Assembly: GCF_012530535.1 (NCBI RefSeq)
Contig: NZ_CP051299.1
Span: 2,356,001-2,420,000, forward strand
Direction of reading: 5' to 3'
DNA length: 64,000 bases
Origin: Microcella flavibacter
GTDB lineage: Bacteria; Actinomycetota; Actinomycetes; Actinomycetales; Microbacteriaceae
In this document: positions 1 through 64,000 of the stretch, in pieces
How positions within the stretch are numbered: position 1 is the stretch's first letter
Layout of the letters: every line of letters starts with the position of its first letter
Translations under genes and position numbers: made by a program
The notes under the pieces: model-generated
Told to the model about the DNA's origin: nothing
What the model saw: the letters and a program-made list of their open reading frames with translations, nothing else
Database searches by the model: none

Positions 1-115
1 GGTTCGCTCCCCCGCCGCGGAACAGCACCGCCGGCCCGCCGCCGAGCGCCTCGCGCAGCGCGAGCAGGCAGGCGAGCGGATCGCTCGTGTCGATGACGGA
101 GAGGGGGCGGCTCAT
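1..115 (-). CDS. menE: AMP-dependent ligase N-terminus, probable o-succinylbenzoate-CoA ligase (partial)
   Basis: This is the first 38 codons of a leftward gene that runs off the window edge. It starts at an ATG (115-113) preceded, 7 nt upstream on the minus strand, by the -10-like box TAGCGT, so the mRNA is probably leaderless. The visible protein begins MSRPLSVIDTSDPLACLLAL and contains no catalytic motif. The MenE assignment rests on position: it directly follows menB, and menC lies just beyond, as in other actinobacterial menaquinone clusters. MenE would activate o-succinylbenzoate with CoA. Another AMP-binding ligase cannot be excluded from this fragment. Confidence 0.6.
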   Translation of the reverse strand, partial: MSRPLSVIDTSDPLACLLALREALGGGPAVLFRGGGAN

Positions 116-158
116 GCTGCCGACGCTAGCGCGGGTCGCTGGCAGGTGCGCGGGCGGC

Positions 159-1073
159 TCAGTACCGCCAGGGGTACGGCGACCAGTCCGGTGCGCGCTT
201 CTGCAGGAACGAGTCGCGGCCCTCGACGGCCTCGTCGGTGCCGTACGCGAGCCGGGTGGCCTCGCCGGCGAAGAGCTGCTGGCCGACCATCCCGTCGTCG
301 GGAAGATTCATCGCGTACTTGAGCATGCGGATCGCCGTCGGGCTCTTCGTCAGCACCGTCTCGGCCCAGTCGATCGCGGTGGCCTCGAGCTCGGCGTGCG
401 GCACGACCGCGTTGACCGTGCCCATGTCGTAGGCGCGCTGCGCGTCGTACTCGCGGGCGAGGAAGAAGATCTCGCGGGCGACCTTCTGGCCCACCTGCTT
501 GGCGAGGTAGGCGCTGCCGTAGCCGGCGTCGAAGGATCCGACGTCGGCGTCGGTCTGCTTGAAGCGGGCGTGCTCGCGGCTCGCGATCGTGAGGTCGCAG
601 ACGACGTGCAGGGAGTGGCCGCCGCCGGCCGCCCAGCCGGGCACGACGGCGATGACGACCTTCGGCATGAAGCGGATGAGGCGCTGCACCTCGAGGATGT
701 GCAGCCGGCTGGCCTTGCCCGGGTCGACGCTCTCGGCCGTCTCCCCCTCGGCGTACTGGTACCCGCTGCGCCCGCGGATGCGCTGGTCGCCGCCCGAGCA
801 GAACGCCCAGCCGCCGTCCTTCCCGCTCGGGCCGTTGCCGGTGAGCAGCACCGCCCCGATGCGCGGATCCTGCCGCGCGTCATCGAGCGCCCGGTACAGC
901 TCGTCGACCGTGTGCGGGCGGAACGCGTTGCGCACCTCCGGCCGGTCGAAGGCGATGCGCGCGATGCGGCCCGTCGTGTCGAGGTGGTACGTGATGTCGG
1001 TGAGCGCGCCCATGCGCTCGGCCGGGCGCCAGCGCTCGGGGTCGAACAGCTCGGAGACCGGGGACTCTGCCAT
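159..1073 (-). CDS. menB: 1,4-dihydroxy-2-naphthoyl-CoA synthase
   Basis: MenB is a crotonase-fold enzyme that closes the second ring of the naphthoquinone during menaquinone synthesis. The 304-residue protein has the usual features: an N-terminal substrate segment (DRPEVRNAFRPHTVDEL), the oxyanion-hole stretch WAFCSGGDQRIRG, the GWAAGGGHSLHVVCDLTIAS turn, and the C-terminal sequence that ends near SPYPWRY. Length and motifs match the bacterial family closely. The ATG at 1073 follows the box TAGGCT by 6 nt on the minus strand, so transcription is probably leaderless. It is divergent from menC, and the 42-bp gap must hold both promoters. menE follows downstream. Confidence 0.95.
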   Translation of the reverse strand: MAESPVSELFDPERWRPAERMGALTDITYHLDTTGRIARIAFDRPEVRNAFRPHTVDELYRALDDARQDPRIGAVLLTGNGPSGKDGGWAFCSGGDQRIRGRSGYQYAEGETAESVDPGKASRLHILEVQRLIRFMPKVVIAVVPGWAAGGGHSLHVVCDLTIASREHARFKQTDADVGSFDAGYGSAYLAKQVGQKVAREIFFLAREYDAQRAYDMGTVNAVVPHAELEATAIDWAETVLTKSPTAIRMLKYAMNLPDDGMVGQQLFAGEATRLAYGTDEAVEGRDSFLQKRAPDWSPYPWRY

Positions 1074-1115
1074 GACGCCAGCCTAGGCCGGTGGGCCGGG
1101 GTGCAGACTGGGCGC

Positions 1116-2126
1116 ATGCGCCCGACGATGGATGCCCCGCCCCCGCTCGAGACCGTGCTCGCCGTGGCGCACGTCGTCTCGATCCCGCTCGTCACGCGGT
1201 TCCGCGGGGTGACGCACCGCGAGGCGGTGCTGCTGCGCGGCCCCGCCGGCTGGAGCGAGTTCAGCCCCTTCCTCGAGTACGACGACGCCGAGGCGGCGAC
1301 GTGGCTGGCCGCGGCCCTCGACGACGGCTGGCACGACTCGGCGGCGCCCGTTCTTCGGCAGAGCATCCCCGTCAATGCGACGCTGCCCGCCGTCGCCCCC
1401 GACGCGATCGCCGGCATCCTCGCCCGGTTCGGCGCCTGCCGCACCGTGAAGATCAAGGTCGCCGAGCCCGGGCAGACCCTCGCCGACGACGTCGAGCGGG
1501 TGCGCGAGACGCGCATCATGCTCGGGGCCGCGGGGCGGATCCGGCTCGATGCGAACGGCGCCTGGAACCTCGACGAGGCCGAGCACGCCCTGCGCGCGCT
1601 CGAGCAGTTCGACCTCGAGTACGTCGAACAGCCCTGCGCGACCGTCGAGGAGCTCGCCGAGCTGCGCCGCCGCGTGCACCGCCTCGGCATCCCGATCGCG
1701 GCCGACGAGAGCGTGCGCAAGGCCGAGGACCCGCTGGCCGTCGCGCGCGCCGGAGCCGCCGATGTGCTCGTCATCAAGGCCGCGCCGCTGGGCGGCCTCG
1801 ACCGCGCCCTCGCTATCGTCGCCGAGGCCGGGCTGCCCGCCGTCGTCTCGAGCGCCCTCGACACGAGCGTCGGCCTCTCGATGGGCGCGCGCCTCGCCGC
1901 GCGGCTGCCCGAGCTCGAGTTCGACTGCGGGCTCGGCACCGGCGCGCTGCTGGCCGACGACGTCACGACCGAGCCGGTGCTTCCCGTCGACGGCGCGATC
2001 GGCATCGGCCGCGTGGAGGTCGACGGGGATGCCCTGCGCCGGCTCGCCGCCCCCGGCCCGCGCGATGCCTGGTGGCGCGCCCGCCTCGAGCGCTGCCACG
2101 CGCTGCTGGCGGCGGGGTCGGCGTGA
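1116..2126 (+). CDS. menC: o-succinylbenzoate synthase
   Basis: MenC is an enolase-superfamily dehydratase that makes o-succinylbenzoate in menaquinone synthesis. The 336-residue protein shows the superfamily pattern: VKIKVAEPG with the catalytic lysines near residue 110, the metal ligands in RLDANGAWN and EYVEQP, AADESV, and the second catalytic lysine in VIKAAPLGG. The open frame reaches far upstream (to 87), but that part is antisense to menB. The ATG at 1116 lies just after the menB start region and gives the usual family length, so it was chosen. It is divergent from menB and convergent with the cytochrome c operon. Confidence 0.92.
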   Translation: MRPTMDAPPPLETVLAVAHVVSIPLVTRFRGVTHREAVLLRGPAGWSEFSPFLEYDDAEAATWLAAALDDGWHDSAAPVLRQSIPVNATLPAVAPDAIAGILARFGACRTVKIKVAEPGQTLADDVERVRETRIMLGAAGRIRLDANGAWNLDEAEHALRALEQFDLEYVEQPCATVEELAELRRRVHRLGIPIAADESVRKAEDPLAVARAGAADVLVIKAAPLGGLDRALAIVAEAGLPAVVSSALDTSVGLSMGARLAARLPELEFDCGLGTGALLADDVTTEPVLPVDGAIGIGRVEVDGDALRRLAAPGPRDAWWRARLERCHALLAAGSA

Positions 2127-2151
2127 GAGCGAAACGGGTGGTGACGATCGT

Positions 2152-3171
2152 TCAGCCGCTCGGGACTGAGGAGGTGAGGCCGCTGTAGGCGTGCAACCCC
2201 TTGAAGAAGATGTTGACGACGCCGTAGTTGAACAGCACCGCGCTGAAGCCGATGATGGAGAGCCATGCCGATCGGGTGCCGCGCCACCCGCGCGTGGCTC
2301 GCGCGTGGATGTACCCCGCGAACAGGACCCAGATGATGAAAGTCCAGACCTCCTTCGTGTCCCAGCCCCAGTACCGGCCCCATGCGCGTTCCGCCCAAAT
2401 GGCGCCAGCGATGAGAGTGAAGGTCCAGAAGACGAAGCCGACGACGTTGACACGGTACGCAAGCGATTCGAGGGTCGATGCTCCGGGCAGGGTCTGCACG
2501 AATCTCAAGCCCTCCGCCGCGGATGCGGCTGCCCGCGCCCGGATCAGCTGCAAGATCGACAGCCCCGCGCCGATGGCGAAGAACCCGGTGGCGAGGCTCG
2601 CGACGAGAACGTGGATCACGATCCAGATCGACTGGAGCGCGGGCGGAAGAGGAACCACGTCGACGTAGAAGTTGACCGTGACGATGCCGAGCGCCAGCAA
2701 CGAGAACCCCGTGATGTACGCGCCGAGGAAGCGCACGTCGCGCCAGATCTGCACGAGCAGGAACGTCATGACGCCCATCGCCGTGGCCGTCAAGCCGAAC
2801 TCGAACATGTTGACCCACGGCACCCGCCCGGCGGCGATCCCGCGGGTGACGACAGCACCCATATGAAGAGCGAACGCCACGAGCGTGAGCGCGAAGGCCG
2901 CTCGCTGATACCTGGTTCCACCGGCATCGGCGTCCCGTTCACGGGCGGAGGGAAGCCTCTCGAGCAGAAGAGTGGAGCTCGAACCGCCCTCGGCGCCCGA
3001 TCGACCGACGGCACGAGCGTTGTCAGCGCCGACCTCGATCCCGACCGGGATGGTCCGCGTCGCCGACGAGCGTTTCGCCAGGTCCAGAGTGAAGAGGATG
3101 AATGCGATGGTGTAAACGCCCATCGCGGAGTAGACGGCGAGCAGCGAGTACGCCGCGAACTGTTCTGTCAC
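2152..3171 (-). CDS. ccsB: cytochrome c biogenesis protein CcsB/ResC
   Basis: CcsB is the integral membrane heme handler of system II cytochrome c maturation and works with ResB to deliver heme to apocytochromes. The 339-residue protein has an N-terminal helix (FAAYSLLAVYSAMGVYTIAFIL), several further membrane spans, and the conserved tryptophan-rich segment WGRYWGWDTKEVWTFIIW, followed by a histidine-containing loop (GYIHARATRGWRG). The GTG at 3171 was chosen because it starts directly before the first membrane helix. The open frame continues upstream to 3393, but that part is Pro/Ala/Gly-rich and unlike the family. It is the last gene of the leftward operon. Confidence 0.93.
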   Translation of the reverse strand: MTEQFAAYSLLAVYSAMGVYTIAFILFTLDLAKRSSATRTIPVGIEVGADNARAVGRSGAEGGSSSTLLLERLPSARERDADAGGTRYQRAAFALTLVAFALHMGAVVTRGIAAGRVPWVNMFEFGLTATAMGVMTFLLVQIWRDVRFLGAYITGFSLLALGIVTVNFYVDVVPLPPALQSIWIVIHVLVASLATGFFAIGAGLSILQLIRARAAASAAEGLRFVQTLPGASTLESLAYRVNVVGFVFWTFTLIAGAIWAERAWGRYWGWDTKEVWTFIIWVLFAGYIHARATRGWRGTRSAWLSIIGFSAVLFNYGVVNIFFKGLHAYSGLTSSVPSG

Positions 3172-3535
3172 GGGGTCATCGTACGGCGTCCTGGCTGGGA
3201 GCAGACCGAGTCGGGAGCGGTCAGTGGTCGCCGTGCCCTGGCAACCGGCCGGCGTACCGGAGGGCTCTCCCGCCTGCGACGGGTCTGTACCGCTGACGCC
3301 CTGCGTTGGCGGCTCGGGCGCGAGTGTCGTGGCCGTCGCCGAGCGCGATGCGTACCCGCCGCATGCGGCCGCTGCCGGCGAGGCGATGCCCACGACGACG
3401 ATGCCGTGACGCTCGGGTCGGTCGACGAGCGCATCCTCACCGAGCTACACGAGTGATGGGATGCGCGGCCGTGGATCCGCCCGGCTGGGGGGCCGTCCGG
3501 CCGCGCATCCACCTCGGCAGCACTCGGGGCGCCGC
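3172..3535. other. 364-bp intergenic stretch without a convincing gene
   Basis: This stretch separates the membrane-protein gene at 3536 from ccsB. The minus-strand frame of ccsB stays open through 3393 and includes a stretch resembling a lipoprotein signal (GIASPAAAACGGY), but no start codon gives it a charged N-terminus and it has no stop before ccsB. No terminator or clear promoter was recognised. It is probably the ccsB leader plus decayed sequence. Confidence 0.4.
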
Positions 3536-4099
3536 TCAGTGGTCGGTGTGCTCGGGGAGGAAGTCGGGGGTCTCGGCGGGCTGCTCGGGCGCGCCGGGCT
3601 CGGGCTGCGGCGCCTGCTCGGGCTGCTGCTCGATGACCTCGGCTCTCGTGCCGCCGAGCTCGGAGGCCGCGATGGCCGGCGTCGCGATGCCCGCGATGAC
3701 GGCGACGCCGAGGGCGAGCGCGGGCAGCACGACCGCGGGGCGAGTGCGGCGCGGCTCGGCTTGACGGCGCTCGGCGCGCTGGTGCAGGGCGACGAGGAAG
3801 GCGGCGCCGAGCGAGAGCACCGTGGCGCCGAGCAGGGCCGCGGTGGGGAGGGCCGAGAGCAGGGCATCCCCGCCGACGGCGGCGAGGGGGAAGAGGAAGG
3901 CCGGCGCGATGCCGCCCATGAGGGCCAGCGAGGGCGACGGCACCGAGCGGCGGACGAGGGCGACGACGCCCCAGGCCACCTGGGGCGCGCCGATGACGGC
4001 GAGCACGAGCAGCAGCGGCAGGACGGTGCCGGGCACGAGCGCCAGGTGCACGACGCCGGCGCCGATCGCGGTGATGCCCGCGAGTGTGCGGATGACCAT
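3536..4099 (-). CDS. membrane protein of unknown function
   Basis: This 187-residue protein is not recognised. It has about four hydrophobic segments in the first 120 residues (for example AGITAIGAGVVHLALVPG and PLLLVLAVIGAPQVAWGVVAL), a basic loop (QRAERRQAEPRRTRP), one more membrane helix, and an acidic Pro/Gln/Glu-rich tail ending PEHTDH. The ATG at 4099 was chosen because a GAAGGGG ribosome-binding site lies just before it; the frame is open further upstream without a better start. It sits between resB and ccsB in a place normally occupied by nothing, so it may be a recent insertion into the cytochrome c operon. A role in that pathway is unproven. Confidence 0.6.
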   Translation of the reverse strand: MVIRTLAGITAIGAGVVHLALVPGTVLPLLLVLAVIGAPQVAWGVVALVRRSVPSPSLALMGGIAPAFLFPLAAVGGDALLSALPTAALLGATVLSLGAAFLVALHQRAERRQAEPRRTRPAVVLPALALGVAVIAGIATPAIAASELGGTRAEVIEQQPEQAPQPEPGAPEQPAETPDFLPEHTDH

Positions 4100-4348
4100 G
4101 CTCGACCCCTTCGCTCCTGCCCCTGCGCCGCGTGATCGTCGGCTGGGTGCATGCTGTGTCCGGAGCGGGCCGGCGCACGGATGGGTGCGAGGTGCCGCTG
4201 TCGGCGTTCTCGGAGCTTCGGGGCCGTGCCGCGCAGCGCCTCGAGCCGCGTCGGAAATCACGGACCCCCGAGGACGGAGACGGCCGCACCCTGCTGATCC
4301 GCGGCGGACGCCGACGCATCTCCGAGACTTCCGACGCTCGCGGGCTCG

Positions 4349-5998
4349 TCAGCGTGCGGTGATCGCGCCGGAGTGGTCGCGGTCGGCATCCGCCGCGGTG
4401 TCGCGCCCGGCATCCGCCGCCTCGCCGCGATGCGCCCGCGCGAACTCGTCGACGGCCTGCTCGATGTTCGGGTCGTCGCCACGCGCAAGACCCGCGTACT
4501 GCAGGCGCACGTCGTCGCCCTCCTGCTCGGCGACCACCCACAGGCGCCGCCGAGGAACGAAGAGGCTGACGAGGAGCCCCGCGACGATGAGGATCGAGGA
4601 GATCAGCACCCCAGCCTGCGTCGGATCATGGTGGATCTCGACGCTGACGAACCGCGGCAGCGCGGTGAACTCCACGGTGCCGAGCCCGTTCGGCAACTGC
4701 GCGGACTCACCGAGCCCGAGGACGAGCGAATCCCGACCGGTGTCGCCTCCCGTGATCTGCTCGAGACCATCCGTCGACAGCGAGTAGGCGTTGCGGGACA
4801 CGCCGTCGTCGAGACCGAGATCTCCGACGAAAGCATTGAAGGTGAGCACCGGCCGATCCGGCTCCGGGTACGCGCTCGTCAGTGCGCCGGAGTCGAGCGT
4901 GAGTGCGGAGGGGTAGAAGAATCCGAGCATCCCGAGCTGCTCATCCAGCCCGGTCGGCACCTTTACGACTCCGAGGCTCGTGAGGTTCGAGTCCTGCGGC
5001 AGGAAGGGGATCGGCTCGCTGAAGACCTCGACACCCGCAGGGTCCCTCACGGTGACGACCGGAGCGAATCCGTGACCGAGGAGGTAGACGTTCGTTCCGC
5101 CGATCGCGATCGGCTCGTTGACCCGGATCTGCCGCTCCGCCTCGACGCCGCCTTCGGTCGTGGTGACGGAGGCGGTGAAGTCGAGGGGTTGCACGATCCC
5201 GGTCTCCTGATCGAGCTGCCACTCGGCGTCGAACGAGTCGAGTCGTACGGTGAACGGCTCCAGCTGTCGATCGTCGAAGAATCGGCCCGGCTTAAGCGTG
5301 TCCCAATCGCCCCGCACGTTGACGAAGGTCTGGTCCTCGACGAGGATCTTCGCTCCGTTGTATTGGAACCCGCCCGCGAAACCGACCGTCGCGAGCACCC
5401 CGATGAGGGCCATGTGGAAGACGAGGTTGCCCGTCTCGCGCAGGTAGCCTCGCTCGGCCGAGAGCGAATCGCCGTATCGCTCGACGCGGTACCGACCCTT
5501 CTTCAGCAGCGCTTCGGCCCTCGCGAGCTCGGCCTCGACCGTCGAGTGCTCGGCCGAGTACTCGACGTATCCCACGAGCCTGTTGAGGCGTGCCGGAGTC
5601 TTCGGCGGGCGCGACCGGAGCGCCCGGGCATGGTGGATCGTGCGAGGGATGATGCAGCCGATGAGCGAGACGAACAGCAGCAGGTAGATGGCCGAGAACC
5701 ACGGCGAGGTGTAGGTGTCGAAGAGCTGGAGGGCATCGAGCACCGGGAACAGCTCGGGATTGCGCTGCTCGTACTGGATGACGCCGTTCGGGTCCGCCCC
5801 GCGCTGGGGGACGAGCGATCCGGGGATGGCGGCCACGGCGAGCAGCAGGAGCAGCACGAGCGCCGTGCGCATGCTGGTGAGCTGTCGCCAGGCGAACCGG
5901 ATCCATCCCGCGACCCCGAGCTTCGGCTGCGCGATGCCCGCGGGCGCAGCGGGCTCGACGACGGAGTCGTGATGGTCAGAGGGGCGTAACGGTTCCAC
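4349..5998 (-). CDS. resB: cytochrome c biogenesis protein ResB
   Basis: ResB partners CcsB in system II cytochrome c assembly. The 549-residue protein has the family layout: a cytosolic N-terminus, helix 1 (ALVLLLLLAVAAIPGSLVPQ), helix 2 (WFSAIYLLLFVSLIGCIIPR), helix 3 (LVFHMALIGVLATVGFAGG), a long extracytoplasmic domain, and a last helix (GVLISSILIVAGLLVSLFVP) before a charged cytoplasmic tail. The start is a GTG at 5998 that overlaps the end of ccdA by 23 bp, which suggests translational coupling. The poorly conserved C-terminal tail (residues 500-549) is Ala/Asp-rich, as is common in actinobacterial ResB. Confidence 0.93.
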   Translation of the reverse strand: MEPLRPSDHHDSVVEPAAPAGIAQPKLGVAGWIRFAWRQLTSMRTALVLLLLLAVAAIPGSLVPQRGADPNGVIQYEQRNPELFPVLDALQLFDTYTSPWFSAIYLLLFVSLIGCIIPRTIHHARALRSRPPKTPARLNRLVGYVEYSAEHSTVEAELARAEALLKKGRYRVERYGDSLSAERGYLRETGNLVFHMALIGVLATVGFAGGFQYNGAKILVEDQTFVNVRGDWDTLKPGRFFDDRQLEPFTVRLDSFDAEWQLDQETGIVQPLDFTASVTTTEGGVEAERQIRVNEPIAIGGTNVYLLGHGFAPVVTVRDPAGVEVFSEPIPFLPQDSNLTSLGVVKVPTGLDEQLGMLGFFYPSALTLDSGALTSAYPEPDRPVLTFNAFVGDLGLDDGVSRNAYSLSTDGLEQITGGDTGRDSLVLGLGESAQLPNGLGTVEFTALPRFVSVEIHHDPTQAGVLISSILIVAGLLVSLFVPRRRLWVVAEQEGDDVRLQYAGLARGDDPNIEQAVDEFARAHRGEAADAGRDTAADADRDHSGAITAR

Positions 5999-6722
5999 CG
6001 ATCACCGCCCCGAGGCTCGAGACGAATAGCTGCCAGAGGCCGGTGACCATGGCGAGACCGATGACGATGAGCAGGATGCCCCCGACGATGTTGATCGCGC
6101 GGATGTGCTTCTTCAGCCACGCGTTCGCCCGCGTCACCCAGCGGAATCCGAGCGCGACGAGCAGGAACGGTATGCCGAGACCCAGGCAGTACGCCAAACC
6201 GATCAACGCCGCCCGGCCGAGGCCACCTTCTGTCATGGAGAGAGTTCCGACGGCGACGAGCGTCGGGCCCACGCAGGGGGCCCAGCCGAGTCCGAAGACG
6301 ATGCCGAGCAGCGGCGCCCCGCCGAGCCCGGTCGCGACGCGGAAGCGCGGCTTGAGCGTGCGTTGCAGGAACGACACCTGCCCGATGAAGACGAGCCCCA
6401 TCACGATGATGATGACTCCGGCGACGCGCGTGATCACATCGAGGTACTGCTGCACGAACAGGCCCGCCGCGGCAAACACGAGAGAGAATCCGACGAACAC
6501 GATGCTGAAGCCGAGGACGAACAGCAGCACCCCGAGCAGCAGCCTGCGGCGCTCCGGCCGGTCGTCTGCGGGACCGGCGAGTCCGCTCACGTAGCCGAGG
6601 TAGCTGGGCACGAGCGGGAGCACGCACGGTGAGGCGAAGGCGATGAACCCCGCTGCAAGCGCAATGGGGAGAGCCAGGAGGAGCGAGCCGCTGAAGACGA
6701 TCTCGCCGATCGGATTCACCAT
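5976..6722 (-). CDS. ccdA: cytochrome c biogenesis protein CcdA
   Basis: CcdA carries reducing equivalents from cytoplasmic thioredoxin across the membrane to the extracytoplasmic thiol-disulfide protein that keeps apocytochrome cysteines reduced. The 248-residue protein has six predicted membrane helices and the two redox cysteines of the DsbD/CcdA family in the typical places: FASPCVLPLVPSYLGYVSG near residue 30 and WAPCVGPTLVA near residue 150. It lies 5 bp downstream of the TlpA-like gene and overlaps resB, so the genes form one operon. Confidence 0.94.
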   Translation of the reverse strand: MVNPIGEIVFSGSLLLALPIALAAGFIAFASPCVLPLVPSYLGYVSGLAGPADDRPERRRLLLGVLLFVLGFSIVFVGFSLVFAAAGLFVQQYLDVITRVAGVIIIVMGLVFIGQVSFLQRTLKPRFRVATGLGGAPLLGIVFGLGWAPCVGPTLVAVGTLSMTEGGLGRAALIGLAYCLGLGIPFLLVALGFRWVTRANAWLKKHIRAINIVGGILLIVIGLAMVTGLWQLFVSSLGAVIGGTVTPL

Positions 6723-6727
6723 CCCCG

Positions 6728-7333
6728 TCAGCCCGACTCGGCGAGGGTGTCGGTGATCATCGCGCGCAGGGTCGAGGGCTCGGTCAGCAGGCCCGAGATG
6801 CGGGCGGCGACCCGGCCCTGGGCATCCACCACCAGAGTCGTCGGCACCGCGTTCGGGGCGACCTGCCCCGCAAAAGCAAGGCGGGCAGCGCCTGACTCGA
6901 TGTCGATGATCGAGGGGTAGGTGATGCCGAACTCCTCCGCGAAGGCCAGAGACTGCGCGGCCCGGTCGCGGATGTTGATGCCGATGAATGGCACACCCTG
7001 CGGCGCGAACTCCTCGCTCAGCGCCTGCAGGTCAGGCGCTTCGACGCGACAGGGCGGGCAGCTGGCGTACCAGAAGTTGACCACGTAGACCTGCCCGGCT
7101 AGATCGTCGGAATCGAAAGGCTCTCCTGTGTCGAGGACACCTTGGAAAGAGACGGGAGACTGGCGGTCCTCCGGAGCCACGATCGTGTACGCGCCGTCGC
7201 CGGAGATGTACCCCTGGCCCGTCCCCGAACGGAACTCGTCGGCGAGACGGTCGCCCTCCGTCGGCGCGCAACCCGACACGACGAGCGCGGTGGCGACGGC
7301 CCCGGCGAGGGCTGTCGCGAAACGATTCTTCAT
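6728..7333 (-). CDS. TlpA/ResA-like thiol-disulfide lipoprotein
   Basis: This 201-residue protein is probably the extracytoplasmic reductant for apocytochrome c, fed by CcdA. It has a lipoprotein signal (ATALVVSGC, cysteine near residue 22), a redoxin fold with the active site WYASCPPCR (around residues 90-98), and the cis-proline segment AVPTTLVVDAQG. The order phosphatase, thioredoxin-like, ccdA, resB, ccsB is the standard actinobacterial one. Its ATG overlaps the stop codon of the upstream phosphatase gene (ATGA). Confidence 0.9.
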   Translation of the reverse strand: MKNRFATALAGAVATALVVSGCAPTEGDRLADEFRSGTGQGYISGDGAYTIVAPEDRQSPVSFQGVLDTGEPFDSDDLAGQVYVVNFWYASCPPCRVEAPDLQALSEEFAPQGVPFIGINIRDRAAQSLAFAEEFGITYPSIIDIESGAARLAFAGQVAPNAVPTTLVVDAQGRVAARISGLLTEPSTLRAMITDTLAESG

Positions 7334-7962
7334 ACTGCTCCCAGGTCGGTGGATTGTTCGAGCAAGTCTGCCGCCGGATCCTGATAGTCGATCTCAGTGA
7401 ACGCGCCGTCGCGCCAGGCGAAGCTCGTGACGCTCGAGAGCGAGCAGCGCCGCTTGCGGGGGTCGTGCGCGAGGCGCTCACCGGCGACCGCCCGGTGCGC
7501 CATCCAGATCGGCAGCTGGTGGCTGACCATGACGATCTCGCCGCCGTCGATCGAGCGGTGCGCGTCCTCCATCGCGGCGAGCACGCGCGCAGCGATCTGC
7601 GCGAAGGGCTCGCCCCAGGTCGGCACCGAGGGGTCGCGCATGAGGTGCCAGTGCTTGGGGTGCATGACCGTGCGCTTGTTCATGCGCTTGCCCTCGAAGC
7701 GGTTCGTCGGCTCGATGATGCGCTCGTCGATGTGCGGCTCGAGCCCGAAGGCCTCGGCCCAGGGCGCCGCCGATTCGCGGGCGCGCTGCAGGGGCGAGGC
7801 GTAGAGCGCGGTGACGGGATGCCCGGCGAGCGCCGCGACCGCCGAGGCGGCCATCCGGTGTCCCAGCTCGCTCAAGCCGAACCCCTCGAGCCGCCCGTAG
7901 AGCACGCGCTTCGGGTTGTGCACCTCGCCGTGGCGCACGAGGTGGACGATGTCGGCGGGCAT
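7330..7962 (-). CDS. histidine phosphatase family protein
   Basis: This 210-residue enzyme belongs to the phosphoglycerate-mutase-like phosphohydrolases. It shows the N-terminal catalytic motif LVRHGEVHN (RHG), the second-shell ALYASPLQRARESA, and the C-terminal histidine in VMVSHQLPIWM. The substrate cannot be read from sequence. It is the first gene of the cytochrome c maturation operon, as in mycobacteria. The ATG at 7962 follows the box TAGACT by 7 nt on the minus strand, so the operon mRNA is probably leaderless. The open frame further upstream is antisense to aspS. Confidence 0.88.
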   Translation of the reverse strand: MPADIVHLVRHGEVHNPKRVLYGRLEGFGLSELGHRMAASAVAALAGHPVTALYASPLQRARESAAPWAEAFGLEPHIDERIIEPTNRFEGKRMNKRTVMHPKHWHLMRDPSVPTWGEPFAQIAARVLAAMEDAHRSIDGGEIVMVSHQLPIWMAHRAVAGERLAHDPRKRRCSLSSVTSFAWRDGAFTEIDYQDPAADLLEQSTDLGAV

Positions 7963-8027
7963 GCCGCCCAGTCTAGGAGCCGGGCCTTGGTGGCAGCCCG
8001 ACCCGCGGAGGGCATCCCCCTCGCCGG

Positions 8028-8033
8028 TAGACT
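8028..8033 (+). promoter_or_regulatory. -10 box of a leaderless aspS promoter
   Basis: TAGACT ends 8 nt before the aspS GTG, and there is no room for a ribosome-binding site. The divergent phosphatase promoter is in the same gap. The same arrangement recurs before many genes in this window. Confidence 0.6.
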
Positions 8034-8041
8034 GCCCTCTC

Positions 8042-9424
8042 GTGACCCGCACCCTGATCAAGAACCTCGCCCCCTTGCCCGATGGAACCGTGACCGTGGC
8101 CGGATGGGTCGAGACGGTGCGCGACCAGAAGAAGGTGCAGTTCGTCGTCCTGCGCGACGAGTCGGGCGCACTCCAGCTCGTGAACCCCGCGACGCGCGCG
8201 CTGGAGCTGGAAGGCGAGGCCATTTCTGGCCTCGCCCGCGACGCCAGCGCCGATGGGTCTCTGACCCATCGGACTCCGGAGGCCATCACCGAGGCCATCT
8301 CGGGCCTCGCCCACGGCACGATGGTGCGCGTCACCGGCGAGCTGAAGCACGACGAGCGCGTGAAGCTGGGCGGCATCGAGGTCAAGATCGCCGAGCTCGA
8401 GGTCGTCTCCGAGGCCCTGCCCGAGACCCCGATCGCCGACGACTCGAGCCTCGACAAGCGCCTCGACTGGCGGTTCCTCGACCTGCGCCGCCCCGAGGCC
8501 GCGCTGATCTTCCGCATCCAGACGACCTTCGAGCACGCGCTGCGCACCTACTGGGTCGACCGCGACTTCATCGAGATCCACACCCCGAAGCTCATGGCGA
8601 GCGCCTCCGAATCGCGCGCCGAGCTGTTCGAGCTCGAGTACTTCGACGGCAAGGCCTACCTCTCGCAGAGCCCGCAGTTCTTCAAGCAGATGGCGCAGCC
8701 CGCCGGCTTCGGCCGCGTGTTCGAGATCGCGCCGGCGTTCCGCGCCGACCCCTCGTTCACCTCGCGCCACGCGACCGAGTTCACCTCGATCGACGCCGAG
8801 TTCAGCTGGATCGACTCGCACGAGGACGTCATGGCGATGCACGAGGAGCTGCTCGCGGCCGCGTTCACCGCGGTCGTCGAGAAGCACGGGGCCGAGATCG
8901 AGGCGGCGTTCGGCGTCGAGCTCGCGGTGCCCGCGCTGCCCTTCCCGCGCATCCCGCTCGCCGAGGCGCACGAGATCGTGAAGGCCCGCGGCTACGAGGT
9001 GCCCCGCACCGACGGCGACCTCGACCCCGAGGGCGAGCGCCAGCTGTCGGCCCACGTGAAGGAGACCACGGGCCACGACTTCGTCTTCGTGACCGACTAC
9101 GCCAGCGGGATCCGGCCGTTCTACCACATGCGCCACGAGGGGGATGCGGCGGTCACGAACAGCTACGACCTGCTGTACAACGGCACCGAGATCTCCACCG
9201 GGGCCCAGCGCGAGCACCGGGTCGAGGTGCTCATCGAGCAGGCTCGGGAGAAGGGCCTCGAGCCCGAGGAGCTCGAGTTCTACCTCGACTTCTTCCGCTA
9301 CGGTGTCCCCCCGCACGGCGGCTTCGGCATGGGACTCGCGCGCGTGCTCATGCTCATGCTCGGCCTCGGGTCGATTCGCGAGACCACGTACCTCTTCCGC
9401 GGTCCGACGCGCCTGCTGCCCTAG
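8042..9424 (+). CDS. aspS: aspartyl-tRNA synthetase, archaeal/short type
   Basis: AspRS charges tRNA-Asp with aspartate. This 460-residue enzyme is the short archaeal-type form: it lacks the bacterial GAD insertion domain and has the class II motifs (FRIQTTFEHALRTYW, FRADPSFTSRHATEFTS, and the C-terminal GGFGMGLARVLMLMLG). Such enzymes are often non-discriminating and can also charge tRNA-Asn, but whether GatCAB is present is not visible here. The GTG at 8042 is preceded by a -10 box without a Shine-Dalgarno site. Residues about 58-95 hold an unusual insertion between the anticodon-binding and catalytic domains, built from two EAISGLA repeats and hairpin-forming DNA. Confidence 0.93.
   Translation: MTRTLIKNLAPLPDGTVTVAGWVETVRDQKKVQFVVLRDESGALQLVNPATRALELEGEAISGLARDASADGSLTHRTPEAITEAISGLAHGTMVRVTGELKHDERVKLGGIEVKIAELEVVSEALPETPIADDSSLDKRLDWRFLDLRRPEAALIFRIQTTFEHALRTYWVDRDFIEIHTPKLMASASESRAELFELEYFDGKAYLSQSPQFFKQMAQPAGFGRVFEIAPAFRADPSFTSRHATEFTSIDAEFSWIDSHEDVMAMHEELLAAAFTAVVEKHGAEIEAAFGVELAVPALPFPRIPLAEAHEIVKARGYEVPRTDGDLDPEGERQLSAHVKETTGHDFVFVTDYASGIRPFYHMRHEGDAAVTNSYDLLYNGTEISTGAQREHRVEVLIEQAREKGLEPEELEFYLDFFRYGVPPHGGFGMGLARVLMLMLGLGSIRETTYLFRGPTRLLP
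8213..8272 (+). repeat. hairpin-rich insertion within aspS
   Basis: Two consecutive perfect inverted repeats lie inside the gene. The first has a 9-bp stem (8213-8221 with 8228-8236); the second has a 10-bp stem (8250-8259 with 8263-8272) and a 3-nt loop. A degenerate copy of the first stem (gaggcc/ggcctc) follows near 8290-8310. The insert keeps the reading frame and encodes a duplicated EAISGLA. Confidence 0.75.
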
Positions 9425-9442
9425 GACCGTCCCGCGGGGCGA

Positions 9443-9462
9443 CATGGGGTGCGCTCCCCATG
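9443..9462 (+). terminator. probable aspS terminator hairpin
   Basis: A perfect 7-bp stem (CATGGGG/CCCCATG) with a 6-nt loop lies 19 bp after the aspS stop. Flanking GGGGCG and CGCCCC lengthen it imperfectly. There is no T-tract, as is common in GC-rich actinobacteria. Confidence 0.55.
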
Positions 9463-9521
9463 ACCCCGCCCCGTGAGGAGCGGTAACGTCGTCGCCGTAC
9501 CTGAGGGGGGATCGACGAACG

Positions 9522-9845
9522 ATGAGCGACATCCTGCTCGACCTGGAGCGGCTGCGAGAGGCGCGCACCGGTCTGCGGGCATCCATCGAGGCGTTCAGCG
9601 AGGCTGCGTCCTTCGCCGACGGCATCGAGCGAGCGATCGGTCGCCCCGATGATCGGGGGGCGCTGCGCGACAAGGCGCACGACTTCGAGGGCGCGTGGAA
9701 CGACAAGCGCGACGCGCTCGCCGAGAACCTGCAGAACATCGAGGAGCAGCTGACGTCGATCATCGACGGCTGGACGGAGTGGGATTCGCAGACCGCGGCC
9801 GATCTCGAGGGCGCCGTGAGCTCGACACCGGGCGGAGGGGCATGA
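9522..9845 (+). CDS. small helical protein, WXG100-like type VII secretion candidate
   Basis: This 107-residue protein is acidic and almost wholly helical, with tryptophans in FEGAWNDKRDAL and IIDGWTEWDSQ. Size, helix-turn-helix layout and the central tryptophan resemble ESAT-6/WXG100 or LXG-accessory proteins, but a strict WXG motif is absent, so the assignment is by general resemblance. It opens a five-gene cluster whose members overlap by ATGA or GTGA. Its stop overlaps the start of the next gene. No ESX ATPase (EccC) is in the window. It may act as a partner or chaperone of the larger protein that follows. Confidence 0.6.
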   Translation: MSDILLDLERLREARTGLRASIEAFSEAASFADGIERAIGRPDDRGALRDKAHDFEGAWNDKRDALAENLQNIEEQLTSIIDGWTEWDSQTAADLEGAVSSTPGGGA

Positions 9846-11125
9846 TGCGCTCCCCGAACCGCGGCTACGAGCTGCGCCGGCTCGAGGGCGAGTCGTACGA
9901 GATCTGGGAGCGCGGAGACCGGCTCGTGCAGCTCGGCGAGCAGATGGGGTCGACGGCCGACACCCTGCGCACCATCGGCGACTCCTCCGTGCACCGCTCG
10001 AAGGGCACCGAGAAGCTCGCCGAGATGGCGAGCGAGACGGCGACCGACCTCGCCGCCGCGGCGACCCGCTACGACCTCACCGGTCGCACGCTGCGCACCT
10101 ACGCCGCGGCGCTCGGCACGGCGCAGAACTGGATCCACCCGCGCATCGACGACATCGAGGCGGCCGAGCGCGCGTACGAGGCGGCGCAGGAGGCCCGCGC
10201 CGACGCCGTCTCGGCGCACGACCGGCTCGAGAGCGTGCTGCCGTGGGAGGACGAGCCGACCGATCAGCAGCGCGCCTCGACCGACGCCGACGTGTCCCAG
10301 GCGACCACCGCCCTCACGCTCGCACAGGAGAATCGCGACGAGTTGTGGGAGCAGTTCGAGACCCGGTTCAGCACGTGGTCGGACGCCTACGACGACGCCG
10401 TGGACGGCATTCAGAACGCGATGGACACCGCCGACAACAACGACGGCTTCTGGGAGTTCATCGACAATGCCCTCGACGTGGTCGCGGTCGTGCTGCTGGT
10501 CTTGACGGTTCTCGCGCTGATCATCGGAGCTCCGATCGCGGGACTGCTGGGAGCGATCATGCTCGGCCTCGCGGCCCTCGTGCTCGCGCTCAATCTTCTG
10601 AAGCTCGCCTTCGGACGCGCCACGCTGAGCGACGTCGCCTGGGCGGCTGTCGGCCTGCTGCCGTTCGGCCTCGGGCGCATCCTCTCACGCGGCGCTCCCC
10701 TACTGTCTGCCGTCATGCGCACCAGTCGCGGCGCCATCACGCAGGCAATCCGATCGAGTCTGCCAGCATTTCGGCTGCACCGGTGGAGCACCTGGGGGAC
10801 GCCGTGGAACTGGCTCCGCGCTCCCGCGCACGCCCGTGCGGCAGCTCCTCATCCAGGAGTCTTCGTCAATCCCTTCCGCTCGATGGCGAACGGCGGGGCG
10901 CAGCTGCAGCAGATGCAGCGCTTCGCCGCCGGCCTGCGGACGTCCCCGTGGAGCGAGCTCGCGGAAGTGAGACAGGTCGCGGCCGTCGTCGACGCGGCCC
11001 GGCCGACAGTGGCCCAGGCCGCCGTGAACGTCGGCTCTTGGTCGACATTCTTCGCTCTCGACGTGAGCGACATCGCGGGCGTGCCGCCGGACATCCCGTT
11101 GCTCGACGAAGTGCGAGTCCCGTGA
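9842..11125 (+). CDS. putative type VII-secreted or membrane-associated large protein
   Basis: This 427-residue protein begins with about 150 residues of helical, coiled-coil-like sequence (RLEGESYEIWERGDRLVQLG), as in putative T7SS-secreted proteins. A second helical region and a strongly hydrophobic stretch follow (residues about 210-270, VVAVVLLVLTVLALIIGAP and LLGAIMLGLAALVLALNLL). The C-terminal third (HRWSTWGTPWNW onward) is not recognised and could be an effector domain or a cargo. The ATG at 9842 overlaps the preceding stop; the upstream open frame is antisense-like filler. Together with the small helical protein before it, this looks like an effector/partner pair, but no toxin fold was identified. 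Confidence 0.65.
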   Translation: MMRSPNRGYELRRLEGESYEIWERGDRLVQLGEQMGSTADTLRTIGDSSVHRSKGTEKLAEMASETATDLAAAATRYDLTGRTLRTYAAALGTAQNWIHPRIDDIEAAERAYEAAQEARADAVSAHDRLESVLPWEDEPTDQQRASTDADVSQATTALTLAQENRDELWEQFETRFSTWSDAYDDAVDGIQNAMDTADNNDGFWEFIDNALDVVAVVLLVLTVLALIIGAPIAGLLGAIMLGLAALVLALNLLKLAFGRATLSDVAWAAVGLLPFGLGRILSRGAPLLSAVMRTSRGAITQAIRSSLPAFRLHRWSTWGTPWNWLRAPAHARAAAPHPGVFVNPFRSMANGGAQLQQMQRFAAGLRTSPWSELAEVRQVAAVVDAARPTVAQAAVNVGSWSTFFALDVSDIAGVPPDIPLLDEVRVP

Positions 11126-12030
11126 TCGCTCCGGAAGCCGTCCTCGGAGGGCAGAGCCGTTCGACGAACCGCGGCATGGCCGCCGCTGCCGTGACCCTGC
11201 TCACTCCGGCGGCCGTGCTGATCGCCTACCTCGTCGGCTCGCTCGCGCTCACGGGGGCACAGGTGATCGACGATCGGCCGCCCGTCTGGCGTCCGGTCGT
11301 GGACTGGCCTGTCTTCACCGTGAGCCCGTGGATCACCGTGCTGCTCGCGGTGGGCGCGCTCGCCTCAGTGGTCCATCAGGCGCGCCGCGCCACCGTTACC
11401 CGAGCGCTCGTCCTCACCACGCTGCTCGGATGGGCAGCGGCATCCGCAGGCTCCTCGTGGTTCTTCGCTCTCGCCCTGCCCCCTGCCGCGCTGGTCGGCT
11501 CACCCCTTCTGGGCCGCAGCGATCACCTGATTGCGGCCGGCATAGGGGTGCTCGTCATCGCCGTACTCATCGTGCGCCTCGTAACGGTGGGGCGGTCGCA
11601 TGACCGACTGGTGCGGGCAGGGCTGCTCGGCTCCGGGGTGCTCCGCACTCCCGACGATTGGGACCCTCGAGCCGCCTTCACCCTCGACGCGCCGGTGCAC
11701 TGGCACCGGATCGGTTCGGAGGTGCTGCCGCCGCACGTGAACTCGTCGAGCGAGGCTCCGGTCTCGTTTCTGCTCGCAGGATCGTCGGTCGACCGGGCAC
11801 CGAGCGCGTCCGGCGAAGAGTTCGTGGTCTCGAGCGGGACTTCGGTCGAGCGCTCGGTCGCTCGCACCGACGACGTGATCGCGGTGTCGTACGTCTTCTC
11901 ACGGAACCGCGGCGATGACACCCGGCTCGACGCGATCATCCGCCCGTCCAGCATGCGTTCACCCGGCGAGGTCGACGCGCTCGTCGCGACGGCTGACACG
12001 ATCGCGGGCACGTTCCGATGGCGCACGTGA
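11122..12030 (+). CDS. four-helix membrane protein with extracytoplasmic C-terminal domain, family unknown
   Basis: This 302-residue protein starts at a GTG overlapping the previous stop (GTGA). Four membrane helices fill residues 20-155 (for example LLTPAAVLIAYLVGSLALTG and LIAAGIGVLVIAVLIVRLV). The C-terminal 140 residues form a soluble domain (APVHWHRIGSEVLPP ... VSYVFSR) that ends ADTIAGTFRWRT. That ending recurs in neighbouring genes and resembles the closing strand and helix of LpqN/PsbP-like lipoprotein domains; this is inference. Its layout matches the protein at 12114-13064, so the two are probably paralogues. Confidence 0.65.
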   Translation: MIAPEAVLGGQSRSTNRGMAAAAVTLLTPAAVLIAYLVGSLALTGAQVIDDRPPVWRPVVDWPVFTVSPWITVLLAVGALASVVHQARRATVTRALVLTTLLGWAAASAGSSWFFALALPPAALVGSPLLGRSDHLIAAGIGVLVIAVLIVRLVTVGRSHDRLVRAGLLGSGVLRTPDDWDPRAAFTLDAPVHWHRIGSEVLPPHVNSSSEAPVSFLLAGSSVDRAPSASGEEFVVSSGTSVERSVARTDDVIAVSYVFSRNRGDDTRLDAIIRPSSMRSPGEVDALVATADTIAGTFRWRT

Positions 12031-12048
12031 TCGACGAACGGAGCGCCC

Positions 12049-12117
12049 ATGACGACCGCTGACGGCGTCGTCGCGATACCCGACAGCATCGCCGCCTCCT
12101 TCCGCTGGAGGTCGTGA
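12049..12117 (+). CDS. 22-residue ORF matching the C-terminus of its neighbours
   Basis: The tiny reading frame encodes a 22-residue peptide ending DSIAASFRWRS. It matches the last residues of the proteins before (DTIAGTFRWRT) and after (DTIAETFRWR). Its TGA overlaps the GTG start of the next gene, as at the other junctions in this cluster. It is either the remnant of a lost paralogue or a coupling peptide that keeps ribosomes moving to the next start. Confidence 0.45.
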   Translation: MTTADGVVAIPDSIAASFRWRS

Positions 12118-13064
12118 TCGTCGACCCGCCCTTCATCCTGCGGGACCGCGCTTATTGGCCGCTCGTCGCCGTCATCGGTATCTGCACGATCGGCCTCACT
12201 GTCATCGGCATCGGATTCGGCATTCTGTCGAGCATGCTCTCGGGCGGTCAGATCACCGAGGTCCAGCGTCCGACTCGCAGCGCGATCGTCCCGTGGCCGT
12301 TCGTCACGCCTCCCGCGCTCCTGACGATCGTGGCGGCCGCGCTCGCTCTGGGGGCGAGCATCCTCCTCGCGGCGCGCACGTCCGTTCGCACCTCCGGATT
12401 CCTGACCACGACTTTCGGCTGGTCGCTCGCAGGCATGCTCGGCGCCGGGGCGCTCGCGGTCGCTTTCCCGAACGCGCGCGTCGGCGGATCCGCCCTGATT
12501 CCCGGTCTCTCCGACCACGCCATCGGCGCCGCGGGATTCGCGCTCGGGGCCGTGACGTCGATCCTCGGGCAGACCCGCCTGCAAACGGGGTACACGGCTG
12601 CGCGCGCTGCGGGTCTGAATCCGGCGTTCTTCCCGATCGTCCCCCCGCAGGGCGCTTCGCTCGTGCCGGAGCTCCACATCGAGGCTCCGCCGATGTGGCG
12701 GTGGATCCTCCACGACGGGCGGCCTGCGATCGCGCGCACGGACGATCGTCCCGCGCCGATGCGGATCGTCGTGCCGGACCGGGACGCGCCCCCGTTATCC
12801 GACCCCGCGCCGACGGCAGCGGCCGTCAACGGAGCACCGACCCGACGCGAGATCATCACCGACTCCTCAGGAGGCACGATCATGCGATACCGGTACCAGG
12901 CGAAGATCGACGAGCCGGAAAGAGTGATAGAGATTCACATCACCGCGACCTCCGACCGCCACTCGATGCAGGCCTACCGCGACTGCGCCGACTTGATCGC
13001 CGGCAGCGTGCGATGGACGGCGGTGCTTGCCGAGAAGCGCAGACGACCGTGGTGGCGCCGATGA
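12114..13064 (+). CDS. four-helix membrane protein with C-terminal domain, paralogue of the preceding gene
   Basis: This 316-residue protein has four membrane helices in residues 12-165 (VAVIGICTIGLTVIGIGFGI, LLTIVAAALALGASILLAA and others), then a soluble part (ELHIEAPPMWRWILHDG) and a C-terminal segment RVIEIHITATSDRHSMQAYR followed by CADLIAGSVRW, the cluster's shared ending. A short basic tail (KRRRPWWRR) follows. The start is a GTG. Function unknown; the layout copies the protein at 11122-12030. Confidence 0.65.
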   Translation: MIVDPPFILRDRAYWPLVAVIGICTIGLTVIGIGFGILSSMLSGGQITEVQRPTRSAIVPWPFVTPPALLTIVAAALALGASILLAARTSVRTSGFLTTTFGWSLAGMLGAGALAVAFPNARVGGSALIPGLSDHAIGAAGFALGAVTSILGQTRLQTGYTAARAAGLNPAFFPIVPPQGASLVPELHIEAPPMWRWILHDGRPAIARTDDRPAPMRIVVPDRDAPPLSDPAPTAAAVNGAPTRREIITDSSGGTIMRYRYQAKIDEPERVIEIHITATSDRHSMQAYRDCADLIAGSVRWTAVLAEKRRRPWWRR

Positions 13065-13630
13065 CCGCCCCACCCACGGGCTACCACCTGCTCGTGCCGC
13101 CCGGCTGGCGGCGCTTCACCGCCGACCTCGAGGGCAAGAAGCAGCTCATCGCGCTCGCCTCCGAGAAGCTCAAGCCGCTCGGCCGCCCCGACCTCGACGC
13201 CGAGGTGCGAACGATGATCGAGCAGCAGTGGAGCAGGCTCGCGAGCCTGCGCGCCGACGGCGTGTACATGCCCGGCGACGACGAGGACCTGCCCGTCACG
13301 CCCATGACTCTGGCGGTGCTGCGGCAGGTCGCGCGCCCCGGCACGACCTTCGCCGACCGGGTGCAGGAGCTGGCCCGCACCGCGCCGACCCCGATCGAGA
13401 CGCCCCTGGGGGTCGTGCACCGGTGGGAGACCTCCGAGCGCTCCATGGGCGAGCTCGAGGGGTCGAGCGCGCGCATCGTGGGCTACGGCATCCCGGTGCC
13501 GGGCGAGCGGCCCGATCGCGGCGCGGTGCTGCTGGTGAGCATCCCGTACCCCAACGATGCCGACCGCGAGATCGTCGACGCCCTCGTCGAGCTCGCCGAC
13601 ACGATCGCGGAGACCTTCCGATGGCGATGA
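13061..13630 (+). CDS. soluble protein with the shared FRW ending, function unknown
   Basis: This 189-residue protein has no signal peptide or membrane helix. It opens GYHLLVPPGWRRF, has a middle helical part, then an apparent beta-rich domain (LGVVHRWETSERSM, IVGYGIPVPGERPDR, VLLVSIPYPNDA) and ends ADTIAETFRWR. It looks like the cytosolic, single-domain version of the C-terminal part of its membrane-bound neighbours. The ATG at 13061 overlaps the previous stop. Confidence 0.65.
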   Translation: MTAPPTGYHLLVPPGWRRFTADLEGKKQLIALASEKLKPLGRPDLDAEVRTMIEQQWSRLASLRADGVYMPGDDEDLPVTPMTLAVLRQVARPGTTFADRVQELARTAPTPIETPLGVVHRWETSERSMGELEGSSARIVGYGIPVPGERPDRGAVLLVSIPYPNDADREIVDALVELADTIAETFRWR

Positions 13631-14235
13631 CCCTGCAGTACGCGCTCGACCTCGACCACCGGCTGTGGCTGCCGGTGCCGCTGGCCTTCCCCTGGAACGA
13701 GTACGCCTCGGCCGAGGAGTGGGCCACCGCGATCGCCGAGGGGATGCTCGCCGAGGTCGACCCGTCGATCCAGGCCGCCCGCCCGGAGCTCGACGCCGCG
13801 CAGCGCCGCGAGCTGCTGCGCGCCACCGCGCTCGCCACCGCCGTCGCCGAGCCGCCGCTCGACGCGGTGTCGGAGCGCTTCTGGCTGCTGCCCCGCGAGG
13901 GCCGCGAGGCCGTCGTGCACCTCTACGTCTCCGACTACGAGGGCGGCACCACGCACGACGACCTCGCGGCGATCGCCGTCGCCGGCGTCGGCGGGGTGCT
14001 GCACGGCATCGAGATGACCCCCGGCACCGGCTTCGACGTCGCGGCGCGGGCCCTCGTGCTGCTCGAGACCACGACGCCGCCCGTCGTGGTGACGCGCCTC
14101 ATCGGCATCGCCGAGCAGGCCGTCGCCGTGCTCGAGCTCATCCACCCCGACCCCTCGGCCGTGGCCGAGGTGCTGCCGGCCATGGAGCCGCTGTTCGCGA
14201 GCATCCGGATGCGCCGGACGCCCGAGCCGCGCTAG
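13621..14235 (+). CDS. soluble protein closing the T7SS-like cluster, function unknown
   Basis: This 204-residue protein overlaps the previous gene by 10 bp. A GGAG sits 8 nt before the ATG at 13621; a second ATG at 13627 would give the ATGA overlap seen elsewhere in the cluster. The sequence (WLPVPLAFPWNEYASAEEW, GREAVVHLYVSDYEG, GIEMTPGTGFDVAARAL) resembles that of the preceding protein only in general layout, and its end (LFASIRMRRTPEPR) is a weaker form of the shared C-terminus. No known domain was recognised. Confidence 0.6.
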   Translation: MAMTLQYALDLDHRLWLPVPLAFPWNEYASAEEWATAIAEGMLAEVDPSIQAARPELDAAQRRELLRATALATAVAEPPLDAVSERFWLLPREGREAVVHLYVSDYEGGTTHDDLAAIAVAGVGGVLHGIEMTPGTGFDVAARALVLLETTTPPVVVTRLIGIAEQAVAVLELIHPDPSAVAEVLPAMEPLFASIRMRRTPEPR

Positions 14236-14257
14236 CGGGCCCCGGAGCGCCGGCGGG

Positions 14258-14617
14258 TCAGAGGGTGAAGTCGGGCCGGATGCTCCAGCCCGTGTACTCC
14301 TCGAGCGTCGCGAGCAGCGTCAGCGCCTGCAGGCGGGCGTGGTCGTCGCTCACGGTCGAGTAGACGTCGATCGCGAGGGGCGGCGGCTCGCCGAACTTGG
14401 GGATCTCGATCTCGACCCAGGCGCCCTCGGCGAGCGGCACCTGCGGGCGCATGGTGCGCTGGTTCTCGACGGGGCGGTCGACGGCGAGGGCGACGATGGC
14501 GAGGGCATCCAGCTTGGTGACGGCGCTGCGCACCACGATCGTGGCGCAGTACTCGACCGGCTGGGGTGAGCGGGGCCCCAGGCGGGAGAGGAATCGGCTG
14601 GCGTCGAATCGCGACAT
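14258..14617 (-). CDS. hypothetical protein linked to the T7SS-like cluster
   Basis: This 119-residue protein is convergent with the cluster at 9522-14235. It has a beta-rich middle (PVEYCATIVVRSAV, GAWVEIEIPKFGEPPPLAIDVY) and ends TGWSIRPDFTL. No signal peptide or membrane helix is seen, and no family was recognised. A TAGCGT box lies 9 nt before the ATG on the minus strand, so it has its own probably leaderless promoter. Confidence 0.55.
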   Translation of the reverse strand: MSRFDASRFLSRLGPRSPQPVEYCATIVVRSAVTKLDALAIVALAVDRPVENQRTMRPQVPLAEGAWVEIEIPKFGEPPPLAIDVYSTVSDDHARLQALTLLATLEEYTGWSIRPDFTL

Positions 14618-14671
14618 CGTGCGTTCACGCTAGGGCGCGAATCTGGGGGGATGCCGCGCGCACGATGCACG

Positions 14672-14688
14672 GAATACTCCCGGTATTC
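14672..14688 (+). promoter_or_regulatory. inverted repeat, probable operator of the quinone-detoxification pair
   Basis: GAATAC and GTATTC form a perfect 6-bp inverted repeat with a 5-nt spacer, about 47 bp before the dioxygenase start. A MarR-type repressor is the usual regulator of such gene pairs, but no repressor gene is in the window. Confidence 0.45.
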
Positions 14689-14734
14689 GATGCGTTTGCA
14701 TGGATATCATCGACGGCGTCGACAGGAGAGCACC

Positions 14735-15703
14735 ATGACCGCCACCACCGAGGGCCTGCACCACGTCACCGCGATCGCGGGCGACCCCCAGAAGAACATC
14801 GACTTCTACATCCGCGGCCTCGGCCTGCGGCTCGTCAAGAAGACCGTCAACTTCGACGACCCCGGCACCTATCACCTCTACTACGGCGACGAGGCGGGCC
14901 GGCCCGGCAGCCTGATGACCTTCTTCCCGTGGCGGGGCGTCGCCCCCGGCCGCGTCGGCGCCGGCCAGTCGACCTCGACCGCCTTCAGCGTTCCCGCCGG
15001 CTCGCTCGGCTGGTGGCACCAGCACTTCGGCGACCTCGGCTTCGACCCGCGCATCACCTCGACCTCGAGCACCGAGGAGCGCCTGCTCGTCAGCGACCCC
15101 GACGGTCTGCAGATCGAGCTCGTCGCCACCCACGCCGACGACCCCCGCGACCCCTGGGACTCGGCGAGCGTGCCCGCCGAGCACGCCATCCGCGGTCAGC
15201 ACTCGAGCGTGCTCACCGTGCGCGACGCCGAGCGCACCGTCGGCCTCATGGTGAACGACCTCGGGATGCGCGTGGTCGAGCAGGAGGGCAACCGCACCCG
15301 CCTCGCCGCCGGCGACGGCGCCCCCGGCACCCTCGTCGACGTGCACGCCTCGAGCCTCGCCCCCGCGGGCCTGACCGCCGGAGGCACCGTGCACCACATC
15401 GCCTTCCGGGTGCCCGACCAGGCCACCCAGCAGCTGTGGCGCGACGAGCTCGCGAGCAAGGGCCACCAGGTCACCGAGATCCTCGACCGGCAGTACTTCA
15501 CGAGCATCTACTTCCGCGAGCCGGGCGGCGTGCTCTTCGAGATCGCCACCGACACCCCCGGCTTCGACATCGACGAGCCGCTGCTCGAGCTCGGCCGCTC
15601 GCTCAAGCTGCCGCCGTGGCTCGAGCCCTCGCGCGAGGCGATCGAGGCGCGCGTGATCCCGGTCGCGCTGCCGGAGGAGAACAACCCGGAGGTGGCGGCA
15701 TGA
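14735..15703 (+). CDS. ring-cleaving dioxygenase of the VOC superfamily (MhqO-like)
   Basis: This 322-residue protein has two glyoxalase/VOC modules. The first begins GLHHVTAIAGDPQKNIDFY and the second around GQHSSVLTVRDAERTVGLM. Metal ligands of the second module are visible in TVHHIAFRV and FREPGGVLFEIATD. In Firmicutes such proteins (MhqA/E/O) open hydroquinone or catechol rings and respond to quinones. The start has a good GGAGAG ribosome-binding site. The next gene, a hydrolase, overlaps by ATGA, matching the MhqO-MhqD pairing. The substrate here is inferred only from this pairing. Confidence 0.85.
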   Translation: MTATTEGLHHVTAIAGDPQKNIDFYIRGLGLRLVKKTVNFDDPGTYHLYYGDEAGRPGSLMTFFPWRGVAPGRVGAGQSTSTAFSVPAGSLGWWHQHFGDLGFDPRITSTSSTEERLLVSDPDGLQIELVATHADDPRDPWDSASVPAEHAIRGQHSSVLTVRDAERTVGLMVNDLGMRVVEQEGNRTRLAAGDGAPGTLVDVHASSLAPAGLTAGGTVHHIAFRVPDQATQQLWRDELASKGHQVTEILDRQYFTSIYFREPGGVLFEIATDTPGFDIDEPLLELGRSLKLPPWLEPSREAIEARVIPVALPEENNPEVAA

Positions 15704-16344
15704 CCGCCGGCACCCCGGCGCTCGCCGATCAGCCGCACCTGTTCCGCGCGGGGGAGGCCGGGCATCCGGTGCTGCTGATGCTGCACGGCACCGGCGACAC
15801 CGAGAACGGCATCGCGCCGCTCGCCGCGCACCTCGACCCGCAGGCGGGCGTGCTCGCCCCCCGCGGGCGGGTGCTCGAGGGCGGGGCGACCCGCTGGTTC
15901 CGCCGCATGGGCGAGGGCGTGTTCGACGTCGACGACGTGATCGTGCGCGCCGGCGAGCTGGCCGCCTTCGTGGCCGCCGCGCGCGTCGAGTACGGCATCG
16001 AGGATGCCCCGCTCATCGCCGTCGGATTCTCCAACGGCGCCAACATCGGCCTGGCCACCGCCCTGCTGCACCCCGAGGCGATCGACCGGGTCGTGGCGCT
16101 CTGCGGCATGTACCCCTTCGCCGAGCGCGACCCGATCGGCGACGTCTCCGCGGTGTCGGCCCTGCTCGTCAACGGCGCGGCCGACCCGATGGCGCCCGCG
16201 GCGAGCGTCGCGCACCTCGCCGAGGTCGCCGAGCAGCACGGGGCGACCGTGCGCCGGCACATCCGCGCCGGCGGTCACGGCGTCGACGTCGGCGACATCG
16301 CCGCGGCGAAGGAGTGGCTGGCGCAGCAGCGCGCCGACGCGTAG
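15700..16344 (+). CDS. alpha/beta hydrolase, phospholipase/carboxylesterase type (MhqD-like)
   Basis: This 214-residue serine hydrolase has the nucleophile motif VGFSNGANIG (GFSNG, serine near residue 110), an oxyanion segment LLMLHGTGDTENG, the acid in VNGAADPMAP and the catalytic histidine in AGGHGVD. Length matches the small carboxylesterase/phospholipase family that includes MhqD and YodD. Its ATG overlaps the stop of the dioxygenase gene, and the two probably act together on quinone or aromatic stress products. This role is inferred from the family pairing. Confidence 0.85.
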   Translation: MTAGTPALADQPHLFRAGEAGHPVLLMLHGTGDTENGIAPLAAHLDPQAGVLAPRGRVLEGGATRWFRRMGEGVFDVDDVIVRAGELAAFVAAARVEYGIEDAPLIAVGFSNGANIGLATALLHPEAIDRVVALCGMYPFAERDPIGDVSAVSALLVNGAADPMAPAASVAHLAEVAEQHGATVRRHIRAGGHGVDVGDIAAAKEWLAQQRADA

Positions 16345-16388
16345 CCTGAGCCTTGCTCGGGCCTCGCCGGGCGGGTCCGGGGGTTCTC

Positions 16389-16832
16389 GTGCGCGGTCGG
16401 TTCTTCGGCGCGGCGGGCATCGCCGTCATGGCTCTGCTGGTGAGCGCGGGATGCACGAGCGGGGTCGGCGCAGCATCCGGCTTGCTCGAGCGCGAGCAGG
16501 CCGCCGAGGACCGCGTCGACACCCCGAGCCCCTTCGAGACGACGGCATTCGACCCGGAGACCACTCGACTGCTCGGTGAGCACGACGGCGTCCGGTTCTA
16601 CTTCGTCGTCGATACCGAGGCACGGGACACAGGCGGGGAATCCGACTGCCTCCTGGCCGTCCCTGCAGTGGAGGAGAACTGGCTCGGCCTCTGCAACGGC
16701 GGCGGGGAGGGAGGCGGCGGCGGGATCGGCGTCGGCTCGTTCCGGTACGACCTCAACGGTTACGTGTCACCCGAGCTGGCGGAGGACGAGGTCGCCGTCG
16801 GCGACTACGTGATCGCCGTGCTCGACGAGTAG
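16389..16832 (+). CDS. lipoprotein of unknown function
   Basis: This 147-residue protein starts at a GTG and has a lipoprotein signal (ALLVSAGC, cysteine around residue 24). A low-complexity linker follows, then a small beta-rich domain (GVRFYFVVDTEARD, SDCLLAVPAVEENW) containing a glycine run, ending EVAVGDYVIAVLDE. Two cysteines (DCLLAV and GLCNGG) could form a disulfide. It is surface-exposed in all likelihood; no domain was recognised. The open frame extends 12 codons further upstream, but the GTG places the signal peptide correctly. Confidence 0.7.
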   Translation: MRGRFFGAAGIAVMALLVSAGCTSGVGAASGLLEREQAAEDRVDTPSPFETTAFDPETTRLLGEHDGVRFYFVVDTEARDTGGESDCLLAVPAVEENWLGLCNGGGEGGGGGIGVGSFRYDLNGYVSPELAEDEVAVGDYVIAVLDE

Positions 16833-16862
16833 CCCGCGCCGGGCATCCCCCGACCGCGACCG

Positions 16863-17222
16863 CTAGGAGAGCGGCTGGTCCTTGCGCTTGACGCTGTTGC
16901 CCTTGCTGCCGACCTGGTGCGACATGCGCGGGTCGTCGGAGAGATCGAGGCCGCCGGGCGAGAGGGAGGCCACGGCCATCTCCTCGAGCCACTCGCGGTC
17001 GAGCTGCTTGTGCGCGGGGCCGTCGTAGCGGAAGTAGAGCGGGATCGACGGGTCGACCCAGACGGCGCTGCGGCCGTCGCCGACGCTCTGCGGGTCGCGC
17101 CAGCTGAGGAAGAAGTTCTCGCCCCGGCGCAGCTTGCCGGCGAACAGGATCTGCAGGTGCTGGAGGACGTAGTCGTCGAAGGCGAACTCCTGCCCCGTGG
17201 TGCTGTAGACGAGGGTGCCCAT
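16863..17222 (-). CDS. DUF7882-type small protein, not a DNA ligase
   Basis: This 119-residue protein begins MGTLVYSTTGQEFAFDDYVL and contains LRRGENFFLSWRDP and WVDPSIPLYFRYDGP. These match a small family common in Microbacteriaceae that is sometimes misnamed ATP-dependent DNA ligase. It has no ligase motif and no signal peptide. The ATG at 17222 was chosen because AAGGA precedes it by the right distance and family members start there; an ATG 60 bp upstream is less likely. Function unknown. Confidence 0.75.
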   Translation of the reverse strand: MGTLVYSTTGQEFAFDDYVLQHLQILFAGKLRRGENFFLSWRDPQSVGDGRSAVWVDPSIPLYFRYDGPAHKQLDREWLEEMAVASLSPGGLDLSDDPRMSHQVGSKGNSVKRKDQPLS

Positions 17223-17306
17223 GCCGTGTCCTTCTTGCTGCGTGCCCGTGGATCGTCGCGAGTAGGTTCGCGCTCGCCCCATATTACGCGGGCGGAGCGA
17301 CCGTTC

Positions 17307-18422
17307 TCACCCGCGACCGGGCCATGACCAGGCAGGACCCTCGAACGGCAGCAGCCCGACGACCTCGGTCGCGAGACCGGGCTTCACGAGCTCGATCACG
17401 CCGGAGTCGGAGCGGAGTCCGCGGACGAGACCCTCGGCGTGCGAGACGACGACGACCTGCGTGTGCTCGGCCGCGTCGACGATGAGCGCGGCGAGCGCCG
17501 GCAGCAGGCTCGGGTGCAGGCTCGCCTCGGGCTCGTTGAGCACCAGCAGCCCCGGCGGCCGCGGCGAGAGCAGCGCCGTCGCCAGCAGCAGGAACCGCAG
17601 CGTGCCGTCGCTGAGCTCGGCCGCCTCGAAGGAGCGGCGCGCCCGGGGCTGCCGCAGCCCCACGCGGGCGATGCCGCGGTCGTCGTCCTCGACGACCGCC
17701 TCGGCCCCGTCGAACGCCTCGGCGACGGCGCTCTGCAGCCGCTCGGCGTGGCCGATCCGCAGCACGGTCGCGAGCGCGCCGGGCAGGTTGGCGCCGTCCC
17801 CCGCGAGCGCGGGGGTGAAGGTGGCCGGGCCGGGGCGTCGCGCGGGCGCCTCGGCGTCGGTGCGCAGCGCGTCGTAGAAGCGCCAGCCGCGCGCCCGCTC
17901 GCGCAGCGCGAAGAGCTCGGGCGACGAGTCGGGGTCGGCGAGGGTCGCGAGCATCGATTCGGTGTCGCGCACCCGCCAGGGCGCCGTCTCGAGCGCGCCG
18001 GAGGCGCCGCGCAGCCGCACCCGCGCCGAGCGTCGATCGGCCGCGATCGTCGACGGCCGGCGGGTCTCGCCCGTCCACACCACCTCGGTCTTCACCTCCG
18101 GATCCTGCGGGAAGGGGCTCACGCCCGGCTGCGGCATGCCGAGATCGATCGCGTACGACAGCTCGTCGGCCGCGAAGCCGAAGCGCATGGCGAGGGGCTC
18201 GCGCCGGATGCGGTCGTCGGCGTGCACCGCGCTGCGCATGCCGCCCTCCGCGGCGAGCGCGCTCAGCGCCCCCTCGCGCACGATGCCGGCGAGCAGTCGC
18301 AGCGCCCGGTACAGGTTCGACTTGCCGCTGCCGTTGGCGCCCGTGACGACGGTGAGCCGCTCCAAGGGGACGACGAGGTGGGCGAGCGACCGGTAGTTCT
18401 CGACGGCGAGGGTGCGCAGCAT
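17307..18422 (-). CDS. RecF/OLD-like AAA ATPase
   Basis: This 371-residue ATPase starts MLRTLAVENYRSL and shows Walker A GANGSGKSN near residue 30, the signature stretch AAELSDGTLRFLLLATALLS, Walker B LLVLNEPEASLHPS, and the H-loop VVVVSHAEGLV. It lacks the long coiled-coil insertion of SMC proteins and any TOPRIM domain, so it belongs to the short stand-alone AAA_21-type ATPases. Such proteins occur in stress and defence settings, but no partner gene is next to this one. A TAGCCT box lies 7 nt before the ATG on the minus strand. Confidence 0.8.
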   Translation of the reverse strand: MLRTLAVENYRSLAHLVVPLERLTVVTGANGSGKSNLYRALRLLAGIVREGALSALAAEGGMRSAVHADDRIRREPLAMRFGFAADELSYAIDLGMPQPGVSPFPQDPEVKTEVVWTGETRRPSTIAADRRSARVRLRGASGALETAPWRVRDTESMLATLADPDSSPELFALRERARGWRFYDALRTDAEAPARRPGPATFTPALAGDGANLPGALATVLRIGHAERLQSAVAEAFDGAEAVVEDDDRGIARVGLRQPRARRSFEAAELSDGTLRFLLLATALLSPRPPGLLVLNEPEASLHPSLLPALAALIVDAAEHTQVVVVSHAEGLVRGLRSDSGVIELVKPGLATEVVGLLPFEGPAWSWPGRG

Positions 18423-18480
18423 GCCGCCCAGGCTAGGGGCGACCGCCGACGCGGGGCGGGCATCCCGAATCGGATCGGGC

Positions 18481-18510
18481 TTGGCGCGCGCGGTGCGAGG
18501 GGGTTACGCT
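18481..18510 (+). promoter_or_regulatory. promoter of the Cys-rich leader and oxygenase
   Basis: TTGGCG (18481-18486) and TACGCT (18505-18510) are spaced by 18 nt. The GTG of the leader peptide starts 9 nt after the -10 box, so the transcript should begin at or just before that codon. Confidence 0.6.
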
Positions 18511-18519
18511 CGACCCATC

Positions 18520-18555
18520 GTGAGCACTCTCCGCTGTCTCTGCTGTCGCCGCTAG
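18520..18555 (+). CDS. Cys-rich leader peptide, likely cysteine-responsive attenuator
   Basis: The short frame encodes MSTLRCLCCRR with Cys codons at positions 6, 8 and 9. It starts with GTG 9 nt after a -10 box, with no ribosome-binding site, so it is probably leaderless. Leaderless short ORFs rich in Cys act as cysteine-sensing attenuators upstream of sulfur genes in mycobacteria. The Cys codons lie in a segment that can pair perfectly with RNA 50 nt downstream. The gene it precedes is an isopenicillin-N-synthase-like oxygenase. Confidence 0.65.
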   Translation: MSTLRCLCCRR

Positions 18556-18607
18556 TCGGTCGCCTCCGCGACCCCCGGCGCGCTCCTGCCGCGCCCCCGA
18601 CAGCAGA
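18539..18607 (+). promoter_or_regulatory. attenuator-like long-range hairpin in the oxygenase leader
   Basis: TCTGCTGTCG (18539-18548), which spans two of the leader peptide's Cys codons, is the exact reverse complement of CGACAGCAGA (18598-18607). A ribosome stalled on the Cys codons would block this pairing. No T-tract follows, so a Rho-dependent mechanism or control of translation would be expected rather than intrinsic termination. Confidence 0.55.
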
Positions 18608-18732
18608 ACCCGCTCACGACTCGTCCTCGCGCGCGACCCAGGCCCCTCCCGGGCGGGGTTCGCCACGATGGATGCTCGGGCGACGCCGTCGGGACACCTG
18701 ACCCCGCACCGCCCACCGAAAGGAACCCTCCC

Positions 18733-19740
18733 GTGGCATCCCTCCCCGTCATCGACCTCTCCCTGCTCGACGGCTCCCCCGACGACCAGCGGCGCTTCCG
18801 CGACGAGCTGCGCGCCGCGACGCACGACGTCGGCTTCTTCTACCTCGTCGGGCACGGCGTGCCGGACGACCTCTGGGCGCGCATGTTCGACACCGCGCGC
18901 GACTTCTTCGCCCTGCCGGAGGAGCAGAAGCTCGCGATCGAGAACGTCAACAGCCCGCACTTCCGCGGCTACACGCGCACCGGCGGCGAGCGCACGCTCG
19001 GCAAGGTCGACTGGCGCGAGCAGATCGACATCGGCGCCGAGCGCCCGGCCGTGCCCGCCGGTGAGGGCGTGGAGGACTTCTGGATCCTCGACGGCCCGAA
19101 CCTCTGGCCCGAGCAGCTGCCGCAGCTGCGCGTCGACGCGGAGGAGTGGATGGCGCTGCTCACCGACGTGAGCACCCGCCTGCTGCGCGCCTGGGCCGAG
19201 TCGCTGGGAGCATCCCCCGACGTCTTCGACGAGGCCTTCGCCGCGAACCCCTCGCCCAACATGAAGATCGTGCGGTACCCGGGGATCAACGCCGAGGAGC
19301 CCGCCCAGGGCGTCGGCGCGCACAAGGACCTCGGCGTGCTGACCCTGCTCGCCGTCGAGCAGGGCAAGGCCGGCCTGCAGGTGGAGAAGGACGGCGACTG
19401 GATCGACGCACCGCCCATCGACAAGGCCTTCGTCGTCAACATCGGCGAGCTGCTCGAGATCGCCACCGACGGCTACCTCAAGGCGACCAACCACCGGGTC
19501 ATCTCGCCGAAGGCGGGCACCGAGCGCATCTCCATCCCGTACTTCCACGGGCCCGCGCTCGACGCCGTCATCCCGACCATCGAGCTGCCCGCCGAGCTCG
19601 CCGCCGAGGCGCCGGGCGTCGAGCGCGACCCGAACAACCCGCTGCACCCGGTGTTCGGCCGCAACTGGCTGAAGAGCCGGCTGCGCGCCCACCCGAACGT
19701 GGTGGAGGCGCAGCACCCGCACCTGCTGGTGAAGAACTAG
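18733..19740 (+). CDS. isopenicillin-N-synthase-like 2-oxoglutarate/Fe(II) oxygenase
   Basis: This 335-residue enzyme belongs to the DIOX_N plus 2OG-FeII_Oxy family. The N-terminal domain has HDVGFFYLVGHGVPDDLW. The double-stranded beta-helix core has the metal ligands in GVGAHKDLGVLTLL (HxD) and the distal histidine in LKATNHRVIS, with an arginine in ERISIPYF binding 2-oxoglutarate. The substrate is unknown. The GTG at 18733 is preceded by AAAGGAAC. The upstream Cys-rich leader suggests control by cysteine supply. A truncated, diverged copy of its last 57 codons lies at 21165-21337. Confidence 0.88.
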   Translation: MASLPVIDLSLLDGSPDDQRRFRDELRAATHDVGFFYLVGHGVPDDLWARMFDTARDFFALPEEQKLAIENVNSPHFRGYTRTGGERTLGKVDWREQIDIGAERPAVPAGEGVEDFWILDGPNLWPEQLPQLRVDAEEWMALLTDVSTRLLRAWAESLGASPDVFDEAFAANPSPNMKIVRYPGINAEEPAQGVGAHKDLGVLTLLAVEQGKAGLQVEKDGDWIDAPPIDKAFVVNIGELLEIATDGYLKATNHRVISPKAGTERISIPYFHGPALDAVIPTIELPAELAAEAPGVERDPNNPLHPVFGRNWLKSRLRAHPNVVEAQHPHLLVKN

Positions 19741-19758
19741 CGGGCGTGAGCTCCGCCT

Positions 19759-19787
19759 GCCGGCCGGGCACGGCATGCCCGACCGGC
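19759..19787 (+). terminator. terminator hairpin after the oxygenase gene
   Basis: GCCGG/CCGGC and CGGGCA/TGCCCG form an 11-bp stem with one mismatch and a 5-nt loop, 18 bp after the stop. It is convergent with the small membrane gene. Confidence 0.55.
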
Positions 19788-19808
19788 ACGCGGGCACTCG
19801 CGCACGGG

Positions 19809-20030
19809 TCAGTCGTCAGTGGCCCGACTCGCCTTGACACACACGAGAACTACCGCGGCAACACTGGCGAGAGGAATCACCGACGTCACGAGTGTGCGCA
19901 TCCATGGATCGCGGAACCCCGCCCAGTAGAAGATCAGAATCGCCGCACCGACGATCAGGACGGCTATCGCGACACGGCCGGTAGTGGAACCACCTGCGAC
20001 CTGCCGAACCGCTTTCGATGTCGGCATCAT
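19809..20030 (-). CDS. small two-helix membrane protein
   Basis: This 73-residue protein has two membrane helices (VAIAVLIVGAAILIFYWAGF and LVTSVIPLASVAAVVLVCV) separated by a short loop RDPWMRT, and ends KASRATDD. The ATG at 20030 overlaps the stop of the secreted-protein gene upstream (ATGA), so both are translated from one mRNA. Function unknown; with the upstream gene it could be a secreted-protein/membrane-partner pair. The base composition is lower in GC than the flanking core genes. Confidence 0.6.
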   Translation of the reverse strand: MMPTSKAVRQVAGGSTTGRVAIAVLIVGAAILIFYWAGFRDPWMRTLVTSVIPLASVAAVVLVCVKASRATDD

Positions 20031-21001
20031 GCTCGCGGAGGATTGCAGTAGGGGCTCTCGTCTCCGTAGATCACCGGGAACGGCGGGGTCAAGTTGGGGG
20101 CCACGCGATTGATCCGCATCGCCACGCAGTCGTACTGGTTCTTCGCCTGGACTGCCGTCACCCAGAACGCAACAGCGTAGGCGGAACAAGCGAATACGAC
20201 ACCAGGAATTGGAGCCAGGAGAGTTGCGCCACCGCACAGAACCGTCCCGGCCGCCAGCGCGGTCTCAGAGGCTGTGAAAGTCTCCGCCCACGTGAACTCC
20301 AGTGTGCAAAAAATCGCATCGCAGGCCACACGAGGGTCTGCGACAACCGGGTACTCGAATCCGACGTGGTCGACTACTTGAATAATCGAGCTACCCACAA
20401 CCTCGTAGCGCGTAGGGACCGGCTCACCATTCGCGTCCACCGCCCAAGGGGGCGCGATCGCGTTGAGAACGTTGCCGCTCGGGTCCAGAATCTGGATTGC
20501 GTCTCCAACAGCCTGGAGCGCCGCCGGCTGTCCGTCGACTGCAACATCGAAAGCAAAGCGGGATGGCGCTGTGTTGTCGTGCATGACTGCATACGCTGCG
20601 GGCCTCCCGTCAATCGCTGCAGTAACCAGGTCATAGCCGGCTTCCGCGCTGAACACGGCAAGGTCACCTGCGCGGTTGAGGGTTCCTTCTGGCGCTGAGG
20701 GAGTGATGCTGACCGTCCCTGTCCCGCTGTCAACGCGCAGTGCGCCGTCGGATTCCGCTATCTGAGCGCTCGAAGCAACGACCTCCGGGACATCACCTTG
20801 TGTCCCTGCACGAGAGGCTGTCGACTGATCGGTGATGCCGAGACTGCTGAGGGCCGAGAGCGTCGCCTCGTATTCAAGCGCCGCAGCCGTGTCAGACGCG
20901 GGCGCAGCAAGTGCTGCCGTCGGGACGGTAGACCAGGCCCCGAGCATGAGACTGAGCGCTGCCACCGCCCCTACACCCCTCGTGAGTTGCCGATTTCGCA
21001 T
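20027..21001 (-). CDS. secreted protein of unknown function
   Basis: This 324-residue protein has a typical signal peptide (RNRQLTRGVGAVAALSLMLG, cleavage near ALAAPA) and a mature region with no recognised domain. The middle is beta-rich (TVSITPSAPEG, SRFAFDVAVDGQPAAL, PTRYEVVGSSIIQVVDHVGF), and a hydrophobic stretch near the C-terminus (LLAPIPGVVFACSAYAVAFW) is followed by AKNQYDCVAMRINRVAPN. The style resembles large actinobacterial exported proteins seen near toxin-immunity cassettes, but no such function is shown. GGAGG precedes the ATG at 21001. Codon use is less GC-rich than the neighbours, consistent with acquisition. Confidence 0.7.
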   Translation of the reverse strand: MRNRQLTRGVGAVAALSLMLGAWSTVPTAALAAPASDTAAALEYEATLSALSSLGITDQSTASRAGTQGDVPEVVASSAQIAESDGALRVDSGTGTVSITPSAPEGTLNRAGDLAVFSAEAGYDLVTAAIDGRPAAYAVMHDNTAPSRFAFDVAVDGQPAALQAVGDAIQILDPSGNVLNAIAPPWAVDANGEPVPTRYEVVGSSIIQVVDHVGFEYPVVADPRVACDAIFCTLEFTWAETFTASETALAAGTVLCGGATLLAPIPGVVFACSAYAVAFWVTAVQAKNQYDCVAMRINRVAPNLTPPFPVIYGDESPYCNPPRA

Positions 21002-21032
21002 GAGACCTCCAGACCAGTAGAGCGATCGTTCC

Positions 21033-21048
21033 ACCCCCGTATGGGGGT
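21033..21048 (-). promoter_or_regulatory. inverted repeat upstream of the secreted-protein gene
   Basis: ACCCCC and GGGGGT form a 6-bp stem with a GTAT loop, 32 bp upstream of the start. It resembles the metal-operator style of the copA-type promoter at 23970, but may be only a 5'UTR hairpin. Confidence 0.3.
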
Positions 21049-21164
21049 CTTCACGATAACCCGAAGTCGACAGGGCCTCAACCCCAAGGACGAGGCTCCG
21101 AGTGAAGTCCCCCAGCGCCTAAAAGCCACGTGGCGGGACGTAGGCCCGCGAAGCGCGAGGCCGG

Positions 21165-21337
21165 CCCTCGACGCCGTCATCCCCACCATCGAGCTCCCCG
21201 CCGAGGCGCCGGGCGTCGAGCTCGACCCGAACAACCCGCTGCACCCGGTGTTCGGCCGCAACTGGCTGAAGAGCCGGTTGCGCGCGCACCCCAACGTGGT
21301 CGAGGCGCAGCACCCGCGCCTGCTGGTGAAGAACTAG
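21165..21337 (+). pseudogene. truncated second copy of the oxygenase 3' end
   Basis: These 173 bp encode the last 57 or so residues of the oxygenase at 18733-19740, in the same orientation (LDAVIPTIELPAEAPG through NPLHPVFGRNW to LLVKN). A 9-bp deletion removes one of two copies of an Ala-rich triplet, and about a dozen single-base changes separate the copies. Upstream of 21165 the sequence is unrelated, so the copy has no start or active site. The intact gene and this fragment bracket a 1.4-kb cassette. Confidence 0.85.
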
Positions 21338-21368
21338 CGGACGCGGCACGGGTCGGCCGAGTGCGCCC

Positions 21369-21848
21369 CTAGCGCTCGGCCGACCGCAGCACCACGAGCG
21401 GGGTGGGCGCCCCGCGCATCCGGGCGAGGGCGTCGAGATCGGCGTCCTTCTCATGGGCCTGGAACACCGCCCAGAGGCGCTCCCGCTCGGCCCCGGTCGC
21501 CTCGCTCGCGCGCACGGCGCGGCTGCCGCCCGGCAGATCGATCGTGGCCACAGGATGCGCCTGCAAGTTGATCCACCAGGCCGGCGGCGGCTCGCCCCAG
21601 CCGTTCATCGCCATCGTGACGATGTCGGCGCCGTCCTCGACGTCGGCGACGATCGCGACGCGCGCCCTGCCGGTACGGCGGCCAACGGTGTGCAGCCGCA
21701 TCATGCCGTAGACGCCGGGGCGCGGTCGGCGCAGCCCCTTCCGTCCGCCGGTCACCCGGTACAGAGCCCGATGCACGGCCCAGGCCGTGACGATGAACCA
21801 GCGCGGCGGGATGCGGGGCGGGGGCGTCGGCGCGGTGGGGTCGTTCAC
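21369..21848 (-). CDS. deazaflavin (F420)-dependent nitroreductase family protein
   Basis: This 159-residue protein belongs to the Ddn/DUF385 split-barrel family: it has MMRLHTVGRRTGRARVAIV (the cofactor-binding GRRTG), MAMNGWGEPPPAWWINLQAHP, and the C-terminal LVVLRSAER. Family members use F420H2, or sometimes FMN, to reduce quinones or nitro compounds. The GTG at 21848 was chosen for its AGGA site and the expected length; an upstream start at 21884 would add 12 residues. It lies between the oxygenase duplication and the copper ATPase, with no clear partner. Confidence 0.8.
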   Translation of the reverse strand: MNDPTAPTPPPRIPPRWFIVTAWAVHRALYRVTGGRKGLRRPRPGVYGMMRLHTVGRRTGRARVAIVADVEDGADIVTMAMNGWGEPPPAWWINLQAHPVATIDLPGGSRAVRASEATGAERERLWAVFQAHEKDADLDALARMRGAPTPLVVLRSAER

Positions 21849-21891
21849 GCTGATGATCCTGGCGCGGGCGCCGCGGTGCGGCAAGGGTCGA

Positions 21892-23958
21892 TCAGGACGA
21901 GCTGTCGGCCGGCCGCAGGTCGAGGCGGCGCAGCAGCTGCGCGTTGAGGGCGACGACGATCGTCGACAGCGACATGAGCACCGCGCCGACCGACATCGGC
22001 AGGATGAAGCCGACAGGCGCCAGGATGCCCGCCGCGAGCGGCACGGAGAGCAGGTTGTAGCCCGCCGCCCACCACAGGTTCTGCTTCATCTTGCGGTAGC
22101 TCGCCCGCGACAGCTCGATGACGGAGAGCACGGAGCGCGGGTCGTCGCCGGCGAGGATCACGCCGGCCGAGCCGATAGCGACGTCCGTTCCCGCGCCGAT
22201 GGCGATGCCGACGTCGGCCTGGGCGAGCGCGGGGGCGTCGTTGACGCCGTCGCCCACCATCGCGACCTTGCGGCCCTCCTTCTGCAGGGACTCGACGCGA
22301 GCCGCCTTGTCCTCGGGGCGCACGCCGGCGAAGACGCGGTCGAGGCCGAGCTCGGCGGCGACGGTCTGCGCCACGGCCTCCGCATCACCGGTGATCATGA
22401 CGACGGTGATGCCGCGCTGCTGCAGGGCATCCACCGCCTGCCGCGATTCGGGGCGGATCTCGTCGGCGAGCGCGAGCGCCCCGGCCACGCGGCCGTCGAC
22501 GAGCACGTGCAGGATGATCGCGCCCTGCTCGCGCCACTGCTCGGCGACGGCCAACTCGGCGGCATCGTGGTCGTCGAGCAGGCGCGGGCCTCCGACGGCG
22601 ATGGTGCGGCCGTCGACCTCGGCGCTGACGCCGGTGGCCGGGCTCGACGTGAAGCCGGTGGCGGTCGGGATGCTCAGCTCGCGGTCCTTCGCGGCCGCGA
22701 CGATCGCGCGGGCGAGCGGGTGCTCGCTGTCGCCCTCCGCGGCCGCGGCGAGCGCCAGCAGCTCCTCGTCGGTGACGCCCTCGGCCGTCTCGACGTGGGT
22801 GACGGTCGGAGCCCCCTTCGTGAGCGTGCCGGTCTTGTCGAACAGCACGGTGTCGACGGTGCGCATGCTCTCGAGCGCGAGGCGGTCCTTCACCAGCACG
22901 CCGGCGCGGGCCGCTCTCTCGGTGGCGATGGAGACGACGAGCGGGATGGCGAGGCCGAGTGCGTGCGGGCAGGCGATGACGAGCACGGTGATGGTGCGCA
23001 CGACGGCGTCGCCGGGGCTGCCGAGCAGCAGCCAGGTGGCGGCGGTGATGACGGCCGCACCGAGCGCGAACCAGAACAGCCACTTCGCGGCGGTGTCGGC
23101 GAGCCGCTGCGCCCGCGAGCTGGAGTTCTGCGCCGTCTCGACGAGCTGGCGGATGCCCGCGATCGCCGTATCGTCGCCCACCGCGGTGACGGCGATGCGC
23201 ACGCCGGAGTCGGTGGCGACGGTTCCGGCGACGACCTGGTCGCCCTCGCCGCGGCGGACGGTGCGCGATTCGCCCGTGATCATCGACTCGTCGAACTCGG
23301 CGGCGCCCTGCGTGATGCGCCCGTCAGCGGGTACGCGGGCGCCGGGGCGCACGATGACGATGTCCTCGAGCTGCAGGTCGTCGGGCGAGACGGTCTCGGT
23401 GCCGTCGGCGGTGACGCGCTCGGCCTCGTCGGGCAGCAGGGCCGCGAGCGAGTCGAGCGCGCTCGTGGTCTGGGCGAGCGATCGCATCTCGATCCAGTGG
23501 CCGAGCAGCATGATCACGACGAGGAGCGCGAGTTCCCACCAGAAGTCCAGCTCATGCGAGAGCAGGCCGAGGCTCGCGCCCATGCTCGAGATGAAGGCTG
23601 TCGTGATGGCGAGTGCGATGAGCAGCATCATGCCGGGCTTCCGCGCCTTCAGCTCGCCGAAGGCGCCGGTCAGGAACGGGCGCCCGCCCCACACGAAGAT
23701 GACGGTTCCGAGCACCGGCGAGATCCATTCGACCCCCGGGATGCCCGGCAGTTCGTAGCCCAGCAGCGTCGAGAACATCATGCTGAAGCCGACGACCGGC
23801 ACGGCGAGCACGAGGTTCCACCAGAACAGTCGGCGGAACTGCGCGACGTGGTCGCCGTGCCCGGCGTGTCCGCCGTGGCCGCCGCCGTGACCGGCGTGGG
23901 CGTCGTGCTGAGCGTGGTCGTGGGAGGGGGCGTCGGCGTGCTGAGTGTGCTGGCTCAT
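21892..23958 (-). CDS. copB: copper-translocating P-type ATPase, CPH type (CopB)
   Basis: This 688-residue P1B ATPase exports copper. It has a His/Gly-rich N-terminus ([17 protein letters not shown]) instead of a CxxC domain, the membrane CPH metal-site motif in [13 protein letters not shown], the phosphorylation site [13 protein letters not shown], the ATP-binding segment SEHPLARAI, and the hinge [20 protein letters not shown]. The CPH motif places it in the P1B-3 CopB class. A CsoR-like operator lies just upstream of its start. The ATG at 23958 has no strong alternative. Confidence 0.92.
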
Positions 23959-23969
23959 GGTTCCACGGT

Positions 23970-23986
23970 ATACCCCCCTGGGGTAT
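23970..23986 (-). promoter_or_regulatory. CsoR-like copper operator
   Basis: ATACCCC and GGGGTAT form a perfect 7-bp inverted repeat with a 3-nt spacer, 12 bp before the copB start. It matches the pseudopalindrome bound by the copper sensor CsoR. No csoR gene is present in the window, so the regulator must be encoded elsewhere. Confidence 0.7.
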
Positions 23987-24044
23987 TCCGCAAGAGCGGT
24001 CGGCTAACCGCGGGCCTAGGGTGAGCGCGACCGAGGAGTGGCGA

Positions 24045-24892
24045 ATGACGAAGAAGCAGAGCATGCACGGATCCGTGAAGCGGGTGCCGAAGAAGCTGTA
24101 CGAGGCAGAGCTGCAGCGCCTGCAGATCGAGCTCGTCGAGATGCAGCAGTGGGTCATCGCGACCGGGGCCCGGGTGCTGGTGATCTTCGAGGGGCGCGAC
24201 GCCGCCGGCAAGGGCGGCGCCATCAAGCGCGTCATGCAGTACCTCAACCCGCGGCACGCCCGCGTCGTGGCGCTGCCGCAGCCCACCGAGCGCGAGAAGG
24301 GCCAGTGGTACTTCCAGCGCTACATCGAGCGCCTGCCGACGGCGGGCGAGATCGTGCTCATGGACCGCTCCTGGTACAACCGCGCCGGCGTCGAGCGCGT
24401 CATGGGTACTCGACGGACGAGGAGTACCGCCGCTTCCTGCACCAGGTTCCCGTCGTCGAGCGGATGCTCGTCGAGGACGGCATCACCGTCATCAAGTACT
24501 GGTACTCGGTCTCGGACGACGTGCAGCAGGCCCGCTTCGCCTCGCGCCTGGAGGACCCGATGCGGCGCTGGAAGCTGTCCTCCACCGACCTCGAGTCGAT
24601 CCTGCGCTGGGAGGACTACTCGCGCGCGAAGGACGCCATGTTCGAGGCCACCGACATCCCCGAGGCGCCGTGGTGGACCATCGAGAGCGACGACAAGCGG
24701 GCATCCCGTCTCAACACCATCAGCCACCTGCTGAGCCAGCTCGACTACCACCGCACCGAGCTCGACGAGGTGGTCATCCCCGACCGCCCCGAGGCGACCG
24801 ACTACGAGCGGCCGCCGCGCGAGCAGCACCAGTACGTGCCCGACGTCGCGCGCGAGCTGCGGAAGAGCGCGAAGAAGAGCAAGAAAAAGTAG
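24045..24892 (+). pseudogene. ppk2: polyphosphate kinase 2, frameshifted
   Basis: PPK2 transfers phosphate from polyphosphate to nucleotides. The reading frame from the ATG at 24045 (GAGGAG site) carries Walker A ([15 protein letters not shown]), then [17 protein letters not shown], and loses the frame at about 24406. The rest continues one frame over from [19 protein letters not shown] to the C-terminus (SKKK, 24892). A single C seems to be missing between 24406 and 24407, where family members read GYST or similar. Either the gene is broken or this is a sequencing error; the rest is well preserved. Confidence 0.85.
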
Positions 24893-24910
24893 GCGACATC
24901 TGCCCGCAGG

Positions 24911-26317
24911 CTAGCTGTCGATTAGTTCCTTCGATGCCTTTTTAAGGATGGCGAGCACCCGCTCCAGGACATCGTCAGAGTCCTTGACATCGTCAAAACC
25001 AACCTGCCGTGCCGAAAAAGCCAGCACAACTGCCCAATATTCTCGAGTTGACGTCTTGCGGCTCTCCGCCCATCGTTGAACTGCTGCAAACCATTCCGGA
25101 CAGTCGGAACTTGACCCGAACGACAGTTCGCCGAAGTCCGTCTCAATGGATGAAACCGAGGGCCATCCAGCGCCCCTCAAGCGCGAATCTGGATGCACGA
25201 GAGTCGAAAGAAGCAGGGCGATTGGGTCGACGAGCCCCGAAGCGAACTCATTGCCATCCGAGTCGATCAGCACCGGCTGGCCGTCACAGATCAGAATGTT
25301 TGCGGGGTGGAGGTCTCCGTGACTCAAGACCATAGAGACCCCGACCCACATCTCGGGCGAAGGAACCGGCACCCCGAGACCACGAAGTCTCGCGTCTAGT
25401 TGCTCCCACGGGATGAAGGGAGCCACAACACTACTGAGAGTCCGACTCAACGGTGACGACCTCTGCAATCCGTCCAGTGCGCTTGCAACCGTTGCAACGT
25501 GCCCCGCTGAAGCTGAATCCTGAGCAGGTATCATGCTCAGGAGCGGTATTGGGGCATCCCCCGCAAGCTGGAGCACTCCAACCAGGTAGCCGCCCATCAG
25601 ACCTGCCACCGTCTCCACCCGCCGGGCTATGTGCTCGCGTCGCAAAAGATCTTGCAGTCCACCTGGCGGAGAAACTTTCCGACTTTGCTTCACAACCACG
25701 CGAGCAACAGTCCCATCGGGAGCGGAGATGTCGCATTGCCACACCTTGGCGTCGGTTAGTCCCCCCGCGAGAAGCCTCGCGGAGACACCAGCCGCCGAAT
25801 AGTGAGCACCGACCCTGCGCAATACGCGTTTGTCAATGTCCGGGCAAGTCACACCCCCAAGTTCCAAGTCGATGTCGTCCAGCGCGCGGATTGCGTCTCT
25901 AAGTACTTTGAGGTGACGCTCAAACATGTCGAATTGTGTTTTTCGCAACACGGTCACACGGTCAACACGCAGGGCGCCTTGATCAAGTACCAGGCCGGCT
26001 CCGACGACAGCAGCCTGAGCATGAACAAAGTTCGTATATCCGCTGAAAATTACTATTCGGGCATCGGCATAGCGCGTTGCAACAGCGTTGAATAAGGCGT
26101 CGCCGAGCTCATCCGCCTTCGTTTCACCACTTCTCATCGGCAGCTTGCGGTCCAGAACGAATAGATCAATAAACTGTATGGGGCCATCAACAAAGTCAAG
26201 TGCCGATTGAACGTCTACGAATCCGGTCACCACAAAACCGGCTTCACGTAGAGCGGCGCTCGCCTCGAAGAATTGCTGCGGGTCGTCGTCTACCAAAACT
26301 GCGCGCGGTTCAGGCAT
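24911..26317 (-). CDS. receiver domain fused to an aminoglycoside-phosphotransferase-like kinase
   Basis: This 468-residue protein joins two domains. Residues 1-130 are a receiver: acidic pocket in AVLVDDDPQ, phospho-acceptor aspartate in IDLFVLDRKLPM, and SGYT. Residues about 170-430 look like an APH/choline-kinase fold: N-lobe lysine segment VARVVVKQS, catalytic loop LSHGDLHPANIL (HxDxxxxN) and metal aspartate in VLIDSDG. The kinase substrate is unknown. It is the last gene of a low-GC operon with a histidine-kinase-like gene (8-bp overlap) and an SMC-like ATPase. The ATG at 26317 was chosen because it overlaps that gene; an upstream start would lengthen the N-terminus. I know of no standard name for this fusion. 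Confidence 0.75.
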   Translation of the reverse strand: MPEPRAVLVDDDPQQFFEASAALREAGFVVTGFVDVQSALDFVDGPIQFIDLFVLDRKLPMRSGETKADELGDALFNAVATRYADARIVIFSGYTNFVHAQAAVVGAGLVLDQGALRVDRVTVLRKTQFDMFERHLKVLRDAIRALDDIDLELGGVTCPDIDKRVLRRVGAHYSAAGVSARLLAGGLTDAKVWQCDISAPDGTVARVVVKQSRKVSPPGGLQDLLRREHIARRVETVAGLMGGYLVGVLQLAGDAPIPLLSMIPAQDSASAGHVATVASALDGLQRSSPLSRTLSSVVAPFIPWEQLDARLRGLGVPVPSPEMWVGVSMVLSHGDLHPANILICDGQPVLIDSDGNEFASGLVDPIALLLSTLVHPDSRLRGAGWPSVSSIETDFGELSFGSSSDCPEWFAAVQRWAESRKTSTREYWAVVLAFSARQVGFDDVKDSDDVLERVLAILKKASKELIDS

Positions 26318-27179
26318 TGACCGCCACCTCTCCCGTAAGCGTGAACGTGGCAACCCCACTTTGCCCCGTTACCCTGAACCCATAAGCCAGCCTCGCAGAA
26401 GCGGATTGGACTAGAGAAATTCCTATTCCTTGATGGCCAGCCTTAGTCGAAATTCCGGCCGCCTCCACGTCTTGAACGTCGAATTGACTACCCCGGAACG
26501 CGTTACTCACCCGGACCCAAAATCTGCCATCTACCTCACTCCACGCGACCGAGACAGGAGGTGGATCCTCAAGCTCGTTGGATGCGTCCACCGCATTTTG
26601 ATATACGTTAGACAAGATCAGCTCGAACAGTCCCAGATCCGTTTGGATATTCGGCCGCCGACCAATCAGCTCTTGGGCAGGTGAGAATGAGGGAGTCGTC
26701 GCGAAGTCAGGCCAGGTCCCCCGGAGGACATCTTCCAAATCTACCGACACCAGTTCAAGTGGCGAGTCAGCCTTGATTAGAGCAACGATCGCGTCGACTC
26801 TCCTTTCGAGTCTGTTGACGGCGTCATTCGTCCCGCTTTTCGGAAATTCTTCAATTTCCTTGTTGCCGGCGCGACGGATCCAACCAATGGGCGGGGAAAG
26901 TTCATGGCGTATAAGGCGAGCAAGTTCAGGTGCGTCCACATGCGGCGTACCCATGACCGAAGGCGCTTTCGTCTCCGTCTCAGGAGGGGATGCTTGACGC
27001 GCGGCAAGCACGTCGTTGAAGATCTGCCTAATTTGGTTGACTGGCTCGTTCTGTAACGAACGCATGAGCATGGTCACACTCAGCACGTTTGGGTTCGCTT
27101 TAGCCCACAGTGCGGCCTTGAGCCGCAAGCTCGGAGACTCCGAGTTGAGCGCGGACAAGATCCAGTCGGGTATCTCCAC
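26310..27179 (-). CDS. histidine-kinase-like protein without sensor domain
   Basis: This 289-residue protein starts with a GTG and an N-terminal helical segment (residues 1-75). A dimerisation/phosphoacceptor helix pair follows with an H-box-like IRHELSPPIGWIR, then a GHKL ATPase domain with N-box ELILSNVYQNAVDAS, and G-box AGISTKAGHQGIGISLVQ. No membrane helix or PAS domain is present, so it is cytosolic and probably receives its signal from a partner protein. It sits directly between the SMC-like ATPase and the receiver-kinase fusion, so it probably phosphorylates the latter's receiver aspartate. This chain is inferred from gene order. Confidence 0.75.
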   Translation of the reverse strand: MEIPDWILSALNSESPSLRLKAALWAKANPNVLSVTMLMRSLQNEPVNQIRQIFNDVLAARQASPPETETKAPSVMGTPHVDAPELARLIRHELSPPIGWIRRAGNKEIEEFPKSGTNDAVNRLERRVDAIVALIKADSPLELVSVDLEDVLRGTWPDFATTPSFSPAQELIGRRPNIQTDLGLFELILSNVYQNAVDASNELEDPPPVSVAWSEVDGRFWVRVSNAFRGSQFDVQDVEAAGISTKAGHQGIGISLVQSASARLAYGFRVTGQSGVATFTLTGEVAVNA

Positions 27180-29008
27180 TAGAGAAGACTGCCGTGCTCT
27201 TCGTAAAACGCGGATCTGCGCGCGAAAGCGTCCCGTCCACCTTCCATTAGGCTTGTGATCGCATCAACGATGGGTTGCTCATCGAATTTCCCATCTGCCC
27301 GCACGTGGCCATGTTGACCATCACTAGCCATCACGAAAACGCGTCCGGCAGAGCCCAATACCGGGATGTTGGCATTGTGCGTAGCAACGATGGTCTGAAC
27401 GGCACTTGCCGATCGTCTCACCATCCCGGTAACGACATGATCCACAAGGTATGCATTATCAAGATGGTCTTCTGGTTGGTCCAAGATCAGCGTGCGGTCA
27501 CGCTCAGACAGGACGATCGGCAGGGTAACGGCACATTTTTGTCCGGTCGATAGGGTTTCCACGCTCTTGTCGACCGCACCATCTCGTAGCAAGAAGTCAA
27601 CGCTGTCCAAAAGTGCGACTTGCGACAAACTAGCCAGGGCATCGGGCGAATCGAGGGCGCCGATGACCCGAGCTGCTTGATCGTGCGTCAGATCGCCTGC
27701 CGAAGCTAAAGCGAGCACGTCCTGTGCCTCCACAATCTCCAACAGGAAGCGCGGCAGAACTCGTGCAGCCAGCGAGTCAATCAATGACGACCTGGTGTGC
27801 GTGCCCTTCAACCGTTCGAGCAACAACGTTCGCAGTTCCCGGGTGTCGGACAGGTGCTGAACCGATACAACGATGTGATTATCGATCTCCTGCGATGTGA
27901 CTTTCGCTACAGCCAGTCGAGCGCGAAAAAGTCTTTCTTCCGCGGCCTCAACAGTCGCGTACTCAAAATCCCTCTCAGCACGCATTGTCTGCAATTCCTG
28001 CTCGAGGACGGATATTTGCGCGTCCACGGCATCAAGCTCGAGCAACTGTGCATTCACATTTCTGATCTGCGCAGTCAATTGCCCCAGACCGGCCTCGGTT
28101 TCTTCCAGAGTTGCCCTTAGGGGCGCGGCAGTTTCCTTCAAACCGCTCTCGGCAGCGACGGAAGTATCTGTTTGTATTCTTATTTCGCGGTCAATGCGAC
28201 CAGACTCGCCAGTAGCCATGCTCAGGAGCTCTTCAACGCGAGCAATGTGCGATGACAGGTCGCCCGCGGCCCCGATCGAATCGCGCGCCAGCATAGCAAG
28301 GCGCGTAGCGATTTCTGACGCAAGCGCTACAGTCTCGTGAAGTTTCGCGTTAGCTTCCCTGGCCCTCGTGAGTCCATCAAGCTTTCTAGCGAGTGCACTC
28401 GATTTCTCTTCCACTGCGTTGAGTTGGTCGCGCTGGGATGCAAGGGGGCTACCGGACTCTCCAACAATCGCTGCCTCCTGCGACTTGAAAATTTCACGGT
28501 CGGCTTCGAGCCCAGGGCGCTTGAGCGACTCCTCGCGGAGGTCTTCAAGAACTCTCCTTGACTCGAACAGTCGCCGAGTTAGGTTGGCGATCCTTGATCG
28601 ATCGGGCACAGATTGGGCATCGCCCGCCCGAAGGTCGAGCAGGCGAAGTCTGCTAGCCGGATCGGAAGCGATGTCCTCGAGCTCGCTTTGGCCGAGTACC
28701 AAGACAGAATGCGACAGCTCCGGTCTGCGCCCGCGCCCCTTCGCGTCGACGATGATCTGGGAACCACCGTTAGCGTCTTCGAGGTCCACTATGGCCTCCC
28801 CAGAGCCAAGGACGGCCGCAAGTAGAGCTTGACGAGCGGTCTCGCGTTGCCGGTCGGCATGTTCGGCCCCTATGGCGTGGCGGATCAGCTCCAGCAAAGT
28901 CGTCTTGCCCGCGCCTCGCGGACCGACAACAACGTTCAACCCCTTGATGAAGGAAACGTCTAGTCCGTTCAGGAACCCACCATTGATTCGGAGCCTGGAT
29001 ACCCACAT
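27179..29008 (-). CDS. SMC/Rad50-like ATPase
   Basis: This 609-residue protein has an ABC-type ATPase split by a long coiled coil. Walker A is VGPRGAGKTT (near residue 30), the Q-loop region is VLVLGQSELEDIA, residues about 150-430 are heptad-rich, and the C-terminal half carries the signature LSTGQKCAVTLP, Walker B TLILDQPEDHLDN and the H-loop IVATHNANIPVLG. The pattern resembles ATPases of anti-phage and TrlF-type loci. Its stop overlaps the GTG of the kinase-like gene. It is the first gene of the operon, next to tRNA-Ser, and has lower GC than the neighbouring core genes. Confidence 0.82.
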   Translation of the reverse strand: MWVSRLRINGGFLNGLDVSFIKGLNVVVGPRGAGKTTLLELIRHAIGAEHADRQRETARQALLAAVLGSGEAIVDLEDANGGSQIIVDAKGRGRRPELSHSVLVLGQSELEDIASDPASRLRLLDLRAGDAQSVPDRSRIANLTRRLFESRRVLEDLREESLKRPGLEADREIFKSQEAAIVGESGSPLASQRDQLNAVEEKSSALARKLDGLTRAREANAKLHETVALASEIATRLAMLARDSIGAAGDLSSHIARVEELLSMATGESGRIDREIRIQTDTSVAAESGLKETAAPLRATLEETEAGLGQLTAQIRNVNAQLLELDAVDAQISVLEQELQTMRAERDFEYATVEAAEERLFRARLAVAKVTSQEIDNHIVVSVQHLSDTRELRTLLLERLKGTHTRSSLIDSLAARVLPRFLLEIVEAQDVLALASAGDLTHDQAARVIGALDSPDALASLSQVALLDSVDFLLRDGAVDKSVETLSTGQKCAVTLPIVLSERDRTLILDQPEDHLDNAYLVDHVVTGMVRRSASAVQTIVATHNANIPVLGSAGRVFVMASDGQHGHVRADGKFDEQPIVDAITSLMEGGRDAFARRSAFYEEHGSLL

Positions 29009-29178
29009 GTCGATGCTCCATCCGTCGCTTCCCGCACGGGACCATGACCTCGAAATCAGAGGTTACAAGACCTAGGTCCCTGGAGCCGCGACACAGCCAT
29101 AATCCTCGTACCCCGACGGGAACGCTGGACGAACGGGTGCGGGACGGATTCCATCGGCTGGAGAAGGCCCGCCCATAG

Positions 29179-29214
29179 AAAAGTCCCCGCGATCACTGGG
29201 AACACGGGGACTTT
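29179..29214 (-). terminator. terminator of the tRNA-Ser transcript
   Basis: AAAGTCCCC pairs with GGGGACTTT across a 17-nt loop, 2 bp beyond the encoded CCA end of tRNA-Ser; reading leftward the stem is followed by a short T-run. Confidence 0.75.
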
Positions 29215-29215
29215 C

Positions 29216-29306
29216 TGGCGGAACCGGTGGGATTTGAACCCACGGTGGGCTCAACACCCACACAACTTTTCGAGAGTTGCACCTTCGGCCGCTCGGACAC
29301 GGTTCC
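29216..29306 (-). tRNA. tRNA-Ser (CGA)
   Basis: The minus strand folds as a 91-nt tRNA with acceptor GGAACCG/CGGTTCC, a long variable arm, T-arm GGTTCAAATCC, and anticodon loop CTCGAAA (anticodon CGA, reading UCG). The 3' CCA is encoded. The low-GC operon at 24911-29008 lies on its 3' side, a typical insertion spot. Confidence 0.95.
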
Positions 29307-29385
29307 GGGGAAGAGTTTAGTACAGGCGCGCGGCCCGGTCGAACCGCGGCCCGAGCCGGGCATCCCGCGCCGTTACCATGCCGAC

Positions 29386-30033
29386 ATGGCCCCCTCGCTG
29401 CGCACCCCCTGGCTGCGGCGGCGGCGGCAGTGGGATGCTCGCGCGGCGCTGCCCGGAGACCTCGTGTACGCGGCGCTCGGCGACTCCGCGGCGCAGGGCA
29501 TCGGGGCGCGCCACCTCGAGACGAGCTACGTCGGCCGGCTGGCGGATCGGCTCGAGCGCCACTCCGGCCGCAGCGTGCGCGTCGTGAACCTCTCGCGCTA
29601 CGGCGCCCGGGTCGACGATGCGATCGAGCGCCAGCTGCCGGCCGCCCTGGCGCTCGAGCGCGTCGACGTCATGACCGTCGCCATCGGGGCGAACGACATG
29701 CGCGCCGCCGACCACGAGGGCTTCCTCGCCTGCTTCGACGCGCTGCTCGCGCAGCTGCCCGCGCACGCGATCGTCGCCGACCTGCCGTGCTTCCACTTCG
29801 GCGAGCGCGAGTTCGACGCCTGGCGCACCTCGCAGGCGATGGCCGACCGCGTGCGCGCGGCCGGGCTGGCCTTCGCGCCCCTGCACCGGGTGACCGAGCT
29901 GCGGCGCGGCTGGGGCTCGTTCCCGGAGTTCACGTGGGATCAGTTCCACCCGAGCGATCTGGGCTACCGCGTGTGGGAGTCGGCGTTCGCCGGGGCGGTC
30001 ACGCGGCGCGCGCGGGTGCTGCGGGCATCCTGA
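29386..30033 (+). CDS. SGNH/GDSL-family hydrolase
   Basis: This 215-residue protein is a lipase/esterase-like hydrolase. Block I is VYAALGDSAAQGIG (nucleophile serine near residue 34), block III is VAIGANDMR (GxND), and block V is FTWDQFHPSDLGY (DxxH). It has no signal peptide, so it acts in the cytoplasm. The substrate is not known. TACCAT lies 6 nt before the ATG at 29386 with no ribosome-binding site, so the mRNA is probably leaderless; an upstream open frame runs through tRNA-Ser and is not coding. Confidence 0.88.
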   Translation: MAPSLRTPWLRRRRQWDARAALPGDLVYAALGDSAAQGIGARHLETSYVGRLADRLERHSGRSVRVVNLSRYGARVDDAIERQLPAALALERVDVMTVAIGANDMRAADHEGFLACFDALLAQLPAHAIVADLPCFHFGEREFDAWRTSQAMADRVRAAGLAFAPLHRVTELRRGWGSFPEFTWDQFHPSDLGYRVWESAFAGAVTRRARVLRAS

Positions 30034-30102
30034 CCCCCGCCCCGCACCTGCCCGGGTGAACAGGGGGTGACGCGACCGGCGCGCCGTGTCGGAGGTCGCG
30101 CC

Positions 30103-30108
30103 TACGCT
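30103..30108 (+). promoter_or_regulatory. -10 box of a leaderless radA promoter
   Basis: TACGCT ends 6 nt before the radA ATG, leaving no space for a ribosome-binding site. Confidence 0.55.
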
Positions 30109-30114
30109 GATGGC

Positions 30115-31467
30115 ATGGCCCGCCCGACCACCTCCTTCCGCTGCACCGAGTGCGGCTGGACGACCGCGAAGTGGGCCGGCCGCTGCGGCGAGTGCCAGCA
30201 GTGGGGCACGGTCGTCGAGGCCGGGCCGGCGGCCGTCACGCCGCGCACGACGTCGTCGCGCGTCGTCGACGCCCGCGTCGCCCGCCCCATCACCCAGATC
30301 GCCCCGCGCGAGCAGAGCCATACGCCCACGGGCATCGGCGAGTTCGATCGCGTGCTCGGCGGGGGCATCGTGCCCGGCGCCGCCATCCTGCTGTCGGGCG
30401 AGCCCGGCGTCGGCAAGTCGACCCTGCTGCTCGAGGTCGCCTCGCGCGCCGCGCAGTCGGGGCAGCGTGTGCTCTACGTCTCGGCGGAGGAGTCGACGGC
30501 CCAGGTGCGCCTGCGCGCGGGGCGCACGGGCGCCCTCAGCGACGAGCTCTACCTCGCGAGCGAGACCGACCTCTCCGTCATCCTCGGCCAGATCGACCAG
30601 GTGCGGCCCTCCCTCGTCATCGTCGACTCGGTGCAGACCGTTGCCTCACCGCTCATCGACGGCCTCGCCGGCGGCGTCGCCCAGGTGAAGGAGGTCGCGG
30701 CGACCCTCATCCGCGTCGCCAAGGAGCGCGATCTGCCCGTGCTGCTCGTCGGGCACGTCACGAAGGACGGCACGATCGCCGGCCCGCGCATGCTCGAGCA
30801 CCTCGTCGACGTCGTCTGCCAGTTCGAGGGCGACCGCCAGACGGCCCTGAGGTTCGTGCGCGCCCACAAGAACCGCTTCGGCCCCACCGACGAGGTCGGC
30901 TGCTTCGAGATGACCGGCGAGGGCATCGCCGAGGTCGCCGACCCCTCCGTGCTGTTCCGCTCCAACGCCACCGTGCCCGTCAGCGGCACCTGCGTCGCCA
31001 TCGCCATGGAGGGCCGCCGCGCCATCCCCGTAGAGGTGCAGGCGCTCATCGTCGCCTCCAAGGCCCCGCAGCCGCGCCGCGTCGTCAACGGCGTCGACGC
31101 CTCCCGCGTCGCCATGCTGCTCGCCGTGCTCGAGCGCCGCTGCGGCATGCCGCTGTCGGAGTACGACGTCTACGTCTCCACCGTCGGCGGCATCCGCCTC
31201 ACCGAGCCCGGCGCCGACCTCGCCATCGCCCTCGCCATCGCGAGCGCCCGCCGCGAGAAGGCGCTCGACGGGCACCTCGCCGCCATCGGCGAGATCAGCC
31301 TCGCCGGCGAGATCCGCGCCGTCACGGGCGCCCCGCAGCGCGCGGCCGAAGGGCGGCGGCTCGGCTACCGCACCATGATCGACGCCGGCGCCGTGCACGT
31401 GCGCGAGGCGGTGCGGCTCGCGTTCGCGAGCGCGCGCGACGAGAAGGTCGACGTTCCCGAGTTCTAG
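30115..31467 (+). CDS. radA: DNA repair protein RadA
   Basis: RadA (Sms) promotes branch migration during recombinational repair and natural transformation. The 450-residue protein has the N-terminal four-Cys zinc finger (CTECG and CGECQ), Walker A SGEPGVGKST, the RadA-specific KNRFG motif (HKNRFGPTDE), Walker B LVIVDSVQT, and the C-terminal Lon-protease-like domain (GADLAIALAIASARREK, IGEISLAGEIRAV). Length and order match the family. Confidence 0.95.
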   Translation: MARPTTSFRCTECGWTTAKWAGRCGECQQWGTVVEAGPAAVTPRTTSSRVVDARVARPITQIAPREQSHTPTGIGEFDRVLGGGIVPGAAILLSGEPGVGKSTLLLEVASRAAQSGQRVLYVSAEESTAQVRLRAGRTGALSDELYLASETDLSVILGQIDQVRPSLVIVDSVQTVASPLIDGLAGGVAQVKEVAATLIRVAKERDLPVLLVGHVTKDGTIAGPRMLEHLVDVVCQFEGDRQTALRFVRAHKNRFGPTDEVGCFEMTGEGIAEVADPSVLFRSNATVPVSGTCVAIAMEGRRAIPVEVQALIVASKAPQPRRVVNGVDASRVAMLLAVLERRCGMPLSEYDVYVSTVGGIRLTEPGADLAIALAIASARREKALDGHLAAIGEISLAGEIRAVTGAPQRAAEGRRLGYRTMIDAGAVHVREAVRLAFASARDEKVDVPEF

Positions 31468-31982
31468 GGGCGGTCCTCGACCCCGTCAGGCTCGGCGGGC
31501 GCGGGGTCAGTGGACGCGGGGTCGGCGGGCGCCGGGTCGGCCTCGAGCAGCAGCGCGCCGAGCACGTCCTGCGGCTCGGCCTGCATCGAGTGCGGGCCGG
31601 CGAGGTCGAACCAGATCGCCTCGAGCACGCCGATGTTCTGCCGGATGAAGTCGGTCAGCGTGGCGCGGTCGTAGGCGAGCACGCGGTGGTCCGTCTCCTG
31701 CGGCAGCATCGCCACGTAGGTCTCGGGGCTCGAGAACAGCAGCAGCATGTACTTCTCGGCCTCGCCCTGGCGGAACACCCGCACCTGCGGGGGCCCGTCG
31801 ACGGGCAGCAGCGGCACGATCACGTGATCGTTGCGCAGCGCGAAGGCCACGGCAGCGGCATCCTGCTTCTCGAGGGCCGCTGCGAGGCGCTGCTCGGGCG
31901 GCAGCGTCGACTCGGGCAGGGCCGCGGGGCGCGCCCCGCGCTGCGGGCCGCCGGATCGGGAGGGTCGCTTCTTCTTCGGCAT
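31464..31982 (-). CDS. hypothetical protein, SseB-like
   Basis: This 172-residue protein has a basic N-terminus (MPKKKRPSRSGG), a central alpha/beta region (AVAFALRNDHVIVPLLPVDG, YMLLLFSSPETYVAMLP), a segment IGVLEAIWFDLAGPH, and an acidic Pro/Ala-rich tail. The middle resembles SseB-type domains, but the match is loose. It is convergent with radA (stop codons overlap). TAGGCT lies 7 nt before the ATG on the minus strand. Function unknown. Confidence 0.6.
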   Translation of the reverse strand: MPKKKRPSRSGGPQRGARPAALPESTLPPEQRLAAALEKQDAAAVAFALRNDHVIVPLLPVDGPPQVRVFRQGEAEKYMLLLFSSPETYVAMLPQETDHRVLAYDRATLTDFIRQNIGVLEAIWFDLAGPHSMQAEPQDVLGALLLEADPAPADPASTDPAPAEPDGVEDRP

Positions 31983-31999
31983 CCCCACCAGCCTAGGGC

Positions 32000-32644
32000 T
32001 CAGTTCAGCAGGAACGCCTTGTCGGCGCCCGAGGTGAAGCCGCCGATGCTCACCGAGAGCCGGTAGGTCGCGCCGCCCGCGCCGACCGGGTCGCGCTGCA
32101 CGTCGCAGACGCCGGGCTCGCTGCGCGTGCGGTTCCACTGCAGCGGGGTGGTGGACAGCTCCTGCTCGGGCTCGAGCGTGATCGGCATCGCGGCGGGCTC
32201 GACCTGGCAGTCCACCGACGACCAGATGCGGTCGGCGCCCGAGGTGATCACGTACTCCTGCACGTCGGTGCCGGCCTGCATCGTGCAGGCCGTCGTCGTC
32301 AGGTTGCGGATCGTCAGTGAGATGAGGGGCAGCTGCTCGGCGCCGTAGGCGTCAGCGTCGGTCACCGCGGTGACCTCCACCTGGTCGGAGGTGCAGGCGT
32401 TGGGATCGGCGGGCGGCTCGGCGGGAGCATCCGGTGCCGGCGTCTCGGCGGGCGCCTCCTCCGCGGCCGTCTCCGTCGGCGTCGGCGAGGCGGCGATGGT
32501 GGGGTCGGGGTCGCCCGACCCGGGGCGCACGATGATGAGCACGATGATGACGATCACGGCGAGTAGCCCGAGGCCGACGATGAGGCGGCGGCGCCAGTAG
32601 ACCTGGGGCGGCTGCGGTCCGACGGGGTGGCGCACGGTCGACAT
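32000..32644 (-). CDS. membrane-anchored protein with DUF4232-like extracytoplasmic domain
   Basis: This 214-residue protein has one membrane helix near residue 20 (LIVGLGLLAVIVIIVLIIV), a Pro/Ala/Glu-rich linker, and a beta-rich C-terminal domain with several cysteines (NACTSDQVEV, TTACTMQAG, VDCQVEP, PGVCDVQRD). The layout resembles actinobacterial DUF4232 envelope proteins; the exact family was not proved. TACTCT lies 6 nt before the ATG on the minus strand. Confidence 0.65.
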   Translation of the reverse strand: MSTVRHPVGPQPPQVYWRRRLIVGLGLLAVIVIIVLIIVRPGSGDPDPTIAASPTPTETAAEEAPAETPAPDAPAEPPADPNACTSDQVEVTAVTDADAYGAEQLPLISLTIRNLTTTACTMQAGTDVQEYVITSGADRIWSSVDCQVEPAAMPITLEPEQELSTTPLQWNRTRSEPGVCDVQRDPVGAGGATYRLSVSIGGFTSGADKAFLLN

Positions 32645-32713
32645 GGCGTCAGAGTATGGCCGCGGTGACGGGATGCCCGGCTAGGGCCGCGGCGTGTGCC
32701 GCGATTGGCAGGC

Positions 32714-33250
32714 TCAGGCCAGGATGCGCAGCATGCGCGTGTTGCCGAGCGTGTTCGGCTTCACCCGCGACAGGTCGAGGAACTCGGCGACGCCCTCGTC
32801 GGGCGAGCGCACGAGCTCCATGTACGCCTCGGGGTCGACCAGCAGCTGCTCGCCGATCGGCGCGAAGCCGTGGCGGCGGAAGAAGTCGACCTCGAAGGTG
32901 AGGCAGAACAGGCGGGTGAGGCCGAGCTCGGCCGCCTCGGCGACAAGCCGCTCGAGCAGCGCATGGCCGACGCCCGCGCCGCGCCACGCGTCGGAGACCG
33001 CGAGCGTGCGCACCTCGCCGAGGTCCTCCCACAGCACGTGCAGGGCGCCGCAGCCGACGACCTCGCCGGTGGCGTCGTCGATCGCGACGCGGAACTCCTG
33101 CAGCGACTCGAAGAACACGACGAGGTCCTTGCCGAGCAGGATGCGCTGCTGGACGAGCGGCTCGACCAGCTGCTTGATCTGGCGCACATCGGCGGTGCGG
33201 GCGCGGCGCACCGAGAAGCTGCGGGGCTCGGGGGCCGGGATGCTCGTCAC
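32714..33250 (-). CDS. amino-acid N-acetyltransferase, GNAT type (N-acetylglutamate synthase-like)
   Basis: This 178-residue GNAT protein resembles the short stand-alone N-acetylglutamate synthases that begin arginine synthesis. It has the opening VRRARTADVRQIKQLVEPLV, the acetyl-CoA loop VSDAWRGAGVGHALLERLV (RxxGxG), and FCLTFEVDFFRRHGFAPIG, typical of ArgA-like proteins. The GTG at 33250 was chosen because TAGGCT lies 7 nt before it and the upstream open frame is antisense to clpC. Other GNAT substrates cannot be excluded. Confidence 0.8.
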   Translation of the reverse strand: MTSIPAPEPRSFSVRRARTADVRQIKQLVEPLVQQRILLGKDLVVFFESLQEFRVAIDDATGEVVGCGALHVLWEDLGEVRTLAVSDAWRGAGVGHALLERLVAEAAELGLTRLFCLTFEVDFFRRHGFAPIGEQLLVDPEAYMELVRSPDEGVAEFLDLSRVKPNTLGNTRMLRILA

Positions 33251-33262
33251 GCCGACAAGCCT

Positions 33263-33299
33263 AGGGCCGGGCATCCCCTCGTTCGGGATGCCCGGCCCT
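33263..33299. terminator. hairpin after clpC
   Basis: A perfect 15-bp stem with a 7-nt loop lies just past the clpC stop, built around GGGCATCCC/GGGATGCCC. No T-tract follows. It also overlaps the promoter region of the acetyltransferase gene. Confidence 0.7.
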
Positions 33300-33321
33300 G
33301 AGCTCGGTCGTGCGCCGCGGT

Positions 33322-35838
<2,517 letters not shown>

Positions 35839-36004
35839 CTCGGTCTCCTTACGGACGCCGGGCAGGGATGCGGCGCCGATGTACTGAGGGTAACCAGGGC
35901 GGGGTGCGGATCCTGCCCCTGTTCGCCGTGGGCGTGAGGCTTCTCGGCGGGGGCTCGGGCGGCGCGGGCGCGGGGGTTGCCCTGCGCCGGGCATCCCGCT
36001 ACCG

Positions 36005-36035
36005 TATCGATATTCGTTGTTATCGACTACCGATA
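36005..36035 (+). promoter_or_regulatory. operator-like palindromes before the DUF2975 operon
   Basis: TATCGATA (36005-36012) is a perfect palindrome, and TATCG/CGATA (36021-36025 and 36031-36035) is a perfect inverted repeat with a 5-nt spacer, directly before the first ATG. The XRE regulator encoded two genes downstream is a candidate binder. Confidence 0.5.
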
Positions 36036-36121
36036 TGGATGCTCCCATGACCGCTGCTCCCCCGACCGGGCCGCCCGTGCTCGACCGCCGCGACGTCGCT
36101 CCGGCAGGACGGTACGTCTGA
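36035..36121 (+). CDS. 28-residue ORF upstream of the DUF2975-like gene
   Basis: The frame encodes 28 residues (MDAPMTAAPPTGPPVLDRRD and on) and ends with a TGA that overlaps the ATG of the next gene (TGATG). It has no hydrophobic or Cys-rich part. It could be an upstream peptide that couples translation, or chance. Confidence 0.35.
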   Translation: MDAPMTAAPPTGPPVLDRRDVAPAGRYV

Positions 36122-36885
36122 TGGGCGTGCTCGTCTTCGTCGGCATCGCGAGCATCGTCGTGCTGGTCGTCGCGTTCCTTCGCCGTTGCACGCAGCCCGC
36201 GAACGCTCCGCCGTCAGTCGGGCCGCTGCGGTTCGCCTTCGGAACCACCGTGGTGCTGACGCTGTTCGCGGTCGTCGGCACGCTGATCTCCGTCATCGAG
36301 GCGGCGTTCGGTGAGCGCGTCACCGTCACGGTACCCGTGCGAGCCATCCGCCCATCACTGGACCCAGACATTACGTCGATCGACGGCGTCGGAGCCGAGG
36401 CGGCACTCGGCAGCCCTGGATTCACGGAGGGTGTGTTCCTCGTCTCCGGTCTCGACGCGGCGGCCCGCATCTGGCTCGCCGTCGGCCACGCAGTCACCGG
36501 CGCTCTCGTCATCACGATCCTCGTACTGATCGCCCGCCTGGCCCAGCAGGCGATGCAGGAGGAGCCCTTCACCCACCCGATCAGCCACCTGATGGCGCGC
36601 GCCGGTGCCGTCCTCGCGATCGGCACCGTCATCGGCCAGATCGCGCTCGGCGTCGGGGGAAGCCTCGCCTCGAGCCAGCTGTTCGACTGGACCGGCCTCA
36701 CGGGAGTCCGCATCGAAACGACCCTCTACGAGCGACTTGGGCTTTCCGGAAGCGGCCTGCCCGAGTCGACCTTCGCGTTCGACGTCGAGTTCTGGCCCAT
36801 CGGCGTCGGGCTCGCGCTCATCGTCGTCGCGGGCATCATGCGGCGCGGGGAGCGCCTGCAGCGCGACACCGCGGGCCTGGTGTGA
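36121..36885 (+). CDS. DUF2975-like membrane protein
   Basis: This 254-residue protein has four or so membrane helices (GVLVFVGIASIVVLVVAFL, LRFAFGTTVVLTLFAVVG, VGHAVTGALVITILVLIARL, GVGLALIVVAGIM) and a long extracytoplasmic loop after helix 2. The pairing with a small XRE regulator in the next gene, and the C-terminal segment around FWPIGVGLALIVVAG, fit the DUF2975/YozG-type pairs. Function unknown. The ATG overlaps the 28-residue ORF before it. Confidence 0.7.
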   Translation: MGVLVFVGIASIVVLVVAFLRRCTQPANAPPSVGPLRFAFGTTVVLTLFAVVGTLISVIEAAFGERVTVTVPVRAIRPSLDPDITSIDGVGAEAALGSPGFTEGVFLVSGLDAAARIWLAVGHAVTGALVITILVLIARLAQQAMQEEPFTHPISHLMARAGAVLAIGTVIGQIALGVGGSLASSQLFDWTGLTGVRIETTLYERLGLSGSGLPESTFAFDVEFWPIGVGLALIVVAGIMRRGERLQRDTAGLV

Positions 36886-37121
36886 TGGCGCCCGCGCCCT
36901 CCGACGAGGAGGAGACGGGCATCCACTGCCGGCTCGACGAACTGCTCGAGCAGCGCGGCATGACCCTCACCCGGCTGAGCGAGCTCGTCGGCGTGAGCGT
37001 CGTCAACCTGTCGGTGCTGAAGAACGACCGGGCCCGCGCGATCCGCTACTCGACGCTGCGGGCGATCTGCGACGCGCTCGAGTGCGAGGTCGGCGAGCTG
37101 CTCGTGCTCGACGGGCGCTGA
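36882..37121 (+). CDS. XRE-family regulator, YozG-like
   Basis: This 79-residue protein is a single helix-turn-helix (LDELLEQRGMTLTRLSELVG, LKNDRARAIRYSTL, ALECEVGELL) of the YozG kind found beside DUF2975 proteins. It begins with GTG-ATG (36882 or 36885); both overlap the previous stop. It probably controls its own operon through the palindromes before 36035. Confidence 0.85.
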   Translation: MMAPAPSDEEETGIHCRLDELLEQRGMTLTRLSELVGVSVVNLSVLKNDRARAIRYSTLRAICDALECEVGELLVLDGR

Positions 37122-37127
37122 CGCGCT

Positions 37128-37230
37128 GCCGTGCGTGCCGCAACTCCTGCGGTTCGGAGCCCGAGCGCGAGCGCGGGCGCCGGCTGCCGCGCGACGCCGG
37201 CCGGAATGCAGGAGTTGCGGCACGCACGGC
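37128..37230. repeat. 23-bp perfect inverted repeat with 57-bp loop
   Basis: The arm at 37128-37150, which contains GTGCGTGCCGCAACTCCTGC, and its exact complement at 37208-37230 flank a GC-rich loop. No gene fits inside. It may be a miniature transposable element, a bidirectional terminator or a structured RNA. Confidence 0.8.
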
Positions 37231-37281
37231 GCCGGCGCGCGGCGGGCGACGGGGCTCGGGATGCTCCGGCCCACGCCGACG

Positions 37282-37287
37282 TAGGCT
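37282..37287 (+). promoter_or_regulatory. -10 box of a leaderless pirin promoter
   Basis: TAGGCT ends 6 nt before the GTG of the pirin gene. Confidence 0.5.
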
Positions 37288-37293
37288 GACGAC

Positions 37294-38277
37294 GTGAGCA
37301 ACCTCGAGCCCGACCCCGACGAGCTGCTCGCCTCGCCCACCAGCACGCTCTCGCCGGCGCCCCAGCTGCTGGAGCCCCGCGACGTGCCCCTCGGCGGCGT
37401 GCGCGCCATGACGGTGCGCCGCACCCTGCCGCAGCGCGAGCGCAGCCTCATCGGCGCGTGGTGCTTCCTCGACCACTACGGCCCCGACGACGTCGAGGCG
37501 ACCGGCGGCATGGTCGTGCCGCCGCATCCGCACACGGGCCTGCAGACGGTGAGCTGGCTGTTCGAGGGCGAGATCGAGCACCACGACTCGACGGGCGCGC
37601 ACCAGCTCGTGCGCCCGGGCGAGCTCAACCTCATGACGGCCGGCCGCGGCATCCAGCACAGCGAGGTCTCGACGCCCGAGGCCCGCCGCCTGCACGGCGC
37701 CCAGCTCTGGGTCGCCCTGCCGGACGGCGACCGCGGCATCCCTCCCTTCTTCGAGCACACCGAGCCGCAGCCCGTGCGCGTCGGCGAGGCGACCGTGCGC
37801 GTCTTCATCGGCGCGCTGCCGGGCGTCGGCGAGCCGGCCCCGGCCCGCGTCTTCAGCCCGCTGCTCGGCGCGCAGCTCGACCTGCCGGCCGGCGCCGCGG
37901 TCGAGCTGGCCGTCGATCCGGCGTTCGAGCACGGCCTGCTGGTGGATGCCGGGCACCCGTCCCTCGACGGCACGAGCATCCCGGCCCACCGCCTCGCCTA
38001 CACGGCGCCGGGCCGCGCGAGCCTGCGCATCGAGGCCGGAGCCGAGCCGCTGCGCGCCCTGCTCATCGGCGGGGCGCCGCTCGGCGAGTCGATCGTCATG
38101 TGGTGGAACTTCATCGGCCGCGACCACGACGAGATCGTCGCCGCGCGGGCCGAGTGGCAGGGCGAGGTCATCGACGCGACGCGCGAGGCGGCCGTGTTCG
38201 GCTCCGTGCCCGGGTGGGAGGGGCGGGCGCTGCCGGCTCCGGAGCTGCCCGGCATCCGGCTCAAGCCGCGCGGCTGA
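37294..38277 (+). CDS. pirin family protein
   Basis: This 327-residue bicupin shows the pirin metal site in VVPPHPHTGLQTVSW (HPH) and the later GEIEHHDSTGAH and RGIQHSEVSTPE. Pirins bind iron; roles proposed include quercetin dioxygenase activity and redox sensing. The second cupin ends with the typical WWNFIGRDHDEI. The GTG at 37294 was chosen because of the leaderless promoter and the full N-terminus. Confidence 0.9.
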   Translation: MSNLEPDPDELLASPTSTLSPAPQLLEPRDVPLGGVRAMTVRRTLPQRERSLIGAWCFLDHYGPDDVEATGGMVVPPHPHTGLQTVSWLFEGEIEHHDSTGAHQLVRPGELNLMTAGRGIQHSEVSTPEARRLHGAQLWVALPDGDRGIPPFFEHTEPQPVRVGEATVRVFIGALPGVGEPAPARVFSPLLGAQLDLPAGAAVELAVDPAFEHGLLVDAGHPSLDGTSIPAHRLAYTAPGRASLRIEAGAEPLRALLIGGAPLGESIVMWWNFIGRDHDEIVAARAEWQGEVIDATREAAVFGSVPGWEGRALPAPELPGIRLKPRG

Positions 38278-38332
38278 GGCGGGCGGGCGGGCGACCGCGG
38301 GCGGGCATCCCGAACCGGCGGCCTCGAGAGGG

Positions 38333-38518
38333 CTACTCGTGCGGGTCGGCCGTCAGCTTCTGCAGCCGCTCGCGCTCCTCGGCCTCGATGTCGGTGTAGG
38401 CCATGCGCTCGGCGCGATCGGCGCGGATGATCGCGCGCATCGCGAACCAGAAGATCAGGCCGACGACGATCGTCGGCGTGACCGAGAAGATCGCGTTCGC
38501 CCAATAATTCTCCAGCAT
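38333..38518 (-). CDS. small single-helix membrane protein
   Basis: This 61-residue protein has one membrane helix (AIFSVTPTIVVGLIFWFAM) followed by a charged, arginine- and glutamate-rich tail (RADRAERMAYTDIEAEERER). Such small proteins are widespread in Microbacteriaceae and unnamed. The ATG at 38518 follows TACCAT by 7 nt on the minus strand; the ATG three codons upstream (38527) overlaps that box. Confidence 0.65.
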   Translation of the reverse strand: MLENYWANAIFSVTPTIVVGLIFWFAMRAIIRADRAERMAYTDIEAEERERLQKLTADPHE

Positions 38519-38599
38519 GAGGTCCATGGTACGTCCGCGCGGCTCGGCGGCGGCCGCGAGGGCGCCCGACCGCCGGCAGCGGTCGCTGAGCGGCGCCGC

Positions 38600-39235
38600 T
38601 CAGCGCCCGCGCGGGCCGGCGAGCCGGACGACGTACCGCGCCGGCCGACGATCGTGCAGCACGCCGAACACGGCGACGAGCACCGCGGCGATGCCCGCGA
38701 GCCCGAAGACGAGCCCGGCGAGCAGCGGCCCGGCATCGGCCGGCACGGTCGACGCGCCGCCGTCGACGCCGCCGGCGACGCCGCCGGCCTCGCCCGGCAG
38801 CGCGAGCGTCGGCAGCTGCACACCGGAACCGGCGGCGCGCTCGTTGGCGATCGCGATGTCGCCCCGCACCTCAGAGAGCGCGCCGCCGTCGGCGACCGCC
38901 ACGATGCAGTAGGTGCCGTCGGCCACGCGGGCGGTGTCGATGAGGGCCGCGAAGGGCTCGCCGCCGACGACCTGCGACTCGACCGAGGCGACGGGCGCGC
39001 CGCACTCGCCGAGCGACTGCGGGGCCAGCGAGAGGGTGAGGTCGATCGCGCCCTCGCCGGCGACGAGGCCCTCGATGCGCACCTCGCCCGCGACGGTCGA
39101 GTCGGCCGCCGGCGCGGTGAGGGAGAGCGACTCCGCGGCCGAGGCGGGCGCCGCCGCGAGCAGGGCGGCGCCGGTCAGCAGCGCGGCCGAGAGCGCAGCG
39201 GAGAGGGATCCGCGGAGCGCACGGGTGCGGAGCAT
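38600..39235 (-). CDS. secreted, C-terminally anchored protein
   Basis: This 211-residue protein has a signal peptide (LRTRALRGSLSAALSAALL, cleavage near APASA), a beta-rich domain with two conserved cysteines (LGECGAPVASVESQ and YCIVAVADGG), a Gly/Val-rich linker, and a C-terminal membrane helix (LLAGLVFGLAGIAAVLVAVFG) with a basic tail. It is a surface protein of unknown role. The ATG at 39235 is preceded by a GGATCC context; the open frame upstream runs through tandem repeats and is not coding. Confidence 0.65.
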   Translation of the reverse strand: MLRTRALRGSLSAALSAALLTGAALLAAAPASAAESLSLTAPAADSTVAGEVRIEGLVAGEGAIDLTLSLAPQSLGECGAPVASVESQVVGGEPFAALIDTARVADGTYCIVAVADGGALSEVRGDIAIANERAAGSGVQLPTLALPGEAGGVAGGVDGGASTVPADAGPLLAGLVFGLAGIAAVLVAVFGVLHDRRPARYVVRLAGPRGR

Positions 39236-39335
39236 GGATCGCCGTTTCGGGTCGGGCGATGTCGCCGACTCACCCCGGGGGAGGAGTCGTCGGCATTCGG
39301 GTTCGGGTCTGGCCTCGCGGGATGCGGGCTCCCTC

Positions 39336-39392
39336 GGCTGGGTGGGCCGAGGGCGGCTGGGTGGGCCGGGGGCGGCTGGGTGGGCCGCGCGC
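39336..39392. repeat. three tandem 19-bp repeats
   Basis: The unit GGCTGGGTGGGCCGAGGGC occurs three times in a row with small changes at the end of each copy. They lie between the stop of the acetyltransferase gene and the start of the secreted-protein gene. Confidence 0.85.
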
Positions 39393-39410
39393 AGTCCTGC
39401 TCGGACGGCT

Positions 39411-39986
39411 TCATCGTAGAGCCGCGGGGCCCCCGCCGCCTGCCCCCGTGGTGGGGTGAACCGCACGGTCGATCGCCCGCGTCATGAACACCGAGAACGG
39501 GTCGGGGGCGTACGCGCCGAAGGGCCCGCACTCGTCGAAGCCCTCGCTCGCGTAGAGCACGCGGGCGGCCGCGAAGTCGGGGGTGCTGCCGGTCTCGAGC
39601 CAGAGGCGCGTCATGCCGCGCTGCGCCGCCTCGGCGAGGAGGTGCCGCAGCAGAGTCCGGCCGACGCCGAGCCGCAGGAAGGCGTCGGCGACGCGCATGG
39701 ACTTGATCTCGCCGTGCGGGCCGTCGGGCTCCCCCGCCATGGTGCGCAGCGCCGCGAGCCCCGCGAGGCGCCCCTCGATGCGGGCCGACCACAACGTGAC
39801 CGACTCCTCGGCGAGGGCCTCGGCGGCGAGGGCGTGCACGCTCTCGGGCGGCGAGAACTCGAGCATGCCGCTGAGGTGCCGCTCGATGAGCGCCACCACG
39901 TCGGGGGCGTGCGGCGAGTCGACCGCGATGAGCAGCGGCGGCCGGGCTGCCGGCCCGTCGGCGCGCTGCGCGCCGGCGGCATCCAC
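39411..39986 (-). CDS. GNAT family N-acetyltransferase
   Basis: This 191-residue protein has the GNAT acetyl-CoA loop in VADAFLRLGVGRTLLRHLL (RxxGxG), a preceding strand IKSMRV and RLWLETGSTPDFAAARVLY. The fold is complete (beta-alpha pattern from LLIAVDSPHAPDVVAL to AVHPTTG), but the substrate is not given by neighbours. The gene lies 6 bp after the 51-residue membrane-protein gene, in the lysS group. Confidence 0.85.
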   Translation of the reverse strand: MDAAGAQRADGPAARPPLLIAVDSPHAPDVVALIERHLSGMLEFSPPESVHALAAEALAEESVTLWSARIEGRLAGLAALRTMAGEPDGPHGEIKSMRVADAFLRLGVGRTLLRHLLAEAAQRGMTRLWLETGSTPDFAAARVLYASEGFDECGPFGAYAPDPFSVFMTRAIDRAVHPTTGAGGGGPAALR

Positions 39987-39992
39987 CGCCCG

Positions 39993-40148
39993 TCAGCCCT
40001 TCGCGAGCACGCCGATGAGGCCCGTGATGACGAGGTACGCCCCGAAGCCGCCCGCGATGACCCACACGGCGAGGCGGGTGAACGAGACCTCGCGCTTCTT
40101 CTTCTCGGCGTCGCCGGGCAGGGCCAGCTCGTCGTCCTTCTTCGCCAT
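39993..40148 (-). CDS. 51-residue membrane protein
   Basis: A short gene of 51 codons plus stop lies between lysS and the acetyltransferase gene. The protein begins MAKKDDELALPGDAEKKK, has one membrane helix (LAVWVIAGGFGAYLVITGL) and ends GVLAKG. It starts 7 bp after the lysS stop in the same direction. It is small and positively charged at the N-terminus, like other one-helix proteins of these bacteria; function unknown. Confidence 0.75.
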   Translation of the reverse strand: MAKKDDELALPGDAEKKKREVSFTRLAVWVIAGGFGAYLVITGLIGVLAKG

Positions 40149-40155
40149 CAGGGCC

Positions 40156-41715
40156 TCACTTCACCAGGGGGAACAGGATGGTCTCGCGGATACCGAGACC
40201 GGTGAGCGCCATGAGCAGGCGGTCGATGCCCATGCCCATGCCGCCTGAGGGGGGCATGCCGTGCTCGAGCGCGGTGAGGAAGGCCTCGTCGAGGCGCATC
40301 GCCTCGGGGTCGCCGCCCGCCGCGAGGGTCGCCTGCGCGACGAAGCGCTCGCGCTGCACGACCGGGTCGACGAGCTCGGAGTAGGCGGTGGCGAGCTCGA
40401 AGCCGCGGATGTAGAGATCCCACTTCTCGACCCGGCCCGGCAGGCTGCGGTGCTCGCGCACGAGCGGGCTCGTATCGAGCGGGAAGTCCATGACGAAGGT
40501 CGGCCGCACGAGATCGCCCTTGATGAAGTGCTCCCACAGCTCCTCGACGTACTTGCCGGGCAGCGGGTGGTCGATCTCGATGTCGACGGCGTCGGCGAGC
40601 TTCTTCAGCTCGGCCATCGGCGTCTCGGGCGTGATCTCGACGCCCGCGGCCGCGCTCAGCGAGCCGTACATGCTCAGGCGGTCCCACTCGCCGCCGAGGT
40701 CGTACTCGGTGCCGTCGGCCCAGGTGACGACGTGCGACCCGGCCACGGCGAGCGCCGCGTTTTGGATCATCTCCTGCGTCAGGTCGGCCATCTGGTGGTA
40801 GTCGCCGTACGCCTGGTAGGCCTCGAGCATCGCGAACTCGGGGCTGTGCGTCGAGTCGGCGCCCTCGTTGCGGAAGTTGCGGTTGATCTCGAACACCCGC
40901 TCGATGCCGCCGACGACGGCGCGCTTGAGGAACAGCTCGGGCGCGATGCGCAGGAACAGCTCGGTGTCGAAGGCGTTCGAGTGGGTGGTGAAGGGGCGGG
41001 CGGATGCTCCGCCGTGCATCGTCTGCAGCATGGGCGTCTCGACCTCGAGGTAGCCGTGCTCAGCGAAGGTGGCCCGCAGGCTCGCCACCGCCGCGGCCCG
41101 CGCCCGCACCGTGGTGCGGGCCTGCTCGCGCACGATGAGGTCGAGGTAGCGCTGGCGCACGCGCGTCTCGTCGCCGAGCTCGTTGTGCAGGTTCGGCAGC
41201 GGCAGGATCGCCTTCGCCGCGATCGACCACGCGGCGACCATGATGCTGAGCTCGCCGCGGCGGCTCGTGATCACCTCGCCCTCGACGAAGACGTGATCGC
41301 CGAGGTCGACGAACTCCTTCCAGCGGTCGAGGCTCTCCTGCCCGACCTCCGCGAGGCTCACCATGACCTGCAGGCGCTCGCCCTCGCCCGACTGCAGCGT
41401 GGCGAAGCAGAGCTTGCCGGTGACGCGCGAGAAGACCACGCGGCCCGCGAGCGCGACGCGCTCCCCGGTGGCGGTGTCGGGGGCGAGCTCGGGGTGGCGG
41501 GCCCGCACGGTCGGGATGGTGTCGGTGACGGCGAGGCCGACGGGGTAGGCATCGAGCCCTAAGTCGAGCATCCGCTGCCGCTTGTCGAGGCGCACCTGCT
41601 TCTGCTCGGCGATCTCGGCGGCCTGCTCGGCGCGCTCGTCGGCGCTCGGCTCGGCGGGCGGCGCGGTCTCGGCGGCGGTCGGCTCGGCGCCCTCGGGCGC
41701 GGGGGTGTCGCTCAT
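40156..41715 (-). CDS. lysS: lysyl-tRNA synthetase (class II)
   Basis: LysRS charges tRNA-Lys. The 519-residue class II enzyme has an Ala/Glu-rich extra N-terminus (residues 1-35), then the OB-fold anticodon-binding domain ([14 protein letters not shown]), motif 2 ([20 protein letters not shown]) and motif 3 ([20 protein letters not shown]). The ATG at 41715 was chosen because a GAGGAGACC site precedes it. The sequence upstream is antisense to panC. Confidence 0.95.
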
Positions 41716-41798
41716 GCGGGTGGGTCTCCTCGGTCGGCGCTCCAGCCTAACGGCGCGCCGCCGAGCGGCACTGCCGGGAGATCGTGCCGCCGGGCGGC

Positions 41799-42689
41799 TC
41801 AGCCGAGGACGAGCGTCTCGGTGTCGATGAGCCGCGTCGCGCCGACCCGCGCGGCGACGAGCGCCCGGGCCCGCCCGCGGAACTCGTCGGGCACCGGGCG
41901 GAACGTCGCCGGGTCGACGACGGCGAAGTAGTCCAGCTCGATTCCCGGCTCGCCCATGAGCACGCCCTGCGCGGCGGCGAGCACGGCGTCGATGCCGCGG
42001 TCGCCCGCCGACTGCGCCGCCTCGAGCGCGAGCGGGATGGAGCGCGCCGCGCGGCGCTGCCGCTCGTCGAGGAAGGCGTTGCGGCTCGACAGCGCGAGCC
42101 CGTCGTCGGCGCGCACGGTCTCGGCCACCGCGATGGCCGTGCGGATGTCGAGCTCGCGCACCATGCGCTGCACGAGGTGCACCTGCTGGGCATCCTTCTG
42201 GCCGAAGACGGCCGCATCGGGCTGCACGATGTTCAGCAGCTTCGCCACGACGGTGAGCATGCCGTCGAAGTGGCCGGGGCGCGACCGCCCCTCGAAGAGA
42301 CCCCCGACGGCGCCCGCCGTGACGCGCGTCTGCAAAGGGCCGAGCGGGTACATCTCGTCGACCGCGGGGGCGAAGACGAGGGCTGCGGGATGCCCGGCGA
42401 GCGCCGCGCGGTCGGCCTCGAGGTCGCGCGGGTACTGCTCGAAGTCCTCGGTCGGGCCGAACTGCAGCGGGTTGACGAAGATCGACACGACGACGACGTC
42501 GGCGATGCCCGCGGCGTGCTCGACGAGCGAGAGGTGGCCGTCGTGCAGCGAGCCCATGGTCGGCACGAGGGCGACGCGGCGCCCGGCCGCGCGGTCGGCG
42601 TCGAGGCGGGTGCGGAGGTCGGCGATGGTGGTGACGACGTGGGGGTGGATCACGATGCTCGCTGCGCTCCTCGGGGGCGCGACGCGCAT
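41799..42689 (-). CDS. panC: pantothenate synthetase
   Basis: PanC condenses pantoate with beta-alanine for pantothenate and CoA synthesis. The 296-residue protein carries VPTMGSLHDGHLSLVEHA, VVSIFVNPLQFGP, the HIGH-like motif region FGQKDAQQ, and LALSSRNAFL. Length and motifs fit the family. The ATG at 42689 has a purine-rich site upstream; a GTG 36 bp downstream is an alternative start. DUF2520 lies next upstream, as in many actinobacteria. Confidence 0.92.
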   Translation of the reverse strand: MRVAPPRSAASIVIHPHVVTTIADLRTRLDADRAAGRRVALVPTMGSLHDGHLSLVEHAAGIADVVVVSIFVNPLQFGPTEDFEQYPRDLEADRAALAGHPAALVFAPAVDEMYPLGPLQTRVTAGAVGGLFEGRSRPGHFDGMLTVVAKLLNIVQPDAAVFGQKDAQQVHLVQRMVRELDIRTAIAVAETVRADDGLALSSRNAFLDERQRRAARSIPLALEAAQSAGDRGIDAVLAAAQGVLMGEPGIELDYFAVVDPATFRPVPDEFRGRARALVAARVGATRLIDTETLVLG

Positions 42690-42769
42690 CGTCGGGCCTC
42701 CCCCAGGCTAGCGGCGCGGGCGGGGGCGGCCGTGCGGGGACGGTGCCGTGCGGCGGGGCGGCGGGCGGC

Positions 42770-43546
42770 TCAGGGGGCGGTGCCGGGCTCGTCGTCGCCC
42801 GGGGCGGCGGGAGGCGGAGCATCCACCGCCGCGTCGCCGAGCTCGCTCAGGTCGAGGCTCTCGACGGCCGGCGAGCGCAGCGCGTTCTCGACCGCTGAGC
42901 GCACGACGCCGCCGAGCACGCTGCCCGGGTTGTCGACGCCGATGCTGCGCAGCCCGCTCATCGCCTGGGCGACGATCGCGCTCGAGAAGTCGCTCGCCGA
43001 CTGGATGGCGTCGGCGTAGGCGGCGCGGTGCTCCTCGGCGATGACGACCGGCTCGGCCCCCATCTCGACGACGAGCGCCTGCGCGATCGGCAGCACCGGC
43101 CCGGGCGCGGTGACGGCGCACCAGGCCTCGCGCAGGCGGACGAGGTCGATCGAGGTCCCGGTGAAGGCGAGGGCGGGATGCACGGCGAGCGGGATGATGC
43201 CCGCGGGCCGCGCGGGGTCGAGCACCCGCACCCCGTGCTTCGCCGAGGTGTGCATGACGAGCTGCCCGGGGTGCCAGGCCCCGACCGCGGCGAGGCCGCT
43301 GACGAGGCCCGGCAGCTGGCCGTCGGGCACGGCGATGATGACGAGCTCGCTGCGGTCGATGATCTCGGGCACCTCGAGCCAGGGGGCGCCGGGCAGGATG
43401 CCCTCGACGCGGTCGCGCTCGTGCTCGCTGCTCGCAGAGATGCCGACGATCGCGTGGCCCGCGCCGGCGAGGGCGGCGCCGAGCACCGGTCCGACGCGGC
43501 CGGCCCCGATGATGCCGATGCCGAGGCGGCCGTCGCGGCCGGTCAC
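42770..43546 (-). CDS. Rossmann-like DUF2520 protein
   Basis: This 258-residue protein has an NAD(P)-type Rossmann start (GIGIIGAGRVGPVLGAAL) and a C-terminal DUF2520-like helical domain (ADAIQSASDFSSAIVAQAMS). Such proteins lie next to panC in actinobacteria and are thought to be dehydrogenase-like, but no reaction is proven. The GTG at 43546 overlaps the stop of the PH-domain gene (GTGA). The tail is Pro/Ala-rich. Confidence 0.85.
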   Translation of the reverse strand: MTGRDGRLGIGIIGAGRVGPVLGAALAGAGHAIVGISASSEHERDRVEGILPGAPWLEVPEIIDRSELVIIAVPDGQLPGLVSGLAAVGAWHPGQLVMHTSAKHGVRVLDPARPAGIIPLAVHPALAFTGTSIDLVRLREAWCAVTAPGPVLPIAQALVVEMGAEPVVIAEEHRAAYADAIQSASDFSSAIVAQAMSGLRSIGVDNPGSVLGGVVRSAVENALRSPAVESLDLSELGDAAVDAPPPAAPGDDEPGTAP

Positions 43547-45276
43547 GGGCGCGGCTCCGGGGGTGCGGGCGGGGCGGGCGGGGCCCAGTCGGGGTTCGGG
43601 GCGAGCGCGGTCTCGTCGGCGCGCGGGGCGGGCGGGTCGAACGCGGCCGCCGGCTCCGGGCTCGGGGCCGCGGTCGGGCCGCTCGCCCGCCAGCGGTGCG
43701 TCGTGTCGGCCTGCGCCGTGCGGATGGCGGCGGCGGCCACGGCGTCGAAGAGCGCGAGCGCGGCATCCCGGTCGACGGCCCCGATGGCGGGCGTGATGGG
43801 GCCGGCCACGGTGTGCACGGCGACGGCGGCGAGGTCGAGGCGGCGCAGCAGCGGGCCCTGGCGCACGGCCACCGACTGCATGCGCGCGAACGGCACGATC
43901 GTCAGCGCCCGCCAGATCGCGCCGGTGCGCAGCAGCACGGCGGGCCCGAGCACGGCGAAGCCGTTGCGGCGCTGCGAGAACCAGCGCAGCCAGCGCGCCC
44001 GCTTCGGTGAGTTGACGAAGCCGTCGTCGCCGCCGGCGGAGGTCATGCCGCGCTCGATGACCGGCCGCAGCTCGTCGGTCGCGACCTCGGGCAGCAGCAG
44101 CCCGAGCACGGCCTGCACGTCGCGCAGGTCGCCCACGGGCAGGATCGTCGTCTGCTGCTGGCCGGCCGCGCCCTGCGCCGAGGAGCGCGAGGCGCGGTTG
44201 ACGGCGATCTGCCACCAGCCGAAGGGCCGCCAGAGCAGCGGCTGGCTGACCTTCACCGAGTGGATGCGGCCGGGGGGCAGGGTCTCGTTGGTGGTGGAGA
44301 GCAGCCCGAAGCCGACCCTGACCCCGTCGGGCGTGGCGGCGATCGAGTACCGCAGCGACCGGGTGATGCGGGTGACGAGGAATCCGCCGATGCCGAGCAC
44401 CACGGGCAGTACGCCGATGAACGCCAAGGTCCGGCCCGTCGTGATCACCGTGACGATGAGTCCGATGACGACCGCGACCAGGATGATCGTGGTCTCGCTC
44501 AGCAGGGTGGAGCCGATGAGGCGGCCGGGGCGCATGCGCACGACGGAGGCGGGCTCGGCGACGAGGCCGGGGTCGAGCTCGGGGGCCAGCAGCTCGCCGA
44601 CGCGGGACTCGATGAGGCCGGCGGCGCCGCCGGCCGCGGCCGGGGCATCCGATGCCGCTTCGCGCCGCGCGCCCGAGGCGAGATTCAGGATGTCGCGGCG
44701 CAGCGCGTCGGCGGCGCGCGATCCCAGGTAGGAGAGCGGCACGTTGGCGTCGTCGCCGGCGACCGAGATCTCGAGTTTCGCGGCCCCGAAGAGCCGCGGC
44801 ACGATCGGGCGCGCGATGTTGATGCCCTGGATGCGGTCGAGGCGGCCCTTGCGGTTGGTGCGGAACAGGATGCCCGACCGCACCTCGACGGCCTCGTCCG
44901 TGATGCGGAAGGTGTGCATGCGCCACGAGAGCCAGAATCCGAGCACGCACAGCAGCAGCACGCCGAGCGTGCCGCCGAGGACCACGAGCACGAGCTCGTG
45001 CTGGATGATGAAGTCGATCGGGTCGTCCTCGATGTTCCCGCCTGCCCGCGCGGAGCCGCCCACGAAGAACTGGATGAGACGCTCGCGCAGGTTGGAGACG
45101 ACGAGGCCGATGATGGCGATGAAGGCGATGCCGCCGCGGAAGAGCGGCGTGGCGGGGTGCAGCCGGTGCCAGTCGCCGTCGGCGAAGTCGGTGACGGCCG
45201 CCGCGCGCGCGGCCTCGACGGTGGGCGCGGCGACGGACGCCCCTGCCGCACCGGCCCGCTCGGACGGCTCGGTCAC
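43543..45276 (-). CDS. membrane protein with bacterial PH domains (YdbT-like)
   Basis: This 577-residue protein has four membrane helices (for example LVVLGGTLGVLLLCVLGFWL and TIILVAVVIGLIVTVITTG) and repeated bPH2/DUF304 modules (MHTFRITDEAVEVRSGILF, RSLRYSIAATPDGVRVGFG). The C-terminal ~60 residues are Pro/Ala-rich. The GTG at 45276 overlaps the upstream gene (GTGA). Function unknown; with the next smaller PH protein it resembles the Bacillus YdbS-YdbT pair, which affects resistance to cell-envelope-active compounds. Confidence 0.8.
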   Translation of the reverse strand: MTEPSERAGAAGASVAAPTVEAARAAAVTDFADGDWHRLHPATPLFRGGIAFIAIIGLVVSNLRERLIQFFVGGSARAGGNIEDDPIDFIIQHELVLVVLGGTLGVLLLCVLGFWLSWRMHTFRITDEAVEVRSGILFRTNRKGRLDRIQGINIARPIVPRLFGAAKLEISVAGDDANVPLSYLGSRAADALRRDILNLASGARREAASDAPAAAGGAAGLIESRVGELLAPELDPGLVAEPASVVRMRPGRLIGSTLLSETTIILVAVVIGLIVTVITTGRTLAFIGVLPVVLGIGGFLVTRITRSLRYSIAATPDGVRVGFGLLSTTNETLPPGRIHSVKVSQPLLWRPFGWWQIAVNRASRSSAQGAAGQQQTTILPVGDLRDVQAVLGLLLPEVATDELRPVIERGMTSAGGDDGFVNSPKRARWLRWFSQRRNGFAVLGPAVLLRTGAIWRALTIVPFARMQSVAVRQGPLLRRLDLAAVAVHTVAGPITPAIGAVDRDAALALFDAVAAAAIRTAQADTTHRWRASGPTAAPSPEPAAAFDPPAPRADETALAPNPDWAPPAPPAPPEPRP

Positions 45277-45758
45277 AGGCCCGCCCGGCGGGTCTCGGCG
45301 AGCGCGACGAGGTGGTCGCGCAGCTGCTCGGCCGTCTCGAGGGGCAGGCCGGGGATGAGCACGCCGCTCGAGGCGGCGGCCGTGACGAACTTCAGCTCGG
45401 CGAGGCCGACCGCGCGGGCGACGGGCCCGCGGCTGATGTCGACGAGCTGCATGCGCCCGTAGGGCACCGCGGCGAAGCGCTGGAAGAGGATGCCGCGGCG
45501 GAAGAGCAGGTCGTCCTCGCGCAGCCGGTAGCCGATCGCACGCACGCGGCGCGGCGTGAAGGCGATCACGAGCAGGAAGATCACGCCGAGCCCGATGCCG
45601 AGCGCGAGCCACGGCGCATCGCCGCTCAGCCAGTACGGCAGGAATCCGGCGGCGGTCAGGAGCCCGCCGAAGATCACGTACCCGACGACGTCGACGACGA
45701 TGTACTTCGGCGACACCCGCTGCCAGTCGCCCTCGGCCAGCTCGAGTCTCTCGCCCAC
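45273..45758 (-). CDS. membrane protein with bacterial PH domain (YdbS-like)
   Basis: This 161-residue protein has two membrane helices (VVGYVIFGGLLTAAGFLPYW and LALGIGLGVIFLLVIAF) and one bPH2 domain (IGYRLREDDLLFRRGILFQR, GRMQLVDISRGPVARAVG). The pattern matches YdbS, the small partner of YdbT-like proteins. The start is GTG at 45758. It lies in a dense leftward run that also contains folate genes. Confidence 0.82.
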   Translation of the reverse strand: MGERLELAEGDWQRVSPKYIVVDVVGYVIFGGLLTAAGFLPYWLSGDAPWLALGIGLGVIFLLVIAFTPRRVRAIGYRLREDDLLFRRGILFQRFAAVPYGRMQLVDISRGPVARAVGLAELKFVTAAASSGVLIPGLPLETAEQLRDHLVALAETRRAGL

Positions 45759-45785
45759 GTCAACGCTCCGATTCCGATCGATGCT

Positions 45786-46250
45786 TCAGGATGCTGCTGC
45801 CGCGGCCTCGTCCTGATCCTCGTCCTCCGGCGGGAGGCTGCAGAAGTGCTCGGCGACCAGTGCGGCCACGAGGAGCGCCGCCGCCGCGACGAGGCTCGCC
45901 GCCGCGGTCACGCTCGACCCTATCGGCACCACCGCGCGCGAGAGCAGGTACACGAGGATTCCTGCGCCGGCCCCGGTGAGCAGGGCGGCGCCGAGCGCGC
46001 TCGCCTTCGCGAGCACGAGGATGCGCATCGCGTAGAAGGGGTCGATGCGCCGCTCGCCCTGCGCCGCGCGGTGCACCGGCCAGGCCAGCGCGACGAGGCC
46101 CGCGGCGATGAGCACGAGCGCGACGATGAGCGAGACCGGCGGCACGAGCACCGGTCGTCCCTGCATCGCGAGCACGACGTCGAGCAGGAACGCGGCGGCG
46201 AAGCCGATCGCCGCGAGCACGAGCAGCGGCAGGGGCCGGGTGCGCGTCAC
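45786..46250 (-). CDS. DUF3180 membrane protein
   Basis: This 154-residue protein has four membrane helices (PLLVLAAIGFAAAFLLDVVL, LIVALVLIAAGLVALAW, ALLTGAGAGILVYLLSRAV, AASLVAAAALLVAALVA) and the DUF3180 pattern HRAAQGERRIDPFYAMRILVL. It overlaps folK by 4 bp (GTGA). It accompanies folate genes in many Actinobacteria, but its function is unknown. Confidence 0.85.
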   Translation of the reverse strand: MTRTRPLPLLVLAAIGFAAAFLLDVVLAMQGRPVLVPPVSLIVALVLIAAGLVALAWPVHRAAQGERRIDPFYAMRILVLAKASALGAALLTGAGAGILVYLLSRAVVPIGSSVTAAASLVAAAALLVAALVAEHFCSLPPEDEDQDEAAAAAS

Positions 46251-46756
46251 GCGGGCGGCCCCTCGGCCGCGGGGGCGGGCGGCCCGGGCAGGGCGGCGAG
46301 CAGGGCGGCGACGTCGCCGCGACCGGTGAGCCGGGCATCCGGCTGCACCTCGAGCCAGGGGGCGAGCACGAAGTCGCGCTCGTGCGCGCGGGGGTGCGGC
46401 ACCTGCAGCTCGGCGCTGTCGATCTCGAGCTCGCCGAAGGCGATGAGGTCGAGGTCGAGGGTGCGGTCGCCCCAGCGCTCGTGGCGCTCGCGGCCGTGCA
46501 GCTGCTCGATGGCGCGCAGCCCGTCGAGCAGCTGGAACGCGTCGAGCCCCGTCTCGAGCAGGGCCACCCCGTTGAGGTACGCGGGCTTGGCGGGGTCGGG
46601 CCCGTCGACGGTGACGGCGACGGTGCCGTGCCACGACGACACCGAATGGATGCGGCACTCGGGCAGCGCGTCGAGCGCGGCCACGGCGCTGCCGAGCGTC
46701 GCCTCGCGGTCGCCGAGGTTGCTGCCGAGGGCGACGACGGCGAGCGTCGTCGTCAT
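46247..46756 (-). CDS. folK: 6-hydroxymethyl-7,8-dihydropterin pyrophosphokinase
   Basis: FolK activates the pterin alcohol before condensation with p-aminobenzoate. The 169-residue protein has the opening AVVALGSNLGDREATL, the loop YLNGVALLETGLDAFQLLDG, the metal-binding RTLDLDLIAFG and VPHPRAHERDFVLAPW. All family landmarks are present. It is the last folate enzyme of the run folE-folP-folB-folK, and all junctions overlap by 4 bp. Confidence 0.94.
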   Translation of the reverse strand: MTTTLAVVALGSNLGDREATLGSAVAALDALPECRIHSVSSWHGTVAVTVDGPDPAKPAYLNGVALLETGLDAFQLLDGLRAIEQLHGRERHERWGDRTLDLDLIAFGELEIDSAELQVPHPRAHERDFVLAPWLEVQPDARLTGRGDVAALLAALPGPPAPAAEGPPA

Positions 46757-47148
46757 GCGCGGCCCCGGGTGATGGTGACGGAGACGTCGTCGAAGGGCAC
46801 CGGGATGGGTGCCTCGGGCTTGTGCACGGTGACGGTGGCCTCGTGCACGGCCGCGTGGCGCAGGCAGAGGGCCGCGATGCGCTCGGCGACCGTCTCGATG
46901 AGGTCGACGGGGTCGGATTCGACGGCCTCGACGATCTCGACGGCGAGGTCGCCGTAGTGCACGGTGCGGGCGATGTCGTCGCTGCCCGCGGCGGGGGCGA
47001 GGTCGAGCGCGAGGGAGACGTCGATGACGAAGGGCTGGCCGTCGCGCCGCTCGTGGCCGAAGATGCCGTGGTGCGCGTGCGCGCGGATGCCCGTGAGGGT
47101 CAGTCGGTCGCGGATGCCGTCGGCGGGCGGCTGCGGTGCGGCGGTCAT
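46753..47148 (-). CDS. folB: dihydroneopterin aldolase
   Basis: FolB splits dihydroneopterin to the hydroxymethyl pterin used by FolK. The 131-residue protein has the typical start (DRLTLTGIRAHAHHGIFGHE), the catalytic glutamate region, YGDLAVEIVEAVESD and the C-terminal VTVHKPEAPIPVPFDDVSVTI. The ATG at 47148 overlaps folP. Confidence 0.94.
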   Translation of the reverse strand: MTAAPQPPADGIRDRLTLTGIRAHAHHGIFGHERRDGQPFVIDVSLALDLAPAAGSDDIARTVHYGDLAVEIVEAVESDPVDLIETVAERIAALCLRHAAVHEATVTVHKPEAPIPVPFDDVSVTITRGRA

Positions 47149-47954
47149 GCTGCTCCTCTCCAGGCGGCCCACACGGCGAGGGCCCGATCGGTGGCGCGGG
47201 CGTCGTGCACGCGCACGGCGGCGACGCCGGCCTCGGCGCACAGGGCGCTCAGCACGGCGGTCGGCAGGTCGCGATCCTCGACGGGCGCGCCTTCGGGCAG
47301 CAGCGCGCCGAGGAACCGCTTGCGCGATCCGCCGACGAGCAGCGGGTGCCCGAGCTGCGCGATGACGTCGAGGGCGCGCAGCAGCTGCCAGTTGTGCTCC
47401 GGCTGCTTGGCGAAGCCGAGGCCCGGGTCGAGCCAGAGGCGCTCGGGGGCGATGCCGGCCGCGAGCAGGGCATCCCGCCGCGATCGCAGCTCGTCGCGCA
47501 CCTCCGTGACGACGTCGGCGTACTCGCTCGCGGAGTCCCAGGCGGTGGAGTGCCCGCGCCAGTGCATGGCGACGTAGTCGACCCCGCGCTCGGCGACGAG
47601 GGGCGCCATGGCCGCGTCGACGAGGCCGCCGCTCACGTCGTTGACGATGCTCGCGCCGGCGTCGAGGGCGGCCTCGGCGGTGGCGGCGCTCATGGTGTCG
47701 ATCGAGACGCGGATGCCCGCCTCGGCCAGCGCGCGCACGACGGGCAGCACGCGCCCGCGCTCGACGTCGCCCGGCACGCGCTCGGCGCCGGGCCGGGTCG
47801 ACTCGCCCCCGACGTCGACCACGTCGGCGCCGTCGGCGACGAGCCGGCGCGCGTGGGCGACCGCCGCGAGCGGATCGCCGTACCGGCCCCCGTCGCTGAA
47901 CGAGTCGGGCGTCGCATTGAGCACGCCCCAGATCTGCGGGCGCACGGGGGTCAT
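47145..47954 (-). CDS. folP: dihydropteroate synthase
   Basis: FolP condenses the pterin pyrophosphate with p-aminobenzoate and is the target of sulfonamides. The 269-residue TIM barrel has the start IWGVLNATPDSFSDGGRYGD, DVGGESTRPGAERV, SIVNDVSGG, and the C-terminal LLVGGSRKRFLG. All match the family. The ATG at 47954 overlaps folE. Confidence 0.95.
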   Translation of the reverse strand: MTPVRPQIWGVLNATPDSFSDGGRYGDPLAAVAHARRLVADGADVVDVGGESTRPGAERVPGDVERGRVLPVVRALAEAGIRVSIDTMSAATAEAALDAGASIVNDVSGGLVDAAMAPLVAERGVDYVAMHWRGHSTAWDSASEYADVVTEVRDELRSRRDALLAAGIAPERLWLDPGLGFAKQPEHNWQLLRALDVIAQLGHPLLVGGSRKRFLGALLPEGAPVEDRDLPTAVLSALCAEAGVAAVRVHDARATDRALAVWAAWRGAA

Positions 47955-48535
47955 GCCTCGCTCCGGCCGATCAGGGCGAGCACGCCCGCCTGGCGCACCG
48001 GGTCGGCGAGCACGCCGCGGGCGGCGACGGTGACGGTGGTGCTCTCGGCGTAGCGCACGCCGCGGGCGGCGACGCAGCCGTGCTTGGCGTCGATGACGAC
48101 GAGCACGCCCGCCGGTTCGACGGCGGTCTCGAGCGCGGCGGCGACGTCCTCGCCGAGGCGCTCCTGCAGCTGCGGGCGGGCGGAGACGATCTCGACGAGG
48201 CGCGGGATGCGGCCGAGGCCGATGATGCGCTCCTCCGGAACGTAGGCGACGTGCGCGACGCCCGTGAAGGGCAGCAGGTGGTGCTCGCACATCGAGCGCA
48301 GGGCGATGTCGCGCAGCAGCACGAGCTCGCCGCGCTCCTCGGGGGTGGTCGCCATCTCGGCGCCGTCCATGAGCTCGGGCACCGGGTCGACGCCGACGCC
48401 GCCGAAGAAGTGGCGGTACGACTCGGCGATGCGCTGCGGGGTCGTGGCGAGCCCCGGCCGCGCCGGATCCTCGCCGATCGCGGCGAGGATCTCGGCGACC
48501 GCCGCCTCGATGCGGGAGGTGTCGATCGGGGTCAT
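47951..48535 (-). CDS. folE: GTP cyclohydrolase I
   Basis: FolE converts GTP to dihydroneopterin triphosphate, the first folate step. The 194-residue protein has the zinc cysteine/histidine site in MCEHHLLPFTGVAHVAYVP, IGLGRIPRLVEI and HGCVAARGV. Length is typical. It lies 7 bp after ftsH and begins the folate run, so ftsH and the fol genes are probably co-transcribed. Confidence 0.95.
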   Translation of the reverse strand: MTPIDTSRIEAAVAEILAAIGEDPARPGLATTPQRIAESYRHFFGGVGVDPVPELMDGAEMATTPEERGELVLLRDIALRSMCEHHLLPFTGVAHVAYVPEERIIGLGRIPRLVEIVSARPQLQERLGEDVAAALETAVEPAGVLVVIDAKHGCVAARGVRYAESTTVTVAARGVLADPVRQAGVLALIGRSEA

Positions 48536-48542
48536 GCTCGGG

Positions 48543-50573
48543 TCAGCTCGTCGTCGATGCGGTGCCGGTGTCGGCCTCGTTGCGGCTGACGCCCGCGCCC
48601 GCGGGCTCGGAGACGACGCCGCCGTCGGTCGCCTCGGTGTCGATCGGTGCCTTGGTCGGCATCGGCACGGGCGGCAGGTCGGGGTGCGGCCGGTCGTCGC
48701 TCGAGAGCCACTGCGGGCGCTCGGGCAGGCGCTTGACCTCGGTGAAGATCTCGGCCAGCTGCTTGTGGTCGAGGGTCTCCTTCTCGAGCAGCTCGGTGGC
48801 GAGTCGATCGAGGATGTCGCGGTTGTCGTTGATGACCTGCCAGGCCTCGTCGTGCGCCTGCTCGATGAGCGCCCGCACCTCGAGGTCGACGCGCTCGGCG
48901 AGCTTCTCGCTGTAGTCGCGGCTGTGGCCCATGTCGCGGCCGAGGAACACCTCGCCGCTGCCGCCGCCGAGCTTCACCGAGCCGACGCTCGCGCTCATGC
49001 CGTACTCGGTGACCATCTTGCGGGCGATGCTCGTGGCCTTCTCGATGTCGTTCGAGGCGCCGGTGGTCGGGTCGTGGAACACGACCTCCTCGGCGACGCG
49101 GCCGCCCATCGCGTAGGCGAGCTGGTCGAGCAGCTCGTTGCGGGTGATCGAGTACTTGTCGTCGAGCGGCAGCACCATCGTGTATCCGAGCGCGCGGCCG
49201 CGGGGCAGGATGGTGACCTTCGTGACGGGGTCGGTGTGCCGCATGGCCGCCGCCGCGAGCGCGTGACCACCCTCGTGGTACGCGGTGATGAGCTTCTCGT
49301 GGTCGCGCATGACGCGAGTGCGCCGCTGCGGGCCGGCCATGACGCGGTCGACGGCCTCATCGAGGGTCACGTCGGTGATGATCGTGGCGTTCTCGCGCGC
49401 GGTGAGCAGCGCGGCCTCGTTGAGCACGTTCGCGAGGTCGGCGCCGGTGAAGCCCGGCGTCTTGCGCGCCAGCACCTCGAGGTCGACGCCCTCGGCCATG
49501 GGCTTGCCCTTCGAGTGCACCTCGAGGATCTTCTGCCGGCCCTTCATGTCGGGAGCATCCACCTGGATCTGGCGGTCGAAGCGCCCGGGGCGCAGCAGCG
49601 CGGGGTCGAGGATGTCGGGGCGGTTGGTCGCCGCGATCATGATGACGTTGGTCTTCGGGTCGAAGCCGTCCATCTCGACGAGCATCTGGTTGAGCGTCTG
49701 CTCGCGCTCGTCGTGTCCGCCGCCCATGCCGGCGCCGCGGTGGCGCCCGACGGCGTCGATCTCGTCGACGAAGATGATGGCCGGCGAGTTCTCCTTGGCC
49801 TCCTTGAAGAGGTCGCGCACGCGGCTCGCACCGACGCCGACGAACATCTCCACGAAGTCCGAGCCCGAGATCGAGTAGAACGGCACGCCCGCCTCGCCCG
49901 CGACGGCGCGGGCCAGCAGGGTCTTGCCGGTGCCGGGAGGGCCGTAGAGCAGCACGCCCTTGGGGATGCGCGCGCCGACGGCCTGGAACTTCGTCGGGTC
50001 TTTGAGGAAGTCCTTGATCTCGTGCAGCTCCTCGATGGCCTCCTCGGCGCCGGCGACGTCGTCGAAGGTGACCTGGGGGCTCTCCTTGCTGACGAGCTTC
50101 GCCTTCGACTTGCCGAACTGCATGACCCGGCTGCCGCCGCCCTGCAGGCTCGACAGCAGGAACCAGAAGATGACGCCGATGATGAGGAACGGGATGATGA
50201 GGCCGAGCAGGCTGGTGAACCAGTTGGTCTGCGGCACCTGGTCGTCGAACTCGTCGAGGTTCGCCGCGTCGACGGCGGCGACGATGGCCTCACCGCGGGG
50301 CTCGATGTACTGGAACTGCACCTGGGTGCCGAGCTCCTCGTACTCCTCGCTCAGCACCAGGTCGACGCGCTGCTCGCCGTCGATGATCGTCGCGCTCTCG
50401 ACGGTCGAGCCGTCGAGCAGCTCGAGGCCCTGCTGCGTCGTGATGGTGCGGAAGCCGGTGGCCGCGCTGAAGATGCTGAAGCCGACCCAGAGCAGCACGA
50501 TCGCGATGATGATGTACGGGAACGGGCCCTTGAAGATGCGCTTCGCATCGAACCGCTTTTTCGTGGTCGCCAT
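48543..50573 (-). CDS. ftsH: ATP-dependent zinc metalloprotease FtsH
   Basis: FtsH is the membrane AAA protease that degrades misfolded membrane proteins and some regulators. The 676-residue protein has two membrane helices ([18 protein letters not shown] and [19 protein letters not shown]), a periplasmic loop between them, Walker [19 protein letters not shown], the second region of homology ([20 protein letters not shown]), the zinc site AYHEGGHAL and a C-terminal Pro-rich tail. The ATG at 50573 fits the first helix. Confidence 0.96.
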
Positions 50574-50706
50574 GGGGCGTGGACACACCTTTCGTGTGAA
50601 GACGTGAGAGGGCCACGGTACCCGTTGGCCTCTATGCGCGGCCTCGGTGTTCGCGGGGAGCGCATACCCCTTCCGCGGCCGAGGGCGGTCGTGCTCGAGT
50701 GTCGGC

Positions 50707-51504
50707 ATGAACACCGACACCGCATCCCCGATCCTGCCCGACCCTGCCCGATTCGGCGACCTGCGCGCCGTCGTGGTCAACACGACGCTCAAGCGCAGCC
50801 CCGAGCTCAGCAACACGCAGGGGCTCCTCGACCGCGCCGTCGCGCTCCTGCAGGCCAACGGCGTCGAGGTCGACATCATCCGTCTCGTCGATCACGACGT
50901 GGCCCCCGGCGTGCAGCCCGACATGCGCGAGCAGGGCTGGCCCGATGACGCCTGGCCCGACCTGTGGCCGCGCATCCATGCCGCCGACATCCTCATCGTC
51001 GGCAGCCCGATCTGGCTCGGAGAGCAGTCGAGCGTCACCCGCCGGCTGATCGAGCGGCTCTACGCCCACTCCTCCGAGCTCGAGGAGAACGGCCTCAGCG
51101 TCTTCCACGGCACCGTGGGCGGCGCCCTCGTCACCGGCAACGAGGACGGCGTGAAGCACGTCGCCTCGTCGATCACCTATTCGCTGCAGCACCTCGGCGT
51201 GACCGTGCCGCCGACGGCCGACGCCGGCTGGATCGGCCCGGTGGGCCCCGGCCCGAGCTACCTCGACGAGGGCTCGGGCGGCCCGCAGACCGACTTCACC
51301 AACCAGGGCACGACCTTCATGGTCTACAACCTGCTGCACCTCGCGCGCCTGCTGAAGGATGCCGGCGGGTTCCCCGTCGGCGGCAATCAGCCCGGGGCGT
51401 GGTCGGAGGGCGAGCGCTTCGGCTTCGACGACTCCCCGACGCCGAACCAGCCCTCCGCCGATGCGCGGGAGGCGCAGCAGACGACGAACCCCGAGCACGA
51501 CTAG
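50707..51504 (+). CDS. flavodoxin-like NAD(P)H-dependent oxidoreductase family protein
   Basis: This 265-residue protein has the FMN-binding start of the NADPH-dependent FMN reductase family ([20 protein letters not shown]), the loop [20 protein letters not shown] and [17 protein letters not shown]. Such enzymes reduce quinones, azo compounds or nitroaromatics; the substrate is not known. It is divergent from ftsH, and no partner was seen. The ATG at 50707 was chosen over one 60 bp upstream, which would add a Cys/Arg-rich, non-conserved stretch. Confidence 0.87.
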
Positions 51505-51528
51505 CGACGGCGGTGCCGCCCCGCGCGG

Positions 51529-52080
51529 CTACTCGTAGACGTGCGGCGCGAGCACGCCGATGGCCCGCAGGTTGCGGTACCGCTCGGCGTAGTCGAGGCC
51601 GTAGCCGACGACGAAGGCGGGCGGGATCTCGAAGCCGACGTACTCGACGTGCACCTCGACCTTGGCCGCCTCGGGCTTACGCAGCAGGGCGAGCACCGTG
51701 ACGCTGCGGGCGCCGCGCGACTCGAGGTTCGCGGTCAGCCACGAGAGGGTGAGACCCGAGTCGATGATGTCCTCGACGATGAGCACGTCGCGGCCGGCGA
51801 TCTCGGTGTCCAGGTCCTTGAGGATGCGCACGACGCCGCTCGACTGCGTGCTCGCGCCGTAGCTGGAGACGGCCATCCAGTCCATCTCGACGTGCATGCG
51901 CAGCTCGCGGGCGAAGTCTGCCATGACCATGACGGCGCCCTTGAGCACGCCCACGAGGAGCGGCGGGTTGTCGGCGTAGTCGGCCTCGACGCGGCGCGCC
52001 AGCTCGGCGAGCTTGGCGTGGATCTCCTGCTCGGTGATGAGCACCTCGGTCAGGTCCGCGCGGATGTCCTCGACGTCCAT
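51529..52080 (-). CDS. hpt: hypoxanthine phosphoribosyltransferase
   Basis: Hpt salvages hypoxanthine and guanine. The 183-residue protein carries the PRPP-binding motif [17 protein letters not shown], the flexible loop [11 protein letters not shown], and [16 protein letters not shown]. Length fits. It overlaps tilS by 1 bp (TGATG), the usual arrangement of these genes upstream of ftsH in actinobacteria. Confidence 0.95.
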
Positions 52081-53144
52081 CAGTCTCCTCGTTCGGTGTC
52101 GCGGGGGGTGCCGGGGTCGCGCGCCTCGGAATCAGCGGGCGCCGCCGTGAAGACGAGGCGGCCGGCCGTGCGCTCCACCCTAATGCCGGGCAGGTGCAGG
52201 GGCTTCTGGCCGTGCCAGTCGGTGACGAGGCGGGCGACCTCGAGCGTCTGGACGCGGCTGAGCGCGCGGCCGAACTCGACGCGGGCGACGAGCCGGATGA
52301 GCCGGTGGCGCAGGGCGGGCGGGTTGGCGGCGAGCGCGGCGACGGGCAGCGAGCATCCCGCCTCCTCCAGCTCGACGAGCTCCTCGGCGACCTCGTGGAC
52401 CATGGCGTCGAGCGCCTCGGCGTCCTCCCGCACGATCGCGGCGGTGCGGGCGAGCGCCTCGACGACGCCCGCATCGAGATCGCGTTCGAGCATCGGCAGG
52501 ATGCTGCGCCGCACCCGCACGCGGGCGAAGCGCTCCTCGTCGTTGTGCGGGTCGTGCCAGGGCTCGAGTCCGGCGTCGGCGCAGGCCGCCGCCGTGGTCG
52601 CCCGGCGCAGGCCGAGCAGCGGACGACGCACAGCGCCGCGCACCGCGCTCATGCCCTGCAGGCTGCCCGTGCCGCTGCCGCGCGCGAGCCCGAGCAGCAC
52701 CGTCTCGGCCTGATCGTCGAGGGTGTGCCCGAGCAGCACGGCGGCCGCGCCCGTCTCGGCGACGGCCGCGTCGAGCGCCGCGGAGCGGGCGGCGCGCGCC
52801 GCGGCCTCGGGCCCCCCGGCGGTTCCGACGACCACGCGGCGCACGAGCACCGGGTCGAGGCCGAGCTCGCGCGCCTGGGCCGCGGCCCGCTCGGCCACCT
52901 GCGCCGATGCGGCCTGCAGCCCGTGGTCGACGATGACGGCGCCCGCGCGTCGACCGAGTCGGGGCGCCTCGGCGGCGGCGGCGAGGGCGAGCGCGAGGGA
53001 GTCGGCTCCGCCGCTGAGGGCGACGAGGGCCAGCGAGCCCTCGGGCAGGGCGTCCAGGTGCTCGCGCACGGCGCGGCGCACGTCGGCGAGCGCGGGGGTG
53101 AGCCGCGGGCGACGGGGGTGCTCCGACGGGCTCGTGGGGGGCAT
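52080..53144 (-). CDS. tilS: tRNA(Ile)-lysidine synthase
   Basis: TilS modifies the wobble cytidine of the AUA-reading tRNA-Ile. The 354-residue protein has the N-type ATP pyrophosphatase loop [16 protein letters not shown], the later [21 protein letters not shown], and RRPLLGLRR. The C-terminal domain is shorter than in Escherichia coli, as usual in actinobacteria. TAACCT lies 6 nt before the ATG at 53144. Confidence 0.93.
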
Positions 53145-53213
53145 CCCCTAAGGTTAGAGGCGCTTCGGGGCCGTCACCGGTGCCCCGTCCTTCCCCCTCT
53201 TCTAGGAGCGTTC

Positions 53214-53708
53214 ATGGGCGCCTACCCCGCCGTCATCGAGATCCCCAAGGGCAGCCGCAACAAGTACGAGGTCGACCACGTCACCGGGCGCGTCTTCCTC
53301 GACCGCGTGCTCTACACGACCTTCGTCTACCCGACCGACTACGGCTACTTCGAGAGCACCCTCGGGCTCGACGGCGACCCGGTCGACGTGCTCGTGCTGC
53401 TCGACTACCCGCTGTTCCCGGGCGTGGGCGTCACCGTGCGCCCGGTCGGCGTCTTCAACATGACCGACGACGGCGGCAGCGACGCGAAGGTCATCGCCGT
53501 GCCGGCGAAGGACCCGCGCTGGGGCCACATCCAGGACGTCGGCGACATCCCCGAGTTCACGCGCAAGGAGATCGAGCACTTCTTCGAGCACTACAAGGAT
53601 CTCGAGCCGAACAAGTGGGTGAAGACCGAGGGCTGGGGCGACGCCGCCGAGGCCGAGGCGATCATCCAGGCCGGTATCGACGCCTACACGCCGGTGAAGA
53701 GCAGTTAG
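53214..53708 (+). CDS. ppa: inorganic pyrophosphatase (family I)
   Basis: Ppa removes pyrophosphate and drives biosynthetic reactions. The 164-residue protein starts [17 protein letters not shown], has [20 protein letters not shown] with the catalytic aspartates, and [11 protein letters not shown]. The ATG at 53214 follows a TAGGAGCG site. It is divergent from tilS, and the M23 peptidase gene lies convergent downstream. Confidence 0.96.
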
Positions 53709-53773
53709 GGCGCGTCGTGCGGCCGGCGGTCCGGGCGATGTCGGCGGCGCAGTCGGTGGCGGAGCCGACCCAG

Positions 53774-55153
53774 CTACACCGCCACGCCTCGAGCTCGGAG
53801 GTATGCGTAGGGGTCGAACGAGCTGCCGTAGCTGCGCATCTCGAAGTGCAGATGGTTCCCCGTCGAAGCGCCGGACGAGCCGACCCCTCCGATGAGCTGG
53901 CCCGCGGTGACTCTTTGCCCTGCCGTCACCCGCAGGCTGCCGGCGAGCATGTGCGCGTAGCTCGACGTTAGGCCGTTCCCGTGATCGATCTGGATGTAGT
54001 AGCCGAAGTTGCCGTTGTACCCCGAGAAGGTGACCGTGCCGGAGGCTACCGCCATCACGGGCGAACCGGCCCCCGCAGCGATATCAGTGCCGGAATGAAG
54101 GCGTAGATCGCCGTAGATGGGATGAACTCGGTAACCGTAGGGGGAGGAGACCCATCCGTACGAGGGCCTCGCCCACCCGGCCGCCGCGGGGGGAGGAGCG
54201 CTTCCCGCTCCAGAACCGGCGTTGCCGGCTGCCGCCTGCTCGCGGCGGATGCGCTCGGCCTCGGCGGCCGCCGCCGCCGCGCGCTCCCGCTCGGCGCGAG
54301 CGGCGGCTTCGGCGGCCTCGCGGGCCTTTCGCTCCTCCTCGATGCGGATCCGTTCGCCCTCCTGGAACTGAGCTTCGGTGACGGTGAGCGCGCCTTCGAG
54401 GGCCTCCAACTGGAGCTCGAGCCGAACCTGGTTCTCCTGCTGCGCTGACAGCGCTGCCTCCGTGGCCCGCTGCGCGGACTGCGCCGCTTCGAACGCCTCC
54501 TCTGCCGCGACGCGGAGCTCCTCACGCAGAGCGCGAGCGACGGCAGCCTGATCGCTGAGCGACTGAGCCGCCTGCTGGTCTCGGCGAGCCTCCGCATAGA
54601 TGCCATCGGCCAGTTCGGTGATCTTGCTCGCGTAGCCGAGCCGGGACAGCAGTGCGTCGGCCTGCTCCGGGTTGCCGAACAGTGAGGCGGAGAGATCCCC
54701 CCCGCCGGTTCGGGTGAGCTCGGCGATGAATTGTCCTGCTCGTCTCCTCGACTCATCGGCCTCGCCCTGCGCCTCGTCCGCTTGGGCTTGGAGCTCCGCG
54801 GCTTCGAAGTCCGCCTGGTCGAAAGCGTCCTGCGCGACGAAGAACTCGTCGCCCGCTCGCTCGGACTCGGCCTGCGCGGCGGCGACCTGCTGCTGCAACC
54901 CGGCGATGAGCCCGCGCACGGATGCGGCCTCCTGCGCGGCGCGGCCGACATCGGCCTTCGCGGCCTGCACGTCCTCCCAGCTCGGGTAGGTGGCGGCGAA
55001 GGCGGGCGCGTCCTGCGAAGTGACGCCGATCGAGCCGACGAGCAGCGTGACGGCGAGTGCGGCGATGAGCGGCATCAGGCGGCGTCGACGAGCGGGCCGG
55101 GCGGCGTCGCCCCCGGTCGTTCCGACGCTGGTGCGCCCGGTCATCCTGCTCAT
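53774..55153 (-). CDS. M23-family murein endopeptidase with coiled coil
   Basis: This 459-residue protein probably cuts peptidoglycan or activates amidases at septa. It has an N-terminal signal/anchor (RRLMPLIAALAVTLLVGSIG), a long coiled coil (residues about 60-330, with the Ala/Glu/Arg-rich stretch AAEAAARAERERAA), and a C-terminal M23 domain (residues 345-455) with GYRVHPIYGDLRLHSGTDIA and GNHLHFEMRSYGSSFDPYAYL, which carry the zinc ligands. The layout matches EnvC/NlpD-like proteins. The ATG at 55153 was chosen because the signal peptide starts there. Confidence 0.9.
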   Translation of the reverse strand: MSRMTGRTSVGTTGGDAARPARRRRLMPLIAALAVTLLVGSIGVTSQDAPAFAATYPSWEDVQAAKADVGRAAQEAASVRGLIAGLQQQVAAAQAESERAGDEFFVAQDAFDQADFEAAELQAQADEAQGEADESRRRAGQFIAELTRTGGGDLSASLFGNPEQADALLSRLGYASKITELADGIYAEARRDQQAAQSLSDQAAVARALREELRVAAEEAFEAAQSAQRATEAALSAQQENQVRLELQLEALEGALTVTEAQFQEGERIRIEEERKAREAAEAAARAERERAAAAAAEAERIRREQAAAGNAGSGAGSAPPPAAAGWARPSYGWVSSPYGYRVHPIYGDLRLHSGTDIAAGAGSPVMAVASGTVTFSGYNGNFGYYIQIDHGNGLTSSYAHMLAGSLRVTAGQRVTAGQLIGGVGSSGASTGNHLHFEMRSYGSSFDPYAYLRARGVAV

Positions 55154-55439
55154 TCTCACGATTCCATCCCCCGATGGTTGCGTTATGTCAGCACACTCAC
55201 ACGCGCACCATCGACCACAGTAACAACGGATGCCCGGCACGGCCAGTGTCGCGCACCCCCGCGTTCGGGGGCGCAGCAGTGCACAGCTCGGGCATCCTCG
55301 TGGGCCGAACCTATCCGCGCACCCGCCCGCGGGCCGGAGGGCGCACCGGCGCGCCGCGCATCCCGCCCGCCCCGGTTTGGTGTTTCGTCGCGGCCCGGCT
55401 ATGCTCGTGCCTCGGTTGCTGTGCGGGTGACACCGCTAC

Positions 55440-55512
55440 GGCCCCATCGTTTAGTGGCCTAGGACACCGCCCTTTCACGGCGGCAGCACGGGTTCGAATC
55501 CCGTTGGGGTCA
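55440..55512 (+). tRNA. tRNA-Glu (TTC)
   Basis: A complete cloverleaf: acceptor GGCCCCA/TGGGGTC, D-arm with TTTAGTGGCC, anticodon loop CTTTCAC (UUC), and T-loop GGTTCGAATCC. No CCA is encoded. Confidence 0.97.
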
Positions 55513-55554
55513 CGGAACAGCATCACCGGATCTGCCCCATAATTGAATACGCAA

Positions 55555-55631
55555 GGCCCTGTAGCGCAGTTGGTTAGCGCGCCGCCCTGTCACGGCGGAG
55601 GTCGCCGGTTCAAGTCCGGTCAGGGTCGCCA
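55555..55631 (+). tRNA. tRNA-Asp (GTC)
   Basis: A complete cloverleaf with acceptor GGCCCTG/CAGGGTC, anticodon loop CTGTCAC (GUC), T-loop GGTTCAAGTCC and encoded CCA. Confidence 0.97.
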
Positions 55632-55636
55632 CGGCG

Positions 55637-55664
55637 ACGAGCCCTCTCTTCGGAGGGGGCTCGT
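55637..55664 (+). terminator. hairpin between tRNA-Asp and tRNA-Phe
   Basis: ACGAGCCCTCTC pairs with GAGGGGGCTCGT (one G-U wobble) around a TTCG tetraloop. No T-tract follows, so it may be a terminator or a processing signal. Confidence 0.6.
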
Positions 55665-55693
55665 TCCGTCAGAGGAGGTTTCCCTTCTCGCAC

Positions 55694-55766
55694 GGCTCTG
55701 TAGCTCAGTTGGTAGAGCGCACGACTGAAAATCGTGAGGTCACGGGATCGACGCCCGTCGGAGCCA
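55694..55766 (+). tRNA. tRNA-Phe (GAA), site of island insertion
   Basis: The tRNA has acceptor GGCTCTG/CGGAGCC, anticodon loop CTGAAAA (GAA) and T-loop GGATCGACGCC; the unusual GATCGACGCC T-loop is retained in the distant copy. No CCA is encoded. Its 3' half is repeated at 62335-62378. Confidence 0.96.
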
Positions 55767-55767
55767 C
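55724..55767 (+). repeat. left attachment site of the tRNA-Phe island
   Basis: These 44 bp, from ACTGAAAATCGTG to GGAGCCAC, span the 3' half of tRNA-Phe and are identical to 62335-62378. This is the signature of integration by a tyrosine recombinase at a tRNA gene. Confidence 0.85.
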
Positions 55768-55931
55768 TCTTGTTCTCGCGCTTCTCCCACGCACCGGCTG
55801 GCGTCAAACTCCAGGTCAGCGTGCGGTTTTGGGCGGCTCTCCTACTGGCGGAAGCTTGACCAGCCGGGTCGATCAGACGCACGGGCAAAGGCTCGCGTGG
55901 CGTTCGGGCCGGGAACGGGCCGGGAGCGGAC

Positions 55932-56213
55932 TCAGGAAGCACGCTCCTGAGCCAGTACGGCGTCCAATGCGGCCCTGTAGATGCCCTCATCAATGAGCTC
56001 GTCATCGAGTGCCGCGTCAACTTCATCGAACGACCCGGGGACGTAGTTCAGAAGGTCATCGTGCAGGCCCTCCGTCTTTGTTTCGCCTGGCACGTACGTC
56101 CAAGTTGTGACCGCGTGGATCATCGCTTCTCGAGATATCTCTCCACGCGCGTACCGCTCGGCGCTCCGATAGGGCCCGAGCCTGGGTTCGCTCGCTCCAG
56201 TCGAATGGGTCAT
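55932..56213 (-). CDS. unknown island protein (downstream member of a pair)
   Basis: This 93-residue acidic protein (GPYRSAERYARGEISREAM, VPGSFDEVDAALDDELIDEG, ALDAVLAQERAS) is not recognised. Its helical, acidic C-terminal half is like small antitoxin or immunity proteins, but that is only a resemblance. The ATG at 56213 overlaps the stop of the upstream gene (ATGA), so the two are translationally coupled. It is the first gene on the right of tRNA-Phe. Confidence 0.5.
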   Translation of the reverse strand: MTHSTGASEPRLGPYRSAERYARGEISREAMIHAVTTWTYVPGETKTEGLHDDLLNYVPGSFDEVDAALDDELIDEGIYRAALDAVLAQERAS

Positions 56214-56575
56214 GACGGATCCGTCCAACTCACAGACCGCGGGTTCAACCCGGCGACGAACCGTGAGACGAGGTCGCGATCACACTCCGGACTTTGGTCG
56301 ACCCCGCTTCCGGCCAGGGTGTAAAGAGCAAAGACGTCGCGGCCGAGTCGCTCGCTGAACTTCACCTCCGTCGCTGCTTCCTTGATGCACATGTCTCCAA
56401 TTCCCGATGCCATACGAGCAGCACGTGCAAACACGTAGGCGGGCTCCAGCTTGGAAAACCAGAACCACTGCTCTCCCAGCAACACGGCGTGACCGTTTTC
56501 TCGGACGTGCGAAGGACTGTGCACGGGCCGCGGGAGCTGCTCCACCTCGGTCACGGATTCGTAGTGATTGGGCAT
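56210..56575 (-). CDS. unknown island protein (upstream member of a pair)
   Basis: This 121-residue protein contains ENGHAVLLGEQWFWFSKLEP, AYVFARAARMASGIGDMCI and ERLGRDVFALYTLAGSGVD. It has a mixed alpha/beta look, no signal peptide or membrane helix, and no family was recognised. The conserved-looking Trp/Phe cluster (WFWF) and coupling to an acidic small protein would fit a toxin-antitoxin or ligand-binding pair. This is not established. Confidence 0.5.
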   Translation of the reverse strand: MPNHYESVTEVEQLPRPVHSPSHVRENGHAVLLGEQWFWFSKLEPAYVFARAARMASGIGDMCIKEAATEVKFSERLGRDVFALYTLAGSGVDQSPECDRDLVSRFVAGLNPRSVSWTDPS

Positions 56576-56772
56576 TCGCTTCCTCTCCGCTGAGCGTAAA
56601 CGCCAGCTTCCCTGCTTGAACAGGCCTCGTCATGCCAGCAAGCATTTCTCACACTGGCACGCCGTCGCGGACAGCCGTGGATTCTCAATCGAATAGCGAG
56701 TCGGGGCGTGAGGAAGGAATCGGTGACAACTGATCGTTAGTGCCGGATGGCGCTGACGGGAAGGATGTCATC

Positions 56773-57078
56773 ATGCCCGGTCCCTATCCCAGAGAGTTCC
56801 GCGAGGACGTCGTCGCGGTCGCCCGACGTCGCGAGAGCGGTGTCACGCTCAAGCAAGTCGCCACTGACTTCGGTATCAGCGAAGCGACGTTGCAGAACTG
56901 GCTGCGCCAAGCCGATATCGAAGAAGGCGCTCGTCCCGGTCAGACCGCAGACCAAGCGGCCGAGGTGCGCGAGCTGCGTCGCCGGAATCGTCTCCTCGAG
57001 CAGGAGAACGAGGTCCTGCGGAAGGCGGCGGCGTATTTGTCGCAGGCGAATTTGAAACTCGGTGGCTCCCGAAAATGA
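56773..57078 (+). CDS. IS3-family transposase OrfA
   Basis: This 101-residue protein has the helix-turn-helix of IS3 OrfA (GVTLKQVATDFGISEATLQN) and a leucine-rich tail (LRRRNRLLEQENEVLRKAAA) typical of the OrfA coiled coil. It precedes orfB with an ATGA overlap rather than a clear slippery site. Confidence 0.9.
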   Translation: MPGPYPREFREDVVAVARRRESGVTLKQVATDFGISEATLQNWLRQADIEEGARPGQTADQAAEVRELRRRNRLLEQENEVLRKAAAYLSQANLKLGGSRK

Positions 57079-57953
57079 TCTACCCGCTCGTTGCTGAGCT
57101 CGCCGAAGCGGGGATTCCCGTGACGGTGTCGTGCCGGGTCTTGAAGCTCGCCCGCCAGCCGTACTACCGATGGCGGAAGGATCCCGTTCGGGACGCAGAT
57201 GTGGTGCGCGCGTATCGGATCAACGCCCTCCACGATGCCCACGCTGAAGATCCGACGTTCGGCTACCGATATCTCGCCGACGAAGCCCGCAGGGCGGGCT
57301 GGCGGATGAGCCGGCGGACGGCCTGGAAGCTGTGTTCCCAGGCCGGGATCCTCTCTTCGGCGCAGCGACGCAGGCGCGGAAAGGGCAAGAAGGTTGGCCC
57401 GCCGGTGTTCGACGATCACGTGCAGCGCGTATTCCGCGCGGACGCGCCGAACCGCCTATGGCTGACCGACATCACCGAGCACCGCACGGCGACCGAGGGC
57501 AAGCTCCATTGCTGCGCGATCAAGGACGTCTTCTCGAACCGGATCGTCGGCTACTCCATCAGTGAGCGAATGACGGCGAAGCTTGCCGTCGACGCTCTCC
57601 GCAACGCCGTCGCCCGACGTGGGGACGTCGCGGGCTGCATTCTGCATGCCGACAGGGGCAGTCAGTTTCGCAGTCGGGCGATGGCCAGGGAGCTGCGCCG
57701 CCACGACATGGTCGGCTCGATGGGCCGCGTCGGTGCCGCTGGGGACAACGCCGCGATGGAGAGCTTCTGGTCGCTGCTGCAGACCAACGTTCTCAACCAG
57801 CAACGGTGGGCGACGAGGCCAGAGCTGCGCCTCGCGATCGTGGTCTGGATCGAGCGAAAGTATCACCGGCAACGCGCCCAGGACACCCTCGGAGGGTTGA
57901 CCCCGGTCGAGTTCGAAGTGAGGCTATCCGAGTCGCGATCCCTCGCGGCCTAA
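57075..57953 (+). CDS. IS3-family transposase OrfB
   Basis: This 292-residue protein has the rve DDE domain: first aspartate in LWLTDITEHRT, second in ILHADRGSQF, and the glutamate in GDNAAMESFWSLL, followed by the conserved YHRQRAQDTLGGLTPVEFE. An HTH_21 region (TFGYRYLADEARRAGWRMS) precedes it. It is intact, so this copy may still be active. Confidence 0.94.
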   Translation: MIYPLVAELAEAGIPVTVSCRVLKLARQPYYRWRKDPVRDADVVRAYRINALHDAHAEDPTFGYRYLADEARRAGWRMSRRTAWKLCSQAGILSSAQRRRRGKGKKVGPPVFDDHVQRVFRADAPNRLWLTDITEHRTATEGKLHCCAIKDVFSNRIVGYSISERMTAKLAVDALRNAVARRGDVAGCILHADRGSQFRSRAMARELRRHDMVGSMGRVGAAGDNAAMESFWSLLQTNVLNQQRWATRPELRLAIVVWIERKYHRQRAQDTLGGLTPVEFEVRLSESRSLAA

Positions 57954-58081
57954 ACCGAACCTGTCACCAGTTCGTTCCTCACGCCCCTCCTCGTCGCACC
58001 ACGAGCTCCACTCACCGACGAACCGGCGAACTCGCGGACCAACCGCGACGCGATGTCCCTTATCGCCCTTAAGGTTGGGCC

Positions 58082-59014
58082 ATGACGATCGCGCACGACG
58101 GTAGAGCCAAGGTAAGCGGCGCGAGCGGGGTCGTCCGAAACGGCGACGCGTACGATCTGTTCCCCGACATTCCTGCGAATTCGGTGGACCTGATCTTGAC
58201 GTCGCCGCCCTACTGGGGACTGCGCGACTACGGGCTCGACCATGACCACGAGATTCTCAAGCACTGGGTCGCAGCTGGCAACGACTCGGATGACGCGCCG
58301 CCCTACGAGTGGTACCGATCGAATGGCGGAGTCCTCGGCTTGGAACCACGGCCCGAGTGGTTCGTCGCGCACCTGGTAGAGATCTTTCAGCGCGGAGCGC
58401 ACGCGCTCAAGCCCGGTGGCAGTGTGTGGGTAAACATCGGCGATACATATTTCGCGCGATGGGCAAGTATTCGGAACGACGGTCGCCAAGGGCTCGGCAA
58501 TACCGAGCGCGCACGACGGAGAGCACCAGTCGGCGGCTTCCGTCAGGAGAAGCAGTTGCTTTTGATCCCTGCGCGTTTTGCAATAGCGATGCAGGACCGG
58601 CGATGGATCCTGCGGAACGACGTCATCTGGAACAAACCGAATGTGCCACCGCGACCCGAACGCGACCGGTTGCGGCTCTCACACGAGCACTTCTTCCACT
58701 TCGTCAAGCGCCCAACTTCCGGCCGCGCGAGCTATTACTACGACCTCACTGAGGTTGAAGATGGCGCACGCGACGTGGTGACTACAAACGTGCGGGCGGG
58801 GCAGGATGGCCACTCCGCAACTTTCCCGCGCGACCTCATCCGACCTCGAATCCTGAGTTCATGCCCTCCGGGAGGAACGGTGCTCGACCCCTTCTGCGGA
58901 ACGGGGCGTACGTTAAGTGTCTCTGTAGAGAGCGGTCGCAACGCTATTGGGTTCGACTTGAACACAAACTTTGCCGCAGTCGCGGCCTCAAACTCGGGAG
59001 ACGGGCATCGCTAG
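58082..59014 (+). CDS. DNA methyltransferase of a NotI-type restriction-modification system
   Basis: This 310-residue methyltransferase has the catalytic motif DLILTSPPYWGLRDYG near residue 40 and the S-adenosylmethionine motif TVLDPFCGTGRTL near residue 285. Motif order (catalytic first) places it in the beta class; SPPYW is usual for N4-cytosine enzymes, but N6-adenine is not excluded. It overlaps the restriction endonuclease gene, so both are expressed together. Base composition is below the core genes. Confidence 0.88.
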   Translation: MTIAHDGRAKVSGASGVVRNGDAYDLFPDIPANSVDLILTSPPYWGLRDYGLDHDHEILKHWVAAGNDSDDAPPYEWYRSNGGVLGLEPRPEWFVAHLVEIFQRGAHALKPGGSVWVNIGDTYFARWASIRNDGRQGLGNTERARRRAPVGGFRQEKQLLLIPARFAIAMQDRRWILRNDVIWNKPNVPPRPERDRLRLSHEHFFHFVKRPTSGRASYYYDLTEVEDGARDVVTTNVRAGQDGHSATFPRDLIRPRILSSCPPGGTVLDPFCGTGRTLSVSVESGRNAIGFDLNTNFAAVAASNSGDGHR

Positions 59015-60131
59015 GTCGAGCGCCGGCGAAGCTGGAAACATCATCGCCGAGTGGTTCGGGCATCGCGTGTATCCCGTAGCGGCGAATACGTCCGCCGCGA
59101 GAGCCGACCAGCGCAACGAGTGCTGCCCGTTTCTCAGCGATGTCACCGAGACACAGGTGACTTGCGTCAAGAGCGCGAAGTCCAAGGGCGGCTCGTCAAG
59201 CGGGGTGTCCCGTGGGGTATGCACCATCTCGAGCACCAGCAACGGCCTTCGGCAGGACTGGCTTGCGTGCCCGTTCCGAGCGCTAGATGTCGGGATGCTT
59301 GAGGATGCTGCACGACGACTGTTCGAACTCGATAGCGGCCGCCCTGTCCAGCTCATTGCGGCTCCGTCGCTCGCGAATGAAACGAAGCGGGAACTGTTCC
59401 GCCAAGCGCTGCTCGACGGCGAGGCCGGCGTGGCCTACTTCCAGGGCAAGCTCGGCGGGGAGATCAGCGTCCGAGCCACTGAGCGGTCGCCAGAACTTAA
59501 CTTTGACGCGACCATGGTCGAACTCACGATGGTCGACGGCGTCCTCCATGTCGGGCGCTATGCAATCTTCGAGATTCAGACGATGGATTTCCACGGCACC
59601 TACAAGAGAGCCGTCGACAACATCGCCGCGGCGAGCCATCTCCATAAAGACGACTTCGCAGCTGCTGTGGAGGCGCATCCCGACTGGTTGTCGGAAGGCG
59701 TTGAAGGTCCGAACATCTCGAACGCGTTCAAGCGCACGTTTTATCAGATGATGTTCAAGTTCCAGATCGGAGCTCACGGCACTTCAGCCGGCTGTGTCCT
59801 GGCTATCCCGGAGGCAGTCTGGGATAGCTGGCAAAGATTTCTCGGCAAACCCGAGTTGATTGCCGCCGAAGACGGAACTTGGCGCTTACTGGGAACACCA
59901 TCGGACGAGCGCCCGCCAGCCTGGATCTACGTCTTTGATCTCGCAACCCACACTGGCCTGACCCCCAATCCGGTTCAACTCAAGAAAGTGATCGGCACAA
60001 CCGCCGCAGCGCTCTCACATTTCGCACTCGACGTTGCTCCCGAAGCAGCGCTCGAAGCGGGCGGAAGCGTCGACAATCTGCTCGAAACGATCAAGGCGCG
60101 ACTGATGCGATTCGACCCCGATATCGTTTAG
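58971..60131 (+). CDS. NotI-family restriction endonuclease
   Basis: This 386-residue protein closely follows the NotI family from the opening (AGNIIAEWFGHRVYPVAANT) through Cys-containing segments (CCPFLSDV, VTCVKSAKS, SRGVCTISS, LACPFRALD) that match the iron-binding cluster of NotI, the core VAYFQGKLGGEIS and FEIQTMDFHGTYKRAVDN with catalytic acidic residues, and FKRTFYQMMFKFQIG. The start is TTG at 58971, inside the methyltransferase gene; no ATG or GTG lies near. The recognition site is unknown. Confidence 0.85.
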   Translation: MPQSRPQTRETGIARSSAGEAGNIIAEWFGHRVYPVAANTSAARADQRNECCPFLSDVTETQVTCVKSAKSKGGSSSGVSRGVCTISSTSNGLRQDWLACPFRALDVGMLEDAARRLFELDSGRPVQLIAAPSLANETKRELFRQALLDGEAGVAYFQGKLGGEISVRATERSPELNFDATMVELTMVDGVLHVGRYAIFEIQTMDFHGTYKRAVDNIAAASHLHKDDFAAAVEAHPDWLSEGVEGPNISNAFKRTFYQMMFKFQIGAHGTSAGCVLAIPEAVWDSWQRFLGKPELIAAEDGTWRLLGTPSDERPPAWIYVFDLATHTGLTPNPVQLKKVIGTTAAALSHFALDVAPEAALEAGGSVDNLLETIKARLMRFDPDIV

Positions 60132-61024
60132 CTCGGCGAGTTCAAGTTCGAATCGACCCACGCAAGCGCGGCGGTCGCATCGAAATCGCCATCGCGAAGC
60201 CCAATTCCGGCATCTGTCAGGAGCGTCGCGATGTGACCGGTATCGAGCCCGACGACTCCGCTTGCTGCGAGCAGTCGCAATCCGTCAGCACTGATCGATC
60301 CGGTCGTAAGGAAGAGATAGAAGACGGGATCGCACACTCTCGGCTCGAATCCCTGGAGTGCGCGTCCGTCGTCAGCGACAGCGCCAGTGCGTGCCAGTTC
60401 GACGGATCCGACGAGTTCGCGGAGGTCAGGCGTCGACACTCGAGTTTTCGAGTAGTGCTTCGCCTGGCCAACCATCCAGACTTCTAGGCGCCTATCTGGA
60501 GACGGTAGATGAGACGAGATGTCCAGGCGTCCCTCGAGGCTCAAGCGACCAAAGAAGTCGATGCCCTGATCATTGGCCGACGCCGTCAGGCGGGGATCCT
60601 TGCAACCGAGGAGGGCAAGAATGCCGCGGCAGCAAGCCTCGAACTGCCGCCAATTCAGCCCCCTAAGGAAAGCGCCGTACTCATCGAAGTCCAGCCGACG
60701 GCGCTTCGCATCCGCGATCGGAGTTCCCTCTTCTTCCGGAGGTACAAAGCAACTGCCCTGCAGGTGTTCATCGGAAGAGCTGTTGAAAGCGAAGCGTGCG
60801 AAGGTCCCCGAGGGTGTGGCGACGTCCAGAATGGACTCCAGCCCGCGTTTCACCCCGTCCAGCCGCTGCTCTGCAAATTCCGCAGCCTCGTCGGGCGTGA
60901 AAGAATGCTCAATAATCATGACGCCCGCGATGAGATCGACGACGCGCGTCGGGGGCTCAGCTAACGAGATCGTCGCCGCGATGTGTTCTGCGACCGCAAG
61001 CGATCTAACTCGATTGCTTCTCAC
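60128..61024 (-). CDS. Mrr-like restriction endonuclease domain protein
   Basis: This 298-residue protein has an N-terminal helical domain (SLAEPPTRVVDLIAGVMIIE) and a C-terminal PD-(D/E)xK-like nuclease core: WRQFEACCRGILALLGCKD, ASANDQGIDFFG and WMVGQAKHYSKT, with the last three residues in the usual place. It resembles Mrr/type IV nucleases. GTG start. It overlaps the ParB-like gene by 20 bp and meets the NotI-type gene end to end (overlapping stops). Confidence 0.8.
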   Translation of the reverse strand: MRSNRVRSLAVAEHIAATISLAEPPTRVVDLIAGVMIIEHSFTPDEAAEFAEQRLDGVKRGLESILDVATPSGTFARFAFNSSSDEHLQGSCFVPPEEEGTPIADAKRRRLDFDEYGAFLRGLNWRQFEACCRGILALLGCKDPRLTASANDQGIDFFGRLSLEGRLDISSHLPSPDRRLEVWMVGQAKHYSKTRVSTPDLRELVGSVELARTGAVADDGRALQGFEPRVCDPVFYLFLTTGSISADGLRLLAASGVVGLDTGHIATLLTDAGIGLRDGDFDATAALAWVDSNLNSPS

Positions 61025-62138
61025 GCGACTCCACGATCTCGGCGATCAGATCACGCAGCTCCGCCAACTTTTTGACCTGACCGTCCTCAAGCTGACGAAT
61101 CTCTCGGATTCCAAGGTGGTCGAGAGCCGCCAGAGCGGCGTTGATCTTGGACAGCCAGTTGCGTCCGGCATCCGCCGATTTCACGAGCGCAGAGGCATCG
61201 CTGAAGGGTTTCTCGAGGTCGAGCAGCGATTGCACCGCGTCCTCGTTGTCCAGAATCGTCTTGAGTTCTCGGATCTCTGAGTAAGACGTGATCTTCGGCG
61301 GACGCTTGACTCCGGCAGTGTCTGTGTATGGCGACAGCAACGAGTAAAAACTCTCCCGCTCGTCCTCATTCTCAAAGGTCATGCTGCCGTCGTCCCACGA
61401 AAGCCAGGTACGGACCTTGGGGCTGACGAGCGCCTCGTGGAAGAGCGGGTACAGCTCGCTGGTGACGTAGTCGGAATACTCCTCACTCGCTCGCATCTGG
61501 TCCATGGCTTCGAACGCGCGGTATCGCCGATTAATCTCCACGGCCGAGAGTCCGAGGCGCGAGCCGACATCCTGCGCGGAGAGAGAGTGCTCTTTGCGCA
61601 GCTCATGCACAAGCTGCGCACTCTGGTACCCGCCCCACTCCTTGACGCCACCGACGTGTCGAATGCCCATAATGGCGAGATACGCGCTCTCGTCGTCAGA
61701 CTCCAGAACCACGACCGGCACGGCATCGAAAATCTCGAGTACTTGCTCGGGAAGATCGATCCCTGCCTCGTGGTCGGATTTCAGCCATCTGAGAGACGCT
61801 AAGCGGCGATTACCTTCCAGGACGACGAAGAGGTCCGGGACGGCGACGGGTTCGACAGTGTCGCCCTCCGTCTGAGCTGCGTCGACGCCGCCTGCTTGCA
61901 CGCTCAGCTTGCGAACAACGATGCGCTCGACAGGCACGAACCCGTTTGACATGATCGACTGCTTCAGCTCGGTGAGCCCATCAGCTTTCAATCGCGCAAA
62001 CGCCGCGTTCTGAACTCCGTCTTCCGAGAACCGCGTTTCGGCAACTCTACGGACGGCAGCGTCACCCTGAAAGCGAAAGTTGTTCGGATCCAGGAGAATT
62101 TGAGAGAGCGGTAGCGTTTTCGGTTCGTAGGTAGTCAT
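61005..62138 (-). CDS. ParB-like protein paired with the Mrr-like nuclease
   Basis: This 377-residue protein starts with a ParB/Srx-type domain: LPLSQILLDPNNFRF, then FVVLEGNRRLASLRWLK (GNRR motif). A helix-turn-helix follows (SLSAQDVGSRLGLSAVEINR), and a C-terminal helical part. In chromosomal ParB this fold binds and hydrolyses CTP; some phage and defence proteins use it as a nuclease. It is the upstream gene of the pair. The ATG at 62138 has a GAGGACC site. It has no partition partner (ParA) here. Confidence 0.8.
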   Translation of the reverse strand: MTTYEPKTLPLSQILLDPNNFRFQGDAAVRRVAETRFSEDGVQNAAFARLKADGLTELKQSIMSNGFVPVERIVVRKLSVQAGGVDAAQTEGDTVEPVAVPDLFVVLEGNRRLASLRWLKSDHEAGIDLPEQVLEIFDAVPVVVLESDDESAYLAIMGIRHVGGVKEWGGYQSAQLVHELRKEHSLSAQDVGSRLGLSAVEINRRYRAFEAMDQMRASEEYSDYVTSELYPLFHEALVSPKVRTWLSWDDGSMTFENEDERESFYSLLSPYTDTAGVKRPPKITSYSEIRELKTILDNEDAVQSLLDLEKPFSDASALVKSADAGRNWLSKINAALAALDHLGIREIRQLEDGQVKKLAELRDLIAEIVESREKQSS

Positions 62139-62334
62139 TCGGTCCTCGGCTCAGTCGGCCGTATAAGTGTGTCAGGAACGGCGGGCGCACCGTGTCAACG
62201 AAATGCTCCGGGCCGGTCCCGGGCCGGGAACTCGGTTGAAACCATCTACAATCAGCCGCCTCCAACTAGCACGACTTCCGCTGAACCACGCGACGAACGA
62301 GCACTCGTGGGCACCCGTAAACCCGCCGCGTACA

Positions 62335-62378
62335 ACTGAAAATCGTGAGGTCACGGGATCGACGCCCGTCGGAGCCAC
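62335..62378 (+). repeat. right attachment site: exact copy of the tRNA-Phe 3' half
   Basis: 44 bp are identical to 55724-55767. It lies just beyond the ParB-like gene promoter and directly before the IS256-family element. Confidence 0.9.
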
Positions 62379-62383
62379 GAGTA

Positions 62384-63788
62384 GTGCCCCATAAGGTGGT
62401 GTAGCCCGGTGGCTGGCTCGTCGTCTTGGACGTGGGCGCGGTCACCGTGGTGTTCCTTCGAGGAAATTCTCACATCCCACTCGAAAGGCATCACACACGA
62501 TGACCGCTCCACATATTGTCGACCCTGCTGGCGTTCTTGGCGAGGCTCTCGCCGAGGCGTCCCCGGATTCGATGCGCAGCCTGCTGCAGACCATGATCAA
62601 CGCACTGCTGTCCGCGGACGCGGACGCCGTCGTCGGCGCCGAATGGGGCAAACCCAGCCCCGATCGGCTCACGCAGCGCAACGGCTATCGGCGCCGCGAG
62701 CTGGACACTCGCGTCGGGACGGTCGACGTCGCGATCCCGAAGTTGAGGTCAGGAACCTACTTCCCCGAGTGGCTCATGGAGCGCCGCAAGCGCGCTGAGA
62801 CTGCGCTGATCACCGTCGTCGCGGACTGCTACCTCGCCGGGGTCTCCACCCGGCGGATGGACAAGCTGGTGAAGACCCTCGGCATCCACTCGCTGTCCAA
62901 GTCGCAGGTCTCGCGCATGGCCGCCGATCTCGACGAGCACGTCGAGCAGTTCCGCCACCGCCCTCTTGGTGATGCCGGACCGTTCACCTTCGTTGCCGCT
63001 GACGCGCTGACCATGAAAGTGCGTGAAGGCGGCAGGGTGATCAACGCCGTGGTGCTGATCGCGACCGGCGTCAACGCCGACGGACGCCGCGAAGTCCTCG
63101 GCCTGCGGGTCGCCACCTCCGAAACAGGGGCGGCCTGGAACTCGTTCTTCGCCGATCTCGTCGCACGCGGCCTGGGCGGGGTTCGTCTGGTCACCTCCGA
63201 CGCCCACCAAGGCCTCGTGGAGGCGATCGCCGCGAACCTGCCCGGCGCGAGCTGGCAACGATGCAGGACGCACTACGCCGCGAACCTGATGTCCGTGTGC
63301 CCGAAGAGCATGTGGCCGGCGGTGAAGGCGATGCTGCACTCCGTCTACGACCAGCCCGACGCAGCCTCCGTCCACGCCCAGTTCGACCGACTCCTGGACT
63401 ACGTCGACGGCAAGCTGCCCGACGCGCACGAGCACCTCGACGCCGCGAGAGCGGACATCCTCGCGTTCACGCAGTTCCCCGAGGGGCTCTGGCAGCAGAT
63501 CTGGTCCAACAACCCCAACGAGCGCCTGAACCGAGAGATCCGCCGCCGCACCGACAGTGTCGGCATCTTCCCCAATCGCGACGCGATCGTCCGCCTCGTC
63601 GGCGCGGTCCTGGCCGAGCAGACCGACGAATGGGCCGAAGGACGCCGCTACCTCGGCCTCGACATCCTCGCCAAGTCCCGTCTGAGCCTCGTGCCCGACA
63701 CCGGAAACGAGGTGAATACCGACACCGTCCTCGAACTCAGCGCTTAACCCATCACTTCGAAGGACCGCGCTACACCACTACCTGGGAC
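62384..63788 (+). mobile_element. IS256-family insertion sequence
   Basis: Inverted ends share GTGGTGTAGCNCGGT (left 62396-62410, right 63764-63778 in reverse). It starts about 6 bp outside the right attachment site. A single long transposase gene lies between them. Confidence 0.8.
62500..63747 (+). CDS. IS256-family transposase
   Basis: This 415-residue transposase has the mutator-type N-terminal part (LTQRNGYRRRELDTRVGTVD), the central FVAADALTMKVREGGRV, RLVTSDAHQGLVEAIAANLP and the later QRCRTHYAANLMS, and IWSNNPNERLNREIRRR near the C-terminus. These carry the DDE residues of the family. It is intact. Confidence 0.93.
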   Translation: MTAPHIVDPAGVLGEALAEASPDSMRSLLQTMINALLSADADAVVGAEWGKPSPDRLTQRNGYRRRELDTRVGTVDVAIPKLRSGTYFPEWLMERRKRAETALITVVADCYLAGVSTRRMDKLVKTLGIHSLSKSQVSRMAADLDEHVEQFRHRPLGDAGPFTFVAADALTMKVREGGRVINAVVLIATGVNADGRREVLGLRVATSETGAAWNSFFADLVARGLGGVRLVTSDAHQGLVEAIAANLPGASWQRCRTHYAANLMSVCPKSMWPAVKAMLHSVYDQPDAASVHAQFDRLLDYVDGKLPDAHEHLDAARADILAFTQFPEGLWQQIWSNNPNERLNREIRRRTDSVGIFPNRDAIVRLVGAVLAEQTDEWAEGRRYLGLDILAKSRLSLVPDTGNEVNTDTVLELSA

Positions 63789-64000
63789 TTGACCAAACTC
63801 GCCGCCCAATGGCGGGCGCAGGCAGAGTCGGCACGCCACGACCTCGCCACCATAGAGGCCCTGCCCATGACCGGGGCAGCGCAGCTCATCCACAACCGCA
63901 TCGCCCAGGAGCAGGCACGCCGCGAGGCGGCCGAGCGTGCCCTGGCTGAGCGGAAGGCACGCGCCGCGCAGCTCCACGACTTCACCCGGCGCCCACCCGA
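63783..64000 (+). CDS. fragment of an Ala/Arg-rich protein, possibly from a conjugation relaxase
   Basis: One frame stays open to the window edge: TWDLTKLAAQWRAQAESARH, then RIAQEQARREAAERALAERK and RAAQLHDFTRRPP. The segment is a charged helical stretch like those in MobF/TraA-type relaxases, but no catalytic motif is present. The 5' part was probably cut away by the IS256 insertion. The minus-strand frames here are shadows. Confidence 0.4.

Follow-up and report, generated by a model that had tools for sequence, protein, structure and literature searches.

Two-component signaling is mostly known from membrane sensing and transcription. Detocs is a two-component defense system consisting of a histidine kinase (HK), a receiver-only gene and a receiver fused to a PNP effector. 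The locus described here lies in a window of 64,000 nucleotides of Microcella flavibacter (NZ_CP051299.1, positions 2,356,001 to 2,420,000) and encodes an SMC/ABC-like ATPase, a soluble HK and a receiver fused to an APH-type kinase (receiver-APH). It resembles Detocs in having an HK and a receiver that would drive an effector domain fused to the receiver, but it differs in its separate ATPase as the likely sensor, in the lack of a free receiver gene and in having an APH kinase as the effector where Detocs has a PNP. Assignment to Detocs was rejected, as no PNP match was obtained with Pfam and no receiver-only gene is present. The interval between ppk2 and tRNA-Ser(CGA) is taken up by the trio, so that a fourth gene would not fit.

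The ATPase core is shared with TrlF (NF045780) and Ppl (NF042955), but the trio ATPase is without their N-terminal extension of about 300 aa, which we take to be a PHP domain, and has the HK and receiver-APH as partners. The TrlF_fam_ATP profile was matched by all 22 family ATPases at E ≤ 1e-20 and the Ppl profile by 18 of the 22; Ppl is labeled by NCBIfam as an anti-phage protein. The window ATPase scored 190.3 bits against TrlF (cut-off 350), over profile positions 292-943 only, and 80.5 bits against Ppl (cut-off 1000). Membership of TrlF or Ppl as defined was ruled out, both scores being under the curated cut-offs, and from these profile matches the ATPase is assigned as a stand-alone relative of the TrlF/Ppl-family ATPases.

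Lamassu, Menshen and MADS likewise place an SMC/ABC-like ATPase beside other genes, and PADLOC matched the window ATPase to LmuB (2e-9), NsnB (1e-4) and mad3 (5e-16). In contrast to these systems, the HK and receiver-APH match none of the partner models and their relay resembles a phosphotransfer pair; the HK gave no PADLOC match and receiver-APH only a 10-bit match to MkoA. Lamassu was rejected because the LmuB match is weak and neither the HK nor receiver-APH matches LmuA or LmuC. The vWA-MoxR-VMAP ternary conflict systems, to which TCAD9 is tied in a figure legend of PMC10910872, have the TCAD9/APH kinase domain in common with receiver-APH. PMC7159879 reports a few active APH kinases among the effectors of vWA ternary conflict systems and states that histidine kinase domains were not encountered in effectors associated with vWA. 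Membership was rejected, as no vWA, MoxR or VMAP domain was detected in the three proteins (Pfam, E ≤ 1). A figure legend of PMC13092281 lists HATPase and REC among the domains of predicted systems, and overlap of these with the trio is possible. The original prediction knew of no named system with this three-part order; none was found in the libraries searched, nor was a description or name for the trio found in the literature searched, which was covered incompletely and included passages of PMC12839542 and PMC7824862.

Gene organization at the locus

The coordinates of the three genes and of their predicted functional sites are given in Table 1.

Table 1. Features of the trio locus, numbered from the first nucleotide of the window
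Feature	Position	Strand	Detail
SMC/ABC-like ATPase gene	27179..29008	-	609 aa
Soluble histidine kinase (HK) gene	26310..27179	-	289 aa, GTG start
Receiver-APH fusion gene	24911..26317	-	468 aa counted from ATG
tRNA-Ser(CGA)	29216..29306	-	207 bp upstream of ATPase start
Walker A GPRGAGKT (aa 29-36) of ATPase	28901..28924	-	sequence and family alignment
Predicted phospho-accepting His92 of HK	26904..26906	-	22/22 members
Predicted phospho-accepting Asp56 of receiver	26150..26152	-	23/23 members
Kinase catalytic loop HGDLHPAN (aa 333-340)	25298..25321	-	motif and family alignment

Three ORFs with overlapping ends, in a region of lower GC between ppk2 and a tRNA-Ser, had been predicted, and reading of the ORFs and motifs bore this out in every part. 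The ATPase stop and the HK start have one base in common, and the ATG of receiver-APH gives an 8-nt overlap with the HK gene. A GTG at 26359, taken from the mechanical ORF list, is an alternative receiver-APH start that seems less likely than the ATG; the version starting there was used for the Pfam, NCBIfam, PADLOC and first single-sequence searches. The GC content of the trio is 0.571 versus 0.705 in the remaining window, and the host contig is single, with a length of 2.6 Mb. The tRNA-Ser(CGA) forms one flank of a site whose contents differ among species of the genus, and no att-type repeat at this tRNA was found in the window. A search for sigma-70-like promoters gave one match, inside the operon, while shuffled sequences gave a mean of 1.4.

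Conservation of the three genes as a unit

A profile scan of genome contigs returned at least 592 stretches, and the counts derived from it are lower bounds. Among the matches listed, 12 receiver-APH relatives of full length were on bacterial genome contigs, and for 11 of these the ATPase and HK genes adjoin the fusion in the order ATPase-HK-receiver-APH. The trio was also complete for both full-length receiver-APH matches in viral contigs and in 8 of 10 plasmid loci read. Plasmid records were matched 45 times by receiver-APH and 633 times by the ATPase; 11 were read, a selection that left out 35 of 36 Piscirickettsia and two of three Klebsiella records. Altogether, the trio was found in Pseudomonadota, Campylobacterota, Actinomycetota and Chloroflexota, with 21 complete loci besides the window, alike in order and strand, among the matches listed.

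The junctions in these 21 loci, for which start codons were chosen by script, are tight. In 17 of them the ATPase gene overlaps the HK gene, and in the other four the two are separated by a gap of at most 3 nt. The HK gene overlaps the receiver-APH gene in 16 loci, with a gap of at most 2 nt in four and of 134 nt in L034, whose ORF lacks the receiver start. For 21 loci, with the window counted and L029 and L034 left out, the pairwise distances of the three proteins show correlations of 0.87-0.90, and none of 2000 permutations, a test in which shared descent stays, was as high. These 21 loci include two pairs of near-copies (L016 and L032, L054 and L055), and after thinning to 18 loci the correlation was 0.82-0.86. 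The three genes are one conserved module, because the order is the same in most loci, the key residues (see below) are mostly invariant and the proteins diverge in step.

Four loci are exceptions. The 12th genome relative, L029, lies on a short contig that has just the latter half of the HK. From mid-HK onward this contig matches the Shinella plasmid copy L015 at 99.8% identity, while its first 744 bases differ, and for this reason it is read as either a chimeric contig or a copy that has been broken. The trio copy of Piscirickettsia L018 is in pieces, Rhodococcus L020 has a C-terminal receiver-APH fragment alone, and L039 has a distant receiver-APH fusion beside another HK, without the ATPase. 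Apart from these four loci, the fusion is not widespread without the ATPase and HK genes within the searched data, as had been expected of a true unit.

The trio is rare and patchy. In 396 Actinomycetota genomes, receiver-APH and the class ATPase (>600 bits) occurred in the same three genomes, the sample center included, and in 398 genomes centered on G704 they occurred only in the center genome. When 299 genomes sampled from the family were searched with the single sequence, five matched, namely the window itself and four in which the match was to the receiver alone. No match was obtained in the genome-contig scan with the window protein alone as the query, unlike the later profile scan. Likewise, a tblastn search of phage records with the Rhizobium receiver-APH as the query gave no match, and E. 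coli genomes contained nothing close to the trio of Klebsiella or of Leclercia.

Conserved residues and the proposed relay

Walker A residues Gly29, Arg31, Gly32, Gly34 and Lys35 are invariant in all 22 ATPases, as are the Ser-x-Gly-Gln of the signature motif (LSTGQ in the window) and the Asp of Walker B (LILDQPED). Most ABC proteins have Glu at the Walker B position where the window ATPase has Gln. The motif starts with DQPE in 72 of 74 ATPases, comprising trio, sister, long TrlF-type and unassigned rows. This natural Gln points to slow hydrolysis and a long-lived ATP-closed state, which would fit a switch better than a motor, and the ATPase is probably the sensor of the trio.

The HK consists of a four-helix N-terminal region (HEAT-like by eye only), a DHp domain with His92 and a HATPase domain, for which HATPase_c_5 was over its Pfam cut-off (24.2 versus 22); the core fold was recovered by AlphaFold2 and Foldseek. 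His92 and Glu93, and Asn191 and Asn195 of the N-box, are invariant in all 22 HKs. The fusion consists of a receiver (approximately aa 1-125) and an APH-superfamily kinase (approximately aa 150-468). In all 23 members, Asp56 and Lys126 of the receiver are invariant, as are the HxDxHxxN loop (H333, D335, H337, N340) and the metal Asp352 of the kinase; the beta-strand Lys214 is present in 21, and the remaining two members, themselves near-copies, have Arg instead. For the window copy, the Pfam scores were under the cut-offs for Response_reg (22.7 versus 30.2), APH (16.6 versus 23.2) and TCAD9 (PF19974; 23.8 bits versus 40). At E ≤ 0.01, Response_reg was matched by 22 of the 23 family members and both APH and TCAD9 by all 23, the best relative reaching 6.9e-21 for TCAD9. 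AlphaFold2 and Foldseek assigned one protein to a receiver plus an APH/choline-kinase-type kinase, with APH, choline and malto-kinases as kinase neighbors and modest TM-scores of about 0.3-0.5 against single kinases. Motifs, family alignment and fold search thus agree with the original prediction of a receiver and an HGDLHPAN-type loop in one protein.

A relay is proposed in which the TrlF/Ppl-like ATPase would bind an invader- or damage-related cue and close around ATP. The ATPase would then contact the soluble HK, perhaps via the N-terminal helices of the latter, and release autophosphorylation of His92. The phosphate would pass from His92 to Asp56 of the receiver, both conserved residues, and the phosphorylated receiver would turn on the fused APH-type kinase, the active-site residues of which are also conserved. 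The kinase would in turn phosphorylate a component of the cell or a small molecule and thereby bring growth or phage replication to a halt. With conserved residues in all parts, every step is directly testable. That the trio is a mobile three-part module, with an ATPase-triggered phosphorelay gating a kinase that halts growth or phage replication, is the reading we favor with modest confidence. The original prediction, with the ATPase sensing something on DNA, the HK relaying it and the receiver switching on the phosphotransferase, is partly supported; it named neither the TrlF/Ppl likeness of the ATPase nor a sister class with another output.

A more specific reading is that the trio represents a new class of mobile immunity. 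The SMC-like ATPase would recognize invading DNA or its processing and start a His-Asp phosphorelay, and the receiver would turn on a kinase that halts the infected cell, its substrate being an essential small molecule or macromolecule. The sister class described below would have the same ATPase-kinase front end and another receiver output. This reading is held tentatively, at slightly less than an even chance. A cytoplasmic SMC-like ATPase seems to be in the place of the sensor, and a small-molecule-type kinase in that of the output, across four phyla, which would show a route from genome-guarding ATPases into a phosphorelay.

The sister class, mobility and function

In the sister class, an ATPase and an HK are followed by a receiver with another C-terminal part instead of the APH kinase. 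The order ATPase-HK-receiver, as in the trio, was present in all eight genome regions fetched, as well as in 28 loci from viral contigs that the tree includes, and ATPases of this class (416-437 bits) were found in 10 of the 398 genomes. The sister ATPases form a group separate from the trio ATPases in a tree made by a quick method without bootstrap and restricted to ATPases that span 480 or more profile positions. L066 and L067 bear the label RRwHTH in this tree only because their loci are cut, and L063 and L064 indicate the APH class.

The trio may also be read as stress or DNA-damage signaling rather than anti-phage defense. In that case the ATPase would sense a metabolite or damage to DNA, and the kinase would tune a metabolite pool so that the cell withstands stress. 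The sister class fits general stress signaling as well, a few of its receivers having DNA-binding-type outputs: an HTH-type output was matched over or just under the cut-off in 2 of 10 scanned, which resembles ordinary regulation. The same reading draws on the small-molecule kinases that are the closest folds to the receiver-APH kinase, and on the SOS-type families impB/mucB, SRAP and S24 peptidase, with two members each, among 145 neighboring ORFs (14 small ORFs of 159 left out). Against it, the trio is rare and patchy, copies are carried by plasmids and viral contigs, and the window copy is at a site of variable content. Stress signaling of this kind is regarded as rather unlikely. Since the trio recurs in bacteria far apart from each other, with some copies on plasmids or close to phage-defense genes, it may be a mobile alarm for defense or stress.

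The neighboring ORFs also gave seven phage-integrase, three resolvase and three IS110-transposase matches. Named defense genes were found near the trio in three instances, namely HmaC by L031, HamB and HamC by L019 and AbiEii by L017, so that a clearly named defense gene within about 6.5 kb was shown for 3 of 21 loci, by scans of ten individual proteins; PADLOC matches were obtained in a control set too, fewer and mostly weaker. The trio is probably defensive as judged from its context, namely the variable tRNA-Ser site, the integrases and these Hma, Hachiman and AbiE genes. Alternatively, it would serve the maintenance of a plasmid or other element: the ATPase would monitor either the DNA of that element or a competitor, and cells that lose the element or take up a rival would be poisoned by the kinase. 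Eight intact plasmid copies were read, some of them close to rep, ParA or VapBC genes, as such maintenance would predict; but the trio is without an antitoxin-like gene, and other copies are on the 2.6-Mb contig of the window or on genome contigs not known as plasmids, which makes this explanation improbable.

The H-box (IRHELSP) and N-box (NVYQNA) that had been predicted for the window HK are present, whereas the predicted G box stood only in altered form: G1 reads SNAFRG, without the Asp and first Gly of the DxGxG found in 20 of 22 HKs. That the copy is a decaying remnant with an HK that no longer works would accord with this box, with the lack of a further full-length match in the single-sequence search of the family genomes and with the broken copies L018 and L029, but it is improbable given that all three ORFs and the remaining catalytic residues are intact. 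The altered residues, Asn226 and Phe228, are common only to the window HK and the Rathayibacter copy L036, and their presence in L036, at 41-49% identity, makes this look like a variant that has been retained.

Conservation of a three-gene arrangement

The ORFs for the SMC/ABC-like ATPase, the soluble histidine kinase (HK) and the receiver-APH fusion (a receiver domain and an APH-superfamily kinase in one protein) lie on the minus strand of the window with overlapping ends and a GC content of 0.571, versus 0.705 across the remaining window; the overlaps and a lower GC were described in the original prediction.

Features of the window (window positions)
Feature	Position	Strand	Basis
ATPase	29008-27179	minus	ORF
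Histidine kinase	27179-26310	minus	ORF
Receiver-APH	26317-24911	minus	ORF
DNA methylase	58082-59014		by eye
NotI-like restriction enzyme	58971-60131		by eye
Mrr-like protein	60128-61024		by eye
ParB-like protein	61005-62138		by eye

Relatives were gathered by tblastn on plasmids and by profile scans of genome and viral contigs, and the gene content of the loci was read by six-frame ORF search with three profiles. Genome contigs gave at least 29 loci; among those listed, 17 were matched over just a portion of the kinase region and 12 over almost their full length. Conservation of the neighbouring genes, on which the original prediction turned, was borne out by 11 of these 12, where the three genes share both order and strand, although in one (L034) the first part of the receiver is absent from the ORF. 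The twelfth, a 3.4-kb contig (L029), equals the Shinella plasmid copy (L015) from mid-HK onward and differs upstream, which points to either a broken trio or a chimeric contig. Complete genome loci (at least 11) were from Sphingopyxis, Campylobacteraceae, Aurantiacibacter, Agrobacterium, Acidimicrobiia, Dehalococcoidia, Erwinia, Arthrobacter, Propioniciclava, Photobacterium and Rathayibacter, the last being the closest relative among the matches listed (L036; 41% for receiver-APH, 42% for HK and 49% for the ATPase).

An intact trio was present in 8 of the 11 plasmid loci read (Phaeobacter, Shinella, Klebsiella, Vibrio, Caballeronia, Leclercia, Rhizobium and Pantoea). The Rhodococcus locus holds a C-terminal fragment only, and the Providencia locus a long TrlF-type protein in place of the trio. 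For Piscirickettsia, 36 plasmid records matched; in the one read (L018, 4000-9067) the order is kept and the trio is split into several ORFs, so this copy is probably decayed. Putative viral contigs returned nine loci, and both full-length ones, near-copies of each other, carry the trio.

The receiver-APH was found in 3 of 396 Actinomycetota genomes, the window's own counted. ATPase matches occurred in 15, exceeding 600 bits in exactly the same three, where the ATPase and receiver-APH are adjacent with the HK in between; the remaining 12 matches reached at most 283 bits, mostly within frames of ~900 aa. One of the three (G475) is not independent because its ATPase is identical to that of locus L030. 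Among 398 genomes sampled around another carrier (G704), the receiver-APH and an ATPase above 600 bits were each found in the centre genome only, and any ATPase match in 34.

The three proteins diverge in step. Over 21 loci, the correlation of pairwise distances was 0.90 for ATPase-HK, 0.90 for ATPase-receiver-APH and 0.87 for HK-receiver-APH, values as high being reached in 0 of 2000 permutations, which ignore common descent. With 18 loci after thinning, the correlations were 0.86, 0.85 and 0.82, respectively.

Predicted folds and proposed mechanism

Pfam support for the window's receiver-APH was weak as a single sequence; family-wide, TCAD9 and APH were matched by 23/23 members and Response_reg by 22/23. 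AlphaFold2 models of the receiver-APH and HK had mean pLDDT values of 79.7 and 80.7, with low confidence at residues 97-116, 217-221 and 224-243 and at residues 65-79 and 234-250, respectively. Foldseek comparison with the PDB suggests APH-superfamily small-molecule kinase and receiver folds for the former (kinase matches with E-values from 1.6e-6 and TM-scores of ~0.3-0.5) and a histidine-kinase core for the latter. In the G1 box of the HK, Asn takes the place of Asp in the window and L036 only, both with Phe replacing the first Gly. In the ATPase, Gln directly follows the Walker B Asp in all 22 trio ATPases and in 72 of 74 rows across all ATPase groups.

Gene order, conserved residues, predicted folds and distribution have been shown for the trio. 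In the mechanism proposed, the ATPase would act as the sensor and control the HK, and phosphate transfer would be followed by kinase activation; the kinase would then act on a target, and the trio may serve in defense. A different receiver-APH fusion (84 bits) in an Anaerolineales (Chloroflexota) MAG (L039, 4763-12024) limits the claim made for the trio and, at the same time, lends support to the view that a receiver can switch an APH kinase. There, a long protein with a C-terminal HK domain (and GAF-like repeats by eye) is followed by several receiver proteins, one of them APH-fused; no ATPase match was found at this locus, and receiver-gated APH kinases are therefore not confined to the trio. 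A literature search of incomplete coverage (e.g., of Detocs and an ABC-ATPase classification) found no description of the trio, and an earlier mention may exist.

ATPase relationships and a sister class

The NCBIfam family nearest to the window ATPase was TrlF (E = 8e-56; 190 bits, below the cut-off of 350), aligned over the later part of the profile only. TrlF was matched by 22/22 family ATPases and Ppl by 18/22. A quick tree of 74 ATPases placed those of the trio in one group of 25 rows (SH-aLRT 99), comprising 22 APH-labelled rows, two APH-class loci cut short (L066 and L067) and one that stops at a contig end (L085). A second group of 32 rows (SH-aLRT 99) comprised four incompletely assigned loci and 28 viral-contig loci with an HK plus a receiver that lacks an APH kinase match in its C-terminal part. 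All 10 receivers scanned from this sister class matched Response_reg; an HTH was above cut-off in one, Trans_reg_C was slightly below in another, and the rest had weak or no assignments. The ATPase-HK-receiver order was found in 8/8 sister-class genome regions (seven genomes; one region partial). Within the L199-L201 set of these regions, G717 has three ATPase copies (two regions compared, 93% alike over 3.7 kb) and, by eye, a sigma-54-activator-like gene farther downstream; the G729 system is, by eye, divergent from HsdM-like and WYL-type regulator-like genes.

Neighboring genes and the tRNA-Ser site

Among 145 neighbor ORFs from 21 trio loci (rough gene caller), there were seven phage integrase, three resolvase and three IS110 transposase matches. 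PADLOC returned 52 families at E <= 1e-15, often several models per protein, and 13 families for a control of 124 ORFs from 16 loci matching in the kinase region only (best match 1.4e-41; mad, IetA and PDC models included). Ten neighbor proteins scanned singly gave HmaC beside L031 (1144 bits), HamB and HamC beside L019, and AbiEii beside L017, the remainder giving generic matches or none. Clear named defense genes thus adjoin 3 of 21 trio loci, a modest signal.

In a genus sample of 21 genomes, ppk2 was present at length in 7, including the window's, and the tRNA-Ser flank, partial or whole, in 21. Ten corresponding stretches came from other species of the genus. Five of them have both flanks, separated by 1.3 to 7.1 kb of differing content, and the other five gave no ppk2 match close to the tRNA; the trio was found in none. 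A search of the window for an att repeat was negative. Near the same tRNA-Ser, congener G702 encodes a DUF4011 helicase of 1833 aa (L154, 3310-8811) that includes a restriction-endonuclease domain and matches PADLOC candidate PDC-S37 (E = 0), so the site can hold candidate defense genes. Two of eight cargo proteins scanned (Pfam) from the congener stretches were transposases or integrase-core proteins.

By eye, the window's ppk2 (24021-24892) occupies two frames, with its start in ORF 24021-24734 and the remainder in 24038-24892, which would reflect a frameshift or sequencing error; the G701 copy (L149, 491-1363) is a single frame. The end of a 2-oxoglutarate-oxygenase-like gene (18733-19740) is repeated ~1.6 kb downstream (20798-21337), and relatives of this gene were seen by eye in the tRNA-Ser stretches of three congeners (L151, L152 and L155). 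A second low-GC stretch (57075-63747), near a tRNA-Glu-Asp-Phe cluster, may be a restriction-modification island; by eye, IS3- and IS256-type transposases surround the DNA methylase, the NotI-like restriction enzyme, the Mrr-like protein and the ParB-like protein.
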